Origin: Sphingomonas crusticola
Lineage (GTDB): Bacteria; Pseudomonadota; Alphaproteobacteria; Sphingomonadales; Sphingomonadaceae
DNA: 64,000 nucleotides
Direction: 5' to 3'
Assembly (NCBI RefSeq): GCF_003391115.1
Contig: NZ_QTJP01000001.1
Location: 186,001-250,000, forward strand
Positions 1 through 64,000 of this stretch are shown one piece after another. A program made the position numbers and the translations under genes. The notes beneath the pieces are model-generated. The model saw only the letters and a list, made by a program, of their open reading frames with translations. It did no database searches and had not been told where the DNA came from. Within the stretch, counting starts at the first letter, position 1, and the number at the start of each line of letters is the position of its first letter.

Positions 1-445
1 CAGGTTTTTCGGCGAATGGCAGGTTGGCGACCGGATCGAGCATCCGATCCGACGGACCGTGACCGAAACCGACAATCTGCTCTTCTCGACACTGACCCAT
101 AACCCGCAGCCGCTGCACATCGATGCCGAGGCAGCCAAGGCGAGCGAATTCGGCCAGATCCTGGTCAACGGGACCTTCACCTTCGCCTTGATGATCGGCC
201 TGTCGGTGGGCGAAACCACCTTGGGAACACTGCTTGCCAATCTCGGTTACGACAAGCTCGTCATGCCCAAGCCGGTCTTCCTGGGCGACACGTTGCGGGT
301 CGAGACCGAGGTGGCCGAGCTCAAGGCGAGCAAGTCCCGTCCCGGTGCCGGGATCGTCACCTTTCAGCATCGCGCGGTCAATCAGCGTGACGAAGTGGTG
401 TGCTCCTGCCTGCGTATGGCGCTGATCCAGGGGAAGGCTGCTTGA
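1..445 (+). CDS. MaoC-family acyl-CoA hydratase, 5' partial
   Basis: The left edge cuts this gene; the frame is open from base 2, giving 147 visible residues. The segment begins [15 protein letters not shown] and continues [21 protein letters not shown], the hot-dog-fold hydratase signature with the Asp...His pair (HIDAEAA). Family members hydrate enoyl-CoA or mesaconyl-CoA thioesters. A GTG at 59 could be read as a start, but the conserved N-terminal VGD region lies upstream of it, so the gene starts outside the window. Its TGA shares one base with the ATG of the downstream CitE-like lyase, indicating translational coupling. A MaoC/CitE pair suggests a mesaconyl-CoA or methylmalyl-CoA type reaction sequence; the exact substrate is not determinable here. 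Confidence 0.85.
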
Positions 446-1278
446 TGCGCCTACGTTCGTTGCTGTTCGTGCCGGGCGACCGGCCAGACCGCATGGAAAA
501 GGCGTTGAGCTCGGGTGCCGATGCGCTGATCCTCGACCTCGAGGATGCAGTCGCGCCAGCACGCAAGGCGGAGGCCCGCTTGGCCGTGACGTCTTTCCTG
601 CAGCGGGATCGCTTCATACCGCTGCTGGTGCGGATCAACCCGTTGGGCAGCCCCTATATCGACGACGATCTCGCAGCGATCAGGGCAACGCACGCGGACG
701 CAATCATGCTGCCCAAGGCGGAAGGCGCGGCAAGCATCCGGGCTTTGGCCAATTGGACCGGCCTCCCCATCCTGCCGATCGCGACGGAAACGCCATCGGC
801 GATATTCGCGCTCGGCAGCTATCGGGATGTCGTCGACCGCCTGTTTGGCCTCACCTGGGGTGCCGAGGATTTGCCCGCCGCCATTGGTGCGACCACCGCG
901 CGCGAGCCGGACGGGCGTTACACCGCGCCGATCGAGACGGTGCGCTCTCTGGCACTATTCGCTGCTCATTCCGCCGGCGTGGCGGCAATCGAGACGGTCT
1001 ACCCTGCCTTTCGTGATCTCGACGGTCTTGCCGCCTATGCCGAACGCGGCGCGCGCGACGGCTTCACCGGCATGATGGCGATCCATCCCGATCAGGTGAG
1101 GGTGATCAACCAGGCTTTCACGCCCGGCGATGCCGAGGTCGCAGCGGCGCGTGCGATCGTTGCGGCCTTTGCGGCCGAACCGGAAGCTGGCGTGCTGGCG
1201 GTCGACGGGAAGATGGTAGACGCACCGCATCTGGCGCAGGCGCGGCGCGTGCTGGCGCGGGCGGGGGAGGGTGCTTGA
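445..1278 (+). CDS. CitE-like CoA ester lyase (HpcH/HpaI superfamily)
   Basis: A 277-residue TIM-barrel protein. It opens [17 protein letters not shown], then ILDLEDAV (Mg-site region), LVRIN, MLPKAE, IATETPSAIF and WGAEDL, the ordered motifs of CitE-like/malyl-CoA lyase enzymes. The family cleaves or forms C-C bonds of malyl-CoA, beta-methylmalyl-CoA or citramalyl-CoA, or acts as malyl-CoA thioesterase. The ATG overlaps the stop of the MaoC gene; an in-frame ATG-less extension to 400 would run into MaoC and was not used. Downstream, the sulfurtransferase start overlaps its last 4 bases. Without alpha and gamma citrate lyase subunits nearby it is unlikely to be the citrate lyase beta subunit. 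Confidence 0.88.
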   Translation: MRLRSLLFVPGDRPDRMEKALSSGADALILDLEDAVAPARKAEARLAVTSFLQRDRFIPLLVRINPLGSPYIDDDLAAIRATHADAIMLPKAEGAASIRALANWTGLPILPIATETPSAIFALGSYRDVVDRLFGLTWGAEDLPAAIGATTAREPDGRYTAPIETVRSLALFAAHSAGVAAIETVYPAFRDLDGLAAYAERGARDGFTGMMAIHPDQVRVINQAFTPGDAEVAAARAIVAAFAAEPEAGVLAVDGKMVDAPHLAQARRVLARAGEGA

Positions 1279-2129
1279 CCTACCAGACCCTGATCGATGC
1301 TGCCTGTCTGGCGCCGCTGGTCGAACAGCAGAAGGTGTTGGTATTCGACTGTCGTTTCGATCTTAGCGATGTAGACGCCGGCCGCGTCGGCTATCTGAGC
1401 GGCCATATTCCCGGCGCTTTGTATCTCGATCTGGATCGCGATCTCTCCGGCACCCCCGACGGCGGCAACGGCCGGCATCCTCTTCCGGAGCGGGCCGAGT
1501 TCGCCGCTCGCATGGCCGAGCTCGGCTTGAGCCGTGGCGTGCAGGTGGTGAGCTATGACACGTCCGGCGGCTTTTATGCGTCGCGGCTGTGGTGGATGTT
1601 GCGCTGGCTTGGTCACCGGGATGTGGCGGTGCTCGACGGAGGCTTGGCGGCGTGGACCGGCGCCGGCCTGGCGCTCGCTTCCGGCGATGAACCGGTTGGC
1701 CGGGGCGATTTCGAGATGTCGCCGGAACCCGCCGTGGCTGCGGTAGATGTCGCTGCGGTGGAAGCCAACCTCGAGAGCGGAAACTTCCTGATCGTGGACG
1801 CGCGCACGGCCGAGCGTTTTGCCGGCGCGCCGCATCCGCTTGATGATGCTTCGGGCCATATTCCCGGCGCGGCCAACCGCCCCTTCCAGCGAAATCTGAC
1901 CGCCGAAGGCACGTTCAAGCCCGCGGCCGAGCTGGCGCGCGACTTCAGGGCTGTGCTGGGAGGGATTTCGCCGGAGCAGGTAGTGCATCAATGCGGATCC
2001 GGCGTAACGGCCACGCATAACCTGCTGGCGATGGAAGTTGCCGGGCTTACCGGCTCGCGCCTTTATCCCGGCTCATGGAGCGAGTGGACCAGCGATACCA
2101 CTCGCTCCATTGCCTCCGGTTCGGATTAG
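1275..2129 (+). CDS. sseA: 3-mercaptopyruvate/thiosulfate sulfurtransferase
   Basis: A 284-residue protein of two rhodanese domains in tandem (roughly residues 5-130 and 155-280). The second holds the catalytic loop HQCGSGVTA with Cys240; CGSG(V/I)T is the 3-mercaptopyruvate sulfurtransferase version of the loop, whereas thiosulfate rhodaneses usually carry CRKGVT. The N-terminal domain has GHIPGA motifs but no active-site Cys, as usual. The TTG start overlaps the lyase by 4 bases (TTGA). The stop TAG interlocks with the stop of the convergent deoxyhypusine synthase-like gene. Expected role: cytoplasmic sulfur transfer from mercaptopyruvate to thiols or cyanide. Confidence 0.88.
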   Translation: MTYQTLIDAACLAPLVEQQKVLVFDCRFDLSDVDAGRVGYLSGHIPGALYLDLDRDLSGTPDGGNGRHPLPERAEFAARMAELGLSRGVQVVSYDTSGGFYASRLWWMLRWLGHRDVAVLDGGLAAWTGAGLALASGDEPVGRGDFEMSPEPAVAAVDVAAVEANLESGNFLIVDARTAERFAGAPHPLDDASGHIPGAANRPFQRNLTAEGTFKPAAELARDFRAVLGGISPEQVVHQCGSGVTATHNLLAMEVAGLTGSRLYPGSWSEWTSDTTRSIASGSD

Positions 2130-3178
2130 TCGAACAGCTTGGCCCAGCCGCGCTTGGCGCGATCCTTCCAGTGGCCGCGATGATAGGCGTCGGACGCCAG
2201 CAACGGCACCACGGAACCGGCTTCCGCAAACACCATCTGCTCGATGCCCGTGTTCACCTTGCCCCAGCTCGCGGCTTCCTGCAGCGTCGAGGACGAGCAA
2301 GCGCCGTCGCGCACGTCGGCGACCGTGATCTGCACTGCGTATTTGTGCACCTGAACGTCGTCATGGCCGAGAATCTCCGCGCAGACGACCGTGTCCTGCA
2401 CGAAATTCTTGGGCACGCCGCCGCCAATCATGAGCAGGCCCGTGATGCCCGCCTTGATCTTGATGTCGGTCAGTTCGCGGAAGTCGGCGATCGAATCGAT
2501 CGTCAGGTAGGGCTTGCCCGCCTTCATCGAATCGACCTGATGCTTGACGAGACCGAAGCCCGCCGAAGAGTCGGTGAAGGCCGGGCAGAAGATCGGCACG
2601 TCATGCTCATAAGCGAGCTTGACCAGGCTGTTCTCCTTCTTGCCATGTTCAACCAGATATTTGCCCATCTCGCGGATGAAGGCGCGCGAAGAATAGGCCT
2701 TGGGCTCCAGCGTCTCGGCGATCTCGAAGATCGTATGATCGACGTGCTGAAGCTCTTCCTCGTCGATATAGGTGTCGTAGATCCGGTCGATCAGCAGCGA
2801 GCGCAGCGTATCATCGTCAGGAATTTCAAGCGCTTGATAATGCTTGTGGCCAAGCCCTTCGAAGAAGTCCATGTCGACGATCGACGCGCCGGTGGCGATG
2901 ATGCCATCGACCATGTTGGAGCGCACCAGCTCGGCATAAGCGTCCATGCAGCCACCGGCCGAGGTCGAGCCCGCGATCACGAGGAAGATTGTGCAATCCT
3001 TGTCGGCGAGCATCTGGTTGTAGATGCCGGTTGCGCGCGCGAGATCGCGGCTGGTGAAGCTCATCTTGCCCATGGCGTCGATGATCGGCCGCGCGTCATA
3101 GCTGCGAATGTCGATATGCTCGACGGTGGTGGACAGAAGCTCGGCCTTGCGGGTGTCGTTTACAGTCAAGTCGGTCAT
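2126..3178 (-). CDS. deoxyhypusine synthase-like polyamine enzyme
   Basis: A 350-residue deoxyhypusine synthase (DS) family protein. It has SAGGCMDAYAEL, CPAFTDSS, IGGGVPKNF (NAD-binding glycine loop) and EAASWGK, whose Lys corresponds to the Schiff-base lysine of human DHS (Lys329). The two histidines after the glycine loop of true DHS (GGGVVKHH) are replaced by Asn-Phe. Bacteria lack eIF5A, so the acceptor must be a small amine. Known bacterial relatives are linked to homospermidine-type amines or 1,9-bis(guanidino)-5-aza-nonane. It lies 112 bp downstream of ornithine decarboxylase on the same strand, favouring putrescine as substrate. The ATG at 3178 was chosen because an upstream extension adds an unconserved segment. 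Confidence 0.85.
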   Translation of the reverse strand: MTDLTVNDTRKAELLSTTVEHIDIRSYDARPIIDAMGKMSFTSRDLARATGIYNQMLADKDCTIFLVIAGSTSAGGCMDAYAELVRSNMVDGIIATGASIVDMDFFEGLGHKHYQALEIPDDDTLRSLLIDRIYDTYIDEEELQHVDHTIFEIAETLEPKAYSSRAFIREMGKYLVEHGKKENSLVKLAYEHDVPIFCPAFTDSSAGFGLVKHQVDSMKAGKPYLTIDSIADFRELTDIKIKAGITGLLMIGGGVPKNFVQDTVVCAEILGHDDVQVHKYAVQITVADVRDGACSSSTLQEAASWGKVNTGIEQMVFAEAGSVVPLLASDAYHRGHWKDRAKRGWAKLFD

Positions 3179-3290
3179 GGGAATATCCCCGTGCACATAT
3201 GAACCGGCGTCGTTGTGGGGACGCGGAAACCCGAAAACGAAGGCCAAGCGGTTGTCCGCCCGGCCTTCGAAACCTCATTACCGTGGGTTG

Positions 3291-4517
3291 TTACAGCGTG
3301 ACGACGTTCGACGGACGAGCCTGCTCCGGCACAGCCTGAACATAGGCGCTCGCCATCGGCTCATTGTCCATGATGACGGTTTCCCCGGCGGTGAAACCGT
3401 TGAAGCCGGTCCGCATCGCGCAACCGTAAGCGCCGAGCATGCCGATCTCGATATAGTCGCCGGCCTGAACGTCAGCTGGCAGCATGAACGGGCCGACCAT
3501 ATGATCGATATCGTCGCAGGTCGGGCCGTAGAAGCTGAACGCCATGTCCTTGGTGCCGGAAGCTTCCTCCCGCACCAGCTCGACCGGGAAACGCCACGCG
3601 ACATGCGCCGCATCGAACAAGGCGCCATAAGCACCGTCGTTGATGTAGAGCTGGTCGCCGCGACGCTTCTCGACCCGCACCAGCAGGCTGGCATATTCAG
3701 CGCACAATGCGCGGCCGGGCTCGGCCCACAATTCGGCCGAATAGGAAATCGGCAGCGCTTCGAACGCAGCGTGAATGGCGTCGAAATAGGCCTCCAGCGG
3801 CGCCGGCTCCATACCAGGATAGATGGACGGGAAGCCGCCGCCGACGTCGATCACGTCAACCGTGACCGCCGCCTCGACGATGGCGTTGCGCACCCGGCCG
3901 AGCGCGTTGATGTAGGCCGAGGGCGACATGGTCTGGCTGCCGACATGGAAACAGATGCCGAGCGCGTCGGCCGCCTGACGGGCGGCGAACAGCAGCGCCT
4001 TCACCTCGGCCGGTTCGGCGCCGAACTTCGATGCAAGGCTGAGCTTGGCATAATCGGAGGGCACTCGCAGCCGCACGCACAAGGTCAGGTCGGTCGCCTG
4101 GCCGGTGGCGCGCATGATCTTTTCCAGCTCCTCGAGCGAGTCGAGCGAGAAGGTGCGCACGCCATGATCGAAATAAGCCTCGCGGATCGCTTCCTCGGCC
4201 TTGACCGGGTGCATGAAGCAAAGCGTCGCCCGGGGCGCGATCCGCGCGACCAAGCGCACTTCCGCAATCGATGCGACATCGAAATGCGTGATCCCGCTTT
4301 CCCACAAGAGCTGGATCAGCTCGGGCGAGGGGTTGGCCTTGACCGCATAAAGCGACCGGCCGTTAAACTTCTCGACGAAGAAGCGCGCCGCGCGCTGGGC
4401 AGCGTGCGGACGAATGAGCGTTACCGGCTGGACCGGGCGCCCGTTGGCGATATCAAGGCTGCTGACAGCCTTGTTCGGGGTGGCAGCTAGCCCCAGCGCG
4501 TTATGTTGCTTGTGCAA
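3291..4517 (-). CDS. ornithine/lysine decarboxylase, alanine-racemase-fold (type III PLP)
   Basis: 408 residues from a TTG at 4517. YAVKANP carries the PLP lysine, FHVGSQ and DVGGGFPS the phosphate-binding region, and FYGPTCDDID holds the Cys and Asp that complete the active site from the partner subunit of the dimer. This is the eukaryotic-type ODC fold found in alphaproteobacteria; it decarboxylates ornithine to putrescine, and some members also accept lysine. A GGAGG sits 9 nt before the TTG. The open frame continues to 4784 but that extension is unconserved and covers the leader RNA and divergent promoter. It is the first gene of a two-gene polyamine operon, probably controlled by the leader immediately upstream. 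Confidence 0.9.
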   Translation of the reverse strand: MHKQHNALGLAATPNKAVSSLDIANGRPVQPVTLIRPHAAQRAARFFVEKFNGRSLYAVKANPSPELIQLLWESGITHFDVASIAEVRLVARIAPRATLCFMHPVKAEEAIREAYFDHGVRTFSLDSLEELEKIMRATGQATDLTLCVRLRVPSDYAKLSLASKFGAEPAEVKALLFAARQAADALGICFHVGSQTMSPSAYINALGRVRNAIVEAAVTVDVIDVGGGFPSIYPGMEPAPLEAYFDAIHAAFEALPISYSAELWAEPGRALCAEYASLLVRVEKRRGDQLYINDGAYGALFDAAHVAWRFPVELVREEASGTKDMAFSFYGPTCDDIDHMVGPFMLPADVQAGDYIEIGMLGAYGCAMRTGFNGFTAGETVIMDNEPMASAYVQAVPEQARPSNVVTL

Positions 4518-4600
4518 TTCAAGGGACCTCCAGTGCCGCAAGCGAACCTGCGGTCTACAGTTGAAAAAAACTGCCTTGCGGTGGAAGTCCCATGGGGCAG
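4518..4600 (-). ncRNA. speF-type 5' leader RNA of ornithine decarboxylase
   Basis: Read on the minus strand, GGGACTTCC (4591-4583) can pair with GGAGGTCCC (4531-4523) in a 9-bp helix (one G-U) that contains the GGAGG ribosome binding site. Inside it, CCGCAAG (4581-4575) pairs perfectly with CTTGCGG (4542-4536), and CAGTT (4573-4569) with AACTG (4562-4558). A competing hairpin pairs CCGCA (4553-4549) with TGCGG (4540-4536), which is exclusive with the 7-bp helix, so two states are possible. The speF motif is an established leader RNA upstream of alphaproteobacterial ornithine decarboxylases. Assignment to that family rests on position and structure; the family covariance model was not run. The 5' boundary is uncertain. 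Confidence 0.72.
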
Positions 4601-4687
4601 CGGAGGCGCTACATAGGAGGGGGGTCCCCCCATGTAAAGTTGCAATCGCACGACAATTTAAACCGTTCCGAGCTGACAGGATAAAGC

Positions 4688-5659
4688 GTGAATTTTCAGA
4701 GCCATAATGAAAGCAGGACGCCGTCCCGCGCGGGCGTCCTCGCTGCGGCGGAGCGTATCGGTGAAACCGTAACACGCACGCCACTTTTGCCCGTGCCCGA
4801 GGGTAGTGGCCGACTGTGGATCAAGGCCGAATCGCTCCAGCTCGGCGGCGCCTTCAAACTGCGCGGCGCTTATAATCGGCTGGCGCAAATGAGCGTCGAG
4901 GAGCGCGTTGCGGGCGTGGTCGCCTTCTCGTCAGGCAATCATGCACAGGGCGTGGCACGGGCAGCGCTCATGCTGGGCATGCCCGCCACGATCGTCATGC
5001 CGGGCGATGCTCCAGCGGTGAAGCTTAACGCCACGCGGGCGCTGGGCGCGGAGATCGTCCGCTATGACCGCCATAATGAGAGCCGGGAACAGATCGCCGC
5101 GGCGATCGCGGCCGAACGCGGTGCGGTGCTGGTGCCCTCATTCGACGATGTCGACGTGATTGAGGGGCAGGGGACGGCAGGGATCGAAATCGCGCAACAG
5201 CTCGGTCGCGGCCCCGCGCGGATCGTCATTCCCTGCGGTGGCGGCGGCCTTGCCGCCGGGATCGCCGTGGCCCTGCCCGAGGCGCAGATCATCGTCGCAG
5301 AGCCCGAGGGCTGGGACGATATGGGGCGGTCGCTTGCCTTGGGCGGGATTGTCGAAGTGCCGGCAGATGCGCCGTTCACCTCCTGCGACGCCCTGCAGAC
5401 CAGGCGGGTCGCAGACTTGACGTTCGCTGCGCTGGTGGAGGCTGGCGCGCTTGGGGTATCCGTCAGCGAAGCGGAAGTGCACGCGGCGATGCGATATGCG
5501 TTCGGGATAGGATTGGTGGTCGAGCCGGGTGGGGCGGTCGCGCTCGCGGCGTGGCTCGCAGGCAGACTGCCGGAGATTGGCGGCGACACAATCATCGTCT
5601 GCTCAGGATCGAATGTCGATCCATCGGCCTATGCGGCGGTGATAGGAGGGGAAGTATGA
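4688..5659 (+). CDS. threonine/serine dehydratase-like PLP enzyme
   Basis: A 323-residue fold-type II PLP enzyme. Early on it has GAFKLRGA with the Schiff-base lysine, SSGNHAQG for the substrate carboxylate, IPCGGGGLAAG for the PLP phosphate and CSGSN near the C terminus. It lacks the C-terminal ACT regulatory domain of IlvA, so it resembles catabolic threonine dehydratase or serine racemase-like enzymes; it would convert L-threonine/L-serine to 2-oxobutyrate/pyruvate plus ammonia. Start GTG at 4688 with AGGA 7 nt upstream. It is divergent from the ornithine decarboxylase leader and overlaps the DUF72 gene (ATGA), so the two are co-translated. Confidence 0.87.
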   Translation: MNFQSHNESRTPSRAGVLAAAERIGETVTRTPLLPVPEGSGRLWIKAESLQLGGAFKLRGAYNRLAQMSVEERVAGVVAFSSGNHAQGVARAALMLGMPATIVMPGDAPAVKLNATRALGAEIVRYDRHNESREQIAAAIAAERGAVLVPSFDDVDVIEGQGTAGIEIAQQLGRGPARIVIPCGGGGLAAGIAVALPEAQIIVAEPEGWDDMGRSLALGGIVEVPADAPFTSCDALQTRRVADLTFAALVEAGALGVSVSEAEVHAAMRYAFGIGLVVEPGGAVALAAWLAGRLPEIGGDTIIVCSGSNVDPSAYAAVIGGEV

Positions 5660-6462
5660 GCGGGCGCATCAGGGTCGGGATCGGCGGCTGGACATTCGAG
5701 CCTTGGCGCGGCTCCTTCTACCCGGCCGGTTGGCCCAAGGCTCGCGAGCTGGAATATGCCTCTACCCATGTGACCGCGATCGAGATCAATGGCACCTTCT
5801 ATTCGACGCAGAAGCCGGCCACCTGGGCAGATTGGGCGAAGCGCACGCCGGACGGTTTCGTGTTCGCGATCAAGGCCTCGCGTTTCTGTGTGAACCGGCG
5901 TGTGCTGTGCGAGGGCGCGGAATCGATCGACAAGTTCATCAACCAGGGTTTGGTTGAGCTCGGTCCCAAACTCGGCCCCATCCTGTGGCAGCTTGCCGGC
6001 ACGAAACAATTCGATCCCGATGACATTGCGGGCTTCTTGGACATGCTGCCGAAGAGCGTCGGCGGCGTTCCCCTGCGCCACGCGATCGAACCGCGTCATG
6101 AGAGTTTCCGTAGCCCGGCGCTGGTGGAAATGGCGCGCAAGGCGGGGGTGGCCATCGTCTTTGCCGACGACGAGGACAAATATCCGCAATTTGCCGATAT
6201 TACGGGCGACTTCGTCTATGCCCGCCTTCAGAATCAGCGGGAGGAAGAACCGACCGGCTATGCCCCCGCGGCCCTCGATCGTTGGGCCGAAACCGCCAGG
6301 GCATGGGCGGCGGGCGCCGCGCCGGAGGGCTACGCCTATATCGACCCGCCGGGCACGAACGCGGGCGGCGCCCGTGATGTCTTCATCTTCATGATCAACG
6401 GCGCCAAGGTACGTGCTCCGGCGGCCGCAATGGGCCTGATCGAGCGGCTCGGACAAGCCTGA
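5656..6462 (+). CDS. DUF72 family protein (YecE-like)
   Basis: 268 residues from ATG 5656, preceded by AGGAGGGG and overlapping the dehydratase stop. RVGIGGWTFEPWRGSFYP at the N terminus, EINGTFYSTQK, FAIKASRF and HAIEPRHESF are the ordered motifs of DUF72, a TIM-barrel family of unknown biochemical function. A frame extension to 5551 lies inside the dehydratase gene and is not conserved. It is the middle member of a three-gene overlapping unit with the dehydratase and a 65-residue protein, but the neighbours do not reveal its role. Confidence 0.85.
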   Translation: MSGRIRVGIGGWTFEPWRGSFYPAGWPKARELEYASTHVTAIEINGTFYSTQKPATWADWAKRTPDGFVFAIKASRFCVNRRVLCEGAESIDKFINQGLVELGPKLGPILWQLAGTKQFDPDDIAGFLDMLPKSVGGVPLRHAIEPRHESFRSPALVEMARKAGVAIVFADDEDKYPQFADITGDFVYARLQNQREEEPTGYAPAALDRWAETARAWAAGAAPEGYAYIDPPGTNAGGARDVFIFMINGAKVRAPAAAMGLIERLGQA

Positions 6463-6659
6463 TGCGCACCGTCTCGGATGACGTGGCGGTCAGGCTCTAC
6501 CACCTCGATGAGGAGGGCGGGGCAGCGATTACGTTGCTATACGGTTCGCTGGCTGAGGCATTGGCCGCTGCTGCCGCGCAGCCCGAGGAGCTTCAGGCAG
6601 GACTTTACCTCCAGACCAGCAACGACGTGGTCGCCTATCTGGATTTCCTCGAAGGCTAA
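6462..6659 (+). CDS. small hypothetical protein
   Basis: A 65-residue acidic protein beginning MRTVSDDVAVRLYHLDEEG and ending VAYLDFLEG, with no signal peptide or membrane segment. Its ATG shares one base with the DUF72 stop (TGATG), the main evidence that it is translated. I do not recognise a family; the length and alternating hydrophobic pattern suggest a compact alpha/beta fold. Confidence 0.6.
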   Translation: MRTVSDDVAVRLYHLDEEGGAAITLLYGSLAEALAAAAAQPEELQAGLYLQTSNDVVAYLDFLEG

Positions 6660-6848
6660 AGGGTTGCGGTCCGTCGGCTTTCCGGCGAAAGCGCCGCCTG
6701 CTGTCACGGACGCGCCATAATCGCCTCCTACGGCCACGACGGGCAAGAACCGGCAGGGTCGGCCCAATGATAATCGAGAGGATCGGTATCATCCGGGCGG
6801 CTGCGCGTGCGCATCCGGCCATCCACCATGACCGCAAGGGGAATTTAG

Positions 6849-9164
6849 TTGAGCTTCGTTGGTAAGAAATCCGCGTTCGCATGGGGCGCATCGATCGGCG
6901 CCATTTTGTGCGCGACCGCCGCAATCGCGCAGGACGCACCTGCTGCGACCGCCGCCGCGTCGAGCGACGATCTTGGCGAAGTGGTCGTCACCGCCCAACG
7001 CCGGTCGGAGAATTTGCAGAACGTGCCGGTTTCGGTCGGCGTGATCAGCGGCGCGGATCAGCGCACCTTTACCGCCGGTGGCGACGACACCTTGCTCTCG
7101 CTCTCCGGCCGCGTGCCCAGCCTCTATGTGGAATCGACCACCGGCCGCATCTTCCCGCGCTTTTACATTCGCGGTCTCGGCAACATCGATTTCTATCTCG
7201 GCGCGTCGCAGCCGGTGTCGATCATACAGGACGATATCGTGCTGGAGCATGTCGTGCTGAAGTCGAATCCGGTGTTCGATGTGGGCCAGGTCGAAGTGCT
7301 GCGCGGCCCTCAAGGCTCGCTGTTCGGGCGCAACACGACCGCGGGCATTATCAAGTTCGACACCAATCGTCCGACCCAGACGCTGCAGGGCCAGGCTCAG
7401 GCCTCCTATGGCAGCTTCAACACGATCACGTTCGACGGTGGCGTCGGCGGTCCGATCGTAGCCGACAAGGTCGCCTTCCGGCTGTCGGCTTTGTACCAGC
7501 ATCGCGACGACTACGTCGACAACACCTTCACGGGCACCAGCGCCGACGGCACCGTGACGCCCAAGAAGAACACGATGGGCGGCTTCAACGAGAAGGACGT
7601 GCGGCTGCAATTGCTGTTCACGCCGACGGACAAGCTCTCGGTCCTGCTGTCCGGCCATGCCCGCGACTATGACGGTACTGCCACCTTGTTCGAGCGCGGC
7701 TACATCAAGAAGGGCTCCAACAAGCCGGTCGGCCCGCGCGACGAGGTTTCGTACGACGAAGCGCAGAACAACCCGCAGGCCTATAAGACCTATGGCGCGT
7801 CGGCGCATGTGTCGTACGACTTCGACTTCGCCACTTTGACGTCGATCACCGGCTACGAGACCACATCCGGCTACAGCCGTGGCGACACGGACGGCGGTGC
7901 GGCGGCAAACTTCCCGTTCAATGGCGTGGCCAACGGCTTCGGCGAATCCCAGGGCCAGATCCGCGACCTCGATCAGTGGACACAGGAAGTACGCCTCGCC
8001 AGCAATGGCCAGGATCGCTTCAAATGGCAGGTCGGGGGCATCTATTTCGACAGCCGCGACACGACCGATTTCTACCAGCGCGGCTATTTCCTGACGACCG
8101 CCGCGCGCAACCCGAACAATTGGGTGCGGTTGCACGACATTAACACGTCGTGGGGCATCTTCGGCCAGGTCAGCTATGACATCACCGACAAGCTGACCGT
8201 CACCGCCGGCGCGCGCGAGACCAAGGACACCAAGAGTACGCGTCTGCTCAAGACCGCCGATACGGCTGCCGGAGCGGTTACTTATGCCGGCCGCCGCTAC
8301 GTACGGCTGTCGGACAAGGAGCCGAGCTGGGATGCAAGCCTGCTCTACCAGATCGATCCGAATGTGAGCGTTTACGCGCGGGCGGCACGCGGCTTCCGCG
8401 GGCCGACGATCCAAGGCCGTTCGGCTGTATTCAACGCCGATTTCACCACGGCTAATTCGGAAAAGAACACATCGTTCGAAGCCGGCTTCAAGAGCAGCCT
8501 GTGGGACAATCGCCTGCGCCTGAATGCAACCGCTTTCGCCTATACGGTCAAGGACATCCAGCTGAACGGCAATGACAGCAACGGCAACGGCGTGCTGTTC
8601 AACGCGGATAAGGCGAAGGCCTATGGCCTGGAGGGCGATATCGAGCTGCGCCCGGTTCGCAACCTGACGCTGACCGCCGGCGCGAGCTACCTGCACACGC
8701 GCATCGACGACAAGAATGTCTATGCGCAGGCGTGCAGCCTGAACGGCGTGTTGGTCTGCACGGTCGGGGATCCGCTCTTCACCCGCGGCACGGGTACTGG
8801 CACGACCTATTTCGCGCAGATCAACGGCAACCCGCTGCCGCAGGCGCCGAAATACAACCTCAACTTTGCCGCACGCTATGACATGCCGCTAAGCGAGAGC
8901 GGCAAGCTGTTCGTCGCGACCGACTGGAACGTGCAGGGCTATACCAGCTACGTCCTGTACAAGACCAAGGAGTTCACCTCGAAGGGCAATTTCGAGGGCG
9001 GCGCCAAGATCGGGTACAGCGGCAACGATGGCGCGTACGAGATCGCAATCTTCGCGCGCAACATCACCAACGAGAAGAACCTCAAGGGCGTGATCGAGAA
9101 TTACATGGCGGCGGTCTATAACGATCCGCGCGTCATCGGCGTCTCGGTGTCCGGCAAGTTCTGA
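6849..9164 (+). CDS. TonB-dependent outer-membrane receptor
   Basis: 771 residues starting at TTG 6849, with AAGGGGAA 5 nt upstream. A Sec signal peptide ends near IAQDAPAA; the TonB-box-like stretch GEVVVTAQRR precedes the plug domain (ENLQNVPVSVGVI..., then QVEVLRGPQGSLFGRNTTAG, the diagnostic plug motif). The rest is a 22-strand barrel ending SVSGKF with a terminal Phe, as expected for BAM insertion. It lacks an N-terminal STN domain, so it is a plain transducer-less receptor. The ligand is unknown; no substrate genes lie immediately beside it. A strong hairpin terminator follows 30 bases downstream. Confidence 0.93.
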   Translation: MSFVGKKSAFAWGASIGAILCATAAIAQDAPAATAAASSDDLGEVVVTAQRRSENLQNVPVSVGVISGADQRTFTAGGDDTLLSLSGRVPSLYVESTTGRIFPRFYIRGLGNIDFYLGASQPVSIIQDDIVLEHVVLKSNPVFDVGQVEVLRGPQGSLFGRNTTAGIIKFDTNRPTQTLQGQAQASYGSFNTITFDGGVGGPIVADKVAFRLSALYQHRDDYVDNTFTGTSADGTVTPKKNTMGGFNEKDVRLQLLFTPTDKLSVLLSGHARDYDGTATLFERGYIKKGSNKPVGPRDEVSYDEAQNNPQAYKTYGASAHVSYDFDFATLTSITGYETTSGYSRGDTDGGAAANFPFNGVANGFGESQGQIRDLDQWTQEVRLASNGQDRFKWQVGGIYFDSRDTTDFYQRGYFLTTAARNPNNWVRLHDINTSWGIFGQVSYDITDKLTVTAGARETKDTKSTRLLKTADTAAGAVTYAGRRYVRLSDKEPSWDASLLYQIDPNVSVYARAARGFRGPTIQGRSAVFNADFTTANSEKNTSFEAGFKSSLWDNRLRLNATAFAYTVKDIQLNGNDSNGNGVLFNADKAKAYGLEGDIELRPVRNLTLTAGASYLHTRIDDKNVYAQACSLNGVLVCTVGDPLFTRGTGTGTTYFAQINGNPLPQAPKYNLNFAARYDMPLSESGKLFVATDWNVQGYTSYVLYKTKEFTSKGNFEGGAKIGYSGNDGAYEIAIFARNITNEKNLKGVIENYMAAVYNDPRVIGVSVSGKF

Positions 9165-9193
9165 ACTGTCCTCGCCGCTTGGCGTGACATTAC

Positions 9194-9227
9194 GGGCGGT
9201 GGCACTTCGGAGCCGCCGCCCGCTTTC
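9194..9227 (+). terminator. rho-independent-like terminator after TonB receptor
   Basis: GGGCGGTGGC (9194-9203) pairs with GCCGCCGCCC (9212-9221) around an 8-nt ACTTCGGA loop: 10 bp with one G-U, followed by a short T-containing tract (GCTTTCGTT). It lies 30 bp past the receptor stop and before the SDR gene. Confidence 0.7.
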
Positions 9228-9313
9228 GTTCCGGCCGGGTACGTCAGAAGGTCGAGCGCGCGCGGGCAGGGGACCTGTTGTAGGGGGACAGGGGATACGA
9301 GCGGGAGATCGTT

Positions 9314-10093
9314 ATGGATCTGGGGATTGCGGGCAGAACGGCATTGGTGTGCGCTTCGAGCCAGGGTCTTGGTCGCGGCTGTGCGGAGGCGCTGGCTGCT
9401 GAAGGCGTGCGGGTCGTCATCAACGGCAGAGAGGAAGGGCGGCTCAACCAGGTTGCGCGTGAAATTACGGCCGCGACGGGGGCAGAGGTCATCCCGGTCG
9501 TAGCGGATGTCGGAACGGAGAGTGGCCGCGCGGCCTTGCTCGCCGCTGCCGGGAGCATCGACATTCTCGTCAACAATAATGGCGGCCCGCCAGCCGCCGA
9601 CTTCGCGACCCTCGGCCACGATCAGCTGCTTGCTGGGATCGAGGCGAATATGCTGACGCCGATAGCGCTGGCGCAGGCGGTGATCCCCGCCATGGTCGAG
9701 CGGCGCTTCGGGCGGATCGTCAATATCACCTCCGGATCGGTTAAGATGCCGCTGCCCGGTCTCGATCTGTCGAGCGGCGCGCGGCTGGGCCTCACTGGAT
9801 TCCTCGCGGGGGTCGCACGTCAGGTCGCCTATGCCAATGTCACCATCAACGGCCTCTTGCCGGGTGCGTTCGACACGGCGCGGATCCACACGCTCGATAC
9901 GAAGCGAGCGGCGGAGACAGGCGACAGGGTCGAAGATGTTGCCGCGCGGCGGATGGAGGCGATACCCGCGAAAAGGCTGGGAAAGCCCGACGAATTCGGC
10001 GCCGTCTGTGCGTTCCTATGCTCGGTTCATGCAGGTTACATCACCGGACAGAATATTCTGCTCGACGGCGGCGCGTTTCCCGGCGTGCTCTGA
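9314..10093 (+). CDS. SDR-family oxidoreductase lacking the canonical Tyr/Lys
   Basis: A 259-residue Rossmann protein. ASSQGLGRG (about residues 14-22) is the dinucleotide loop, NNNGGPP the NNAG equivalent, and ITSGS supplies the catalytic-region serines. Where classical short-chain dehydrogenases have YxxxK, this protein reads SSGARLGL, with Ser and Arg in place of Tyr and Lys. That substitution occurs in a recognised SDR subgroup annotated as 3-oxoacyl-ACP reductase-like, so reductase activity should not be assumed. The C-terminal GQNILLDGGAF is typical. It stands alone between the TonB receptor terminator and the Yellow-like gene. Confidence 0.85.
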   Translation: MDLGIAGRTALVCASSQGLGRGCAEALAAEGVRVVINGREEGRLNQVAREITAATGAEVIPVVADVGTESGRAALLAAAGSIDILVNNNGGPPAADFATLGHDQLLAGIEANMLTPIALAQAVIPAMVERRFGRIVNITSGSVKMPLPGLDLSSGARLGLTGFLAGVARQVAYANVTINGLLPGAFDTARIHTLDTKRAAETGDRVEDVAARRMEAIPAKRLGKPDEFGAVCAFLCSVHAGYITGQNILLDGGAFPGVL

Positions 10094-10240
10094 TGAAACA
10101 GCGTCGACGGTCAGGTACCCGGCGCGGCTGCAGCGCGCTAACATACGTGAATCAGGCACTTTCTTTGAACTGATCGGCAGTCACCGTGTTCTATCCGAGC
10201 GTCGATTGTGTGTCGGTGGGACAGCGAAGGAGCCATGATC

Positions 10241-11362
10241 ATGAGGAAGAGCCTGTGGGTCCTGGGCGGACTGGGTGTTGGGCTGGCAATCGCGGGCGGC
10301 TTTGCCGGCAGGGCCGCACTGGCGCGGGCGCGTGGTCCGCTGGAACGGTTGGCGCAGTTCGATCATCAGGTCACAGGTGTCGCGGTCACGCAGGACGGCC
10401 GCCGCTTCGTCAACTTTCCTCGCTGGACCGATGACGCGCCGATTTCGGTCGCCGAGCTGATGCCCGACGGATCGCTGCGACCATATCCCGATGAGAAATG
10501 GAACAGCTGGCGCAATGCCAAGGCGGCGGAGCTGCCCGTCAGCGACTATTTCGTGTGCGTTCAGTCGGTCGTGCCGGATGGCCATGGCAATCTATGGGTC
10601 CTCGACCCCGGAGCGCCCGGCAACGAGAAAATCCTGCCGGGGGCGCCGAAGCTGGTGAAGATCGAACTGGCGAGCGATCGCGTCACCAAGGTGATCCCCG
10701 TGCCGGAGGATGTTGCCCTCCAGGGTAGCTATTTGAACGATATACGCTTCTCGCCTGACGGGAAGCTTGCCTACATCACAGACAGCGGAACGCGGGGTGC
10801 GATCATCGTCGTCGACCTGGTCGGTGGGAAAAGCTGGCGCACGCTCGACGGCCACGCCTCCACGCAGGTCGACAAGAGCGTCAATGTGATCATCGACGGA
10901 CGGCAATTGGTCCGCCCGGACGGTCGCCAGCCTATGTTCTCGGCGGACGGCATCGCTCTCTCCAACGACGGTAGGATTCTGTATTATCAGGCGCTTACGG
11001 GGAGCACTCTCTACGCGATCGAAACCGCCAAGCTCCAGCAGGATATCACCGAAGCCGTTCGCGCCGCAGCGGTCAGGAACGTCGCCACGACCCATGTGGC
11101 GGACGGCCTGTGGATGAGCAAGGCCGGGGTGCTCTACCTGACCTCGCCGACGGACTATTCGATCACACGGCTCAACAAGTTCAAGGTCGAACATGTGTTG
11201 ACCGATCGCCGGCTGCGTTGGCCAGACACCTTCGCCGAGGACGCCGACGGACGCATCTATGTCACCGCCAGTCACATTCAGGATACGATGTGGTTCAAGC
11301 CAGGTGCGCCGCCCTCCGTGCGCACCGCCTTGTTCGCCTTCCAGCCCGACGCTTTGAATTGA
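10241..11362 (+). CDS. membrane-anchored Yellow/MRJP-family (dopachrome tautomerase-related) protein
   Basis: 373 residues. MRKSLWVLGGLGVGLAIAGGF is an N-terminal signal anchor. The remainder shows the six-bladed propeller signature of the major royal jelly protein/Yellow family: NFPRW near the start, LWVLDPG, YLNDIRFSPDG, YITDSG and GIALSNDGR. Bacterial members resemble SMP-30/gluconolactonase-like sugar lactonases; the substrate is unknown. ATG 10241 was preferred over ATG 10235 because AAGGAG lies 8 nt ahead of it rather than 2. It is convergent with the small secreted protein gene at 11389. Confidence 0.82.
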   Translation: MRKSLWVLGGLGVGLAIAGGFAGRAALARARGPLERLAQFDHQVTGVAVTQDGRRFVNFPRWTDDAPISVAELMPDGSLRPYPDEKWNSWRNAKAAELPVSDYFVCVQSVVPDGHGNLWVLDPGAPGNEKILPGAPKLVKIELASDRVTKVIPVPEDVALQGSYLNDIRFSPDGKLAYITDSGTRGAIIVVDLVGGKSWRTLDGHASTQVDKSVNVIIDGRQLVRPDGRQPMFSADGIALSNDGRILYYQALTGSTLYAIETAKLQQDITEAVRAAAVRNVATTHVADGLWMSKAGVLYLTSPTDYSITRLNKFKVEHVLTDRRLRWPDTFAEDADGRIYVTASHIQDTMWFKPGAPPSVRTALFAFQPDALN

Positions 11363-11388
11363 GCCCCGCCGCGTATGGCTGCGCCTCG

Positions 11389-11769
11389 TCAGCGACGATC
11401 CGTCTGATAGCCGCGCCGCCGATACCGGGCGCGCTCACTTTCGAACGAGAAGGCGGCCGAGCCCGTATCGCCAAGCGGAACTACGGCGGTTCCATAGGTC
11501 GATCGATAGCCGCCCGTGCCGATTTCCACACCCATCTCGCCATGGATGCGGCCGTCCGGCGCAGTGGCGCCATCCAGCGAATGCTGCGGGTGGGTTGCGC
11601 CATATTCCAACGCCGCTTCGCGCTGCTCCGGCGTCAGGCGGACGGTACCGGGCAGCGACGGATCGGCGGGAATGGTGCCTGAGAAGAAGGGCGCCTCGGT
11701 CGCGACTGCCTGAGCGAGACATGGCGCGGCCACAAAGATGGCGAGCGCGGCGACAGCAATGGTCTTCAT
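11389..11769 (-). CDS. small secreted hypothetical protein
   Basis: 126 residues with a clear Sec signal peptide (MKTIAVAALAIFVAAPCLAQA). The mature part is rich in Gly, Thr and charged residues and ends in an Arg-rich tail (RARYRRRGYQTDRR). AGAGGG lies 6-11 nt before ATG 11769; the frame extends to 11910 but that part runs toward the end of the histidine kinase gene and looks non-coding. I do not recognise a family. It could be transcribed with the kinase unit upstream on the same strand, 77 bp away. Confidence 0.65.
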   Translation of the reverse strand: MKTIAVAALAIFVAAPCLAQAVATEAPFFSGTIPADPSLPGTVRLTPEQREAALEYGATHPQHSLDGATAPDGRIHGEMGVEIGTGGYRSTYGTAVVPLGDTGSAAFSFESERARYRRRGYQTDRR

Positions 11770-11845
11770 GATAACCCTCTTTCGCATCATCATAAGACCG
11801 CTGCGCCTGTCGCGCCGCTGAACGACGCGACAGCAGGTCGATTGT

Positions 11846-13525
11846 TCAACGCGGTCCACGTCGCTCGCGATGGCCGTGTAACGGTACGACATTGTCCTCG
11901 TTTTCGCCATTGCCCAGCTCGTTCAATGCCTCGGCCAGCTCGAGCAACCCAAACGGCTTGTTGAGACGCGGCAGGCCCAGCACCGGTTCGGCCACGCCGG
12001 TATAACCGGTGACCAGCAGGATCGGCAGTCCGGGCCGGTCGCGGCGGATCCGGCGCGCCAGTTCGCCGCCATCCATACGAGGCATCTTATAGTCGGTAAT
12101 GACGGCGTCGACCTCCAGACCCGTTTCGAGCTTGGCGAGCGCTTCCTCGCCTCCGGCGGCCTCGATCACCTCGTGGCCGAGGTCCCGCATCATTTCGGCC
12201 GTACCCTTGCGGACCAACTCTTCGTCATCGACGAACAGGATCGTCATGAGCTGGTTTTGTGGGGCAGGGCGGCCGCCGCCACGGGCCTGATCGGCGCGGC
12301 GCGGCTGGTGCGTAATGGGCAAGTAAAGATCGGCGCGGGTTCCGTTGCCTGGGCTGCTGGATAGGGTGAACGCCCCGTTGAGCTGTCCGGCGAGACCGTG
12401 CACCATCGACAGGCCGAGTCCGGTGCCGCGGCCCGTCTCCTTGGTCGAGAAGAAGGGTTCGACCGCGCGTGCCAGCGTCGGCCCGTCCATGCCCTCACCG
12501 GAGTCGATCACGGAAAGCCGGACATACAGGCCAGGCGCGAGCTTTGCGTCTTCGCCGGGGCTCACCAGCGCCTGATCACAAGCGACCGTCAGCACTCCTC
12601 CCTCGGGCATTGCGTCGCGCGCGTTGACGCACAGGTTGAGAAGCGCCAGCTCGAGTTGATTGGGATCGGCCAGCGCACGCGGCAGATCCGCAGCGCAATG
12701 CAAGCGCAGCTCGATCGTGGGCCCAACCGAGCTGACGATCAGGTCGCGCATGCCGTTCAGCAGCTCGCCGACATCGACCGCGTCGGTTTGCAGTACCTGG
12801 CGGCGTGCGAAGCCCAGCAGCCGCTGCACCAGCGTCTTGGCTCGCTCGCCGGATTGCAGGGCATGGCCGATCAACCGGTCGATGCGGGCGTCATTGCCGG
12901 CGACCTTGTGCTGGAGCAGATCGAGCGCTCCGATGATCGGCGTCAGCAGGTTGTTGAAATCATGCGCCACGCCGCCGGTCAGCTGGCCCAGCGTCTCCAG
13001 CTTCTGTGCTTCGTGCAACTGCTCGACCGCCTGTTCGCGCTCGCGCGTCCGCTCCTCGACGCGCCGTTCAAGATCGGCGGCAAGCGAATGTAATTCCTCA
13101 AGTCGTGCCCGCGCATCATATTGCCGCTGGCGGCCGCGCCGCGCTGCTTGCGCCAGGCTGATCAACGTCGTGGGGTGAAACGGACGCTCCAGGAACGTGA
13201 CGTTGCCGAGCATATCCAGATAGCGGCCGGCCGCCGGATTACGTTCGAGCCCGCCGCCACGCACCGTCAGCAGAATGAAAGGAAAATCCGACCATTCGGG
13301 TTGTGTCTGGATCCACTGCGACAAAGCGTTGAGATCAGCGTCCCTCAACGCTTCTTCGGTAATCACGCCAAAGCCGGCACCGGCCTTCAGTTCGTCGAGC
13401 AGCATGGTGACCGAGCTGCAGACGATGCTGGCAAATCCCTTCTCCGCCAGCATCGCCGCAGCGATGCCCGCGTCGCGTCCCTGCGGTGCCAGGATCAAAG
13501 CGCGTTCGGAAAGATGCGGGATCAA
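11846..13525 (-). CDS. hybrid histidine kinase/response regulator paired with KaiC-like protein
   Basis: 559 residues. Residues 1-125 look like a degenerate receiver; 135-180 form a charged coiled coil; GGVAHDFNNLL carries the phospho-accepting His188. The ATPase domain has NLCVNARDA (N box), DSGEGMD (G1) and GTGLGLSMV (G2). A C-terminal receiver follows (FVDDEE acidic pocket, ITDYKMPRMDG with the phospho-acceptor Asp near 476, conserved KPF Lys). There is no membrane segment, so it is cytoplasmic. The TTG start overlaps the KaiC-like stop (TTGA), implying co-translation, and the two probably work together in stress or redox signalling. No DNA-binding output domain is present. Confidence 0.88.
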   Translation of the reverse strand: MIPHLSERALILAPQGRDAGIAAAMLAEKGFASIVCSSVTMLLDELKAGAGFGVITEEALRDADLNALSQWIQTQPEWSDFPFILLTVRGGGLERNPAAGRYLDMLGNVTFLERPFHPTTLISLAQAARRGRQRQYDARARLEELHSLAADLERRVEERTREREQAVEQLHEAQKLETLGQLTGGVAHDFNNLLTPIIGALDLLQHKVAGNDARIDRLIGHALQSGERAKTLVQRLLGFARRQVLQTDAVDVGELLNGMRDLIVSSVGPTIELRLHCAADLPRALADPNQLELALLNLCVNARDAMPEGGVLTVACDQALVSPGEDAKLAPGLYVRLSVIDSGEGMDGPTLARAVEPFFSTKETGRGTGLGLSMVHGLAGQLNGAFTLSSSPGNGTRADLYLPITHQPRRADQARGGGRPAPQNQLMTILFVDDEELVRKGTAEMMRDLGHEVIEAAGGEEALAKLETGLEVDAVITDYKMPRMDGGELARRIRRDRPGLPILLVTGYTGVAEPVLGLPRLNKPFGLLELAEALNELGNGENEDNVVPLHGHRERRGPR

Positions 13526-15006
13526 TCCTCATCCGCCTCGAGTAAACGCGTGCCGGTTTCGACGAGCGTCGGCACGCCGCGCAAAACGCCCTGAAACCCA
13601 ATGAGAGGCTCGCCCAACGTCACGCCGTGATTGTCGATGCGATATTCGCGGATCGTGTCCTCATGGGCCCCAGTGCGCTTCTTGATGACCGATATGGCGC
13701 GGCGCACCCGTCCTTGTGCTTCGAAATAGCGGAGCAGGATGACCGTATCGGCCAGATAGGTAACGTCGACGGGGGCTCGCATGTCCCCGACCAGCCCGTG
13801 CTGAGCTACGGTCAGGAAGGTCGAAACCCCCTGTCGGTTCAGATATTGCAACAGCTCGTGCATATGCAGCACCAGCGCCTGCTCGGCGGGCATGGCTGCC
13901 TGATAGCCATTGAGGCTGTCGATCACGAGCGTGCGCGCTTCATATACTTCCACGCAGCGGCGCACGCGCTCCGAAAACTCGCCGGGACTGAGCTCGGCCG
14001 CATCGACCTGCTCGATGACCAGCTTATCGGCGTCGACGAGCGCTTGAAGGTCGACACCCATGCTCTTCGCGCGAGCGAACAATACCCCCAGTTCTTCGTC
14101 GAAGACGAACATCGCCGCGCGCTCCCCGCGGGCGATCGCGGCGGATATGAACGTCAATGTCAGCAGCGATTTGCCAGTCCCCGCCGGTCCAAGGATCAGC
14201 ACGCTCGATCCGCGTTCGATCCCCCCGCCGAGCAATGCATCGAGCTGGGGTAAATGGCTGCCAAGCGGCTCACGGGAGAAATCGGTCTTGTGCTCGGCCG
14301 ATACCAATCTTGGGAAAACCCGCACCCCGCCAGTGTCGATTACGAAATCGTGGTAACCACCGCGATATTTCTGTCCGCGATATTTAACGACGCGCATGCG
14401 CCGCCGCTCGGCGCCGTAATCCGGGGAAAGCTCCTCAAGACGAAAGACGCCGTGGGCGATGCTGTGCATTGTCCGGTCCGTCGCCTCGGCGGTCATGTCG
14501 TCAAGCATGAGCACGGTGGCATCGTGGCGTGAGAAATAATGCTTAAGGGCGAGGATCTGCCGTCGATAGCGGAGCGAGCTCTGCGCCAGCAGGCGGATTT
14601 CGGAAAGGCTGTCGATTACCACCCGCTGCGGCTTCAGCGCCTCGAACCGCTCGAAGATGCGCTTGGTAGTTTCGCCCAGTTCCAAGTCCGAGGAGTAGAG
14701 CAGGCTTTGCTGCTGGTCCTCGTCGAGCAGGCTTTCGGGAGGGATCAGTTCGAAAATCTCAACGCCATCGAGCGGCCAGCCGTGCGAGGCGGCGCCGGCG
14801 CGAAACTCAACCTCGGTTTCGGACAGCGTGATATAGAGCGTACGTTCGCCGGCTGCGGCGCCCGAAATCAGCCACTGCGTCGCGATCGTCGTCTTACCGG
14901 TGCCAGGCGAACCTTCCAGCAGGAATAGCCGCGCACGCGCCAATCCGCGAGTGATATCGTCCAGCCCTGCAATGCCAAAGAGCGCCTGGTTGGGTGCCTC
15001 AGTCAA
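13522..15006 (-). CDS. KaiC-like double-domain RecA-fold ATPase
   Basis: 494 residues, two KaiC/RecA domains. Walker A motifs are GSPGTGKTT (residues 32-40) and GPAGTGKSL (273-281); Walker B-like stretches RVVIDSLSE and TLVIDSLNG follow in each half. FDEELG near 303 carries the paired glutamates of the second domain. Cyanobacterial KaiC is a clock kinase, but no kaiA or kaiB lies nearby and the partner is a hybrid kinase, so a stress or signalling ATPase is more likely. Start TTG 15006 with AGGAG 6 nt upstream. It is the first gene of a two-gene unit, with a possible general stress promoter just upstream. Confidence 0.9.
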   Translation of the reverse strand: MTEAPNQALFGIAGLDDITRGLARARLFLLEGSPGTGKTTIATQWLISGAAAGERTLYITLSETEVEFRAGAASHGWPLDGVEIFELIPPESLLDEDQQQSLLYSSDLELGETTKRIFERFEALKPQRVVIDSLSEIRLLAQSSLRYRRQILALKHYFSRHDATVLMLDDMTAEATDRTMHSIAHGVFRLEELSPDYGAERRRMRVVKYRGQKYRGGYHDFVIDTGGVRVFPRLVSAEHKTDFSREPLGSHLPQLDALLGGGIERGSSVLILGPAGTGKSLLTLTFISAAIARGERAAMFVFDEELGVLFARAKSMGVDLQALVDADKLVIEQVDAAELSPGEFSERVRRCVEVYEARTLVIDSLNGYQAAMPAEQALVLHMHELLQYLNRQGVSTFLTVAQHGLVGDMRAPVDVTYLADTVILLRYFEAQGRVRRAISVIKKRTGAHEDTIREYRIDNHGVTLGEPLIGFQGVLRGVPTLVETGTRLLEADED

Positions 15007-15034
15007 CCGATACTCCTAAAAAAATCGCTTGGTG

Positions 15035-15060
15035 AACGCGCGCTCTCGCGAGAGGTTCAT
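15035..15060 (-). promoter_or_regulatory. possible EcfG-type general stress promoter
   Basis: On the minus strand, TGAAC (5' end near 15060) and CGTT (15038-15035) are 16 nt apart, resembling the alphaproteobacterial EcfG consensus GGAAC-N16/17-CGTT with one mismatch in the -35. It ends 28 bp before the KaiC-like TTG. The spacer is itself a palindrome (CTCTCGCGAGAG), so the site could instead be an operator. Confidence 0.4.
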
Positions 15061-15192
15061 ACCGATAGGGAAACAGGCCATTTCGAGCAATTGACGTCGA
15101 TCAACTCATGACTGCCCGGCCGCACTATCACGTGCGTTTAATTTGTCGCTTTTGCCTATACAGGGAAGAAACGGCTCCCCTTAGCGTGCCAA

Positions 15193-16566
15193 TCAAGCGG
15201 CCGCTTTTTCCCGCTCGCGCATTTCCTGGTTGAGCATTTCGGCGAGCAGGAACGCCAATTCGATACTTTGGCTCGCATTGAGGCGCGGGTCGCAATGCGT
15301 GTGGTAGCGATCCGCCAAGCCTTGTTCGGTTACCGCGATCGCACCGCCCGTGCATTCGGTGACATTCTGGCCGGTCATCTCGGCATGGATGCCGCCGCCA
15401 TGGGTGCCTTCGGCGCGATGGACCGCGAAGAAGCCGCGCACTTCTGCCAATATCCGCTCGAACGGCCGCGTCTTGTAGCCGTTGGCCGCCTTTACGACGT
15501 TGCCGTGCATCGGATCGCAGCTCCACACGACCGGCCGGCCCTCGCGCTTCACGGCGCGTACCAGCGCGGGCAGCCCTGCCTCAATCTTGTCGTAGCCGTA
15601 ACGCGTGATGAGCGTGATGCGGCCGGGCTGGCGCGCCGGATCGAGCGTATCGAGCAGGCGCAGCAGCACGTCAGGATCCAGGCTCGGGCCGCATTTGATG
15701 CCGATCGGGTTTCCGACCCCGCGCAGATATTCGACATGGGCGGACCCCAGGAAGCGCGTGCGATCGCCGATCCACAACATGTGCGCACTGGTATCGTACC
15801 AATCGCCGGTCAGGCTGTCCTGACGGGTCAGGGCCTGCTCATACTGCAGCAGCAAAGCTTCATGGCTGGTGTAGAAGCTGGTCGCGCGCAATTGCGGGAC
15901 CGTTTCCGGATTTACCCCGCATGCGGCCATGAAGCTCAATGCCTCGCCGATGCGATCCGCCAGCTGCTGATATTGCGCCGCCCAGGCCGAGCGTCCCATA
16001 AAATCGAGCGTCCAGGCGTGAACCTGCTGGAGATTGGCATAGCCGCCCTGAGCAAACGCCCGCAGCAGATTAAGCGTCGCTGCCGACTGGCTGTAGGCTT
16101 TGACCATCCGCTCCGGATTGGGCGCACGGCTTTCCGGCGTGAAGGCGATGTCGTTGACGTTATCGCCACGATAAGAAGGAAGGCTGACGCCGTTTATTTC
16201 CTCCATGTCGGAAGAACGCGGCTTGGCGAACTGGCCCGCCATGCGGCCGACCTTCACCACCGGCAGCTTCGACGCGTAGGTCAGCACCACCGCCATCTGC
16301 AGGATGACGCGAAACGTATCGCGGATATTGTTGGGATGGAATTCGGCAAAGCTCTCCGCGCAATCGCCACCCTGGAGCAGAAACGCCTTGCCGGCGGCGA
16401 CCTGCGCCAGATCGGCGGTCAATGCGCGCGCTTCACCTGCAAATACCAGTGGCGGGTAATGACCGAGTTCCGCTTCGGCCGCGGCCAAAGCCTGCGGATC
16501 GGGGTAGGTCGGGAGCTGCCGCGCCTCGTGCGCACGCCAGCTTTCGGGAGTCCAGTTCGTCGCCAT
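15193..16566 (-). CDS. 3-deoxy-7-phosphoheptulonate synthase, class II
   Basis: A 457-residue class II (plant-type) DAHP synthase, first enzyme of the shikimate pathway: phosphoenolpyruvate plus erythrose 4-phosphate to DAHP. Recognisable are [39 protein letters not shown] and CDPMHGN, including the metal-site Cys and His. Length is normal. ATG 16566 was chosen over the TTG at 16572 because GAGGA lies 9 nt upstream of the ATG. It is followed on the same strand by no obvious aromatic pathway gene; cysS lies 87 bp upstream. Confidence 0.94.
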
Positions 16567-16653
16567 GATCAATGTTCCTCGCGCCGCATTTCGCGGATGG
16601 GACGCGCAATGGCAAGGATAAGCCTGCTTGGGGCCGGCGCAGACTGGGTTGGG

Positions 16654-18093
16654 CTATCGCAGGGTCACCCGCCATTCCCAACGCAGCGGATCACCATCCA
16701 TCACGTCGACGCCCGCCGCTATGAGCGCGTCGCGGATGGCGTCCGAACGCGCGAAATCCTTGGCAGCGCGCGCCTGCTGCCGTTCGTCGAGCTGCGCTTC
16801 GATCGCCTCGGGGGCAAGCGCGGCCTCCGCTGGTGCAATGCGTAGCTCGCCGCGTGCGATGTCACGCAGCCGCAGGCCGAGCGTCGTATCGAATGCGGCG
16901 ATCGTCGCTCGCCTGTCGGCCGGCGATAGCCGCTTGTCGGCAAGCAGCTCGTCAAGCGCGACCAAGGCCATTGGTGTGTTCAAATCGTCCGACAGCGCCG
17001 CGTCGAGGCAAGCGAGATAGGCTGGATCGGCATCGCCATCCTCCACGCCGAGCTTTCCGACCGTCATGACAAGGCGCTTGAGGCGGGTAAGGGCGGCCGC
17101 GACCGCATCCGCGCTGAATTCCAGTTCGGACCTGTAATGCGCCGACAGGCATAACAGGCGATAGGCGAGGGGATGGACACCGGCGTCGATGAGCGACTGC
17201 AATGTGGTGAAACCGCCGGCGGACTTAGACATCTTGCCGCCGCGATCGACCAGGAAATTATTGTGCATCCAGAAGCGCGCGCCGGTGAAACCGGGCTGCT
17301 CGGTGGTGCAACCGCAATAAGCCTGGTTTTGCGCAATTTCGTTGGGGTGGTGGATCTCGCGATGATCGATGCCGCCAGTATGAATGTCGAACGGCTCGGG
17401 CCCCAGATATTTGAGGCTCATCACCGAACATTCGAGATGCCAACCGGGCGCGCCGCGGCCCCACGGCGAATCCCATTCCATTTGACGCTGCTCCCCGGGC
17501 GGCGATTTGCGCCAAATCGCGAAATCCTGGGGGTTGCGCTTGCCGGACACCGGATCGATCCGACTCTCACCCTCGTCCGAGACGGCGCGTGCGAGCAGGC
17601 CGTAATCCGGCACGGTCTTTACGTCGAAATAGAGGCCGCTCTCGATTTCATAGCAATGCGCCGGCGCGATCTTCTCGGCGAATGCGATCATGTCGGCGAT
17701 ATGGTCGGTGGCAACCGACCATAAACTCGGGTCGAGGATGTTGAGATCGGCGAGGTTGCGCTTGAAGGCGGCGGTATAGAAGGCGGCAACCTCCCAGATA
17801 TCCTTGCCGAGCCCGGCCGCGGCCAGCTCCATCTTGTCTTCGCCCGCATCCGCATCCGACGTGAGGTGGCCGACGTCGGTGATGTTGATCACATGGCGCA
17901 CCGGATAGCCTTTCCAGGCAAGCGTGCGCCGCAAAGTATCGGTGAAGACATAAGCGCGCAAATTACCGAGGTGCGCGAAATTATAGACGGTGGGCCCGCA
18001 GCTATAGACGCGCGCGGTCACACCGTCGCCCGGCGTAAACGGTTCGAGGCTGCGTGTCAGGCTGTTGAACAGGGTAAGCTGGCTTGCGGTCAT
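16654..18093 (-). CDS. cysS: cysteinyl-tRNA synthetase
   Basis: 479 residues, class I aminoacyl-tRNA synthetase. [16 protein letters not shown] contains the zinc-binding Cys and the HIGH-equivalent HLGN; WHLECS and [16 protein letters not shown] hold further zinc ligands; KMSKSAGGF is the KMSKS loop; the DALR domain and the C-terminal end are intact. It charges tRNA-Cys. ATG 18093 gives the usual N terminus; the frame extends to 18144 without conservation. No strong Shine-Dalgarno precedes it. The terminator of the lipoprotein gene lies directly upstream, so cysS has its own promoter. Confidence 0.95.
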
Positions 18094-18140
18094 TGCGGGA
18101 TCGTTAGCGTGTGGCCTCGCGCGCGTCATCCCGCGCAGGC

Positions 18141-18175
18141 GCAAAAGAAAACGGGCGCCCGATATCGGACGCCCG
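18141..18175 (-). terminator. rho-independent terminator of lipoprotein gene
   Basis: CGGGCGTCCG and CGGGCGCCCG (minus strand; 18175-18166 and 18161-18152) form a 10-bp stem with one G-U and an ATAT loop, followed by TTTTCTTTTGC. It lies about 35 bp after the lipoprotein stop and before cysS. Confidence 0.85.
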
Positions 18176-18210
18176 CTCCTTATTCCTTAACCGCCCGAAG
18201 ACGGCGCGGA

Positions 18211-18447
18211 TTACTGCTTGTTGTCTTCGACGGCGTCAGCCGCGTCATGCGCATTGTCAGCAGCATTGTCGAGCGAGGCAGCAGCCGCGTCAGTCGACGC
18301 GTTGTCGGCCAGGTCCTCAAGATTCTCACCCGCGTTGTCGAGGGCGTTGGCGGTCGCGTCGGTCGCGTTTTCCGCCGGGGTTTGCTTGCTGCATGCGGCC
18401 AGAGACATCAGGCCGGCAGCGGCGAGAACAAAGACAACCTTCTTCAT
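18211..18447 (-). CDS. small Asp/Ala-rich lipoprotein
   Basis: 78 residues: Lys-Lys n-region, hydrophobic core and lipobox SLAAC, predicting lipidation on Cys19. The mature part is a low-complexity acidic stretch of repeated DNA/DNAxxN units (ALDNAGENLEDLADNAS, SLDNAADNAHDAAD) that would form a helical or coiled-coil surface, like other small circumscribed periplasmic lipoproteins in sphingomonads. GGAG lies ahead of the ATG and a terminator follows, so it is monocistronic. Function unknown. Confidence 0.8.
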   Translation of the reverse strand: MKKVVFVLAAAGLMSLAACSKQTPAENATDATANALDNAGENLEDLADNASTDAAAASLDNAADNAHDAADAVEDNKQ

Positions 18448-18704
18448 CCGAACTGCTCCACGTAATTATTTCGGGCCCGGCCCGAATGCCGTCCCGTTCG
18501 CTCCATTAGCCTACGAGTTTTGCCCGTCAACGCCGAATTTAGCGCACCCCCAACTCGCTTGACCGTATTTTGTTGCGCCGCAGCATCAAATGCGCAACCT
18601 TTTGGCAGTTGAAGATTTGTTCATAAACACCACCTGATGAGCGCGGTTTTGTCCGGATCGCGCGCGGCAGAAGCGGTAGAGCGGCACAACGGAATGAGGA
18701 AAAG

Positions 18705-20987
18705 ATGGTAGCGACGACAGGTGTTACCAGGATCAAGCGGATTGCATTGATCGGCAACAGCCCTCCACGCCTGTGCGGAATTGCTACCTTTACACGTGAC
18801 GTAGCCAAGGCTCTTCACGCATCTTTTCCCAAGGTCGAGCTCGACCTTTATGCCATGACTGACCCCGGTGGGTCTTATGCCTATGGCGAAGAGGTCACCT
18901 GCTCCATCCGCCAGGAGGAGCTTTCCGATTACCGTGCTGCGGCGCAACGCATTAATGACAGCCGCGCCGACGTCATTTTAGTTCAGCACGAATATGGAAT
19001 TTTCGGTGGAGCGTCCGGCGCGCTGCTTTTGCGCCTGCTTGACCGCGTCGAGGCGCCGGTGGTGGTCACGTTGCATACCGTGTTGGAACAGCCCAATGCC
19101 GACCAACGCGCCGTCATCGAAGCACTGGCGCGACGCGCCTCCAAGCTGATCGTGATGGCGCAAAAGGGCCGCGAGATCCTGATGCGCGTCCATGGCATCG
19201 CCGCGCATCAGATTGCGGTGGTACCCCACGGCGTTCCCGACCGCCCGTTCGTCTCGCCCGCAAGTATGCAGTCGCGGTTCGGTTTTATCGGAAAGCGCGT
19301 GCTGCTCACGTTTGGCCTGCTGTCGCCCAATAAGGGCATCGAGACGATGATCCGGGCCATGCCGGCGATTGTCGCGGCGCATCCCGAGGCGCTTTATGTC
19401 GTTCTGGGAGCTACGCATCCCCACCTCGTCGCCCGCGAGGGCGAGGCGTATCGCGAGAGCCTGATGGCGCTCGCGGAAGACCTCGGCGTCGCGGAGTCGA
19501 TCAGGTTCATCGACGGCTTCCTCGATCAGGAAGCGCTGCTGGATTATCTCCAGGCAGCCGATGTTTACGTCACGCCTTATCTGACCGAAGCACAGATCAC
19601 GAGCGGGACATTGTCTTACTCGGTCGCGCTCGGAAAGCCGGTTGTATCGACGCCATATTGGCATGCGGCCGAGTTGCTTGCCGGAGGCACGGGAATCCTG
19701 GTTCCGTTCGGCGATAGCCGGCGTTTCTCGGAAGAGATCATCACGTTGTTGGATGATCCGGTGCGGCTCGCAGACATGGCAAACCGCGCTTACTCTGCTG
19801 GCCGGTCGATGCTGTGGAGCGCTCTGGCCGAGGCCTATATCGCCATTTGCGAGGAAGCGGTGGCCAAGCGGCCGGTGCGCATCCAGCGGCCGGCGCGTGC
19901 GCTGGCCCGTATCGCGATCCATCCGCGGCTCGAAGCGGTCGAGCGCATGACCGATGCGACCGGCATGATCCAACATTCCAATTATGCGGTCCCTGATCGC
20001 AACCACGGTTATTGCGTCGACGACAATTGCCGCGCGCTGATGCTCATGCATCGGATAGAGGGGCCGGATGAGGAGCGTGCCGATCGTTTGGCAACCGTTT
20101 ATGGCGCTTTCGTTCAGCATGCCTGGAACGGCGAGCTCGGTCGCTTTCGCAATTTCATGGGCTTTGATCGCCAGTGGCTGGAGGCGGAAGGCTCCGAGGA
20201 CAGTTTCGGCCGCTCGCTTTGGGCGATCGGTGCAACTGCCGCCGAGGCGCGCAATCCCAATATGCGGCGGTGGGCGCTCAACCTGTTCAACCAGGTCGCG
20301 CCTCATTCGTTAGAGCTCGGCAGCCCGCGTACGTGGGCGTTCGCTTTGTTGGGCGCCGATGCGGTGCTCCGCCAGCATCGCGACCATCCGATCGCGCGCC
20401 AGCTGGTACGCGAATATGGCCGCCGCCTGCTTGAGGAACTACGCCGGGAGCGGCGCGAGGGCTGGACCTGGTTCGAAGCCGTGCTTGCCTACGATAATGC
20501 ACGTCTGCCCGAGGCATTGCTGCGTGCCGGCGATATTCTGGACGACGCGGAGATGGTCGAGGAAGGTTTGGCGGCGCTGGCGTGGCTGGACGATCACCAG
20601 ACCAACAGCGATGGCCAGTTCCGCGCCGTCGGTTCCGACAGCTTCGGTCGTCCCTATGCGGATCCACTGCCGTTCGATCAGCAGCCCCTGGAGGCTTGGG
20701 CCACGGTCGACGCCATGATGTTCGCATATCAGCTGACTGGTCAGGCACGCTGGCTGGATGCGGCGTGGCGCGCCCACGGCTGGTATCTGGGTGAGAATGA
20801 TCTCAATCTGCCGATTGCCACGGTTGCGGACGGTGGCTGCTTCGACGGTCTGATGAGCGATCGTGTCAATCTCAACCAGGGCGCTGAATCGATCCTCGCC
20901 TTTCAGTTCACCTGCGCAGCAATGTCGAAGGCGGCTACCACCGCCGATGCGCGACCGAGCGAAGTGCAAAACAACCTTCGCGCCTGA
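18705..20987 (+). CDS. GT4 glycosyltransferase with C-terminal helical-toroid-like domain
   Basis: 760 residues with no signal peptide. Residues 1 to about 375 are a GT-B glycosyltransferase of the GT4 type: N-terminal IALIGNSPPRLCGIATFT, donor-binding GLLSPNKGIETMI and a C-terminal GKPVVSTPYWHAAELL region with the E of the EX7E-like motif. From about 400 on is a second domain (HSNYAVPDRNHGYCVDDNCRAL..., WTWFEAVLAYDNARLPEALL), rich in Trp, Asp and helices, resembling alpha/alpha-toroid glycan enzymes. ATG 18705 has GAGGAA upstream. It is followed 117 bp later by a GH130 gene, suggesting that the pair builds and recycles a cytoplasmic mannoside-type glycan. Confidence 0.85.
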   Translation: MVATTGVTRIKRIALIGNSPPRLCGIATFTRDVAKALHASFPKVELDLYAMTDPGGSYAYGEEVTCSIRQEELSDYRAAAQRINDSRADVILVQHEYGIFGGASGALLLRLLDRVEAPVVVTLHTVLEQPNADQRAVIEALARRASKLIVMAQKGREILMRVHGIAAHQIAVVPHGVPDRPFVSPASMQSRFGFIGKRVLLTFGLLSPNKGIETMIRAMPAIVAAHPEALYVVLGATHPHLVAREGEAYRESLMALAEDLGVAESIRFIDGFLDQEALLDYLQAADVYVTPYLTEAQITSGTLSYSVALGKPVVSTPYWHAAELLAGGTGILVPFGDSRRFSEEIITLLDDPVRLADMANRAYSAGRSMLWSALAEAYIAICEEAVAKRPVRIQRPARALARIAIHPRLEAVERMTDATGMIQHSNYAVPDRNHGYCVDDNCRALMLMHRIEGPDEERADRLATVYGAFVQHAWNGELGRFRNFMGFDRQWLEAEGSEDSFGRSLWAIGATAAEARNPNMRRWALNLFNQVAPHSLELGSPRTWAFALLGADAVLRQHRDHPIARQLVREYGRRLLEELRRERREGWTWFEAVLAYDNARLPEALLRAGDILDDAEMVEEGLAALAWLDDHQTNSDGQFRAVGSDSFGRPYADPLPFDQQPLEAWATVDAMMFAYQLTGQARWLDAAWRAHGWYLGENDLNLPIATVADGGCFDGLMSDRVNLNQGAESILAFQFTCAAMSKAATTADARPSEVQNNLRA

Positions 20988-21104
20988 GCCGATGCGGCGA
21001 GCCGTTGTCGAATAGGGCTTTATTTGCCCGCTAGGTGTCGAGATAAGGCCATTATGCCGGGGGGTTCCGGCGACTTGCCGTCATGACAATCGCCGGGGTG
21101 CCGC

Positions 21105-22385
21105 TTGCTCGATGTAATTCACGCTCCGTTGCGCCTGTCGGCCGACCCTGCCCGTGTGGTGGTGCGTCCCTTCCATATTCCGATCGAAGCCGCATCCACT
21201 GCCGGACGGCCAGGGCGCGTCCGCCGTATCGTGGATTCGGTTTTAGCGCTCGACGAAGAAATGGCCGAGATCGAGCTGGAACTGGTGCTTCGCGATTTCG
21301 AAGCGCGTCACTGGCAGACACGTTCCGTGTTCATGGGACGCTACGTGCAGATCGAGCAGGCACTCGGCCTGAACTCTGCTGAGATATCCGAGATCAAACA
21401 GCAGCTGATCGGCGCTTATTTCTGTCACGAATATAGCTACGCTGCGGCCGCGCTGATGAACCCCAGCGTCGTCGCTCATCCGGACCAGAGCGGGCTGTCG
21501 AGCGGCGCCGTCCGCATCGCCATGTCGCTGCGAGCAGTGGGCGAGGGACATATCTCTTCGGTCTCGTTTCGCGAGGGCATTCTTGGCCCAGGCCCAACCG
21601 TCGAATTGATGCCCGAGCCGCCATTCGCCACCGCGGCCGACGGGGCGGGCGAGGTAGGTAATGGAGCGATCGAGGTCCATCGCCACGCCGACAGCTCGCT
21701 CTCGGGGACGGTGCTGTTCCCCATGACGGCGGCCCAGTCGAAGGGTCTGGAGGACATGCGGCTCGTGGAATTCATGCACGAGGACGGCAGCCAGGAGTGG
21801 ATCGGCACCTATACCGCCTATAATGGCGCGGCGATCCGCTCGGAATTGTTGCGCACGCGTGACTTCCGGACGTTCACCCTGTCGCCGATGGGCGGACCTG
21901 CGGCGCGCAACAAAGGCATGGCGTTATTCCCGCGCAAGATCGGCGGCGAATATATGATGATCGGCAGACAGGATGGCGAGAATGTCTTCCTGCTTCGCTC
22001 CGACCGCCTCGATTTCTGGGGCGAGGGGCAATTGCTGCTGACGCCTAAATATACTTGGGAAATGGTCCAGCTCGGCAATTGCGGCTCGCCGATCGAGCTC
22101 GACGAAGGCTGGCTGCTGCTGACCCATGGCGTCGGCGCGATGCGCAAATATTCGGTCGGCGCCGTGCTGCTCGACAAGAACGACCCGTCCAAGTTGATCG
22201 GGCGCATGAGCCAGCCTTTGCTATCGCCGGCGGACGAGGATCGCGAAGGCTATGTCCCCAACGTGGTCTATAGCTGCGGCGGCATGCGCCACGGCGACCT
22301 CATCTTCCTGCCCTACGGGGTGGCAGACAGTTCGGTCGCGTTCGCCTTCGTGTCGATTGCGAGCCTCCTCGCGGCGATGCGCTGA
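21105..22385 (+). CDS. GH130-family glycosidase/phosphorylase
   Basis: 426 residues, five-bladed beta-propeller of family GH130. Diagnostic pieces are MNPSVVAH, SFREGIL, LEDMRLVEF (the EDPR motif with Met for Pro), EWIGTYTAY, RNKGMALFPRKI, and the terminal LPYGVADS. GH130 enzymes phosphorolyse or hydrolyse beta-mannosides and, in some subgroups, other mannosides. No signal peptide, so it acts in the cytoplasm. An in-frame stop at 21084 forces the TTG start at 21105 or a later codon. The upstream GT4 gene is the likely producer of its substrate. Confidence 0.85.
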   Translation: MLDVIHAPLRLSADPARVVVRPFHIPIEAASTAGRPGRVRRIVDSVLALDEEMAEIELELVLRDFEARHWQTRSVFMGRYVQIEQALGLNSAEISEIKQQLIGAYFCHEYSYAAAALMNPSVVAHPDQSGLSSGAVRIAMSLRAVGEGHISSVSFREGILGPGPTVELMPEPPFATAADGAGEVGNGAIEVHRHADSSLSGTVLFPMTAAQSKGLEDMRLVEFMHEDGSQEWIGTYTAYNGAAIRSELLRTRDFRTFTLSPMGGPAARNKGMALFPRKIGGEYMMIGRQDGENVFLLRSDRLDFWGEGQLLLTPKYTWEMVQLGNCGSPIELDEGWLLLTHGVGAMRKYSVGAVLLDKNDPSKLIGRMSQPLLSPADEDREGYVPNVVYSCGGMRHGDLIFLPYGVADSSVAFAFVSIASLLAAMR

Positions 22386-22401
22386 CCGGCTGTGCCGCCG
22401 G

Positions 22402-22421
22402 CGCACGCCGTCAGGCGTGCG
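22402..22421. other. perfect hairpin between convergent genes
   Basis: CGCACGCC and GGCGTGCG flank a GTCA tetraloop (8-bp perfect stem). It spans the stop codon of the PspC gene and lies just after the GH130 stop. No T-tract follows on either strand, so termination, if any, would be weak or factor-assisted. Confidence 0.45.
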
Positions 22422-22644
22422 TGAGGACCTGCACCGGCCGCTTGCTGCTGCTGCGGGTCAGGAGCTTGGATGCCAGCACGGCCACGCCGGCGACGCCATA
22501 GGCGATCATGCTGCCTTCGGGTGCGAGCACGAGGCCGACCAGAAAGGCCAGCCGCAGGACGATCGGGTTGAAACCGAACGTTTCGCCGAGCGCATGGCAA
22601 ATGCCGAGGAGGTTATCATGCTGGGGGGCGGTCTGGGTGGTCAT
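22411..22644 (-). CDS. PspC-domain protein
   Basis: 77 residues. NLLGICHALGETFGFNPIVLRLAFLV is the PspC core: a glycine/charged lead-in, then hydrophobic membrane segments (IVLRLAFLVGLVLAPEG, MIAYGVAGVAVLASKLL). E. coli PspC senses envelope stress with PspB, but no psp genes are adjacent. ATG 22644 was chosen because the domain starts there; the frame extends to 22782 without conservation. Monocistronic. Confidence 0.75.
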   Translation of the reverse strand: MTTQTAPQHDNLLGICHALGETFGFNPIVLRLAFLVGLVLAPEGSMIAYGVAGVAVLASKLLTRSSSKRPVQVLTHA

Positions 22645-22842
22645 GTGTCGTTCCGTACCTTGGCGAAGAGCCTGCCTCCCCGCGTCACTGCGAGCATTGC
22701 AGACACCGTGCCAAGTCGGCTCAAGGGCATGAATAGCGTGTGAAGCGCTGCCGCTCGGCAGGAGGACGCCAATATGTGGCAAAATTTGCCAATTCGAGAT
22801 TGCCCGATCTCGATCGACAGGTGACCGATTATGGACAGTCGC

Positions 22843-23286
22843 TTACGGCGCGGGGAGGGGAGTGACCTGCGTGTAGACCACGATCCAGCGTTCATCACGC
22901 CTGGCGAAGGTGTCCGAGTATCGGAAATGCTCCGCGAAAGGTTTGCCATTGTCGGTGCCGCGCACGCGTGCTTCGCCGCCAACGATCGCCGTATCGGCCG
23001 ACGGGCGAATGAATAGCCGGTCGGTAATCTCGAATGGTTCGAGATGCGATTTGGGGTCGGTGAACCCTGCGATGAAATCGGCCTTGCCGCCGATCCGGCC
23101 GGAGCCGCGGACAAGCAGGAAATCAGGCGCGAGCATCCGTTCCAGCACGGCACGGTCGCCGTGGAGCTGGGCGTCGTCAAACGCTTGCGCTGCGGCGCGG
23201 ATCTCAGCGTTTTCGGCGGGCGTCTGGCCCACGGCGGGCGCACCTAGCGTCAGGATGGACGCGGCGAATAGGACCATATTGCGCAT
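22843..23286 (-). CDS. secreted NTF2-like (DUF4440-type) protein
   Basis: 147 residues with a signal peptide (MRNMVLFAASILTLGAPAVGQ). The mature part has the SnoaL/DUF4440 pattern: AFDDAQLHGDRAVLERMLAPDFLLVRGSG, then two long strands ending FARRDERWIVVYTQVTPL. Such proteins are small cone-shaped folds of varied function, often binding ligands. AGGG lies 9 nt before ATG 23286, and the stop of the upstream M28 peptidase is one base before it, so the two are translationally coupled; it may modify the periplasmic peptidase pathway, but this is a guess. Confidence 0.8.
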   Translation of the reverse strand: MRNMVLFAASILTLGAPAVGQTPAENAEIRAAAQAFDDAQLHGDRAVLERMLAPDFLLVRGSGRIGGKADFIAGFTDPKSHLEPFEITDRLFIRPSADTAIVGGEARVRGTDNGKPFAEHFRYSDTFARRDERWIVVYTQVTPLPAP

Positions 23287-23287
23287 A

Positions 23288-24625
23288 TCAATGACCCTCA
23301 CGCGGCGGCAGCGGCGTTAAAGGATCGTCGGTATCGGCCACGACCCGCAGCATCGCCGACCAGGCGTCGATCGCCTGATTGAGTTGAGCGCGGTCAATCT
23401 TGTCGAGTGTATCATCGGCAGTGTGGTGGATATCGAAATAGCGGGTTCCGTCCTGCTCCAGGTCGATCACGGGCGTGCCGCGCTGAACCATTGGGCCAAT
23501 GTCCGTACCGCCATGCGCTGCGCCAGCGCCCGGCCCGACCCCGAAGCCACCCAAAACGTTGGTTAGTTCTGCCGTCAACGCCCCTTTCGGATCGGCAAGG
23601 CTTGCCCGGAAACTCCATACCCGATCGCCGCCGAAATCCGCCTCGGCGGTCAGCGCGTGTTTTTCGCGATCATGGGCCCTGGCATAGGCGTCACCGCCGA
23701 ACCCGCCCGGTTCTTCCGCGCCGAACCATACCAGCCGGATCGTGCGTTTCGGCTTGGACCCGTCGAGAATGCGTTTGGCGGCCGCGGTGGTGATGGCAAT
23801 GCCGGCGGCATCGTCGATGGCGCCGGTCCCAAGATCCCAGCTGTCGAGATGGCCGCCGATCAGCACGACGCCAGCACCCGCATCGCGCCCGGGTACTTCG
23901 GCGATGACGTTGCCTGACTGATGCGTGCCAGTCATGCGCGGGGTCAGCACGAGATGGATGGTCACCGGCTTGCCGCGAGACAGGATGCGCTCGAGCTGAT
24001 CGGCATCGGGTACGGATAGCGCGGCTGCCGGGATCGGCTGCGCGCCATCGCTCCACGTTTGTACGCCCGTATGGGGCACGCGATGATGGTCGGTGCCAAT
24101 CGAACGGATCAGGATCGCGAGCGCGCCCTTCTTTGATGCGACCGATGGCCCGCTGCGGCGGACAGCGCCGAAATAGCCATAAGAAGAGCCGTCCTGGGTT
24201 GCGGTCATGCGATGCCAAACGAAGACAATTTTCCCGCGCACCCGGGCGTCGGGCGCCGCCTTGAGCGCGTCGAGGCTGGGAAAGCCGACCACCTCGGCGG
24301 TGAGGCCTGCCTCGGGGGTGGCGCCGCTATTGCCAAGCGCCGCCAAGACGAGTTTCTGGGGGAAAGGCGCGATCACTTCCGCCGTTTCCGCGCCCCGCAC
24401 CCATACCGGCATATCGAACGGTTCGATGCGAACATTGGCAAAACCGAGCGACCTGAGCCGCGACACTGCCCAAGCGCGCGCTCGCGCTTCGGCTTCCGTG
24501 CCGGCAAGGCGCTGGCCGACTTCGGTAGTCAGTCCCTCGACCAGTTCATAGCCAAGGTCGGCCGGCGGAGCGGCCAAGCTGGAAGAGGAGAGAAGGGCGG
24601 CAATGGGCAGGAGCAAGGATCGCAT
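23288..24625 (-). CDS. secreted M28-family zinc aminopeptidase
   Basis: 445 residues with a Sec signal peptide (MRSLLLPIAALLSSSSLAA). The zinc ligands of M28 peptidases are in order: GGHLDSWD (His), GAIDDAAG (Asp), FGAEEPG (Glu pair), EADFGG (Asp) and HHTADDT (His). A PA-like insert precedes them. The family cleaves N-terminal residues or dipeptides; this one resembles carboxypeptidase Q-like exported enzymes. It forms a coupled pair with the NTF2-like gene and is read toward that gene. No strong promoter was recognised. Confidence 0.88.
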   Translation of the reverse strand: MRSLLLPIAALLSSSSLAAPPADLGYELVEGLTTEVGQRLAGTEAEARARAWAVSRLRSLGFANVRIEPFDMPVWVRGAETAEVIAPFPQKLVLAALGNSGATPEAGLTAEVVGFPSLDALKAAPDARVRGKIVFVWHRMTATQDGSSYGYFGAVRRSGPSVASKKGALAILIRSIGTDHHRVPHTGVQTWSDGAQPIPAAALSVPDADQLERILSRGKPVTIHLVLTPRMTGTHQSGNVIAEVPGRDAGAGVVLIGGHLDSWDLGTGAIDDAAGIAITTAAAKRILDGSKPKRTIRLVWFGAEEPGGFGGDAYARAHDREKHALTAEADFGGDRVWSFRASLADPKGALTAELTNVLGGFGVGPGAGAAHGGTDIGPMVQRGTPVIDLEQDGTRYFDIHHTADDTLDKIDRAQLNQAIDAWSAMLRVVADTDDPLTPLPPREGH

Positions 24626-24702
24626 AGGTCCTGGCTACTTCAATGGCCCGTCGCTTGGCAACGCGAGCGACGCAGGGAGGGCGAACAGATCGGTCACCAA
24701 CC

Positions 24703-24738
24703 AAAAAAAAGGGTGGCCGGCGGGGGAGCCGGCCACCC
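24703..24738 (-). terminator. strong rho-independent terminator of TonB receptor
   Basis: GGGTGGCCGGC (24711-24721) and GCCGGCCACCC (24728-24738) form a perfect 11-bp stem with a 6-nt loop; on the minus strand it is followed by eight T residues (24710-24703). It lies 16 bp past the receptor stop. Confidence 0.93.
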
Positions 24739-24754
24739 TCAGGGGAGGAGAAGT

Positions 24755-27700
24755 TTAGAACGAACCGCGCAGACCGATCAGAAACTGACGACCCGGCTTG
24801 TATTGCGTGAACGTCGCGTTCGGGAACTGGAAGTAGGTGCGCAGCTTGGAATTGGTCAGGTTGACCACGTCAAACGTAACTTGCGGCGCGTGCCGGACGC
24901 CGAAAATCTTTTCCAGATCGAAGATCGATGAGAAGTCGGTCTGGCGGTAATTGTTGGTGAACAACGCCGCCGACGGGATGCCGTTCTGATTGGGGCTCGA
25001 AACCTGCGATCCCTTCTGGAACGTGGTCGAGACCCGCAGGCTGATGCCGTCATGCTCATAATAGCCGCTGATATTGTAGGTATATTTGGCGACGCCGAGC
25101 GCCGTTGCAGGAGCGGCACCGCTGCCCTTCTGGTCGACGATCGTGGCGTTGGCGTTGAAGCCGAAGCCCTTTACGCCGAACCGCTCGGTGATGAAGTCGA
25201 GCGGCTGGACCCACTGGAATTCCATGCCGTTGACGTCGAGCGTGCCGCTGGCGTTGATCTGCTGCGACACCTGCACCGATGCGGCATTCTCGCCACCCCG
25301 GCTGATGATCGCCGCCTGCTGCGTCGGCGTGAGCGAGCCGAAGGTTATGCCGTAGGCGGAAAGGGCGCTGAACGGCACCGTCGAGATGCCGGGGGTGGTG
25401 AAGCCCTTCAGCTCCTTGCGGAAGGCGGCGACACTCACCAGCCCTTCGTGCCCGGTATAATATTCGACGCCAAGGTCGATATTCTTCGACGTGTAGGGGC
25501 TGAGCGCAGGGTTCCCGATCGAAGCGGTATCGGCCGACGGCGATGAGAAGTTCACGCCCGGCAGCTGCGCGTTCGGATCGGCGCGCGTCAGCGTTTTGGA
25601 AACCGCAAAGCGTGCGACCGCATGCTCACCGATATCGTAGGCGAAGTTGGCCGCCGGCAGCCACCTTGTGTAGCTGCTCTTGGTCGTCGCGGTATTCACG
25701 ACGTTCGGATAAAGGCTGCCCTGCGCCGAGGCCGGAACCGGCGACGGGTTGCGCGGATCGGTCAGCGAAACCAGCCCCGAAATGGTTTGCTTCGTGTGAA
25801 CGTAGCGCACGCCGACATTGAAGCGCAGATCGGCATCGGCGACGGTCTGGACGCCGTTTACCTCGACATAGGCCGTTGGGGACTGCTCCCGGATATAACC
25901 GCCCGCAGCGCCGGTATTGGCGGATCCGACCGCCGGGGCGGCGTCGTGGAACGCATCGTAATTGGATGCTTGCTTGAACTTGTTCCAGTCGACCGTGACG
26001 AACCCGTCGGGCCCCGGCCGCAGGAAATTGGCGAGCTGAGACGTTGGGATCAGCGAACCGGCATAGGTTACCGGCCCGGTCATGCCCGCCGTATAGCCGG
26101 TGCCGTATGCGGGGTAGGTCGGATAGCCGGCCGGTGCCGCGCCGGCGACGTTGAGGCCGTCGCAATTCGGTTGGGCGTTAGGCGAAGGAAGGAACACGCT
26201 GGGATTGTTCCCGCAGACCGCATTCTGCCAAGCCTGGCTGTTGTCGAACGCCTCGATACGACGCGAGATATCGTCGTAATTGCCGCCGATCTTGACGTTG
26301 AGCTTCTCGTCGCCCCACGTCAGGTCGCCGCGCACGCCCTTCGTCAAATATTTGCGGCGTTCGTCCTGGATGTTGACGCGCCCGCCGCCGGTCCAGCCGA
26401 AGCTCGCCGGATTGTTGAGGTCGACATTGCTGGTGATGGATGGGATTCCCCCATCGTTGGTGTAGGTTACGGTGTTGCCCGATGAGGGCGGCGTGATGAC
26501 GACGACGCTGGGTGATTCGCGGTGGAAGGTACTGCGGGTATAATTGCCCTGAATGTTGAGCTTGAGATTATTCGTGATGTTCCACGACGCACCTGGGTTG
26601 GCGCTCCAGAACTTTGTCGTCTCGATATAGGGGCGATATTCCAGGAAGAATTGCGCATTGGCGAAGGTGCCGCCGGTGACGGTGCAACCGGCCGAGCAAT
26701 CGGTCTTGTCGAATGTCTCGTTGATCGGGATGGTCGCGCCGTTGCGGCCGACCCAATTCATGTCGACGCGCCGGAGATCGTTCTTCCGCCAGCCGTACAG
26801 GCCGTCGATGTAGAAATGCAGGTCATCAGTCGGGCGCCATTCGGCACTGACCACGCCGTTGATACGATCACGGCTGCCATATTCGTCGGACGGCCGCCCG
26901 AGCCGCGGGATCAGCCCGTTGTCGATCTGCTGCAGCGTGGCGCCTGGGTTAAGCGCCAGAAGTGCAGCCTGGTTGAGCGTCGCACCCGGAACCAGGCCGT
27001 TACCGGCATTCGCCGGCACGGTGCCGGGAATGGTAAAATTGCCGCCACCGGTGCTGTTGCAACCAGTAGCGCACTGCGCGTCGGCGAAATCCTGCGCGGT
27101 CGGAGTCGGGTGGTTCCTGGCCAAGGCGAGCGACTGCGGCGTTGAAAGCGCGGGGTTGGTATAGCCAATCGTCTCGAAACCTGTGGTGCGCGAGCGGGTA
27201 TGATTGGCGGCGACCCCGGCGAGGATGCCGAACGTGTCGCTGGTATGGCTTGCGATCAGCGAGCCACGTTCGCCCCAGCCGGAGGCCTGGCTCTGCTTGG
27301 TCCCCTGCAAATTGTAGGTGATGTGCGTGCCGGGATTGTCGAACGGCCGCGCGTTGCGGATATCGACGTTACCGGCGGCGCCTCCTTCCTCGAGATCGGG
27401 CGTGTAGCTCTTTGCGACCGTCAGCTTGGTGAACAGATCGGTTGGAAAGAAGCTCAGGTCCACGGAACGATCGGTGCCCTGCGCATCGGTGGCGCCGCTG
27501 GAGGCAACTGCGATCGGCGCCCCGTTGAGCGTCACCTGCGTGAAGTTGCTGCCCAGGCCGCGGATGGCGACGTTGGTGCCTTCGCCGGTGATGTCGCGGC
27601 TGATCGTGATACCGGGAATGCGATTGAAGGATTCCGCGATGTTGAGATCCGGGAACTTGCCGATGTCCTCCGCAAAGATGGAGTCGGTAAAGCCGGTCGC

Positions 27701-27982
27701 GTTGCGCTTGGCCGTCGTCGACTGCGCAAGGCTGCGCCGATAGCCGGTTACGACGACCTCTTCGACGTCCGCGCCGGTAGCGGACGGGTCGGCGGTGGAG
27801 GGTGCAGCGGCAGGCGCGCCAACCGAAGGCGACGTCTCGCTCGACGCCTGGCTTGGTGAGGCAGCCGCAGGCACCGGCGCGCCCGCCGGCTGGGCATCCG
27901 TCTGGGCCAGAACGGGCATCGAATAGCCGGCGAGAATGGTTGCGCCGAGCAGCGCAGCCCGCCGAGCGGAAGTGGCTCGCAT
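24755..27982 (-). CDS. TonB-dependent receptor, sugar-type (TonB-Xanth-Caul class)
   Basis: 1,075 residues. A signal peptide (AALLGATILAGYSMPVLAQ) is followed by a low-complexity Ala/Pro/Ser linker, the TonB box region EEVVVTGYRRSL, and a plug with FPDLNIAESFNRIPGI and RGLGSNFTQVTLNG, typical of receptors for plant glycans in sphingomonads, Caulobacter and Xanthomonas. The barrel ends RQFLIGLRGSF with terminal Phe. AGAGG precedes ATG 27982. It is divergent from the FadR/UxuR-type regulator and shares the intergenic operator, so hexuronate or oligosaccharide induction is plausible. Confidence 0.93.
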   Translation of the reverse strand: MRATSARRAALLGATILAGYSMPVLAQTDAQPAGAPVPAAASPSQASSETSPSVGAPAAAPSTADPSATGADVEEVVVTGYRRSLAQSTTAKRNATGFTDSIFAEDIGKFPDLNIAESFNRIPGITISRDITGEGTNVAIRGLGSNFTQVTLNGAPIAVASSGATDAQGTDRSVDLSFFPTDLFTKLTVAKSYTPDLEEGGAAGNVDIRNARPFDNPGTHITYNLQGTKQSQASGWGERGSLIASHTSDTFGILAGVAANHTRSRTTGFETIGYTNPALSTPQSLALARNHPTPTAQDFADAQCATGCNSTGGGNFTIPGTVPANAGNGLVPGATLNQAALLALNPGATLQQIDNGLIPRLGRPSDEYGSRDRINGVVSAEWRPTDDLHFYIDGLYGWRKNDLRRVDMNWVGRNGATIPINETFDKTDCSAGCTVTGGTFANAQFFLEYRPYIETTKFWSANPGASWNITNNLKLNIQGNYTRSTFHRESPSVVVITPPSSGNTVTYTNDGGIPSITSNVDLNNPASFGWTGGGRVNIQDERRKYLTKGVRGDLTWGDEKLNVKIGGNYDDISRRIEAFDNSQAWQNAVCGNNPSVFLPSPNAQPNCDGLNVAGAAPAGYPTYPAYGTGYTAGMTGPVTYAGSLIPTSQLANFLRPGPDGFVTVDWNKFKQASNYDAFHDAAPAVGSANTGAAGGYIREQSPTAYVEVNGVQTVADADLRFNVGVRYVHTKQTISGLVSLTDPRNPSPVPASAQGSLYPNVVNTATTKSSYTRWLPAANFAYDIGEHAVARFAVSKTLTRADPNAQLPGVNFSSPSADTASIGNPALSPYTSKNIDLGVEYYTGHEGLVSVAAFRKELKGFTTPGISTVPFSALSAYGITFGSLTPTQQAAIISRGGENAASVQVSQQINASGTLDVNGMEFQWVQPLDFITERFGVKGFGFNANATIVDQKGSGAAPATALGVAKYTYNISGYYEHDGISLRVSTTFQKGSQVSSPNQNGIPSAALFTNNYRQTDFSSIFDLEKIFGVRHAPQVTFDVVNLTNSKLRTYFQFPNATFTQYKPGRQFLIGLRGSF

Positions 27983-28099
27983 CAGGAATCCTCTCACATT
28001 AGTCGCCTCCACGACGGAGACGAATCCGTTAAGTCGCTATGTTAGCGATCACATCGCCGCCTAATATGCGGCGGATGACAAGTGTCAACATCTGGTTTA

Positions 28100-28121
28100 C
28101 CTAATGGTCTTACCAATTAGG
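28100..28121. promoter_or_regulatory. FadR/UxuR-type operator 1
   Basis: The core TGGTCTTACCA (28105-28115) is a perfect TGGT-N3-ACCA palindrome embedded in CCTAA...TTAGG. The 11-mer recurs, reverse complemented, at 28921. It lies in the divergent region between the 1,075-residue TonB receptor and the regulator gene. TGGT/ACCA half-sites are typical of FadR/UxuR-class GntR regulators. Confidence 0.72.
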
Positions 28122-28151
28122 TCCGTGCCGGGCCCATTACGGGATCATCGA

Positions 28152-28919
28152 ATGGAAAAATTGTCCACGCGCCTCTCTCAAGGCGTGGCCCGCGATCTCG
28201 AAAGAGCGATCGAGATGGGCCGCTACACGCTGGGCGCGCGCCTGCCTTCGGAGCGCGAGCTGGCCGAACAATTTCGGGTAAGTCGCCCCGTCATACGCGA
28301 AGCGACCATGGCTCTGGAACTAGGCGGACTGGTACGACGCAAACCGGGCGCGGGCGTGTTCGTGAGCGGCCGGACAGGCGACCGACAGGGCAATTCGGCC
28401 AATGATGGTCTCGACGGACCGTTTGAAGTGACCGAGGCGCGTCGGCTGCTGGAGAGTGAGATTGCTGCGTTGGCTGCGGCGACGGCGACTGACGCGCAGA
28501 TCGACGAAATGGAGGAGATTCTTTCCATAATCAGCGACATGAACGTCTCGCAGCTCGATCGCGAGCAAGCTGATCGATCATTTCACCTCGCGCTGGCGCG
28601 GGCAACGACCAACGATGTCCTGGTGGGAATGATCGAGGATCTATGGGACAAAAGATATCGGTCGCCGCTGTGCGTGTATTTCTTCAGTCGCGCTCGCGAT
28701 GCGGGAATCCAGCCCCCCGTTGATGAGCATCGCCGCGTCCTGGAAGCGATCCGGGCGCGAAATCCGGACGCGGCGCGGCTGGCGATGCGCGATCATCTGA
28801 GCCGGGTTACGGAATGCCTGCTGCATGCGTCGGAGGCGGACGTAATGGATCGCGCCCGTCTACGGGTCGAGGAGCGGCGTTTCGATTTTGCGCGACGAGC
28901 CGGTCTAAAAGTTGGTTAA
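28152..28919 (+). CDS. FadR/UxuR-type GntR transcription regulator
   Basis: 255 residues. N-terminal winged helix (GRYTLGARLPSERELAEQFRVSRPVIREAT, the GntR helix-turn-helix), then an FCD effector domain with EARRLLESEIAALAA, a metal-site Asp/His series including FHLALARAT and DEHRRVLEAIRARN. Such regulators respond to hexuronates, aldonates or fatty acids, usually as repressors relieved by ligand. ATG 28152 (GGGA 7 nt ahead) was preferred to ATG 28104, which lies inside operator 1. Operator-like sites flank the gene on both sides, suggesting autoregulation. Its other likely target is the divergent TonB receptor. Confidence 0.88.
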   Translation: MEKLSTRLSQGVARDLERAIEMGRYTLGARLPSERELAEQFRVSRPVIREATMALELGGLVRRKPGAGVFVSGRTGDRQGNSANDGLDGPFEVTEARRLLESEIAALAAATATDAQIDEMEEILSIISDMNVSQLDREQADRSFHLALARATTNDVLVGMIEDLWDKRYRSPLCVYFFSRARDAGIQPPVDEHRRVLEAIRARNPDAARLAMRDHLSRVTECLLHASEADVMDRARLRVEERRFDFARRAGLKVG

Positions 28920-28920
28920 G

Positions 28921-28931
28921 TGGTAAGACCA
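28921..28931. promoter_or_regulatory. FadR/UxuR-type operator 2
   Basis: TGGTAAGACCA is the exact reverse complement of the operator 1 core (TGGTCTTACCA), including the three central bases. It begins 2 nt after the regulator stop codon. No gene begins within 330 bp downstream, so its role is unclear: it could regulate an unseen transcript or loop with operator 1. Confidence 0.65.
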
Positions 28932-29263
28932 TGACCGGTGAGACGCGGTTAATCGGGGCTTTCCCCCACCACTCCACGCTATAGCTGCTGCCATAGACAA
29001 TGGCTGGGAGCGCTATCAATAATGTAGATAATATCCGCGATCAGGCGGGTTGATCCCAGCAGCGGCGACCAGCGATAAGAGGCTGCACCTTAACAGCGGC
29101 ATAATGTGCCTTTGTGAGTGTCGCGCGTTCATCGCTGCAATGGCAGAGCGCGTTCGATCGATTGCACTGCCGCCAGACCATACCCATGTTGGCAAGTGCG
29201 AGCGGGCCGTCTATCGGCTTGCCCTCAGTTTCTCACATCATCGACACGCGGAGACGCCATCTT
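28932..29263. other. 332-bp intergenic region upstream of ettA
   Basis: No convincing gene, hairpin terminator or RNA was seen. Open frames running through it lack a conserved segment or ribosome binding site. The start of ettA at 29264 has GGAGA about 9 nt ahead, so the ettA promoter must lie in this segment. Confidence 0.6.
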
Positions 29264-30943
29264 ATGGCCGTGCAGTATAGCTTCGTCATGAAGGGCCTGA
29301 CGAAGACCTTCCCGGGCGCCAACAAGCCCGTGCTCAACAACATCAACTTGCAGTTCCTGCCCGGTACCAAGATCGCGATCATCGGCGTCAACGGCGCCGG
29401 TAAGTCGACGTTGATGAAGATCATGGCGGGCCTCGATACCGAATATTCGGGCGAAGCGTGGGCGGCCGAGGGCTATCGCGTCGGCTATCTGCCGCAGGAG
29501 CCACAGCTCGACCCGGACAAGAGCGTGCTCGAGAACGTCAAGGACGGCGTGCGCGCCGTGGCGGACATGGTCGATCGCTTCAATGCCATCTCGGCCGAGA
29601 TGGGCGATCCCAAGGACGACACGGATTTCGATGCTCTGCTCGAGGAAATGGGCACGCTGCAGGAGAAGATCGACGCGGTCGATGGCTGGACGCTCGACAA
29701 CCAGCTCGAGATCGCAATGGAGGCGCTACGCTGCCCTCCGGGAGATTCGCCGGTCACCAAGCTTTCGGGTGGGGAAAAGCGTCGCGTAGCGCTTACCAAG
29801 CTGCTGCTAGAAAAGCCCGAAGTGCTGCTGCTCGACGAGCCGACCAACCATCTCGATGCCGAAAGCGTCGCCTGGCTGGAACGTCACCTGATCGATTATG
29901 CCGGAAACGTCATCCTCGTTACCCACGATCGCTACTTCCTGGACAATGTGGTGGGCTGGGTACTGGAACTCGATCGCGGCCGCAGCCTCCCGTTCGAGGG
30001 CAATTATTCGGCGTGGCTGGAGGGCCGCAGTAAGCGGCTCGAACAGGAGGACCGCGAGGAGAAGGGGCGCCAGACCGCAATCCAGCAGGAACTGGCCTGG
30101 ATCCGGCAGAGCCCGAAGGCGCGCCAGACCAAGTCCAAGGCCCGCATCCGCGCTTTCGACGAGCTCGTAGAGAAGCAGGCGGATCGCCGCCCTGACAGCG
30201 CGCAGATACTGATCCAGATTCCCGAACGGCTCGGCCACAAGGTGATCGAGGCGAAGGGATTGACCAAATCCTATGGCGACAAGACATTGTTCGACGATCT
30301 GTCATTTACCTTGCCACCGGGTGGCATCGTTGGCGTGATCGGCCCTAACGGCGCCGGCAAGACCACCTTGTTCCGCTTGATCACAGGGCAGGAGATACCG
30401 GACACAGGTGAAATCGACGTCGGCCCGACCGTGAAGCTCGGCTATGTCGATCAATCCCGCGACCATCTCGACGCCAACAAGAACGTCTGGGAGGAAATTT
30501 CGGACGGGCACGACCGCTTCACCTTCGGCAAGCATGACGTGCCGACCCGTGCTTATGTCGGCGCCTTCAACTTCAAGGGCCCCGACCAGCAGAAGCGGGT
30601 CGGCCAGCTGTCCGGCGGTGAACGCAATCGCGTTCACCTCGCTAAGATGCTCAAGGAGGGTGGCAACGTCCTTCTGCTCGACGAGCCCACCAACGATCTC
30701 GACGTCGAGACCCTACGCGCGCTCGAGGAAGCGTTGGAGAGCTTCGCCGGCTGCGCCGTGGTGATCAGCCACGATCGCTTCTTCCTCGATCGTCTTGCAA
30801 CGCACATCCTGGCGTTCGAAGGCGACGGCCATGTCGAATGGTTCGAAGGCAATTTCGAAAGCTATGAGGAAGACAAGCGCCGGCGCTTCGGCGATGCGGC
30901 AGACCGTCCCGGCGCCGGAGCCTATAAGAAGCTGACGCGCTGA
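29264..30943 (+). CDS. ettA: energy-dependent translational throttle protein EttA (ABC-F)
   Basis: 559 residues, two ABC domains without membrane segments. Walker A motifs GVNGAGKST and GPNGAGKTT, signature motifs LSGGEKRRV and LSGGERNRV, and Walker B regions VLLLDEPTNHLD and VLLLDEPTNDLD. Between them is a charged linker helix (the P-site tRNA interaction motif region with the Arg/Lys-rich ARQTKSKARIRAFDEL). This is the EttA subfamily of ABC-F, which binds the ribosomal E site and regulates entry into elongation according to ATP/ADP. GTG 29114 adds an unconserved segment, so ATG 29264 is the start. Monocistronic. Confidence 0.95.
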   Translation: MAVQYSFVMKGLTKTFPGANKPVLNNINLQFLPGTKIAIIGVNGAGKSTLMKIMAGLDTEYSGEAWAAEGYRVGYLPQEPQLDPDKSVLENVKDGVRAVADMVDRFNAISAEMGDPKDDTDFDALLEEMGTLQEKIDAVDGWTLDNQLEIAMEALRCPPGDSPVTKLSGGEKRRVALTKLLLEKPEVLLLDEPTNHLDAESVAWLERHLIDYAGNVILVTHDRYFLDNVVGWVLELDRGRSLPFEGNYSAWLEGRSKRLEQEDREEKGRQTAIQQELAWIRQSPKARQTKSKARIRAFDELVEKQADRRPDSAQILIQIPERLGHKVIEAKGLTKSYGDKTLFDDLSFTLPPGGIVGVIGPNGAGKTTLFRLITGQEIPDTGEIDVGPTVKLGYVDQSRDHLDANKNVWEEISDGHDRFTFGKHDVPTRAYVGAFNFKGPDQQKRVGQLSGGERNRVHLAKMLKEGGNVLLLDEPTNDLDVETLRALEEALESFAGCAVVISHDRFFLDRLATHILAFEGDGHVEWFEGNFESYEEDKRRRFGDAADRPGAGAYKKLTR

Positions 30944-30954
30944 TCCGCTAAAGG

Positions 30955-30979
30955 CTCGGCCGCGCTTTGCGCAGCCGAG
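30955..30979. terminator. hairpin between convergent ettA and GH1 genes
   Basis: CTCGGC (30955-30960) and GCCGAG (30974-30979) with an inner GCGC/GCGC pair around a TTT loop, separated by one C-A mismatch. It lies 11 bp after the ettA stop and just past the end of the GH1 gene on the other strand. No T-tract follows, so termination is only inferred from position. Confidence 0.5.
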
Positions 30980-30985
30980 CTGGAG

Positions 30986-32440
30986 TCAGGCTACTGCATT
31001 CTGCTTGATGACATTGGCATACCAATAGGCCGAGTCGCGCGGGCTGCGCTTCTGGCCGTGCTCGAAATCGACGTGGACGATGCCGAAGCGCTGCGAATAG
31101 CCGGCCGCCCATTCGAAATTGTCGAGTAGGCTCCACAGGTGATAGGCTCGTACCGGCACGCCGTCGTCGATCGCGCGGCGCAGCTCCTTCAGGTGTGCAC
31201 GTAAATAGGCAATGCGCCTGACGTCATGGATGCGCCCGTCAGGTCCTGGGGGCGTATTATCGGCGATGCCATTCTCGGTAATCTCGATCGGGATGGACCC
31301 GGTCAATTGCTGCATGCGCTTGAGGATCTGGTGGATTCCGGGCGGGTCGATGTCCCAGCCGAAGTCGGATTTTCCGATCGAGCGCGGGGACCATGCCCAT
31401 TCGGCGCGCGTGTTGAGATTGGGGATGCCGTTGCCCTTGGGCTCGTCCCAGACCCGCCAACCGCTATAATAATTGATGCCCACAAAATCGAGCGGCACCT
31501 TGAGCCGCGCTTCGTCGCCGGCCCGCCAGCCTAGCAGTTCTGCCTGGCGGTCGGCGGGCAGCAATTCCGGATAGGTGCCGGTAAGTGTTGCCTGCAAATA
31601 CCATAGATTAATCAGTTTATCCCAGCGGACGGCTGCGGCCTTGTCGGCCTCGCTGTCGGTCGCTGGGAAGCAATTGGCGCAATCGTAAGCGCTGCCGACC
31701 TGTACCTTGGAATTTACCGCCTTCAGCGCGTGGAAAGCATTGGCATTGGCGATATTGGCGACATGGGTTGCCTTGAGAAAGGCCAGAGGCTCCTTGCGTC
31801 CTGGCGCCATGCCTCCGTCCCAATAGCCTGCCTGGGTGAAGGTCTTGACCTCGTTGAGCACGCTCCACGCGGTCACCCGGTCCGCCAGCGCCTCGGCCAT
31901 GATGAGGGCGTAATCAGTCATGCGATCGGCGGTGTCCCGGTTCGGCCAGCCGCCTGCATCCTCCAGCGCCTGCGGCAGATCCCAATGATAGAGGGTGGGG
32001 AAGGGGCGAATGCCCGCCTCAAGCAAGCCGTCGACCAGCCGCTTATAATAATCCAAGCCCTGGACATTGGCCGGCCCTCTCCCGGTCGGCTGAATGCGCG
32101 ACCAGGCAATGGAGAAGCGATAGCTGTCGACGCCGAGCTGCGTCATCAGCGCGATATCTTCGCGCCAGCGATGGAAACTGTCATCGGCGACATCGCCGGT
32201 GTCGCCGTTCTTGGTCTTGCCTGGCGTATGCGAGAAGGTGTCCCAGATGGATGGGCCGCGGCCGCCGTCGCGGGCGCCGCCTTCAACCTGATAGGCAGCC
32301 GTCGCGACGCCCCACAGAAAGCCTTTGGGGAAGGTCACAGGCGCCGTGCCGACGGCTGCCTGGACGATGCCGCTATGCCCGGCCATCGCTAGCCCGCTTC
32401 CCAGAGCCAGGCCGGATTTAAGAAGGTCCCGCCGTTTCAT
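30986..32440 (-). CDS. GH1 beta-glucosidase, Tat-exported
   Basis: 484 residues. MKRRDLLKSGLALGSGLAMAGHSGIVQAA is a twin-arginine-type signal peptide, so the enzyme is folded before export. The catalytic domain is GH1: LWGVATAAYQVEGG and SYRFSIAWSR early, acid/base Glu in VLNEV, nucleophile in ITENG, LDNFEW and GIVHVDFE late. GH1 enzymes remove terminal beta-glucose or beta-galactose. GGAGAGG precedes ATG 32440. It is divergent from the sugar-type TonB receptor and shares its regulatory region, so it belongs to the plant-glycan locus at 31-40 kb. Confidence 0.92.
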   Translation of the reverse strand: MKRRDLLKSGLALGSGLAMAGHSGIVQAAVGTAPVTFPKGFLWGVATAAYQVEGGARDGGRGPSIWDTFSHTPGKTKNGDTGDVADDSFHRWREDIALMTQLGVDSYRFSIAWSRIQPTGRGPANVQGLDYYKRLVDGLLEAGIRPFPTLYHWDLPQALEDAGGWPNRDTADRMTDYALIMAEALADRVTAWSVLNEVKTFTQAGYWDGGMAPGRKEPLAFLKATHVANIANANAFHALKAVNSKVQVGSAYDCANCFPATDSEADKAAAVRWDKLINLWYLQATLTGTYPELLPADRQAELLGWRAGDEARLKVPLDFVGINYYSGWRVWDEPKGNGIPNLNTRAEWAWSPRSIGKSDFGWDIDPPGIHQILKRMQQLTGSIPIEITENGIADNTPPGPDGRIHDVRRIAYLRAHLKELRRAIDDGVPVRAYHLWSLLDNFEWAAGYSQRFGIVHVDFEHGQKRSPRDSAYWYANVIKQNAVA

Positions 32441-32605
32441 GTGCCTCTCCATGTCTATTTTTGTCATCGATGTCAGAATGGATAGGGCCAATTTCTCTTG
32501 AGATAAACACGGGATCGTTATGCGTGGCCAACCAGCTCTCCGCAGCTCACTCCACCTGACGCAGAGGTAAGGCTTCAATATCCGGTTCCATTCACACGCT
32601 ACGAT

Positions 32606-32620
32606 TGGTAACCGGTGTCA
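32606..32620. promoter_or_regulatory. putative LacI-type operator, site 1
   Basis: TGGTAACCGGTGTCA; the right half GGTGTCA is one perfect arm of the palindrome TGACACCGGTGTCA. Compared with the reverse complement of site 2 it matches at 12 of 15 positions. It is nearer the GH1 gene. Confidence 0.5.
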
Positions 32621-32794
32621 GATCGGCTTTTTGCTACGGCTCGCTCTCGCGCTCGCTGATCCACGGTCGAGCTAGAATCGCCACGGCCGATCTCCTTTTA
32701 AGCACGGACTGTCTCAGGAAGAGCGAGCGCCACGGTCTCTTTTGCCCTTGCTGTGGTGTGTCCGCACGGCGAGGGCAGACGCAACACGCATTAT

Positions 32795-32809
32795 TGACAC
32801 CGGTAGACA
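32795..32809. promoter_or_regulatory. putative LacI-type operator, site 2
   Basis: TGACACCGGTAGACA; the left half TGACACC is the perfect arm. It sits in inverted orientation to site 1, about 60 bp ahead of the TonB receptor start, at a position suited to repression of that promoter. Confidence 0.5.
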
Positions 32810-32867
32810 GAGACTTCTACTCTCGAGCTAAGCCCACAGTATCAAGGGCATATACGGGAGAGAAGTG

Positions 32868-35800
32868 ATGCCGACGGGGGTTTGGTTGCGTTCTGGCGCA
32901 TCGATTGCGGCGCTTGCTTTCGCCAGTCTGATGGCGGCCCCGGTTTGGGCCGGCACACAGGATAATAGCGGGGGTCAACCCGCCGCCTCCTCGAGGAACA
33001 GGGCTGTCGATCAGGTTGCGCCGCTCGTGGGACAGACGCCTCAGGGCGCTTCTCCGGCCGAACAGGCAGAGCAGCCAGCCGGTACACCGCCCGGTCAGAG
33101 CACGTCGGAAACTGCCCCGGCCGCGCCAGAGGAAGTGGTCATCACCGGCTTCCGCAACAGCCTTGCCCGCGCCGTCGATCTCAAGCGCAAGTCCAACCAG
33201 GTGATCGACGCAATCACGGCCGAAGACATTGCCGATTTCCCAGACGCCAACCTCGCCGAGTCGATCCAGCGCCTGCCGGGCATCTCGATTGACCGCGACA
33301 ACGGCGAGGGCCGCACGATCACCGTGCGTGGCCTCGGCGGTGATTTTCAGCAGGTGCGCCTCAATGGCGCCGATGCGCTCAGCATCACCGGTGGCGGCAC
33401 CGATGCCTCGGGCGCAAACCGGTCGCGCGGCTTCGATTTCAACACCTTCGCCTCTGAACTGTTCGGCGGCGTGACGGTTACCAAAACCACGTCGGCGGCC
33501 AATGACGAAGGGTCGCTCGGCGCGATCATCGATCTCACCACCGGCCGTCCGCTGACCTATAAAAAGGATCGCTACGCCCTCGGGCTTGAGGGCGAATTCC
33601 GCGAGAATGGCCGTACGGTCAATCCGCGCCTGACTGGGCTGGTGTCGAAGCACATCACCGACAATCTGGCCGTCCTGGGCTCCGTGGCCTATCAGGATCA
33701 GCGCCAGCAGATCGATTTCTACCAGCGCAGCATCGGCGCGTTCGATTATGTCTATCGCTCGTCACAGCTGATGGGCGTCACCCCGAACACATTCGGTTTC
33801 GCGCGTCCTTCAACGGCGGGGACGGGGGCTACGTTCGGCTCGGATCCCGCCGCCTACGCCCTGCTGACCCCTAACGCGCTGATCCCGGCGCTACCGTCGA
33901 TCAATCGCCAGGATCTGCATTATCGCCGGCTCGGCGCCACCGGGACCGTGCAGTGGAAGCCGACCTCGCGCACGGAAATCACACTCGACGGCGTCTATTC
34001 GAAATATGATCAGCACAGCACGACCGCCGGCATCACCACGATCGGGCTCAACCGCAACGGGACCAACGCCAATTATGCGCGTAACGCGTTGGGCGCCGCC
34101 AATACTGCCACCGGGCTGACCAACCGCATCGCGCTCTATCCCAATTGTGCGCCGAGCACGACAGTGGATTGTGGCCAATCCTTGAACGGTGGCGGGCTCG
34201 TCGCCGGCACGCGGGCCAGCTACAATCCCAACAATCTCAACCCGTTCGATTATTATAATTCGACCTCGTCGCCGGGCTACGTCGCCACCGGCGATCAGAC
34301 CGGTTTTTATACTCAGCTGATCGGGCGCCCCAACACCAAGGTACGCGCCGCCAACGTCAACGGCGCCGGCATCGCCGATTATCTGGTGCTAGACGATGTC
34401 GATTGGCGCAGCTCGACCCAGCGCGTCGATGGTACGACCAAATTCTACCAGGGCACGCTCAACCTGCGTCAGGACCTCGGCGACCGGCTGCATTTCGAAG
34501 GCACAGCCGGCTATTCACGCTCCGAATATAAAGGCCAGTCGCTGCTCGCCGAGTTCAACGCGATCGACCAGGACAATTACACGTTCGATGAACGCGCCGG
34601 TGGAAAGATGCCTGTGTTCAGCCCCGGCTTCGATGTCGCCAGCCCGCAGAGCTGGACGCTGGTCAAAGGCCTCTCGACCATCCGCTATCTGACGGACGAT
34701 ATCGTCAATTCCTTCCGCGTCGCTCGCGGCAATCTCAGCTGGGAAGCGAATGACGAATTCACCGTCTCGACCGGCCTGACCTATAAGCGCTTTGCCTATT
34801 CCAGCACTCAGGCGCGCCGCAACAGCGACATCGAAGCGATCAACCCCACGCTGGCCGAGTCGAAGCTGCTGATCACCGATCTCGGCCGCACTATGGGGTT
34901 CGGCAAGGGCCTCAACGTACCCGATGGTACCCCGACCAGCTTTTACGCCCCGGACATCGGCAAGTTCATCAATCAGTTTGGCATCAACTGCAATTGCATC
35001 AACAAATGGGCCGATTTCCGCGCGCTGGTCGACGCGCGCCAGGCCAATAAGGTCACCGAGAACGACTTGTCGGGATTCCTCCAGTTCGACTGGAACGGAA
35101 CGTTGCTCGGCCGGCCCTTCCGCGGAAATGCCGGCACGCGCATCGCGAATACCGTCGTGCGCGGCTCCGGCTCGGTCGGCGGCGCGGCCAATGGTGTCAT
35201 TGGCACGGTCGTATCCGCCCGCAACGAATATACCGACTTCCTGCCCGCTCTGAACGTGACCTGGGAGGTGGTGCCTGATACGCTCGTGCGCTTCGCAACT
35301 GCCAAGGTTATCGCGCGGCCGCAGCTGGCCGCGCTGACGCCCGGCACCACGTCATTCCCCACCGGTCTCAATGCGACGACCGCGCCGCAGATCACGGTCG
35401 GTAATCCCTATCTCAGCCCGTATCGCGCGACCAATTTCGATCTCGCCTTCGAACATTATTTCGGGCGGGGCGGGCTAATTTCGGTGGGCCTGTTCGCCAA
35501 GAAGCTCGCCAGCTTCCCGCAGCAGATCGCGGGCGAATATCCGCTGCAGGCGATCTATGACGCCGCCACGCTGGAATCGATTTACGCGTCGATCACCAGC
35601 ACGACCTTGCTCGCTTACACGCGGGGAGGGGGCGTCTATGCGGTGCGGCAATATAACGACGCGCCCGGCGGCACGATCAAGGGCGTCGAGCTCAATGTGC
35701 AGTCGAACTTCACGTTTCTGCCCGCACCGTTCGATAATTTCGGCGTGACCGCCAACTACACCCATATCTCGTCGAAGCTGAATTATCTCACCAATGCCCA

Positions 35801-36242
35801 GCTAGCGACGACGCGGACCCAGACGGGCACCGCCTCCAACACCTTCGCGACGGGGCCATTCCTCAACACCTCGCCCAATTCGTTCAACGCCACCCTCTAT
35901 TATGAAGACAAGCGCTTCTCGGCACGCGTGTCGGGTGCCTACCGCACCCGCTATGTGACGCGCTTCCCGCTGGCATCGGGCACGTGCAGCGTCGGACTTA
36001 CCACCAATAACGGCGCCGTTTGTAACTCGCCGGTGGTCTCCGATTTCGGCTATCGCGAGAAGCAGCTTAATATCGACGCGGCCATGTCGTACAGCATCAC
36101 CGACTTCGCCAAGCTGACGCTCGAGGGCCGCAATCTCACCAATGCACCGACCTATTCGACCGAATATGCTGCCGATCCGGTCTCGCAGGGATATCAGAGC
36201 ACCGGTCGGGTGATCACAGCCGGCATCCGGCTGGTCTTCTGA
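32868..36242 (+). CDS. TonB-dependent receptor, sugar-type (pectin locus)
   Basis: 1,124 residues, TonB-Xanth-Caul class. Signal peptide ending VWAGTQ, a Gln/Pro/Ala-rich linker, TonB-box region EEVVITGFRNSLARA, and a plug with FPDANLAESIQRLPGISIDRDNGEG and RGLGGDFQQVRLNG. The barrel ends VITAGIRLVF with terminal Phe. ATG 32868 follows GGGAGAGAAGTG; the GTG three bases upstream is less likely. It is directly upstream of polygalacturonase, pectate lyase and pectinesterase genes in the same direction, so imported oligogalacturonides or related pectin fragments are the likely ligand. Confidence 0.93.
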   Translation: MPTGVWLRSGASIAALAFASLMAAPVWAGTQDNSGGQPAASSRNRAVDQVAPLVGQTPQGASPAEQAEQPAGTPPGQSTSETAPAAPEEVVITGFRNSLARAVDLKRKSNQVIDAITAEDIADFPDANLAESIQRLPGISIDRDNGEGRTITVRGLGGDFQQVRLNGADALSITGGGTDASGANRSRGFDFNTFASELFGGVTVTKTTSAANDEGSLGAIIDLTTGRPLTYKKDRYALGLEGEFRENGRTVNPRLTGLVSKHITDNLAVLGSVAYQDQRQQIDFYQRSIGAFDYVYRSSQLMGVTPNTFGFARPSTAGTGATFGSDPAAYALLTPNALIPALPSINRQDLHYRRLGATGTVQWKPTSRTEITLDGVYSKYDQHSTTAGITTIGLNRNGTNANYARNALGAANTATGLTNRIALYPNCAPSTTVDCGQSLNGGGLVAGTRASYNPNNLNPFDYYNSTSSPGYVATGDQTGFYTQLIGRPNTKVRAANVNGAGIADYLVLDDVDWRSSTQRVDGTTKFYQGTLNLRQDLGDRLHFEGTAGYSRSEYKGQSLLAEFNAIDQDNYTFDERAGGKMPVFSPGFDVASPQSWTLVKGLSTIRYLTDDIVNSFRVARGNLSWEANDEFTVSTGLTYKRFAYSSTQARRNSDIEAINPTLAESKLLITDLGRTMGFGKGLNVPDGTPTSFYAPDIGKFINQFGINCNCINKWADFRALVDARQANKVTENDLSGFLQFDWNGTLLGRPFRGNAGTRIANTVVRGSGSVGGAANGVIGTVVSARNEYTDFLPALNVTWEVVPDTLVRFATAKVIARPQLAALTPGTTSFPTGLNATTAPQITVGNPYLSPYRATNFDLAFEHYFGRGGLISVGLFAKKLASFPQQIAGEYPLQAIYDAATLESIYASITSTTLLAYTRGGGVYAVRQYNDAPGGTIKGVELNVQSNFTFLPAPFDNFGVTANYTHISSKLNYLTNAQLATTRTQTGTASNTFATGPFLNTSPNSFNATLYYEDKRFSARVSGAYRTRYVTRFPLASGTCSVGLTTNNGAVCNSPVVSDFGYREKQLNIDAAMSYSITDFAKLTLEGRNLTNAPTYSTEYAADPVSQGYQSTGRVITAGIRLVF

Positions 36243-36256
36243 TTGACCGGCGCGGC

Positions 36257-37681
36257 GTGATTTTGCCGAACGAGCCTACACGCCGCGCCCTCCTGCAATT
36301 CGGGGGAGCAAGCGCGGCCGCCATGATGTTGCGGGGGGCGGCGGCAGCGCCGGACCCTTGGGACCATGCCGCAGCCGTGCTGCGCGGGCTACGCACGCCG
36401 CGCTTTCCGGCCCGCTCATTCGATATCCGGAAGTTTGGGGCCGTCGGCGATGGCGCAACCCTCAACAGCGCCGCGATCGCGCGCGCGGTCGCGGCGTGCG
36501 TGGCGGCCGGGGGCGGGCGTGTACTTGTCCCGCCTGGCCGGTTCTTGACCGGTGCGGTGCACCTCGCGTCGGATGTCGAGCTCCACCTCGATCGCGCGGC
36601 AACCTTGCTCTTCTCCACCAACCCCGCCGATTATCCGCTCGTCTTCACCCGGTGGGAGGGGATCGAACTCATCAACTATTCGCCGTTGGTCTATGCCTAC
36701 AAGGCGCGCAACGTTGCTGTGACCGGACAGGGGACGCTTGACGGCCAGGCCAGCGCCAGTGCTTGGTGGTCGTGGAAGGGGCCGTGGCGCGGCACCGTGG
36801 ACCATGGCTGGCGCGAAGGCATGCCCGATCAGCGGCCGGCGCGGGCGCGTCTGTTCGATCTGGCTGAGCGTAACGTGCCGCCGGAGAAGCGCGTCTTCGG
36901 GGACGGCGCCTATCTGCGTCCGGCATTCGTTCAGCCTTATCTCTGCGAGAATGTATTGATCGAAGGCGTCAGGCTGCGTGGTGCGCCGTTCTGGCAACTT
37001 CATCCGGTGCTGTGCCGCAACGTCATCGTCCGCAACGTCGACATCATGGGCCATGGGCCCAACAATGACGGCTGCGATCCAGAATCCGTGGGCGGCATGG
37101 TGATCGAGAACTGCACGTTCGACACCGGCGATGACTGCATTGCGATCAACTCCGGCCGCAATGCCGACGGCCGACGCGTGGCGCGCCCATCCGAAGACAT
37201 CGTCATCCGCAACTGCAGGATGAGGGAAGGGCATGGCGGCATCACCGTCGGATCCCAGATCTCCGGTGGAGTGCGTCGCATCTTCGCCGAACATTGTATC
37301 CTCGACAGCCCGAATCTCGATTATGCCATACGCTTCAAGAACAACGCCTTGCGCGGCGGGCTGCTGGAACATTTCTACTATCGCGACATCAGCGTCGGTC
37401 ATGTCGCCAAGGCCGCGATCGCTTGCGACTTCAATTATGAGGAAGGCGCCAACGGCCGGTTCGTGCCGCGGTTAAGAGACATCGTCGTTGAACGGCTTCA
37501 CGCGCGCCACGCCAACCGTGTGCTCGACAGCCAGGGGCTGCCGGGTGCGCCCGTGACCGGAATAACGCTGCGCGACTGCCGTTTCGATGGCGTTCGCGCG
37601 CCCAGCATCGTTCGGAATACCGAAGGCCTGGTGCTGGATAATGTCAGCGTCAACGGCGCCACAGTTCGCACGCTCGTCTGA
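36257..37681 (+). CDS. GH28 polygalacturonase-like glycosidase, exported
   Basis: 474 residues. The N terminus carries a twin-arginine-type signal (TRRALLQFGGASAAAMM). The right-handed beta-helix has the GH28 catalytic series in order: NNDGCDPES (NTD), TGDDCIAI (DD), GHGGITVGS (GHG) and RFKNN (RIK). It should hydrolyse alpha-1,4-galacturonosyl linkages, probably as exo-acting or rhamnogalacturonan-type given the length. No ATG suits the start; GTG 36257, 14 bp after the receptor stop, gives the cleanest signal peptide, but no clear ribosome binding site is seen, so translation is probably coupled. Confidence 0.87.
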   Translation: MILPNEPTRRALLQFGGASAAAMMLRGAAAAPDPWDHAAAVLRGLRTPRFPARSFDIRKFGAVGDGATLNSAAIARAVAACVAAGGGRVLVPPGRFLTGAVHLASDVELHLDRAATLLFSTNPADYPLVFTRWEGIELINYSPLVYAYKARNVAVTGQGTLDGQASASAWWSWKGPWRGTVDHGWREGMPDQRPARARLFDLAERNVPPEKRVFGDGAYLRPAFVQPYLCENVLIEGVRLRGAPFWQLHPVLCRNVIVRNVDIMGHGPNNDGCDPESVGGMVIENCTFDTGDDCIAINSGRNADGRRVARPSEDIVIRNCRMREGHGGITVGSQISGGVRRIFAEHCILDSPNLDYAIRFKNNALRGGLLEHFYYRDISVGHVAKAAIACDFNYEEGANGRFVPRLRDIVVERLHARHANRVLDSQGLPGAPVTGITLRDCRFDGVRAPSIVRNTEGLVLDNVSVNGATVRTLV

Positions 37682-37695
37682 TTGGAAGATATGCA

Positions 37696-39006
37696 ATGCT
37701 ACTGTTAGCCGCGATCGCCGCGTCCGCAACTTCGCCCCAGCAGCTCGCCTTTCCCGGGGCGGAAGGGGCCGGGCGGTTCGCGGCGGGCGGACGGGGCGGG
37801 GCGGTCGTGACGGTGACCAACCTTGCCGACAATGGCCCAGGCTCGCTGCGCGCGGCGGTGGAGCAGCCTGGCCCCCGCACGATCGTCTTCGCCGTGTCCG
37901 GAACGATCCAGCTTGCCAAGCCGCTGCGCATTCGCGAAGGCCGCGTCACCATCGCGGGACAATCGGCGCCGGGCGGGGGGATCACGCTGCGCGATCATCC
38001 GCTCGAGATCGACGCCGACGACGTCGTCATCCGCTACATCCGCTCGCGGCTCGGGGACGAGTCCAAGACGGAGTCCGACGCGATCTGGATCATGGGCGGC
38101 CGCCGCATCATCCTCGATCATGTGTCGGCAAGCTGGTCCGTCGACGAGACGCTCTCCGCATCAGCCAATTATACGAGGCCGGATCAGGGCTTCTACGATC
38201 TCACCGTCCAATGGTCGTTGATCGCGGAATCGCTGACCCATTCGCTCCACGCCAAGGGCGAACATGGCTATGGCAGCCTTATCCGCGGAGGGCGCGGGGC
38301 GCGGGTCAGCTTCCACCACAATCTGTGGGCAAATCACGAGGCGCGCATGCCGCGGCCGGGCAATTACAGCGGCCCCGATGTGGATCCGGTCGGCGCCTTC
38401 TTCGATTTCCGCTCGAACGTCTTCTACAATTGGGGCGGGGATCGCTCCGGCTACAATGCCGACACCGCGACTTTGTCGCGATACAATTTCGTCGACAATA
38501 GCTACATATCCGGTCCCCAGTCGAAGAAGGCGATCGCGTTCAACGAGTCCGACACGCTCGCCAAAGCCTATTTCGCCGGCAACAGCATGAACGGCGTCAT
38601 CCCGGCCGATCCCTACAGCCTCGTCACTGGCATCCAGCCCGAAGGCTACAAATTGCCTGCACCGGTCGATGTCGCCCCTGTCCAGCCCGATCCTGCCGCG
38701 TCGGCTTATCGCCGGGTGCTCGCCAGCGCGGGAGCGTCCAAGGCGCGCGACACGGTCGACGCTCGCATCGTCGCTGGCGTGCGCGATCGCACCGGTCGAC
38801 AGATCGATAGCCAGCGCGAGGTCGGGGGCTGGCCGGTGCTCGCGACGGCTCCGGCGCCGCGCGACGGCGACAGCGACGGCATGCCCGATGCCTGGGAACG
38901 CGCCAATCGCCTCGATCCCGCCCTGAACGACGGTGCGCTCGATCGCGATGGCGACGGCTACACCAACCTCGAAGATTATCTCAACAGCCTTGTCGCTAAC
39001 GATTGA
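37696..39006 (+). CDS. pectate lyase (PL1-like) with calcium-binding C-terminal repeats
   Basis: 436 residues. A short hydrophobic leader (MLLLAAIAASATS) precedes a beta-helix lyase: FPGAEGAGRFAAGGRGG, SGTIQL, ITLRDHPLEI, IRYIRSRLGD, and WSVDETLS and RGARVSFHHNLWANHEARMPR around the Ca/catalytic site. The C-terminal tail (DGDSDGMPDAWE, DRDGDGYTNLEDYL) has thrombospondin type 3/dockerin-like Ca-binding loops. It would cleave polygalacturonate by beta-elimination. GGAAG lies ahead of ATG 37696. Its end overlaps the pectinesterase start, so the enzymes are made together. Confidence 0.9.
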   Translation: MLLLAAIAASATSPQQLAFPGAEGAGRFAAGGRGGAVVTVTNLADNGPGSLRAAVEQPGPRTIVFAVSGTIQLAKPLRIREGRVTIAGQSAPGGGITLRDHPLEIDADDVVIRYIRSRLGDESKTESDAIWIMGGRRIILDHVSASWSVDETLSASANYTRPDQGFYDLTVQWSLIAESLTHSLHAKGEHGYGSLIRGGRGARVSFHHNLWANHEARMPRPGNYSGPDVDPVGAFFDFRSNVFYNWGGDRSGYNADTATLSRYNFVDNSYISGPQSKKAIAFNESDTLAKAYFAGNSMNGVIPADPYSLVTGIQPEGYKLPAPVDVAPVQPDPAASAYRRVLASAGASKARDTVDARIVAGVRDRTGRQIDSQREVGGWPVLATAPAPRDGDSDGMPDAWERANRLDPALNDGALDRDGDGYTNLEDYLNSLVAND

Positions 39007-40006
39007 CCGGCGCGCCCTGCTCGGCGGTGGGTTGGCAGGTCTTGCCGCGACGGTCGCTGACGCGCGCTCCTTGCGTTACGATGCCGTGGTTGCTCGACCG
39101 CGCGCCGCTGGGCCGCCCGGACCGCGCCACGCCGGTCTCGCGGCCGCGCTCGCTGTGGCTGCTAAGCCGCGCCAGGGTCCGTTCCGGATCTGGCTGGGGG
39201 CGGGCGTTTGGCGGGAGAAATTGGTTGTCGCGGCGCCTGATGTCTGGATCACGGGCGAAGACCGTAGCGGCACGCGCATCCGCTTCGACGCCGCGTCTGG
39301 CCTGGCGGGGCCGGACGGCTACCCGTGGGGCACCGGCGGCAGCGGGACGATCATCGTCAAGGCGCCCGGTTTCCACGCGGCCAACCTGACGATCGAGAAT
39401 AGCTTCGATCCGGCGGCACTGGGCGCAGAGGCACCGCATGATCGACAGGCCGTCGCGCTGATGCTCGCGGCCGGCAGCGATCGCACGCTGCTTGCCCGGG
39501 TCGACATTCTCGGGCGGCAGGACACGCTCTACGTCAATGCCGGGCGCTCTATCTTCCGGCAGTGCCTCGTCGCGGGAACCGTCGACTTCGTCTTCGGTGC
39601 GGGCCAAGCCCATTTGAGCCATTGCGAGGTTCGGTCGCGCGGACCCGGCTATATTGCCGCGCCAAGCACGAACCGGAGCAGCCCGGTCGGACTGGTCTTC
39701 GACCATTGCCACCTTACCCACGAGCCCGGCGTCGCTGCCGGATCGGTCTATCTCGCCCGTCCATGGCGCCCGACGCGCCAGTTCGCCGACGGGCTCTACG
39801 GCGATCCGGACGCTGTCGGCATGGTGAACTACCTGCACTGCCGGATGGAGGCGCACATCGCGCCTGCCGCCTGGACATCCATGACCTACCGCGATCGCGC
39901 CGGTGAGCGGGTCGCGCTCGAGCCGGGGGTGGTACGCTTTGCCGAGCGGGGCAGCACCGGGCCGGGCGCGCGGCGCCAACGCGCGCAGGATTCTTGGCCG
40001 GGTTGA
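38990..40006 (+). CDS. CE8 pectinesterase, Tat-exported
   Basis: 338 residues. LTIDRRALLGGGLAGLAATVADA is a twin-arginine-type signal peptide. The beta-helix carries pectinesterase motifs in order: GRQDTLYV, GTVDFVFGAG (catalytic Asp) and YLARPWRP (LGRPW). It removes methyl esters from galacturonan, exposing it to the neighbouring lyase and hydrolase. The most sensible start is TTG 38990, inside the last 17 bases of the pectate lyase gene; the frame extends to 38933 but that part is antisense-like to the lyase repeats. Confidence 0.88.
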   Translation: MSLTIDRRALLGGGLAGLAATVADARSLRYDAVVARPRAAGPPGPRHAGLAAALAVAAKPRQGPFRIWLGAGVWREKLVVAAPDVWITGEDRSGTRIRFDAASGLAGPDGYPWGTGGSGTIIVKAPGFHAANLTIENSFDPAALGAEAPHDRQAVALMLAAGSDRTLLARVDILGRQDTLYVNAGRSIFRQCLVAGTVDFVFGAGQAHLSHCEVRSRGPGYIAAPSTNRSSPVGLVFDHCHLTHEPGVAAGSVYLARPWRPTRQFADGLYGDPDAVGMVNYLHCRMEAHIAPAAWTSMTYRDRAGERVALEPGVVRFAERGSTGPGARRQRAQDSWPG

Positions 40007-40031
40007 TCCTGCGGCACTGAGGCTGATCTGG

Positions 40032-41342
40032 CTAGCGATCGCAAGCTGCGGCCCGACCGAGGAGAAAGGCTTTCTCCGCCCGGTTGCGGGTGAGCGCGGC
40101 GGCCGCCTTGAATTCCGAACGCGCTTCGGCGAGTCGGCCGGCGCGGAACAGGAAGTCGCCCCGCGCCGCCGGCAGGGGCGCATAATGGCGCAGGGCCGGA
40201 TCGTCGGCGATCGCGTCCACCAATTTCAGACCTGCGTCCGGCCCGAACGCCATGCTGTGCGCGATCGCGCGATTCAGGTCGACAATGGGTGAGGGCATGA
40301 CCAGGCGCAGCCGGTCGTACAGCGCTGCGATGCGCGGCCAATCGGTATCGGCGGCGCGGCGCGCCCGGGCGTGACAGGCGGCCAGCGCGGCCTGCAACAC
40401 ATAGGGACCGCTCGCTTCCAACGCGGCACCGCCCAGCGCTTCGGCCCGGCTCAGCGCTTCCAGCCCCCGGGCGATCAGCAGATGGTCCCAGCGGGCACGG
40501 TCCTGCCCTTCAAGCGGTATGAAGCCGCCGTCCGTTCCGGTACGGGCGCTGAGGCGCGACGCTTGCAGCTCCATCAGCGCCAGCAGGCCGAGCACTTCCG
40601 CGGTCGCTGAAGCGTCGTCCGGCGCGTCCCTGGGCACTAGCGCCGCCAGCATGCGCCCGACCCGTATCGCCTCCTGCGCCAGCGCTGGCCGAACCAGATC
40701 GTCGCCCGCTGTGGCCGCATAGCCTTCGTTGAAAATGAGATAGATCACTTCCAGCACCGATGGCAGCCGCGCCGCCCGCTCCGCGCCCCGCGGCACTGCA
40801 AACGTCAACCCGGCCTTCGTGATCGCCTTCTTGGCGCGCACGATCCTCTGCGCGATCGTGGGCTCGCTCGACAGGAAGGCCCGAGCGATGTCTTCGGTAG
40901 TCAGGCCGCCCACCACCCGCAGTGTGAGCGCGGCCCGGGCGTCGCGCGGCAGTATCGGATGGCAGGCCGTGAAGATCAGGCCGAGCAGTTCGTCGCCTAG
41001 GTCATCGTCGATGGCGGCTTCGATAGCTTCCGCCCCTCCATCGGCCGCATCGTCCAGCGTGAGTGCGAGTTCCGAATGCTTGCGTGTGCGCATCTGGTCG
41101 TGCCGCAACGTGTCGATGGCACGCCGTTTGGCGACCGCCATCAGCCACGCGCCAGGATTAGCCGGAACCCCACTCCCGGGCCAATCGGACAGTGCGACGA
41201 CCAGCGCCTCCTGCGCCAGCTCCTCGGCAAGATCGACGTTGCGCACCATACGGGCCAGGCCGCCGATGAGCCTGGCCCGTTCGATGCGGAAAACCGCCTC
41301 GATTGCCCGCCTTGTCTCCGCGCCCGTGTCGCTCGCCGCCAT
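40032..41342 (-). CDS. ECF42-type RNA polymerase sigma factor
   Basis: 436 residues: an ECF sigma2/sigma4 core (LAEELAQEALVVAL; GLTTEDIARAFLSSEPTIAQRIVRAKK) followed by a ~230-residue extension (RLPSVLEVIYLIFNEGYAAT...) characteristic of the ECF42 group, where the extension contains TPR-like helices. Such factors lack an anti-sigma and are typically encoded beside a YciI/DGPF protein, as here. The protein starts at ATG 41342. The regulon is unknown. Confidence 0.9.
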   Translation of the reverse strand: MAASDTGAETRRAIEAVFRIERARLIGGLARMVRNVDLAEELAQEALVVALSDWPGSGVPANPGAWLMAVAKRRAIDTLRHDQMRTRKHSELALTLDDAADGGAEAIEAAIDDDLGDELLGLIFTACHPILPRDARAALTLRVVGGLTTEDIARAFLSSEPTIAQRIVRAKKAITKAGLTFAVPRGAERAARLPSVLEVIYLIFNEGYAATAGDDLVRPALAQEAIRVGRMLAALVPRDAPDDASATAEVLGLLALMELQASRLSARTGTDGGFIPLEGQDRARWDHLLIARGLEALSRAEALGGAALEASGPYVLQAALAACHARARRAADTDWPRIAALYDRLRLVMPSPIVDLNRAIAHSMAFGPDAGLKLVDAIADDPALRHYAPLPAARGDFLFRAGRLAEARSEFKAAAALTRNRAEKAFLLGRAAACDR

Positions 41343-41396
41343 GCGGCTTTGTCGACGAGCGCCCTCGGCAAGACAAGCCGGCAGCAGCCGATAGCG

Positions 41397-41828
41397 TCAG
41401 TTGCCGGCGAGCTTTTCGCGCACGCTTTCATGGATCCGTTCGGCTTCCGGCGTCATCGCCTCACCGAAGTCGCTCAGCTCGTAGAAAGGGCGGATTTCGA
41501 TTTCGCTGGGGCCGGGCATCGGGTTGGGACAGCGCTTCACCCAGGCGAGCGCCTCGTCCATGTCCTTAACTTCCCAAATCCAATAGCCGGCCACCAATTC
41601 GCGAGTTTCGGCAAATGGGCCGTCGATTACGGTCCGGTTCGGCCCATCGAAGGCGACGCGCTTGCCCGCCGATGAGGGTTTGAGCCCGTCGCCGCTCAAC
41701 ATCACACCGGCATCGGCCAGCTCCTCGTTGAACTTGCCCATCGCCTCGAGCATCTCGGCCATGTCTTCGGCCGGCGGCAATCCCCGTTCACTGTCTTCGG
41801 TTGCCTTTACGAACACCATCACACGCAT
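41397..41828 (-). CDS. YciI/DGPF-family protein, partner of ECF42 sigma
   Basis: 143 residues with MRVMVFVKATEDSE, GVMLSGDGLKPSS, VIDGPFAETRELVAGYWIWEVKD (the DGPF motif) and IRPFYELSDF. AGAGGAG lies 8 nt before ATG 41828. YciI-like proteins have a ferredoxin-like fold with a conserved His/Asp pocket; ECF42 partners are thought to act in the sigma pathway, perhaps as a DGPF sensor. The sigma gene lies 54 bp downstream, so both are on one transcript. Confidence 0.88.
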   Translation of the reverse strand: MRVMVFVKATEDSERGLPPAEDMAEMLEAMGKFNEELADAGVMLSGDGLKPSSAGKRVAFDGPNRTVIDGPFAETRELVAGYWIWEVKDMDEALAWVKRCPNPMPGPSEIEIRPFYELSDFGEAMTPEAERIHESVREKLAGN

Positions 41829-41916
41829 CGTCTGCACTCCTCTACCTTACCGGCGATCCTGCGCCGGATATTGTGACGACGAGCGAGCTCTGCGCAAATC
41901 GACACCGTGATGAAAT

Positions 41917-43140
41917 TTATTGGTGTCTCCTCCTCGTTCGCGCCAGCATGTCGTCCATCAACTTCAGATAAGATGCAGCGGCAGAGCTCTCGCCGTGCCG
42001 AGCAAATAACACATTGTCGATCGACAGGAGGTATGGGCGGCGCAGCAGATCCTGCAGCGCCCAGGCGATCGCCTCCGGGTCCGGCCGGACCGTAACCGCC
42101 CGCGCGGCGTGAGGCAGTATGTCGTTCAGCGCGGCGGAAAAAGGCGTCACGATCGCGGGAGTGCCGCACACCAAAGCTTCGACCAGCGACGCCGGATAGC
42201 CTTCGTAATGCGAAGTCATCAGGAAGCAGGATGCCCGCCGCAGCCAGGGCGTGATATCGCGGACATGCCCTGGCAGCAGCACGCATTGATGCAGGCCCAG
42301 TCGCTCGATCATGCGCTCGAGCCGCGCTCGCTCGCTGCCTTCTCCCAGGATGACAAGCCGCGCGCTCGTCCAGCGGGACAGATGCGCCATCGCCTCGATT
42401 GCCAGGGCGAAATTCTTTTGCGGCTCAAGCCGGCCCGCCGCGACGATCAGATCGGGCTCGCGTTCGATCATGGCCGGTTGGTGGATGTCGGCGAAGATCG
42501 GCTCCCATTGCGCCGACACGCGCTCCTCACCCACCAACGCCACCGCTTCGGCACGCAATGCCGGGCTCATCGCGATCAGGATATCGATCCGTGCGGTCAA
42601 CGCCTTTAGAGTCAGCCGTCGAAGCCATCCGCCCGGCCCCCGGCGATCCGTTCGTACCAACGGGTTGCTGATTTTGCAGCAGGTCGCAGTGCGCCCTCTA
42701 TCGCGCAGCGAGAAGGCGGCGAGCACCAGAAAATGGAAATTGCCGGGGGCGAATATGACGTCGGGAGCGAAGCGTTTGGCCGCCCGCGCCAGCGCGAAGC
42801 CGAGGCGGACGCGCGACACCGCGCTCCTCGGTAACGTCCGACTTGCCGGTTCGACCGCAACCTCGTCTTCAACCATGGCGCGGACCGGCCCGGTTTCGTT
42901 GCCGCAGAAGATGCGCACCGTCCGTCCGGTTTTTGCCCATTGATTGGCCAGCCGGATCGCGACTCGTTCAGTACCGCCACCCGCAAAGTCGTGAAGCACG
43001 ATCAATATGCGCGCAGCAGGCGGCACCGGCTGCGCGACTGCCAGTTCACTCCTTGCCTCCGCGAACCGGTCGCGCATTTGCCCCTCGAACATCCGGCAAA
43101 GACGGCGCCACTGTTGCAAAGCCGCATCGCTTCGCGCCAA
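41917..43140 (-). CDS. GT4 glycosyltransferase
   Basis: 407 residues, GT-B fold without a signal peptide: LHDFAGGGTERVAIRLANQWA (acceptor loop), VAAGRLEPQKNFALAIEA (donor site) and SHYEGYPASLVEALVCGTPAIVT (EX7E motif). The start is uncertain: TTG 43140 or ATG 43092, the latter giving a shorter, more usual N terminus; no clear ribosome binding site helps. It is divergent from the FecI gene and belongs to the surface-glycan neighbourhood at 42-51.6 kb. Confidence 0.85.
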   Translation of the reverse strand: MARSDAALQQWRRLCRMFEGQMRDRFAEARSELAVAQPVPPAARILIVLHDFAGGGTERVAIRLANQWAKTGRTVRIFCGNETGPVRAMVEDEVAVEPASRTLPRSAVSRVRLGFALARAAKRFAPDVIFAPGNFHFLVLAAFSLRDRGRTATCCKISNPLVRTDRRGPGGWLRRLTLKALTARIDILIAMSPALRAEAVALVGEERVSAQWEPIFADIHQPAMIEREPDLIVAAGRLEPQKNFALAIEAMAHLSRWTSARLVILGEGSERARLERMIERLGLHQCVLLPGHVRDITPWLRRASCFLMTSHYEGYPASLVEALVCGTPAIVTPFSAALNDILPHAARAVTVRPDPEAIAWALQDLLRRPYLLSIDNVLFARHGESSAAASYLKLMDDMLARTRRRHQ

Positions 43141-43202
43141 GATTGTGACGACGCCTTCGGCTATCCTGCGGTTTCCGGTCCCGGGCGGCGTCTTCCTCGG
43201 TC

Positions 43203-43838
43203 ATGCGACAAGCCGACCGACCACCGCCGAACATTGTTGCTTTGCCGAGCAACGGCTATGAACGCCTCGCTAAGCAGCGCATGGGGCTCGACATGGTCGC
43301 TAGCGGACTCAGCGCGGTGCTACTCGCCAACCGTGGCCCGTTACTGCGCTTCCTGCGGGCACGCGGCGCAGGGGACGATGCCGAGGACGTGATGCAGGAC
43401 CTGTGGCTCAAGGTTGAACGGCTGGAAGCGGAAGGCCCGATCGCCGATCCACGCGCTTATCTGTTCCGCATGGCCGACAACCTCATGCATGATCGCGTGC
43501 GCGCGGCGATGCGTCGCACCAGTCGTGAACATGCATGGGGTGAAACCGGCTACGATATCAGCGGGCTGGACGACGCACCTTCGGCCGAGCGGGCGCTCGC
43601 GGCCCGCCAGCGGTTGCGGAGGGTCGAACTCGCACTGGCGACGCTGGGCGAACGGTCGCAGGCGATCTTCCGACGCTTCCGTATCGATGGCGTTTCGCAA
43701 AGCAGGATCGCTCAGGAAGAAGGGATCAGCCTCAGCGCCGTCGAGAAACACCTCCAGCGCGCCTATCGTATCGTCGCCACTCTGGTCGACGAGGATGATG
43801 AGGCCATCACCTCCCTGGCAGGCGGGCGCCATGAGTGA
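43203..43838 (+). CDS. FecI-like ECF sigma factor
   Basis: 211 residues. Sigma2 region (RGAGDDAEDVMQDLWLKV, ADPRAYLFRMADNLMHDRVRAAMRR) and sigma4 region (GVSQSRIAQEEGISLSAVEKHLQRAY). This is the FecI type, normally held in check and activated by a cognate FecR when a TonB receptor binds ligand at the cell surface. Its stop lies inside the FecR start region (8-bp overlap), and a receptor with an STN domain follows, so this is a complete cell-surface signalling cassette. Confidence 0.9.
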   Translation: MRQADRPPPNIVALPSNGYERLAKQRMGLDMVASGLSAVLLANRGPLLRFLRARGAGDDAEDVMQDLWLKVERLEAEGPIADPRAYLFRMADNLMHDRVRAAMRRTSREHAWGETGYDISGLDDAPSAERALAARQRLRRVELALATLGERSQAIFRRFRIDGVSQSRIAQEEGISLSAVEKHLQRAYRIVATLVDEDDEAITSLAGGRHE

Positions 43839-44769
43839 CGCTCGTATTCGCGACGAGGCCGCCTTGTGGATGGCGCGCGCGCGCGATCCCCGCTTCGACG
43901 ATTGGGACAGTCTGACGGATTGGCTCGAGACAGATCCCGCCCACAACCTCGCCTATGAAGCGGCATTTGCGGCGCACGACCTGACGGCAGAAGCCGATCT
44001 GCCCGTGGCGGCGGCGGTGGGGCAGCCACCCGTCCGCGCGCACCACATTGCCTGGTGGGCGGGAGGAGGCGTTGGCATTGCTGCGGCTGCCGCTGCGGTC
44101 TTCGCGCTGGTCATGCCGCGCACGGGCCCGGCTTTGATGGTGGCGGAAACCAGGGCCGGCGAGCAGCGCATGATCGCCCTGGCCGACGGGACGCGGATCG
44201 CGCTCAACGGCGGCTCGCGGCTCGTGCTCGACGGCAGGGATAGCCGCACCGCCAAGTTGGAGCGGGGCGAGGCGATGTTCAGCGTCGTTCATGACGAGAA
44301 CAGGCCTTTTACCGTCGACGCGGGCGGCGGGCGGCTGGTCGACCTCGGTACGCGCTTCGACGTCCGCCGCAATAATCAGACGACCGAAATCGCGGTGGCG
44401 CAGGGTATGGTATTGTACGATCCCGAAGGTGCCGCCGTCCGGCTTGGGGCGGGCCGCATGTTGCGCAAGAGCGACAGCAGCAACCTGGTCGAAGTGTCCG
44501 ATGTCGCGCCCGGATCGGTCGGCACGTGGCGGACCGGTCGCCTCGTCTATCGCGGTGCGACGCTGGAGCGCGTGGCCGAGGACCTGCGCCGGCTTACGGG
44601 CGAACAGATGGAGGTTGCCCCGGATCTGGCGGGACGTGCCTTCACCGGCGTGATTGTCGTACCCACCCGCGATCGCCGCCGGTTTCTCGATCGGCTCGGG
44701 TTGGTGCTGGACGTCGACATCGCCAGCGGGCCCAAAGGATATTATCTGAAGGCGCGTGCGGGGCGCTGA
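43831..44769 (+). CDS. FecR-type anti-sigma/transmembrane regulator
   Basis: 312 residues: N-terminal DUF4880-like part (MSDARIRDEAALWMARARDP, DWLETDPAHNLAYEAA), one membrane segment at about residues 70-92, then a periplasmic FecR domain (IALADGTRIALNGGSRL, VVHDENRPFTVDAGGGRLVDLGTRFDVR) and a C-terminal STN-like part. FecR relays the receptor signal across the inner membrane to FecI. ATG 43831 overlaps the sigma gene by 8 bp; the frame open to 43414 is in another reading context. Confidence 0.9.
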   Translation: MSDARIRDEAALWMARARDPRFDDWDSLTDWLETDPAHNLAYEAAFAAHDLTAEADLPVAAAVGQPPVRAHHIAWWAGGGVGIAAAAAAVFALVMPRTGPALMVAETRAGEQRMIALADGTRIALNGGSRLVLDGRDSRTAKLERGEAMFSVVHDENRPFTVDAGGGRLVDLGTRFDVRRNNQTTEIAVAQGMVLYDPEGAAVRLGAGRMLRKSDSSNLVEVSDVAPGSVGTWRTGRLVYRGATLERVAEDLRRLTGEQMEVAPDLAGRAFTGVIVVPTRDRRRFLDRLGLVLDVDIASGPKGYYLKARAGR

Positions 44770-47101
44770 AAATCTGGCGATGATGGTGCTGACGCTGGTG
44801 GGGACCGCTGCCGTGGCGTCCGCTCCGGCGCGTGTCGCGGTCGACTTGCCCGCGGGCACCCTCGGCAATGCCCTCATCAAGCTGGCCGAGCAAACCGGCG
44901 CGACGATCGGCTCCACCGATCCGGCCGTGGCGCGTTTGCGCGTGCATTCCCTTCGCGGAAGGATGGGGGTCGCAACCGCCTTGCGCCGTCTGCTGCGCGG
45001 GCAACCCGCCCGTGCCGACCGAATTGACGACGCGACCTGGCGTATCATCCTGGCTCCTGCTCCGCCCGGGCGGCTCCGGATTCCGCTCAGCCCCCCGCCG
45101 GCCATGATCGTGGCCGAGGATGAGATCGTCATAACCGCGAGCAAGACCGGCACGCGGCTGTCACGCTATGCGGGTACGGCGTCCCTGGTGTCGGGCGCGG
45201 ATCTCAATCTCGCGCAGCAGGGGCGGGGATCCGAAGCGCTGATCGAGCGGCTGCCCTCGCTCAACTCGACCCATCTGGGGTCGGGCCGCAACAAATTGTT
45301 CATTCGCGGCATCGCCGATTCGAGTTTCAACGGGCCGTCGCAGGCGCTGGTCGGTCAATATTTGGGCGATGTGCGGCTGAGCTATAATGCGCCCGATCCC
45401 GATATCAGCCTCTACGACGTGGAAGCGGTTGAGGTTATCGAAGGTCCGCAAGGCGCGCTCTATGGGGCGGGTTCGCTCGCCGGTGTTTTGCGCATCATTC
45501 CCCGACCGGTAGTGATGGGATCGGCCCAGGGCAGCCTTGGTGTCGGCGGGTCCGTGACCGCACATGGGGCCGTCGGCTATGATGTGGTGGCCATGCTCAA
45601 CCTGCCGCTCAGTGCTCATGTCGGCGGCCGCATCGTCGCATTCAGCGCGTCCGAAGGTGGCTATATCGACGATCAAGGCCGCAAGATCGCCAACGTCAAC
45701 CGCACGCACAAGGGCGGCGGCCGCGCTGCTTTACGCGTCGACATAGGCGATTGGCGCGTGGACCTGGGTGCGGTGGTGCAGAATATCTCCACCCGGGACG
45801 GCCAATATGCCGACACCGGCCTCCCGCAACTGACGCGTTCCAGCCGTATCGCGCAGCCGTTCGACAATGATTATCTGCTCGGCAGCGTCAGCGTTTCGCG
45901 TGATTGGGGCGCAATGTCTCTCGTCTCGACCAGCGCGGTCGTCGGGCAGGACACCGATTCCCGTTATGATTTCACCGCACCGGGGGCGCTATCTCCCCGC
46001 ATTTTCGATCAGCATAACCGCATCGACTTGTTCACGAACGAGACACGTCTGTCGCGACGCGATGCCGAGGGGCGCGGTTGGGTGATCGGCGCGAGTATCA
46101 TCCAGGATGATGAACGGCTTACCCGGGCTTTAGGCGACCCGGCCTCGCCGCGCCGAATCCTCGGCGTCGATAATAGCGTCACCGAGGGCGCCATATTCGG
46201 TGAGGCAGGATTCGGATTGGCGGCTGGGGTGATCGCTACGGTCGGCGGACGGTTCGAATATGATCACCTGAGAGGCCGCGCGCTCGACCGCCGCGCAGAC
46301 GTTGGCGACCCCAGACGTAACGAAAAGACCTTCGTGCCATCCTTGTCCCTGTCGTGGCGGCCGTCACCATCGCTATTGCTCTATGGCCGCTATCAGGAAG
46401 GCTTTCGTCCCGGCGGCTTGTCGGTAACGCCCGGTTCTGGCCCGCCCGTGATCCAACGTTACCATAGCGACAATCTCTCATCGGCGGAGTTTGGCGTGAA
46501 GTGGAGGCCGGCGGGCGCCCGCCGCTTCGACACGACCTTTACGTTGAGCCATGGCCATTGGAGCAATATCCAGGCGGACCTCGTCGATATGGCGGGCCTC
46601 CCCTTCACGCAGAATATCGGGTCTGGGCGGATTCACGGCGCCGAGATTTCGTTCGGGTGGCGGCCGTTCACGGGTGTGGCGGTCAGCGCCGCAGCGTTCG
46701 CTAACGATAGCCGGCTCAGCAACCCGGTCGCAGCCCTTTCTTCCGAGCGCAGATACGAGCTGCCCAATATCGCGCATTTCGGCGCGTCCGGGCGCGTCGT
46801 TTTCAGCCAGGCGCTGGCAGGCGACTGGCGGGTCGAGAGCGATGCCCATGCTTACTATGTCGGGCATAGCCGGCTCGGCGTCGGTTCCGAGCTCGACCTG
46901 CTCCAAGGCAATTACTTCCTGACTGGCGCATCCTTGCGCCTGAGCAATGGCCGCTGGGGCTTATCCTTGGATGGCGACAACCTCCTCAACAGCCGCGGCA
47001 CGATGTTCGCGCTCGGCAACCCGTTCGACGTCGCCGCCGGGCGGCAGAGCGTGCCGCCACGCCCGCGCACGATCCGGATCGGCGTCGATGTTCATTTCTA
47101 G
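44756..47101 (+). CDS. TonB-dependent transducer (STN-type) receptor
   Basis: 781 residues. A signal-like segment (MVLTLVGTAAVASAP) precedes an STN domain (PAGTLGNALIKLAEQTG...LRVHSLRGRMGVATALRRLL...ATWRII; about residues 25-100), the signature of transducers coupled to FecR. Then the TonB box region DEIVITASKTGTRLS and plug (VEVIEGPQGALYGAGSLAG). The barrel ends IRIGVDVHF with terminal Phe. GTG 44756 (14-bp overlap with FecR) gives the better signal peptide; ATG 44780 is the alternative. Ligand unknown; downstream is a GINT1-N-like protein rather than iron genes. Confidence 0.9.
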   Translation: MRGAENLAMMVLTLVGTAAVASAPARVAVDLPAGTLGNALIKLAEQTGATIGSTDPAVARLRVHSLRGRMGVATALRRLLRGQPARADRIDDATWRIILAPAPPGRLRIPLSPPPAMIVAEDEIVITASKTGTRLSRYAGTASLVSGADLNLAQQGRGSEALIERLPSLNSTHLGSGRNKLFIRGIADSSFNGPSQALVGQYLGDVRLSYNAPDPDISLYDVEAVEVIEGPQGALYGAGSLAGVLRIIPRPVVMGSAQGSLGVGGSVTAHGAVGYDVVAMLNLPLSAHVGGRIVAFSASEGGYIDDQGRKIANVNRTHKGGGRAALRVDIGDWRVDLGAVVQNISTRDGQYADTGLPQLTRSSRIAQPFDNDYLLGSVSVSRDWGAMSLVSTSAVVGQDTDSRYDFTAPGALSPRIFDQHNRIDLFTNETRLSRRDAEGRGWVIGASIIQDDERLTRALGDPASPRRILGVDNSVTEGAIFGEAGFGLAAGVIATVGGRFEYDHLRGRALDRRADVGDPRRNEKTFVPSLSLSWRPSPSLLLYGRYQEGFRPGGLSVTPGSGPPVIQRYHSDNLSSAEFGVKWRPAGARRFDTTFTLSHGHWSNIQADLVDMAGLPFTQNIGSGRIHGAEISFGWRPFTGVAVSAAAFANDSRLSNPVAALSSERRYELPNIAHFGASGRVVFSQALAGDWRVESDAHAYYVGHSRLGVGSELDLLQGNYFLTGASLRLSNGRWGLSLDGDNLLNSRGTMFALGNPFDVAAGRQSVPPRPRTIRIGVDVHF

Positions 47102-47116
47102 TCCCGTCTTGGACTG

Positions 47117-48031
47117 ATGCCGCGCCGCTGCGACATATGGCGCGTTGGCGTCGTGCGCGCACCGATCGAGGCGATCGCGGCACGAGGAGGTGTCGACCCG
47201 GCCGCCATTACTTGGCTTGCCGAGGAAGGGCCATTCCGGTTTCTTGCCGATCCGTTCGGCCTCTGGCGCGACGATCGGCTCTATCTGTTCGCAGAGGCTT
47301 ATGACTATCGCACCCGTCACGGCGTGATCGAGGTGATCACGCTCGATGCCAATATGCAGGCGATCGGGCGCGAGACGGCGCTGAAGGCGCCGTGGCACCT
47401 GTCCTATCCCTATGTTTTCGAGGCCGAAGGCGCGACCTGGATGCTGCCCGAAGCGCATAAATCCGGTGGGCTGACGCTATATCGCGCTGCCGACTTCCCC
47501 CATCGCTGGGAAGCCGCGGCGCGCATCGCACTGGATGTCGTGCCGATCGATGCGACGCCGGTGTTTCATGACGGACGCTGGTGGCTATTCTATAGCGGCG
47601 GCCCGGATCGAGCATCGCGCATGGGCGCGCTCCATTGCGCTTGGGCGGATCGGCTCGAACGGCCCTGGCACCCACATCCGCGAAATCCCATCCGCTGCGA
47701 CATTGCCGGCGCGCGGCCGGGCGGCACGCCATTCGTGACCGAAAATATGCTGGCTTTGCCGGTGCAGGATTGCAGCCACACTTATGGCGGCGCCATCCGT
47801 ATCCTGCGCTTTCCGAGGCTAACCCCTGAACGGGTTGAAACCATAGCGGGACCGCCCCTGCCGCCGCCGGCCGGCACTGACTATCGTGACGGCTTTCACA
47901 CCCTGTCCGGCTGCGGGCCGGTCACGCTGATCGACGTCAAGCGGGTCGACCGTTCCGGACGGGGCTGGTTGATCGATCTGCAGCGCGCATTCGCCGCCTC
48001 CGTACTTCCCGGACGCGATCCGAAACCTTGA
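47117..48031 (+). CDS. GINT1 N-terminal-domain-like protein (five-bladed propeller)
   Basis: 304 residues, no signal peptide. Repeating blade motifs FLADPFGLWRDDRLYLFAEA, WHLSYPYVFEAEGATWMLPEA, VPIDATPVFHDGRWWLFYS and HTYGGAIRILRF match the N-terminal domain shared with plant GINT1 (glucosamine inositolphosphorylceramide transferase) and found in bacterial capsule/glycolipid clusters. It resembles glycan-acting propellers, so a glycosyl-binding or -transfer function is plausible but unproven. Its last 95 bp overlap the end of the convergent GT4 gene. It follows the TonB receptor by 15 bp. Confidence 0.75.
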   Translation: MPRRCDIWRVGVVRAPIEAIAARGGVDPAAITWLAEEGPFRFLADPFGLWRDDRLYLFAEAYDYRTRHGVIEVITLDANMQAIGRETALKAPWHLSYPYVFEAEGATWMLPEAHKSGGLTLYRAADFPHRWEAAARIALDVVPIDATPVFHDGRWWLFYSGGPDRASRMGALHCAWADRLERPWHPHPRNPIRCDIAGARPGGTPFVTENMLALPVQDCSHTYGGAIRILRFPRLTPERVETIAGPPLPPPAGTDYRDGFHTLSGCGPVTLIDVKRVDRSGRGWLIDLQRAFAASVLPGRDPKP

Positions 48032-49079
48032 TTCCCGCCCCGGCGAACGCCGCACCACCGAACAGGTCCAGCACGCGCATGCGCCCCGCATTTCCCATTA
48101 CCGCCAATTGGTCGGGCGCACGGAGCATCTGCGCGAGCGACTTGGCCAGTGTCTCGGGATCTGCCGGCGGCACGGTGTGACCGGTGATGCCGTTGACAAT
48201 AGTGTAGGGCAGTTCGCCCACGGCGGAGGCCAGCACCGGTAGCCCGGCCTGCATCGCTTCATGCGCGGCGATGCACAATCCCTCGGATCGCGACGGCTGC
48301 ACATAGAGGTGCAGGTCCGCGAGAAAGGCATGCGGCTCCACGAAGCCCGCGAAGCCGAGATTCGGCAGACGGGCCTGCGCAGCTTGAGCCGCCAGCCGCG
48401 CATACTGATCGCCCTCGCCGGCGATGCGGACCTCGATCGGGGCGGGAGGCTCGAAACCTCCATCGCGCAGCCGCGCCAGTGCGGCGATGAGCACATCATA
48501 GCCTTTGACCGGGTGAAGCCTGCCAAGCGAGCCGATGCGGATCGGTTGACCGGGGCGCCAGGGAACAGCGCGCGGCGCATTCTCATCGGCGGCGAACAGT
48601 GGCCATACGGCGATCCGGTCGAGTGCAACGCCCAGCCGGCGGTGCGTCAGTTCGGCGACGTTGTTGGAGTCCGCCAGCCACAGCAAGGATCTTCCCTGCC
48701 GTGCCTTGAGCAGCCAGCGATTGGCCGGTTTGAGATAAGCCGCATGCTGCCAGCTCACCACGTCGATGCCATGCATCTGCCCGACGATCTGACCGATCAG
48801 CGTGGCGCGGGTGAGGGAAGTCCAGATCACGTCCGGTTGAATGTGCAGGATCTGCTGATCGAGCCATCGCAAGGCGGCGAGATGGTCGCGTTGCCCGCCT
48901 TCGCGCACGGCAACCTTCAGACCTGCCTCAAGGATTGCGGGCAGACCGCGCAGGTCTCGTGGCGTCAGCGCCAGTATCTCTACGCGATGCCCCTGCGCTT
49001 GGAGCAGCCGCACCACCGCCGGCACCGGCGCCGACGCGCCGCCGCCTTCCAGGGAGTTGATGACATAAGCGATCTGCAT
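47937..49079 (-). CDS. GT4 glycosyltransferase with unusual C-terminal tail
   Basis: 380 residues from ATG 49079. MQIAYVINSLEGGGASAPV (acceptor loop), SLGRLHPVKGYDVLIAAL (donor site) and PSRSEGLCIAAHEAMQAGLPVLA (EX7E motif) define GT4. After ...MRVLDLFGGAAFAG the protein continues into a basic tail (RVREVRRRRMRAADRS) unlike normal GT4 ends, in the 95 bp that overlap the convergent gene; a small frame disruption or recent deletion may explain it. The start shares one base with the flippase stop (TGATG). No DXD or signal peptide. Confidence 0.83.
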   Translation of the reverse strand: MQIAYVINSLEGGGASAPVPAVVRLLQAQGHRVEILALTPRDLRGLPAILEAGLKVAVREGGQRDHLAALRWLDQQILHIQPDVIWTSLTRATLIGQIVGQMHGIDVVSWQHAAYLKPANRWLLKARQGRSLLWLADSNNVAELTHRRLGVALDRIAVWPLFAADENAPRAVPWRPGQPIRIGSLGRLHPVKGYDVLIAALARLRDGGFEPPAPIEVRIAGEGDQYARLAAQAAQARLPNLGFAGFVEPHAFLADLHLYVQPSRSEGLCIAAHEAMQAGLPVLASAVGELPYTIVNGITGHTVPPADPETLAKSLAQMLRAPDQLAVMGNAGRMRVLDLFGGAAFAGAGIKVSDRVREVRRRRMRAADRSTSPVRNGRPA

Positions 49080-50407
49080 CAGGCAGCTACCGGACGACCC
49101 GCCGGTATTCGCGTCTGGTGCAAAACCATCGCCAACAGCAGGAGCGAAGCGCCGACGCCTTGCAGGATCGAATGCCAGCCCGCGCCCGCCAGCCCGAATA
49201 CAGTCATCATCAGCGGCAGCAGCGGCAGGAGCCCCAGATTGACGAGAAGGTTGGCGGCGACCGACAACGAGGGGCGGCCGAGTGCGGTGAGGGCCGCGCT
49301 GGCCGGAGGCGCGACCAGCCACGCCGCGCGGCCGATGGCGAGCAGCAGGATCAACCCGGCCGCATCGGCGAAAGACGGCCCGCCCAGCACGACTGCGACC
49401 AGCCGCTCCGCGAAGGCAAGGAGCAGCACCACTGGCGCCGCGATTGCCAGCGCCACGCCGGCACATCGCAGCAGGGCCGCTCGAAGTGCCGCACCACTGC
49501 CGTGGTTCGCGACGAGCCGCGCAAGTTCGGCATAAGCGGCCTGGCCAATCATTTGCGCGGGTTGCTGGATCACGACGGCCGCGCGCTGCGCGACCGCGTA
49601 GAGGCCGGCGGCGGCGGGTCCCAGCGTCCAGCCGACGAACAGAGGCGGGATCCGGGAGGCGAGCTCGGTCAGTGTGACGTCGGCGTTGGCCGCCAGCATG
49701 AAACGCCACAGACCGGGATTTTCCCGCAGCGCGCCGCGGGCATTTCCCAGCAATCGCGGGTTACGCATGGTCCGTCGCATCGCGACGATGCCAAGCAACC
49801 ACATCGCCGCCCATTCGGCGAGCGCGGCGACGAGCCATGCGACCAGAAAACCCTTCAAGCCCCAGCCGGCCCATATGACCAGCAAGGCGCCAATCAGCCG
49901 GACGCTGGGCGCGACGATGTTATGCAGTCCCAGCCAGTCGAAGCGGCCGAGCAGTTGCAAATAGCCGGCCGGCGTTGCCCGGATCGTGGCGAGGACGGCG
50001 AAGCTGTAGGGCAGCGCGAAGGCGATCGCGGTCGGCGACCATCCTAGCCGGGGGCCGATGACGGGTGCCAACGTCGCCGCGACCGCCACCGACGCAATGC
50101 CGCCAATTCCCTCGACGATTGCGACGAAGCGCAGCAGCCGCATAAGGCGGGGATGATCGTCCTCCGCAAGGGCCTGCGCGCCGTAGCGGACGATCGCGTG
50201 CCAGCCGGGAAATTCGACGATCCCGCCGACCGTCATAGCGAAGGCGTGGACCAGCACCAGGACGCCGTAATCGCTCGGGCCAAGCGCGCGCGTCGCGACC
50301 AGCATGTAACCGAGCCCCAACACTGCCGAGGCGGCCTTGCCTCCCAGCAACTGCAGAAGATTGCCGTAAATGCGTCCCACGAGCCCGTGCCCGGGAGTGT
50401 CAGGCAT
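49079..50407 (-). CDS. polysaccharide flippase (Wzx-like, MOP superfamily)
   Basis: 442 residues of repeated hydrophobic segments, about 12-14 transmembrane helices, beginning GLVGRIYGNLLQLLGGKAASAVLG, the typical oligosaccharide flippase N terminus with RALGPSDYGVL. It would move a lipid-linked repeat unit across the inner membrane. ATG 50407 overlaps the glycerophosphotransferase-like gene by 8 bp; other starts lie inside that gene. Overlap with both neighbours shows a tight operon. Confidence 0.9.
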   Translation of the reverse strand: MPDTPGHGLVGRIYGNLLQLLGGKAASAVLGLGYMLVATRALGPSDYGVLVLVHAFAMTVGGIVEFPGWHAIVRYGAQALAEDDHPRLMRLLRFVAIVEGIGGIASVAVAATLAPVIGPRLGWSPTAIAFALPYSFAVLATIRATPAGYLQLLGRFDWLGLHNIVAPSVRLIGALLVIWAGWGLKGFLVAWLVAALAEWAAMWLLGIVAMRRTMRNPRLLGNARGALRENPGLWRFMLAANADVTLTELASRIPPLFVGWTLGPAAAGLYAVAQRAAVVIQQPAQMIGQAAYAELARLVANHGSGAALRAALLRCAGVALAIAAPVVLLLAFAERLVAVVLGGPSFADAAGLILLLAIGRAAWLVAPPASAALTALGRPSLSVAANLLVNLGLLPLLPLMMTVFGLAGAGWHSILQGVGASLLLLAMVLHQTRIPAGRPVAA

Positions 50408-51605
50408 GGGCGAACAAGCGCTCATCCGCGCCCGCGGGTTTCGCCAGCTCCTGGCCCATCTCCCGCGCAATGACCTCGGCGGCCCTGATGGAAGAGGGGG
50501 TGTCCGTCAGATCGAAACTCGCGTCGAACAAGGCGCGTTGCGCGCTGGCGAAGCGCGCGTTCGGATCGCGCCGCGCCAGTTCGAATGCCTGGCCCAATTG
50601 GCGGGGCTGGCTGATGACCGGTCCGGCCTGCCAATGCAAGTAATTGGGGTCGTTCGCCCATCTCGTATCGTGCGCGTCGAGGAAAACGCACGGACGCGGC
50701 GTGAGCAGGAATTCGTAGACCTGGCTCGAGACGTCCCCCAAATAAATATCGGCGCGATTGGTATAGGTCATGGTGCTGGAGGCGCGGCTGCCCAGATCGA
50801 TATGGATATTGGGTGCGCGCAGGTAACGGTCCTCGATCCGCCCTGGCCGGTCGATCCGCAATTTATCGATCGTAAGTGCAAACGACCGTTCGAACAGCAT
50901 CACGTGCGGAGCGAAGATCAACTGATATTCGTCATGCTCGACGAACCAGTCGAGCACCTGCCGCCCCATCCTGTACCAGGACGAAAGGTGCGGCGAGACG
51001 TGCGGGTTGTAGAGCACCACCGGTCGCCCGTCGTCGAGCAGAGCATGCGTGCGGGTGGCGGCATGCAGATCGAATTTGGGATAGCCGACGATGCTGATCC
51101 TGTCGGGATCGACGCCCGCATCGGCGATCAACCGCCGCTTGATCTTGTCACCCGAAACGAGAATGTGATCGAAGCGCGCGCTCGCCGGATTAAAGCCGAT
51201 TGCTCGGTCGCCCGCGCCATGGCGCGTGTGGACGATCTTGAGATGGTCCAGACCGTAACGCGTCTTCAGGATCAGAGACGTCTTTTCGGCCACGACCAGC
51301 ATATCGATCGAGCGAAAGAAATCGAGATTGTCGCCGTAAAGCAGGATTTTGGCCGCTGGCGCGAACGGCTCGGTCAGCGCCGCCGCCCATTGCGACCGGC
51401 GGCGTGTGAGCCCCAGGGGATGGATTGTGACACTGCGCCCGATCCGGCTGCCGGCGAGGCGGGTTACCTCGGCCTGGATGCGGGGATTGGTCGTAGCGAG
51501 GATGACCTCAATGCCGGGCGCCCAATCCGCCAGCGCCAGGGCGATCGGGAGGCTATGCGCAACCTGATGCACCTGATCGTGGTTGAAGAGAAAACATGCC
51601 CTCAC
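50400..51605 (-). CDS. CDP-glycerol glycerophosphotransferase-like protein
   Basis: 401 residues, GT-B-like. FLFNHDQVHQVAHSLPIALAL at the N terminus, [67 protein letters not shown] (DxSS region) and a C-terminal helix are shared with poly(glycerophosphate) transferases such as TagF and with sphingomonad glycan genes. It could add glycerol- or polyol-phosphate. GTG 51605 gives the conserved N terminus; the frame extends to GTG 51656 with an Arg-rich unconserved segment. First gene of the three-gene unit. Confidence 0.78.
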   Translation of the reverse strand: MRACFLFNHDQVHQVAHSLPIALALADWAPGIEVILATTNPRIQAEVTRLAGSRIGRSVTIHPLGLTRRRSQWAAALTEPFAPAAKILLYGDNLDFFRSIDMLVVAEKTSLILKTRYGLDHLKIVHTRHGAGDRAIGFNPASARFDHILVSGDKIKRRLIADAGVDPDRISIVGYPKFDLHAATRTHALLDDGRPVVLYNPHVSPHLSSWYRMGRQVLDWFVEHDEYQLIFAPHVMLFERSFALTIDKLRIDRPGRIEDRYLRAPNIHIDLGSRASSTMTYTNRADIYLGDVSSQVYEFLLTPRPCVFLDAHDTRWANDPNYLHWQAGPVISQPRQLGQAFELARRDPNARFASAQRALFDASFDLTDTPSSIRAAEVIAREMGQELAKPAGADERLFAHA

Positions 51606-51784
51606 ATCCCGCAGACGCCGCCGTGCCGAGAATCCCGCACCGCGCCGATCCCGCACCGGAAAAATATCATCCGGCGAGCCGCGGTAATCGTGCGGACGGT
51701 GAGGGGTTCAGGTTGCAAGCAGGCGCGGCAAGCTAGATGCTCTCGCATCGGGCGATTTGGCCCGCGTGGAGTTTCGATCCGGTG

Positions 51785-53281
51785 ATGGGCATTGGCGAGT
51801 TACGATGGCGGCGGCGCCTGCCGGTTCGGGTGGGGGGGCTTCTCATGGTGTCGCTTCAGGTCGGGCCATGCCTCGCGCAGGCCGTGCCATTGCCGACAAT
51901 ACCGTCGACGATAACGAGACCCCCGCTCCCGATCCCGGCGTTGACCCAGGCACAGATCGGCGAAATTCGGGCCGTGCTCGGTCAGGCCAGCGGCCACGGG
52001 CTGGCCGATCGGGACGAGACGCAAACGCGCGAGGTGGCGCCATCCGGAGACGATCCTCTCGTTACCGCCATCCTGGATTATGCTCGCGCGGTGCACGCGG
52101 GCCAGCTTAGCGCGGGCGATTTCCTGCGTGAGTGGGGCTTGCGGCCCGCGCCTTATGATCCGCGACCGTCATTCGCCGATGCCGTCGCCCGCAACCAGAT
52201 CCGCGCGTGGGCGGCTGCGCTGCCGCCGCCTTACGCGGGCTATGACGGCCTTCGGCGCGGTCTGGCGGCCTATCGCCGTATTGAGGCTGACGGCGGCTGG
52301 GCGCGCCTGGCGCCCGGTCCCGATATCGGCCCGGGCGTGCAGGGGGCGCGGGTGCTGGCCTTGCGCACGCGGCTTGCGGTCGAGGACAAGCTACTTCCCG
52401 CGGGCGGATCGGCGTTCGACGCCGATCTCCTCGATGCGGTTCGCCGGGCGCAGCGCCGCTATGGGCTGGAGCCGACCGGAATCGTCTCGACGCAAACCCT
52501 GGCCGCGCTCAACGTGCCGGTGGCCGCCCGCGTGCGCCAGATCGTGGCGAATATGGAGCGGTGGCGCTGGCTGCCGCAGGACCTCGCCCGCAATCGCATC
52601 CAGGTAAATATCGCCGCCGCGGTCCTGACGCTGTTCGACGGCGATGCACCCGTCACCTCGATGCGGGCGGTGACGGGGCGGCCGGGCGACGAGACGCCGA
52701 TGCTGCAATCGACGATCACCAGCATCGTCCTCAACCCGCCCTGGAACGTGCCGACGTCGATCGCCACCAAGGAATTACTGCCCAAGGAGCAGGCGCATCC
52801 CGGCTATCTGAAGCGCAATGGCTTCAAGGTCATCGCGCTAGCGGATGGCGGCACCAGACTGCAGCAGCAAGCCGGGACGAAGAGCGCACTTGGCCGCTAC
52901 AAGTTCGATTTCGACAATCCCTATTCGGTCTATCTCCACGACACGCCGACCCAGGCGACCTTCTCGCGCTACAGCCGGCTTGCGAGCCACGGCTGCGTCC
53001 GCCTCGAGAGACCGGGCGAGCTTGCCGTGCTGTTGCTGAAGGATGCGCCGGACTGGTCGTCGGACGCGATTGCGGCGGCCGTGGCCAAGGGCGACACCGT
53101 GCGCGCACGGTTGCAGACCCCGGTGGCAGTGTATCTCCTCTATTGGACCGCCTTTGCGGGCGCTAATGGTCAGATCAGCTTCCGCGGCGATCCTTATGGC
53201 TGGGATGGCATGCTGATGGACAAGATCGACGGCCGCGGGCGCAAGGAGTTCGTGGCCGATGTGTTGAAGGGAGTGCGCTGA
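51785..53281 (+). CDS. L,D-transpeptidase (YcbB-like) with peptidoglycan-binding domain
   Basis: 498 residues. Arg-rich signal peptide (MGIGELRWRRRLPVRVGGLLM...CLAQA). A PG_binding_1-type stretch (FDADLLDAVRRAQRRYGLEPTGIVSTQTLAALN) is followed by the YkuD/L,D-transpeptidase domain, with nucleophile Cys in SHGCVRLE and upstream YSVYLHDTP. It makes 3-3 crosslinks or attaches proteins to peptidoglycan. The frame runs back to 51737; ATG 51785 gives the better signal peptide. A lipoprotein gene follows after 2 bp. Confidence 0.88.
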   Translation: MGIGELRWRRRLPVRVGGLLMVSLQVGPCLAQAVPLPTIPSTITRPPLPIPALTQAQIGEIRAVLGQASGHGLADRDETQTREVAPSGDDPLVTAILDYARAVHAGQLSAGDFLREWGLRPAPYDPRPSFADAVARNQIRAWAAALPPPYAGYDGLRRGLAAYRRIEADGGWARLAPGPDIGPGVQGARVLALRTRLAVEDKLLPAGGSAFDADLLDAVRRAQRRYGLEPTGIVSTQTLAALNVPVAARVRQIVANMERWRWLPQDLARNRIQVNIAAAVLTLFDGDAPVTSMRAVTGRPGDETPMLQSTITSIVLNPPWNVPTSIATKELLPKEQAHPGYLKRNGFKVIALADGGTRLQQQAGTKSALGRYKFDFDNPYSVYLHDTPTQATFSRYSRLASHGCVRLERPGELAVLLLKDAPDWSSDAIAAAVAKGDTVRARLQTPVAVYLLYWTAFAGANGQISFRGDPYGWDGMLMDKIDGRGRKEFVADVLKGVR

Positions 53282-53283
53282 CG

Positions 53284-53589
53284 ATGGACAGGACGCAGAG
53301 GGCGATCGCGCGCGGGTTACTCCTGGCGGCGCTGCTGGGGGTGAGTGGTTGTTCCGATCGCAAGCCGCCCGAGCAACAGCCAAGCGTGGAGCAAGAGCCC
53401 GCCGCCCCGCCGCCCGCCGTGCCCGAGGCGGTTCCCGATCCAGTCCCGCAGGCCAACCTCGCCGGCGAGGAGACGCCGCAGAAGCCGCCGCCGGCCGAGC
53501 CACCGTCGAAGGAGGCGCAGATGCAGGATGACGCGGAGGCGAGCGGCATGACGTCGCGCCTCCCGGACAATGCCGCGGATGCGCATTAA
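53284..53589 (+). CDS. small Pro-rich lipoprotein
   Basis: 101 residues, lipobox LGVSGC after a hydrophobic segment. The mature part is Pro/Glu/Ala-rich (QEPAAPPPAVPEAVPDPVPQ), a spacer-like extended chain that may reach peptidoglycan. Directly follows the L,D-transpeptidase by 2 bp, so it may be crosslinked to or work with the cell wall. Not recognised as a named family. Confidence 0.72.
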   Translation: MDRTQRAIARGLLLAALLGVSGCSDRKPPEQQPSVEQEPAAPPPAVPEAVPDPVPQANLAGEETPQKPPPAEPPSKEAQMQDDAEASGMTSRLPDNAADAH

Positions 53590-53666
53590 CCAGCGATGCT
53601 GACCGCGGCGTTCGCGCCTGTGCCATCGGGCAGCGGCGTCGGCACGCGGCTTCAATGGGTGTGGGG

Positions 53667-53743
53667 TGGCGCGCCCGGCAGGATTCGAACCTGCGACCAC
53701 AGGCTTAGAAGGCATGTGCTCTATCCAGCTGAGCTACGGGCGC
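53667..53743 (-). tRNA. tRNA-Arg (anticodon TCT), CCA encoded
   Basis: Minus strand, 77 nt including the encoded 3' CCA. Acceptor GCGCCCG pairs with CGGGCGC; D-arm GCTC...GAGC; anticodon loop CTTCTAA with TCT reading AGA/AGG; T-arm GCAGG-TTCGAAT-CCTGC. The anticodon stem has one T-C mismatch in the middle (CATGC/GCCTG). Encoded CCA and an otherwise complete cloverleaf argue for a functional gene. Confidence 0.93.
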
Positions 53744-53799
53744 CCGCTCGGGTCGTTAGCGCGGTTTGCACCGGCGCGGAACCACGATAGTCTTGCAGA

Positions 53800-54549
53800 A
53801 TGAACGGGGCAGGGGACGGACGGCCGCTCGCGGTCGAGGCGGGGGCGCTCGGCGGGCGTGCCTTCCGTTATTTCGATTTCGTGATGGCGGCGTTCGTCAC
53901 CATCCTGTTGCTGTCCAACATCATCGGCGCGGGTAAGCGTTCGGTGATCGACCTGCCGTTGATCGGGCCTTGGCCGTTCGGCGCAGGCATCCTTTTCTTT
54001 CCCATCTCCTACGTCATCGGCGACGTGCTGACCGAGGTCTATGGCTATGGCCGGGCACGCCGTTGCGTCTGGGCCGGCTTCGCCGCCTTGCTGTTCATGG
54101 TCGTGATGAGCATCGTCGTGGTCGCGCTGCCGCCGGATGCCGGCTGGACCGGGCAGGCGGCCTACGAGGCCGTGTTCGGCCAGGCCTGGCGGATCGCGCT
54201 CGCCTCGCTCTGCGCCTTCTGGGCGGGCGAGTTCGCCAACAGCTTCGTGCTCGCCAAGATGAAGATCATGACGCGCGGCCGTTGGCTGTGGACCCGCACG
54301 ATCGGCTCGACCATCGTCGGAGAGGGCGTCGACAGCCTGATCTTCTACCCGCTCGCCTTCCTTGGCGCCGTCGGCTGGACCGCGCATCAGGTATTGATCG
54401 TGTTGCTCACCCAATGGGCGCTCAAGGTGGCGTGGGAGGTGATCCTGACGCCCGCCACCTACGTCGTGGTGGGCTTCCTCAAGCGCCGCGAAGGCGTGGA
54501 TATATTCGACGAGAATACGGACTTCTCGCCTTTCCGCACGCGCGTCTGA
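53800..54549 (+). CDS. yhhQ: queuosine precursor transporter (YhhQ/VUT family)
   Basis: 249 residues, about six membrane segments. LLLSNIIGAGK, GAGILFFPISYVIGDVLTEVYGY, FWAGEFANSFVLAKMKI and GEGVDSLIFYPLAF are the signatures of the YhhQ family, which imports preQ0/preQ1 for queuosine synthesis. No queuosine genes are adjacent. Start ATG 53800; the tRNA gene lies 56 bp upstream on the other strand. Confidence 0.92.
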   Translation: MNGAGDGRPLAVEAGALGGRAFRYFDFVMAAFVTILLLSNIIGAGKRSVIDLPLIGPWPFGAGILFFPISYVIGDVLTEVYGYGRARRCVWAGFAALLFMVVMSIVVVALPPDAGWTGQAAYEAVFGQAWRIALASLCAFWAGEFANSFVLAKMKIMTRGRWLWTRTIGSTIVGEGVDSLIFYPLAFLGAVGWTAHQVLIVLLTQWALKVAWEVILTPATYVVVGFLKRREGVDIFDENTDFSPFRTRV

Positions 54550-54769
54550 CCGGCTCGCGCCACAATTACGAACGCCTGTCAGCTCGCCCGACCAACTAAT
54601 TGGAAATCAACATTTAATCGCTAAAACGCCCGATCGATCTTCCAGCCCGTTGGCGCGTCAAAATAAAAAAAACACCAGAAACGAACTTGATGGCATCGGC
54701 CCGCGCATAGCGTGCCGGACGGCACAGATAGCGAACAATTCCCTAAAAGTAAAGGGCCGCGGCCCGGCC

Positions 54770-55435
54770 TCACGCGACGGCTTCCAGCAGCCCCTCGAAC
54801 AGACGCCGCCCGTCGCTGCCGCCATGCTCCGGGCCGATCATCCGCTCCGGATGGGGCATCATACCGAGCACATTGCCCGCGCCATTGACGATGCCTGCGA
54901 TGCCGCGCGCCGAACCATTCACCTGTTCCGCATAGCGGAAGGCGACGCGGCCTTCGCCTTCCAGCCGGTCGAGCGTCTCGGCGTCGGCGGTATAATTGCC
55001 GTCATGGTGCGCGACGGGAATCGTGATCGCCTCGCCGGCATCATAGCGATTGGTGAAGATCGACTGACTGTTCTCGACGGTCAGCGCCACTGGCCGGCAG
55101 ACGAACGACAGACCGGCATTGCGCATCAGCGCGCCAGGCAGCAGGCCGGCCTCGGTCAATATCTGGAAGCCGTTGCACACGCCCAGGATCGGCACTCCGC
55201 GCTCGGCCGCCCGAACGACCGCGTTCATTACCGGCGAGCGCGCCGCCATCGCGCCGGAGCGAAGATAGTCGCCATAGGAGAAGCCACCCGGCACGGCGAC
55301 GAGATCCACGCCGTCCGGCAGCTCCGTCTCGCGGTGCCACAGCATCGTCGGGGCACGCCCGGTGACCTCCTCGATCGCCACCGCCAGATCCCGGTCGCAA
55401 TTGGAGCCCGGGAATACGATCACCGCCGACTTCAT
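54770..55435 (-). CDS. purQ: phosphoribosylformylglycinamidine synthase subunit PurQ
   Basis: 221 residues, class I glutamine amidotransferase. FPGSNCDRD near the start, GVCNGFQIL with the nucleophile Cys, and MPHPERM near the end supply the catalytic triad. PurQ delivers ammonia to PurL, converting FGAR to FGAM in purine synthesis; PurS completes the complex. GGGAG is 7 nt before the ATG. It follows purS on the same strand; purL is not in this window. Confidence 0.95.
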
Positions 55436-55461
55436 GACTTGTCTCCCGTACGACCCATCCG

Positions 55462-55562
55462 CTCATCCTGAAGAGAGGCTGAGCTTGTCGAAGCCTCGTC
55501 TCGAAGGATCCCTCGATACACCACTTCGCCAGGCTCAGTGGCTACTCAGGCTGAGCGGGGAG
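55462..55562. repeat. sphingomonad-type palindromic intergenic repeat
   Basis: ATCCTGAAGAGAGGCTGAGC-TTGTCGA-AGCCTC...GAAGGAT is an imperfect palindrome (core GAGGCT...AGCCTC), followed by CAGGCTCAGTGGCTACTCAGGCTGAGC. Sequences of this kind (CTGAGCTTGTCGAAG) are dispersed extragenic repeats in sphingomonads and relatives. It lies between purS and purQ and would be transcribed as a hairpin within their mRNA. Confidence 0.75.
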
Positions 55563-55566
55563 GTGA

Positions 55567-55797
55567 TCATCCCCGTTCGATCCGGTAATTCTCGATCACC
55601 GTATTGGCCAGCAGCTTGCGGCACATCGCATCGAGATCGGCGTCGCTGACGCCCTCGCCATGCTCCAGCTCGATATATTTGCCCTGCCGCACGTCCTCGA
55701 CGCCGGAGAAGCCGAGGCCCTCCAGCGCGTGGTGGATGGCTTTGCCCTGGGGATCGAGAACGCCACTCTTGAGCGTCACGTAAATGCGCGTCTTCAT
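55567..55797 (-). CDS. purS: phosphoribosylformylglycinamidine synthase subunit PurS
   Basis: 76 residues: MKTRIYVTLKSGVLDPQGKAIHHAL and GVEDVRQGKYIELE identify PurS, the small bridging subunit between PurL and PurQ. GGAGGGG lies 9 nt before ATG 55797. It starts 3 bp after the stop of the M28 peptidase, so an operon with that gene is likely; a repeat separates it from purQ. Confidence 0.94.
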   Translation of the reverse strand: MKTRIYVTLKSGVLDPQGKAIHHALEGLGFSGVEDVRQGKYIELEHGEGVSDADLDAMCRKLLANTVIENYRIERG

Positions 55798-55800
55798 GGC

Positions 55801-58041
55801 TCAACGCCCCTCCACGACGGCACGCGCCTGGTCAAGCCGGTCGGCATAGTTTTCCAGAACTTTTGCCGTTCGCCCCGCATAAAGATTGGCATCGGCGAAC
55901 CGCCGGTCCTCGATCGCCTCGCGCACTCCCGGTAGCGTCTTGGCACCGTAGCCGGTCAGGCGGCCGGGTGCGTAGACCAAATGCTTGTACCATGGCCGAC
56001 CGGGAAGGCCGCGATCGTCCAACAGCAACTGATCGATATCGCGCAACAATCCATTGAGCCGGGCGCGGCGGGCTGGATCGAGCGTCGCGTTCTTGTCAGC
56101 ATAGGCCGTATAGTAAGCGTGCGCCGCCTTCTTGAGATGGTCGACTGCGTCCGCCAGCGCTGCCAGTTCGATATGTGGCGTCGCCGCCTCAGCTATTGGC
56201 GCGCCGACCGGCTTGAGCGGATCCGCGGCAAGGCGGAAGGCGTCATCTTTGCCCAGTGCCTCGACCTTGCGATCCCGCTCGCGCCGCTGGTCGGCCAGCT
56301 TGCCGAGCTCGTCGAGATAGACCCCGACCGTGTCGGCGAAATCGCCGAAGCGCATCGTCGGCGTATCGGCATCGGCAATGCGCAGCACCACCCGGCCCGC
56401 CACCTTCGACAAGGCCGCGCCATATTTGAGGCCCGGATCGTCGAACGTCGTGAAATGGTGGAAGCTGTCATAGAGCGAATGGTAGACGCCGCCGCTCTGA
56501 CCCTCTCCGCCGAAGCCGAGATCGAGCACCGGCAGCCCGAGATGCTGCAGATAGGCGGAGAAGTCCGAGCCCGACCCCAGCGCATCGATCGGCAGGTCGC
56601 CGCCGCTCTCGGCTGCGGCCAATAGCCGCGCGTCGGTCTTGTCGCCTTCGTAGGCGCCCACCCGGATCGCGGCGCGGGCGCGCGCGGCGACGGTGGCGCC
56701 CGTCTCCGGATCGGTCACGTCCGCCATCACCTGATTGATGAGGTGCTGAAAGTCGTGGCTGCCGCCCGCATTGAGGAAGCCGCGGCCGTTGCCGTCGGAA
56801 TTGATATAGATGACCGCCTTGCGCTTCAGCTCGTCGGCATGCTGCTCGGCCCATTCGGTCGAGCCCAGCAGCGCGGGTTCCTCGCCGTCCCAGCTGGCAT
56901 AGACGATCGTCCGCGCCGGCCGCCAACCCTGCTTGAGCAGGCCGCCAATTGCCTTCATCTCCGACATCATCGCGACATTGCCGGACAGGGGATCGGCGGC
57001 CCCCATCACCCAGCCGTCATGATGATTGCCGCGCATCACCCATTGGTCGGGCAGGGTCGCACCCTTGATGGTAGCGATCACGTTATAAACGGGCTTCAAC
57101 GACCAATCGGACTTCACCGCGAGGCGCACTTTGGTGCCGCCGTCACCGCCCGTGTGATAGGCGAACGGAAGGCCGCCCTGCCAGCCATTGGGAACGCTGG
57201 GTCCGCCCAGCCGCGCCAGCAATTTGGACGCATCCGCATAGGACATCGGCAAGGCCGGGATTTTCAAGATTGTCGGTGCCTCGGCGCGCGTTAGCCGCTT
57301 GGCACCGGCGGTGGCACCGATGCCGGGCGTAAGCGGGTCGCCCGGTGCGATCGGCATATCCATCACCGAGCCGCGCTGCACCGCGAACGGGGGCCGCATC
57401 CCACCCTTCGGGTATACGTCGTCCTGGCCGTAACCGTCCTGCGCCGGGTCCGAATAGATGATGCAGCCGGCGGCGCCATGCCATTGCGCGAGCAGCGGCT
57501 TCAGTCCGCGCCAGCCGACGCCGTAGCGGGCGATCACGATCTTGCCCTTCACGTCGATACCGCGCCGCGCCAGCGCCTTGTAATCATCGGGCATGCCGAA
57601 ATTTACATAGACGAGGTCGGCGGTGACGTCGCCGTCGCCCTGATAGGCCACGTAAGGCGGCAGGGCGCCGGCCACGCCGGACGTGTCGTCGCCGGCGACG
57701 GGGGGTTCTTGTCCCCCGAGCACGATATGCTCCGGTGCGATAAGCTCGACCGCGGTCGAGATCGGCGTCGGGTAGAGCACCTGGAACGTCTCGATATGCG
57801 CGTCCCAGCCCCACGACTTGAACAGGCCCAGCATATAATCGGCATTGGCCTTATTGTGCGGGGCGCCGACATGATTGGGTGCCGCCGCCATCGTCTTGAG
57901 CCATTCGAGCTGATCGGCCGAACTGACCCCGCTATCGAACGCGGCCTCAACCCCGCTCTGGTCAAGCGGCTTGGCACCCGCCCCGATAGCCAAGCCCAGG
58001 GCGGCGACGCCCGCCAGCATCCTGCTCGAAATCCGCATCAT
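55801..58041 (-). CDS. M28 family glutamate carboxypeptidase II (PSMA)-like peptidase
   Basis: 746 residues with signal peptide [26 protein letters not shown] domain (about 120-280) is followed by the M28 domain: [17 protein letters not shown] (His, Asp), [15 protein letters not shown] (Glu), NSDGNGRGF (Asp) and [10 protein letters not shown] (His); the C-terminal helical dimerisation domain ends the protein. Eukaryotic homologues remove glutamate from acidic dipeptides. Likely periplasmic. Start ATG 58041 or 58038, AAGGGG upstream. PurS follows immediately. Confidence 0.9.
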
Positions 58042-58194
58042 ATTCCCCTTGGTCGAAGGGCGAGGAGTGCGTCAGCCGGGAGCGGCTTGCAACTGGTTAA
58101 GAAGGATCGCACCGATGTTCGACGATGGGGTGACGCTGGCGTTTCGGCCCGCTACACGGCTGGCGGATCATCGCCTAAGGAAGCCTCGACCCGC

Positions 58195-58881
58195 ATGCCG
58201 ACGCTCGTCCTCATTCGCCACGGCCAATCGGCCTGGAACCTCGAAAACCGCTTCACCGGCTGGTGGGACGTCAACCTGACCGAGCTCGGCATCGAAGAGG
58301 CGCGCGCCGCGGGTGAACTGATGGCCGCCAAAGGCCTCGACTTCGACCTCTGCTTCACCAGCCTGCAGACCCGCGCAATCAAGACGCTGAACCTGGCGCT
58401 TGAGGCGATGGGTCGGCTGTGGTTGCCGGTCGAGAAGGACTGGCGCCTCAACGAACGCCATTATGGCGGTCTGACCGGGCTCAACAAGGCGGAGACCGCC
58501 GCATTGCACGGCGACGATCAGGTCAAGATCTGGCGCCGTTCGTTCGATATTCCGCCGCCGGCGCAGGAAAAAGGCAGTGAATATGATCTGTCTTCCGATC
58601 GCCGTTACGCCGGCATCGACATTCCCAGCACCGAAAGCCTCAAGGACACGATCGCACGTGTCCTCCCTTATTGGGAAAGCCGGATCGTGCCCGAGCTCAA
58701 GGCAGGCAAGCGCATCGTCATCTCCGCGCATGGCAATTCGCTGCGGGCGCTGGTCAAGCATTTGTCGCATATTTCCGACGATGAGATCGCCAGTCTCGAA
58801 ATCCCGACCGGACAGCCGATCGTCTATGAGCTCGACGACCAGCTGACGGCGCTCGACCGCTATTATCTGAGCGAGCGCTGA
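58195..58881 (+). CDS. gpmA: 2,3-bisphosphoglycerate-dependent phosphoglycerate mutase
   Basis: 228 residues. [10 protein letters not shown] with the phospho-accepting His9, [30 protein letters not shown] (substrate loop) and [13 protein letters not shown] (second His). It interconverts 3- and 2-phosphoglycerate in glycolysis. AAGGAAG lies ahead of ATG 58195; the longer frame back to 57478 lies antisense to the M28 gene. It is 2 bp from purE. Confidence 0.95.
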
Positions 58882-58883
58882 GC

Positions 58884-59366
58884 ATGGTGCAGCCCCTCGT
58901 CGGCATCATCATGGGCAGCCGCTCCGACTGGGCGACGATGCGCCATGCCGCCGAAGTGCTGGACGCCCTGGGCGTCGAGCATGAGAGCAAGGTCGTCTCG
59001 GCCCACCGCACGCCGCAGCGCCTCTACGATTATGCCCGAGGCGCGGCCGGCAAGGGCCTCAAGGTCCTGATCGCCGGGGCAGGGGGTGCGGCGCACCTGC
59101 CGGGAATGGCGGCATCGATGACGGCGCTGCCGGTGCTGGGCGTGCCGGTGCGTTCGGAAGCCCTGTCCGGCCTCGATAGCCTGCTGTCGATCGTGCAGAT
59201 GCCCGGTGGCGTGCCGGTCGGGACGCTGGCGATCGGCAAGCCCGGCGCGATCAACGCCGGGCTGTTCGCCGCGCAGATACTCGCGCTGGCGGATCCGGCG
59301 CTGGCGGCGCGTGTCGCCGCATGGCGCGCGAGCCAGACCGAGGCGGTGGACGAAGCGCCCGAATGA
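58884..59366 (+). CDS. purE: 5-(carboxyamino)imidazole ribonucleotide mutase
   Basis: 160 residues. [13 protein letters not shown] is the PurE substrate loop, SAHRTP follows at about residue 40, and [13 protein letters not shown] the phosphate-binding loop. It moves the carboxyl from N5 to C4 of the imidazole in purine synthesis. The ATG follows gpmA by 2 bp; purK overlaps the end (ATGA). Confidence 0.95.
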
Positions 59367-60418
59367 CCGTCCCGCCAGGCTCGACGATCGGCATATTGGG
59401 CGGCGGCCAGCTCGGCCGGATGCTGGCGATCGCGGCCGCCAATCTCGGCTACCGGACGCACGTTTACGCGCCGGGAATGAGCGGGCCGGCAAGCGAAGTA
59501 TCGTCGCGCTGGACGCATGGCGCTTACGACGACGCCGCCTGCGTCGCGGCATTCGCCACGCAGGTCGACGTCGTCACCTACGAATTCGAGAATGTCGATG
59601 TCGCCGCGCTCTCGGGACTGCCCGGCGTGCGGCCGTCGGTGAAAGCGCTGGAAGTGGCGCAAGATCGTGTCGCGGAGAAAAGCTTCGTCGAGGCGGTCGG
59701 AGGGCGCCCGGCGCCATTCTGGCCTGTCGGCAGCCTGGGCGACCTCAAGAGCGCGGTCAAAGAACTCGCCGCTCCGGCGATCCTCAAGACACGGCGCTTC
59801 GGCTATGACGGCAAGGGCCAGGCGCGCATACCGGACATCAGTCGGGCAGAAGGCGCCTGGGGCCTGATCGGCAAGCAGCCGGCGGTGCTGGAGAAGATGA
59901 TCGGCTTCGACGCGGAATTCTCGATCCTGCTGGCGCGGGGGCAGGATGGCTCGATCGTGCATTGGGATGCGGTCACCAATCGGCATAAGGACGGCATTCT
60001 CGATACGTCGACCGTGCCGCCCGCCGGCATCGTCGCCGAACAGGCAAGCGAGGCGGCGGCGCTGGCCGAGCGCATCGCCAACGCGTTGGGCTATATCGGC
60101 GTACTCGCCTGCGAATTTTTCGCCAGTCCGGAAGGGCCGGTCTTCAACGAGATGGCGCCGCGCGTTCACAACTCAGGACATTGGACGATCGAGGGATCGG
60201 TAACGTCACAGTTTGAAAACCACATCCGCGCGATCTGCGGTTTGCCGTTGGGTTCGACCGCACTGACCGGCAATGGGGCGGAGATGCGCAATCTGATCGG
60301 ACATGCGATCGACGAATGGCCGCAGATCCTGACCGACCCGACCGCGCATCTGCATCTTTACGGCAAGACCGGTACCAAGCCCGGCCGCAAGATGGGCCAC
60401 GTCACCAGGGTCAGTTGA
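59363..60418 (+). CDS. purK: 5-(carboxyamino)imidazole ribonucleotide synthase
   Basis: 351 residues, ATP-grasp. [54 protein letters not shown] (catalytic and Mg ligands). It forms N5-CAIR from AIR, ATP and bicarbonate, feeding PurE. ATG 59363 overlaps purE by 4 bases. Its stop overlaps the stop region of the convergent hydrolase by 8 bp. Confidence 0.95.
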
Positions 60419-62305
60419 CGATTGGCAATTCGATAAAGCTCTCGTCGGGCCCGGCCACGGTGACCTTCTGCGTCGCCGCCACATAATCCGCCGGCTTGGC
60501 GAAAAAGATGTTGGGTACGAACGTCTGCGGGTTCCGGTCGTAGAGCGGAAACCAGCTCGACTGGATCTGCACCATGATGCGATGGCCGGGCAGGAATATG
60601 TGATTGGCGGGCGGTAGCGCGAAATTGTAGCCGAGCGGGACGTTGGCGGCGACCGGCCTGGCCTGGTCCAGCCCTTCTCGATACCGGCCACGGAAGATAT
60701 CCATGCCGACCGCGAACTGATAGCCGCCCATCGCCCGATCGATCGGCACCTGATCGGGATAGACATCGATCAATTTGACCACCCAGTCGCTATCGGTGCC
60801 GCTGGTCGAGGCATTGAGATGCACTACCGGCTGGCCCGCGATCGTCACCGGAGTGGTAAGGACGTCGGAGGTGAAGGTCAGCACGTCCGGCCGCGAAGCC
60901 GCGTGGCGCTGATCGGTCGTCAGCCACGCCACCCAATGGTCGTCCGCATAGCCGACCGGCTGGATTGGGCGCGGTACGAACGTGACGGGGTGGGCAGGGT
61001 CCGACACATAATCGGCGGTGGCGGCGGCGCCGGTCGCGGGCTCGAAGCCTGCGCGCATCCCGGGCTTGAGATAGAGTTTGGCGGTCGCGGGCGCCGCCGG
61101 CCAGGATTGCAGGCGCTGCCATTGGTTGGTGCCGGACTGGAACGCCGTCACCGGCGCCACGTCCATTGGCGTGCCTTTCAGATAATGCGCCAGAAGGGCG
61201 CCAATATGTTCCAGCGCCACCATTTGGCGGCGTCCTGATCCCATTTGATGTTGCCCGTATGGTTTCCGTCACCGATCTCCTGCCCATGATACCAGGGGCC
61301 GAGCGACAGGAAGACCATGTCGTTGGCCGTATCCTTGGGCTTGAGCATCTTGTAGACCGCAGTGGCGCCGTAAATATCCTCCTGGTCCCACAGCGAATGG
61401 ACCAGCATCACCGGCACCTTGAGCGGCTGGCCGGCGACGATCCGGTCCATCGCCTGGCTCTGCCAGAATTGATCATAGGCCGGATGCTCGGTCAGCTTCT
61501 TCCAGAAGCCGACCTGGTCCATATTGTGAATGCGCCCCAGCTCCCCGGCCGATCCCGCACGCATGAATTCGTCGTAGATGTCGGCGCTGTTCCACCAGAA
61601 TTTGCTGCTATTGTCGCGGGTCGCGACCTGCTCCCAAATATAGTCGATATTCATCTGGCGGAAGGCGCCGTTGTGGAACCAGTCGTCGCCGCGCCAGCCG
61701 TCCACCATTGGGTTCATCGGAACCGAAACCTTGAGCGCCGGGTGCGGATTGATCAGCGCCATCAGCGGCTCGAACCCGTCATAGGAAATGCCGAGCGTGC
61801 CGACCTTGCCATTGGATTCGGGCAGATGCTTCACCAGCCAGTCGATCGTATCCCAGGTGTCGGTGGCCTCGTCGATCCTGGTCGGGTTGAGCCCGCCGCC
61901 CGCCAGCGGCCGGTTCATGACATAGGTGCCGCCCGAGTGATATTTGCCGCGGACATCCTCGATCACGCGGATATAGCCACCGGCGACGATGACGTCGGCG
62001 GCATTGTCATAGCCGTCGAGCGTTGCGAGCAGCCGGCCGCTGGTGACGTTGCTGGTCAGCGCCTCGGCATCATAAGGCGTGCGGGTCAGCAGAATGGGTG
62101 CGTCGTGCGCGCCCTTGGGAATGAGAATGACGGCATGGAGTTTGACGCCGTCGCGCATCGGAATGTCGACCGCACGCCGCTCATGATCCCAGCTTTCGGT
62201 CGCTGGAATGATATTGGCGGGCGTCTCATTGTAGGGCGGGGGCGGGGCGGCGCTCGCGACGGCCGCCATAGAAGCGATAACTACCAAAAACACCGCGCGG
62301 ATCAT
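60411..62305 (-). pseudogene. CocE/NonD-family hydrolase broken by a frameshift
   Basis: Two frames form one protein. The first (61178-62305, 375 residues) has a signal peptide (MIRAVFLVVIASMAAVASA) and the alpha/beta-hydrolase half: GISYDG (Ser), VHSLWDQED (Asp) and GPWYHGQE (His). It ends ILAPFWRII then stop. The second frame (60411-61244) continues the homology, reading IGALLAHYLKGTPMDVAP and then the jelly-roll domain. Adding one base near 61193 (TTCTGG to TTCCTGG, minus strand) restores ILAPFLAHYLKG. CocE/NonD enzymes are esterases or glutaryl acylases; the jelly roll shapes the active site, so the truncated form is probably inactive. Sequencing error is possible. Confidence 0.83.
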
Positions 62306-62354
62306 GCGATTCCCCCAGTCGACGCGCTGTTATCGACCGGGGGAGAAAGCCTGT

Positions 62355-62657
62355 CTAGGCGACGCGGGCGCCGGTAATCGGGAAGCTGCCGAAGATGCCC
62401 GCCTTGACCTTCCCATCGAGCGTATCGCCCGTAATCGTCGCCTTGCAGGAGAGCGTCACCGGCATCGGTTTGGAGACGTGCATCGTCCAGGACAATGTGT
62501 CGCCGTCCACCAGGCCGTCGTCGATCTCCTTGCGACCAATCTCGCCTTCGGCCGACCCGGAGAAGCTGTCGCCGGCGCTGACTACCGTCAGCAGGAATTC
62601 CTGGGCGCCCATCGGGCTTTCAACCGTGCAGTTCCACTTGCCGTCAACTTCGGCCAT
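62355..62657 (-). CDS. small conserved hypothetical protein
   Basis: 100 residues from ATG 62657 with AGGAG 6 nt upstream. MAEVDGKWNCTVESPMGAQEFLLTVV, then short beta-strand-like repeats (DSFSGSAEGEIG, DGDTLSWTMHVSKPMP, GDTLDGKVKAG), suggesting a small beta-barrel or lipocalin-like fold, cytoplasmic (no signal peptide). Divergent from clpB, so it may share heat-shock regulation. Not identified. Confidence 0.72.
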   Translation of the reverse strand: MAEVDGKWNCTVESPMGAQEFLLTVVSAGDSFSGSAEGEIGRKEIDDGLVDGDTLSWTMHVSKPMPVTLSCKATITGDTLDGKVKAGIFGSFPITGARVA

Positions 62658-62729
62658 GCCAATCTCCTGATACGCGACGCGATACACGCGGCGGCTTTTG
62701 CGGGTGACGGGAAAAAGATCAAGCGGCGC

Positions 62730-62757
62730 CTTGTGTTGCTGAATTACCACACCATAT
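62730..62757 (+). promoter_or_regulatory. heat-shock (sigma-32) promoter of clpB
   Basis: CTTGTG (62730-62735) and CCATAT (62752-62757) are separated by 16 nt, close to the alphaproteobacterial RpoH pattern (CTTG...CCATAT). It lies 22 bp ahead of the clpB TTG start. The context (clpB) supports the assignment. Confidence 0.55.
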
Positions 62758-62779
62758 CGCGGCGGAAAGGGAGGCTGAA

Positions 62780-64000
62780 TTGAACCTCGAAAAGTTTACT
62801 GAGCGCGCCAAGGGATTCCTACAGGCGGCGCAGACCGTTTCCATTCGCATGAGCCACCAGCGGATTTCGCCCGAGCACCTGCTGAAGGCGCTGCTGGAAG
62901 ATGAGCAAGGCATGGCATCAGGGCTCATTCGCGCTGCCGGCGGCGATCCCGCAATCGCGCTAAGTGCTACAGACGCGGCGCTGGCGAGGATCCCGGTCGT
63001 TTCGGGCGGCGGCGCCCAGCAGACACCCGGTATCGATAACGATCTCGTCCGCATCCTCGATCAGGCCGAGCAGATCGCGCAGAAATCCGGCGATTCCTAC
63101 GTTACAGTCGAGCGGATGTTGCTGGCGCTGGCGCTGGCAAAGACGTCGGCGGCGGGCAAGGCGCTCGCCGATGCAGGCGTAAAGCCCGAGGCGCTCAACA
63201 GCGCGATCAACGAGCTGCGCGGCGGACGCACCGCGGATACCGCTTCGGCCGAAGATCGTTACGATGCGCTGCGCAAGTTCGCGCGCGACCTCACCGAGGC
63301 TGCACGTGAGGGTAAGCTCGATCCGGTGATCGGCCGCGACGAAGAGATCCGCCGCACCATCCAGATCCTGGCGCGGCGCACGAAGAACAACCCCGTCCTG
63401 ATCGGCGAGCCCGGCACCGGCAAGACCGCGATCGCCGAAGGTCTCGCGCTGCGTATCGCCAATGGCGATGTGCCCGATGGCCTGAAGGACCGCAAATTGA
63501 TGGCGCTCGACATGGGCAGCCTGATCGCGGGTGCAAAATATCGCGGTGAATTCGAGGAGCGGCTTAAGGGTGTGCTGGACGAGGTGAAGGGCGCCGAAGG
63601 GCACATCATCCTGTTCATCGACGAGATGCACACGCTGGTCGGCGCTGGCAAATCCGAAGGCGCGATGGACGCGGGCAATCTGCTCAAGCCGGCGCTTGCC
63701 CGGGGCGAGCTGCATTGCATCGGCGCGACGACGCTCGACGAATATCGCAAATATGTCGAGAAGGACCCCGCCCTGCAGCGGCGCTTCCAGCCGGTGTTCG
63801 TCGGCGAGCCGACGGTCGAGGATACGATCTCGATCCTGCGCGGCCTGAAGGAAAAGTACGAGCTGCACCATGGCGTGCGCATCGCCGACGGGGCTCTGGT
63901 CGCGGCGGCGACCCTGTCCAACCGCTACATCACCGACCGCTTCCTGCCGGACAAGGCGATCGACCTGATGGACGAGGCCGCGTCGCGCCTGCGGATGGAG
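62780..64000 (+). CDS. clpB: ATP-dependent disaggregase ClpB, 3' partial
   Basis: 407 residues are visible, the rest is outside the window. [18 protein letters not shown] begins the N-terminal Clp domain (double repeat to about 150), followed by NBD1: [15 protein letters not shown] (Walker A), [14 protein letters not shown] (Walker B) and [25 protein letters not shown] (arginine finger region). ClpB with DnaK extracts proteins from aggregates. TTG 62780 has GGGAGG 5 nt upstream. A heat-shock promoter precedes it. Confidence 0.96.

Follow-up and report, generated by a model that had tools for sequence, protein, structure and literature searches.

The ornithine decarboxylase leader of Sphingomonas crusticola as a further member of the odc1 motif, with two out-of-frame starts and a conserved uORF stop

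The ornithine decarboxylase (ODC) mRNA of Sphingomonas crusticola carries a leader that is almost certainly the odc1 (uORF-25-1) motif described by Brewer et al. (2021; PMC8632094). The element is already in print, and the window, by which we mean the whole 64,000-nucleotide stretch analysed here (contig NZ_QTJP01000001.1, positions 186,001 to 250,000), holds a further member that is real and well conserved. Alignments of related leaders show a pseudoknot with the Shine-Dalgarno (SD) sequence held in a helix, two out-of-frame start codons and a conserved early stop. The explanation that best covers the whole, to which we give a probability of about 0.7, is an odc1 leader that controls translation by occluding the SD and by choice of start, with the upstream ORF (uORF) as a decoy. 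What is new here is all comparative: selection on the uORF stop, variants in uORF length, degraded cases and the spread of the motif to a second family. ODC catalyses the committed step to polyamines, and the natural variants and degraded cases provide test material on the control of ODC in alpha-proteobacteria.

All features of the leader lie on the minus strand, between about 4603 and the ODC start at 4517. GCUGCC (4596-4601), the counterpart of the strand near the 5' terminus in the published pseudoknot, pairs with GGCAGU (4570-4575) to form an enclosing hairpin. Within the hairpin loop lies the anti-SD strand of the long helix, GGGACUUCC (4583-4591), followed by a conserved joining segment, ACCGCAA (4576-4582). 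All seven columns of this segment are invariant or at least 90% conserved in alignment A1, where the anti-SD strand is out of register in some rows (L023, L024, L026 and others). A variable linker (4532-4569; 16-101 nt in relatives), with a clade-specific hairpin inside it (4536-4553), leads to GGAGGUCCC (4523-4531), the 3' strand of the long helix, which contains the SD, GGAGG (4527-4531). Since the GCUGCC/GGCAGC pairing encloses the anti-SD strand, the fold is a pseudoknot. A UUG at 4520-4522 then opens a uORF of 11 codons (MNCTSNITRWG; 4487-4522) that ends in UAG and is out of frame with ODC, whose own UUG start comes 5 nt after that of the uORF and begins a protein of 408 residues (3291-4517; Pfam Orn_Arg_deC_N, 8e-37). 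An earlier note on this DNA, made from the letters alone, had overlooked the enclosing hairpin (4601-4596/4575-4570) that turns the element into a pseudoknot, as well as the second UUG 5 nt ahead of the ODC start, with its 11-codon out-of-frame reading frame.

Thirty-five genomes of the family have this architecture in common: GCUGCC, CCAU or CCAA, GGGACUUCC, AACCGCAA, GGCAGC, the linker of 16-101 nt, the SD strand and the starts. The SD strand reads GGAGGUCCC or GGGGGUCCC and is mostly followed by UUG-AR-UUG. Departures within the family are a shorter SD helix in two leaders (L019, L022) and an A-C mismatch in the hairpin of L030.

That this leader is odc1 is near certain, resting as it does on a match to every feature of the published text description that can be checked in sequence. 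As that text has it, odc1 is an ODC leader with 272 alpha-proteobacterial examples, in which an extended stem includes the ribosome binding site, the 5' end and the loop form a pseudoknot, and two UUG codons with 2 nt between them accompany an 11-residue uORF (PMC8632094). In the window, the leader precedes an alpha-proteobacterial gene that Pfam identifies as ODC; the ribosome binding site lies in the right shoulder of an extended stem (GGGACUUCC/GGAGGUCCC); and the pseudoknot of 5' terminus and loop is found by comparison (GCUGCC/GGCAGU), the window's sequence alone giving nothing above shuffles. A second UUG stands two nucleotides ahead of the UUG main start (UUGAAUUG at 4522-4515), and the overlapping uORF (4522-4487) has 11 residues. 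We found no departure of the window from the text description in PMC8632094.

The odc1 family is absent from the Rfam 15 copy that we searched, so an Rfam scan misses it. At gathering scores the scan of the window returned one tRNA only, and that of 16 fetched loci gave no match. Matches of the leader to AAC_AAD_leader and chrB-b were weak and far under cut-off, and we regard them as noise. Among known RNAs, SAM-II and preQ1-II are H-type pseudoknot translational riboswitches in which a compact pseudoknot puts the SD in a helix. The odc1 leader is like them in this respect, and differs from them in lacking an Rfam match and in having one SD that serves two out-of-frame starts. The spermidine riboswitch, a SAM-I variant, is likewise a cis-regulatory RNA on polyamine genes; as its text describes it, however, it is a SAM-I-type aptamer (PMC10853860), and the window matches no SAM family at gathering scores.

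The earlier note had proposed that a 9-bp helix hides the SD of ODC, and here it was right: GGGACTTCC (4591-4583) can pair with GGAGGTCCC (4531-4523) on the minus strand, with one G-U pair and with GGAGG in the second strand. On the minus strand, 4500-4610 folds with a predicted energy of -42.1 kcal/mol, while shuffled versions average -30.6 (z -3.1; 1 of 200 shuffles as good). Sequestration by the leader of its own ribosome binding site is borne out among relatives, in which the long helix is paired in 95.0% of cells (89 distinct rows, gap cells set aside), though it lay outside the model used for alignment. The enclosing hairpin is paired in 98.1% of cells, with changes on both sides in 5 of its 6 pairs, in an alignment (A2) that was fitted to this same hairpin, so that counts for that helix lean upward. 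In the SD helix both-side changes occur in only 1 of 9 pairs.

Taking the two helices together, we counted 11 cells with both-side changes in 36 leaders (96.3% of cells paired), against a mean of 3.5 in shuffled alignments, none of 500 being as high. The same count over 89 distinct rows of 93 was 26 against a shuffled mean of 4.6 (0/500 as high; 5-10 in slid versions of the helices). By number of pairs the covariation is weaker, since 6 pairs have both-side changes and two slid versions equal this figure. Compensatory forms of the hairpin include GUCGCC/GGCGAC (L020), GCAGCC/GGCUGC (L024, L103), GCUGCU/AGCAGU (L114) and, in the two f8 leaders L123 and L124, UUGCCGA/UCGGCAA. The covariation in orthologous leaders that the earlier note had named as its test was thus found for the hairpin that it had missed and, more weakly, for the long helix that it had proposed.

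The anchor search for the hairpin, which maximises pairing and requires AAGG, returned one whose loop has a strand complementary to the SD in 34 of the 35 family leaders, its pick in L030 being wrong. The SD helix is just 4-6 bp long in L096, L099, L101, L104, L107, L112 and L114. In the window alone, a scan for any hairpin with an SD-pairing loop picked another hairpin, and 3 of 15 shuffles did as well, so it is comparison, not the window's sequence by itself, that carries the pseudoknot. A free pseudoknot scan of 141 nt upstream in 14 leaders (15 shuffles each) beat shuffles in 6, of which 5 gave the expected pairing (L010, L116, L118, L123 and L124; 0/15 shuffles as good). Another hairpin was picked in L001, L112, L114 and L025, and nothing rose above the 15 shuffles in L117, L121, L122, L097 and L098. 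We read the last five as being without the pseudoknot from their missing conserved strings together with this weak scan. Among the degraded leaders, remnants are retained in L117 (CCGTAAGG) and L122 (GGGGGAC).

An SD with two adjacent starts precedes ODC in 35 of 35 family genomes (G000-G034). Among 89 leaders the start pairs are UUG/UUG (79), GUG/UUG (5), AUG/AUG (3) and AUG/GUG (2), so that both codons remain starts where AUG or GUG replaces the UUG of odc1. The uORF has exactly 11 codons in 84 of the 89, a tally made without L040-L043 and with G020 included as L092; in L039-L043 it has 11 codons throughout. The exceptions are 6 codons in both f8 genomes (L123, L124) and 10 codons in L025, all three with starts 4 nt apart, and 22 and 48 codons in L122 and L117. 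The invariant uORF length stated in the text of PMC8632094 therefore holds for most of the members studied here, but not for all.

The uORF ends at nucleotides 29-31 of ODC. With ODC residues 10-11 as they are and codon usage taken from the remainder of the gene, 7.9 of 83 leaders would be expected to have a stop there, and 83 of 83 have one; this sample leaves out the degraded L117, L121 and L122 and the offset-4 L025, L123 and L124, and includes two leaders of family f123. When L117, L121 and L122 are included, the stop stands at codon 12 in 84 of 86 offset-5 leaders. The excess over expectation is 0.90, compared with a largest value of 0.19 at 377 other columns. In 86 leaders ODC codon 10 is GTA (43), CTA (33) or TTA (7), codons that are used sparingly elsewhere: in 77 parsed genes CTA and TTA account for 87 of 2561 Leu codons, and GTA for 114 of 2276 Val codons. 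The stop is TAG in 75 cases, TAA in 7 and TGA in 2, and because all three are used it is the stop itself that is kept and not one base string. By these counts the position of the uORF stop is under very strong selection.

Conservation of the uORF peptide is less striking, though it does not appear neutral. In 81 of the 83 stop-test leaders, those left after a redundancy filter, out-of-frame identity is 0.415 against 0.284 expected; of 62 control windows (mean 0.052, sd 0.036, maximum 0.156), 61 fall below this excess of 0.131. Many members have a peptide close to NCTSIIARWG, and its end differs by clade (ARWG versus LTPGL, LTHWL or LKHRL); the f8 relatives carry unrelated 6-residue peptides. 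The comparison thus ranks the parts by selection, with the two out-of-frame starts and the early stop ahead of the peptide. The parts can also be separated. The pseudoknot is degraded or missing in L117, L121 and L122, and the stop is lost in L117 and L122, which are the sole length exceptions at the 5-nt offset. L121, with no recognisable pseudoknot, retains both starts and the 11 codons, and both f123 leaders (L097, L098) combine the SD strand GGAGGUCCC, a 5-nt start offset and a uORF of 11 codons, and show no recognisable odc1 pseudoknot.

Leader peptides that sense polyamines or ornithine are known from ODC and AdoMetDC mRNAs, and the uORF could by this precedent encode a sensor, the nascent chain or its release being slowed by ornithine or a polyamine, so that a stalled ribosome alters access to the ODC start and the fold sets only the basal level. 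The strong selection on the stop position and the excess conservation of a peptide that stays close to NCTSIIARWG in many members would both fit such a role. We nevertheless consider it unlikely, because the C-terminal residues that a release sensor needs are the ones that differ between clades, and the peptides of the f8 relatives are unrelated altogether. A SpeFL-type ornithine-sensing leader peptide, moreover, has an upstream ORF of its own, runs to some 30 residues and contains a conserved arrest sequence, and the odc1 uORF, with 11 codons, an overlap with ODC and a clade-variable C-terminus, does not resemble one. We read the uORF instead as a decoy, since the first start is always out of frame and soon followed by a stop, and the end of the peptide varies by clade. 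A decoy with a functional stop is a reading toward which we lean only slightly, our confidence being lowered because just 1 of 62 control windows beats the peptide excess.

In the mechanism that we propose, transcription would begin about at the motif, and the first nucleotides would fold into the hairpin GCUGCC/GGCAGC, whose loop strand GGGACUUCC would pair with GGAGGUCCC and bring the SD into the pseudoknot. Initiation would then be low by default; we infer this repression from a structure derived from conservation and covariation. A ribosome arriving at the SD would find two start codons, separated by 4-5 nt, whose frames differ: one leads into ODC and the other into a short peptide. The uORF start would serve as a decoy, with termination on the uORF clearing the ribosome, and the RNA fold would govern both the frequency of SD opening and the choice of start.

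The published reporter data bear on several of these steps. In the E. coli reporter of PMC8632094, which used a Sphingomonas echinoides representative, both starts are used, that of the uORF about 3-fold more, and expression is higher in minimal medium. According to the same text, mutants M4-M6 at conserved positions lower or abolish ODC reporter expression, and M4 and M5 largely spare the uORF. The loss of ODC expression in these mutants implies that the fold is not purely repressive and also promotes the ODC start, which supports a role in start choice. For the same reason we hold SD occlusion to be the likely control point with less confidence than we otherwise would. In the fusions lacZ follows 8 codons of ODC or 10 of the uORF, so that, by the text, the native uORF stop is missing from them (PMC8632094); the most constrained feature in our comparison lies outside those measurements.

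Our leading guess for the signal that toggles the leader is a metabolite of the polyamine pathway, which the conserved joining nucleotides would bind. The ACCGCAA segment is possibly the location of mutants M4-M6, to judge from the wording of PMC8632094, whose section on odc1 reports no ligand and leaves the roles of the fold, the uORF and a ligand undecided. A specific polyamine-pathway ligand is a tentative suggestion on our part. The fuller proposal, in which a ligand-gated pseudoknot controls both the opening of the SD and the choice between out-of-frame starts while the uORF is a drain that works through the position of its stop more than through its peptide, is more doubtful still. A general cation or temperature sensor would do without a pocket: high polyamine or Mg would simply stabilise the pseudoknot. 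Polyamines bind RNA generally, as noted in the text of PMC10853860, and a pseudoknot lying over an SD could respond to them. A non-specific sensor has no need of a nearly invariant ACCGCAA, however, nor does it explain why GCAA is seen again in the distant f8 leaders, and we think such a sensor improbable.

It is very improbable that the leader is a divergent member of Rfam speF, a family to which the earlier note had looked. The two have in common the activity of the downstream enzyme and the bacterial class, speF being a known ODC leader of alpha-proteobacteria (Corbino et al., 2005; PMC1273637). The Rfam speF model, RF00518, nevertheless gave no match in the window's leader even at E up to 10, and we could see no likeness between the two. 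It passed its gathering cut-off (37 bits) in 0 of 59 genomes, where relaxing the threshold to E 1 brought up 16 weak matches. Among 190 genomes of the class it passed in 4, and 6 matched at E 1e-4. Two true speF members with printed alignments (L056, L057) look unrelated to the window's leader in sequence, and all six fetched speF loci stand beside ar45. The speF leader probed by Corbino et al. was some 400 nt long and, by the text of PMC1273637, its RNA bound none of ornithine, lysine, diaminopimelate, putrescine, cadaverine and spermidine. The speF and ar45 matches adjoin in 6 of 6 loci (L056-L061), 7-8 nt apart, like parts of one long leader.

A second element of the earlier note, an inner 7-bp helix (CCGCAAG/CTTGCGG) competing with a shorter hairpin for the same strand, did not survive comparison. 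Among 35 family leaders, only the window's can pair the CCGCAAG strand with the linker over 7 bp; the longest match is 6 bp in one other and at most 5 bp in the remaining 33, and the two-state model fails because the inner helix is private to the window. A hairpin like the supposed competitor is present in the close relatives L002, L006 and L008, and a shorter one in L003-L005 and L007. A chance helix in GC-rich DNA would account for an inner helix that is accidental or private to the window and for a window pseudoknot that alone does no better than shuffles, but as an explanation of the element it is hardly credible, being refuted by the family-wide recurrence of the outer helix and the hairpin with covariation.

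Several other pairings and frames were considered and set aside. A uORF inside the hairpin, starting at the AUG in CCCAUGGG, was rejected, since many members have AAG in its place and a change between GGG and GGGG alters the frame. For an anti-hairpin CAAGG/CYUUG just 3' of the hairpin, the column tallies fit only part of the set. A small hairpin inserted in the loop, seen by eye in L029, L103, L110, L113, L116, L118 and L119, was discarded as a general switch, overlapping the anti-SD strand only in some of them. GCAA might also pair with the UUGC at the start of ODC, each of the two strands being nearly invariant.

A protein search gave matches to ODC or remote paralogues in 57 of 59 genomes; 30 of these made loci, and 17 further upstream regions were fetched. 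We built a covariance model of the motif and ran it on 296 genomes of the order; 213 gave a match, 212 of them in the window's family and one in family f8. Among the non-matching genomes listed, a list that leaves 63 others outside it, the only family genome was G340, which is without an ODC orthologue (best 30% identity). At class level the model matched 7 of 385 genomes, 5 of the window's own family and 2 of family f123. Genome scans with the stricter filter may lose weak members, as with G047, which was missed and later found at E 0.0093. Among named genomes the model matched 80 of 80 ODC loci, the best 80 of 589 candidates and some of them the same records as model members; these best 80 are nearly all titled as sphingomonads, the closest being mostly Sphingomonas and other sphingomonads. 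In the order's other families, ODC orthologues (E below 1e-70) were preceded by the strict SD and start pattern, which misses GGTCTC variants, in 1 of 12 (G047) and not in the other 11. The f123 ODC is 60% identical to that of the window, and the f8 members are 53-55% identical. In the order of G535, 2 of 4 genomes examined have an ODC orthologue.

Sister families f4, f6 and f7 (L045-L051, L053), which are without the odc1 signature, have a separate uORF of about 41-44 codons ahead of ODC, most with a good SD. Its C-terminus in f6, and more loosely in f7, resembles (F/Y)WR(W/F)RFxVLDMxSP, and the uORF appears to encode another type of leader peptide. An alignment of this peptide searched against 289 genomes of the class gave 6 weak partial matches, none convincing.

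Upstream of the motif in the window, a -35 element TTTACA (4633-4638) and a -10 element TATGTA (4610-4615), the latter 8 nt before the motif, form the candidate promoter TTTACA-N17-TATGTA on the minus strand. The top-scoring TTGACA/TATAAT-like site stops 6-12 nt short of the hairpin in 30 of 36 leaders, and the -35 is TTTACA in 19. These sites score 6-9 out of a possible 12, and 64 control windows taken from farther upstream average 5.9; a stricter consensus scan of the window returned no promoter. From this spacing the transcript probably starts at the motif. A palindrome, GGGGGGTCCCCCC (4619-4631), lies between the -35 and the -10 and is a possible operator, and several close relatives have in common a run of G after TTTACA.

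The gene next after ODC in the same direction (2126-3178, minus strand, start codon inferred; Pfam DS, PF01916, 7.1e-87) is deoxyhypusine-synthase-like and presumably encodes a homospermidine synthase, whose product amine the earlier note had put forward as a candidate ligand. Of 30 family loci, 18 have a gene of this kind beside ODC, as do 5 of 6 further loci (L127, L129-L132). The 12 family loci without it there, including all of L021-L030, still carry the motif, which therefore follows ODC and not this neighbour. On the other side, a divergent gene for a PLP-dependent protein of the PALP family (4688-5659, plus strand) starts about 85 bp from the ODC leader.
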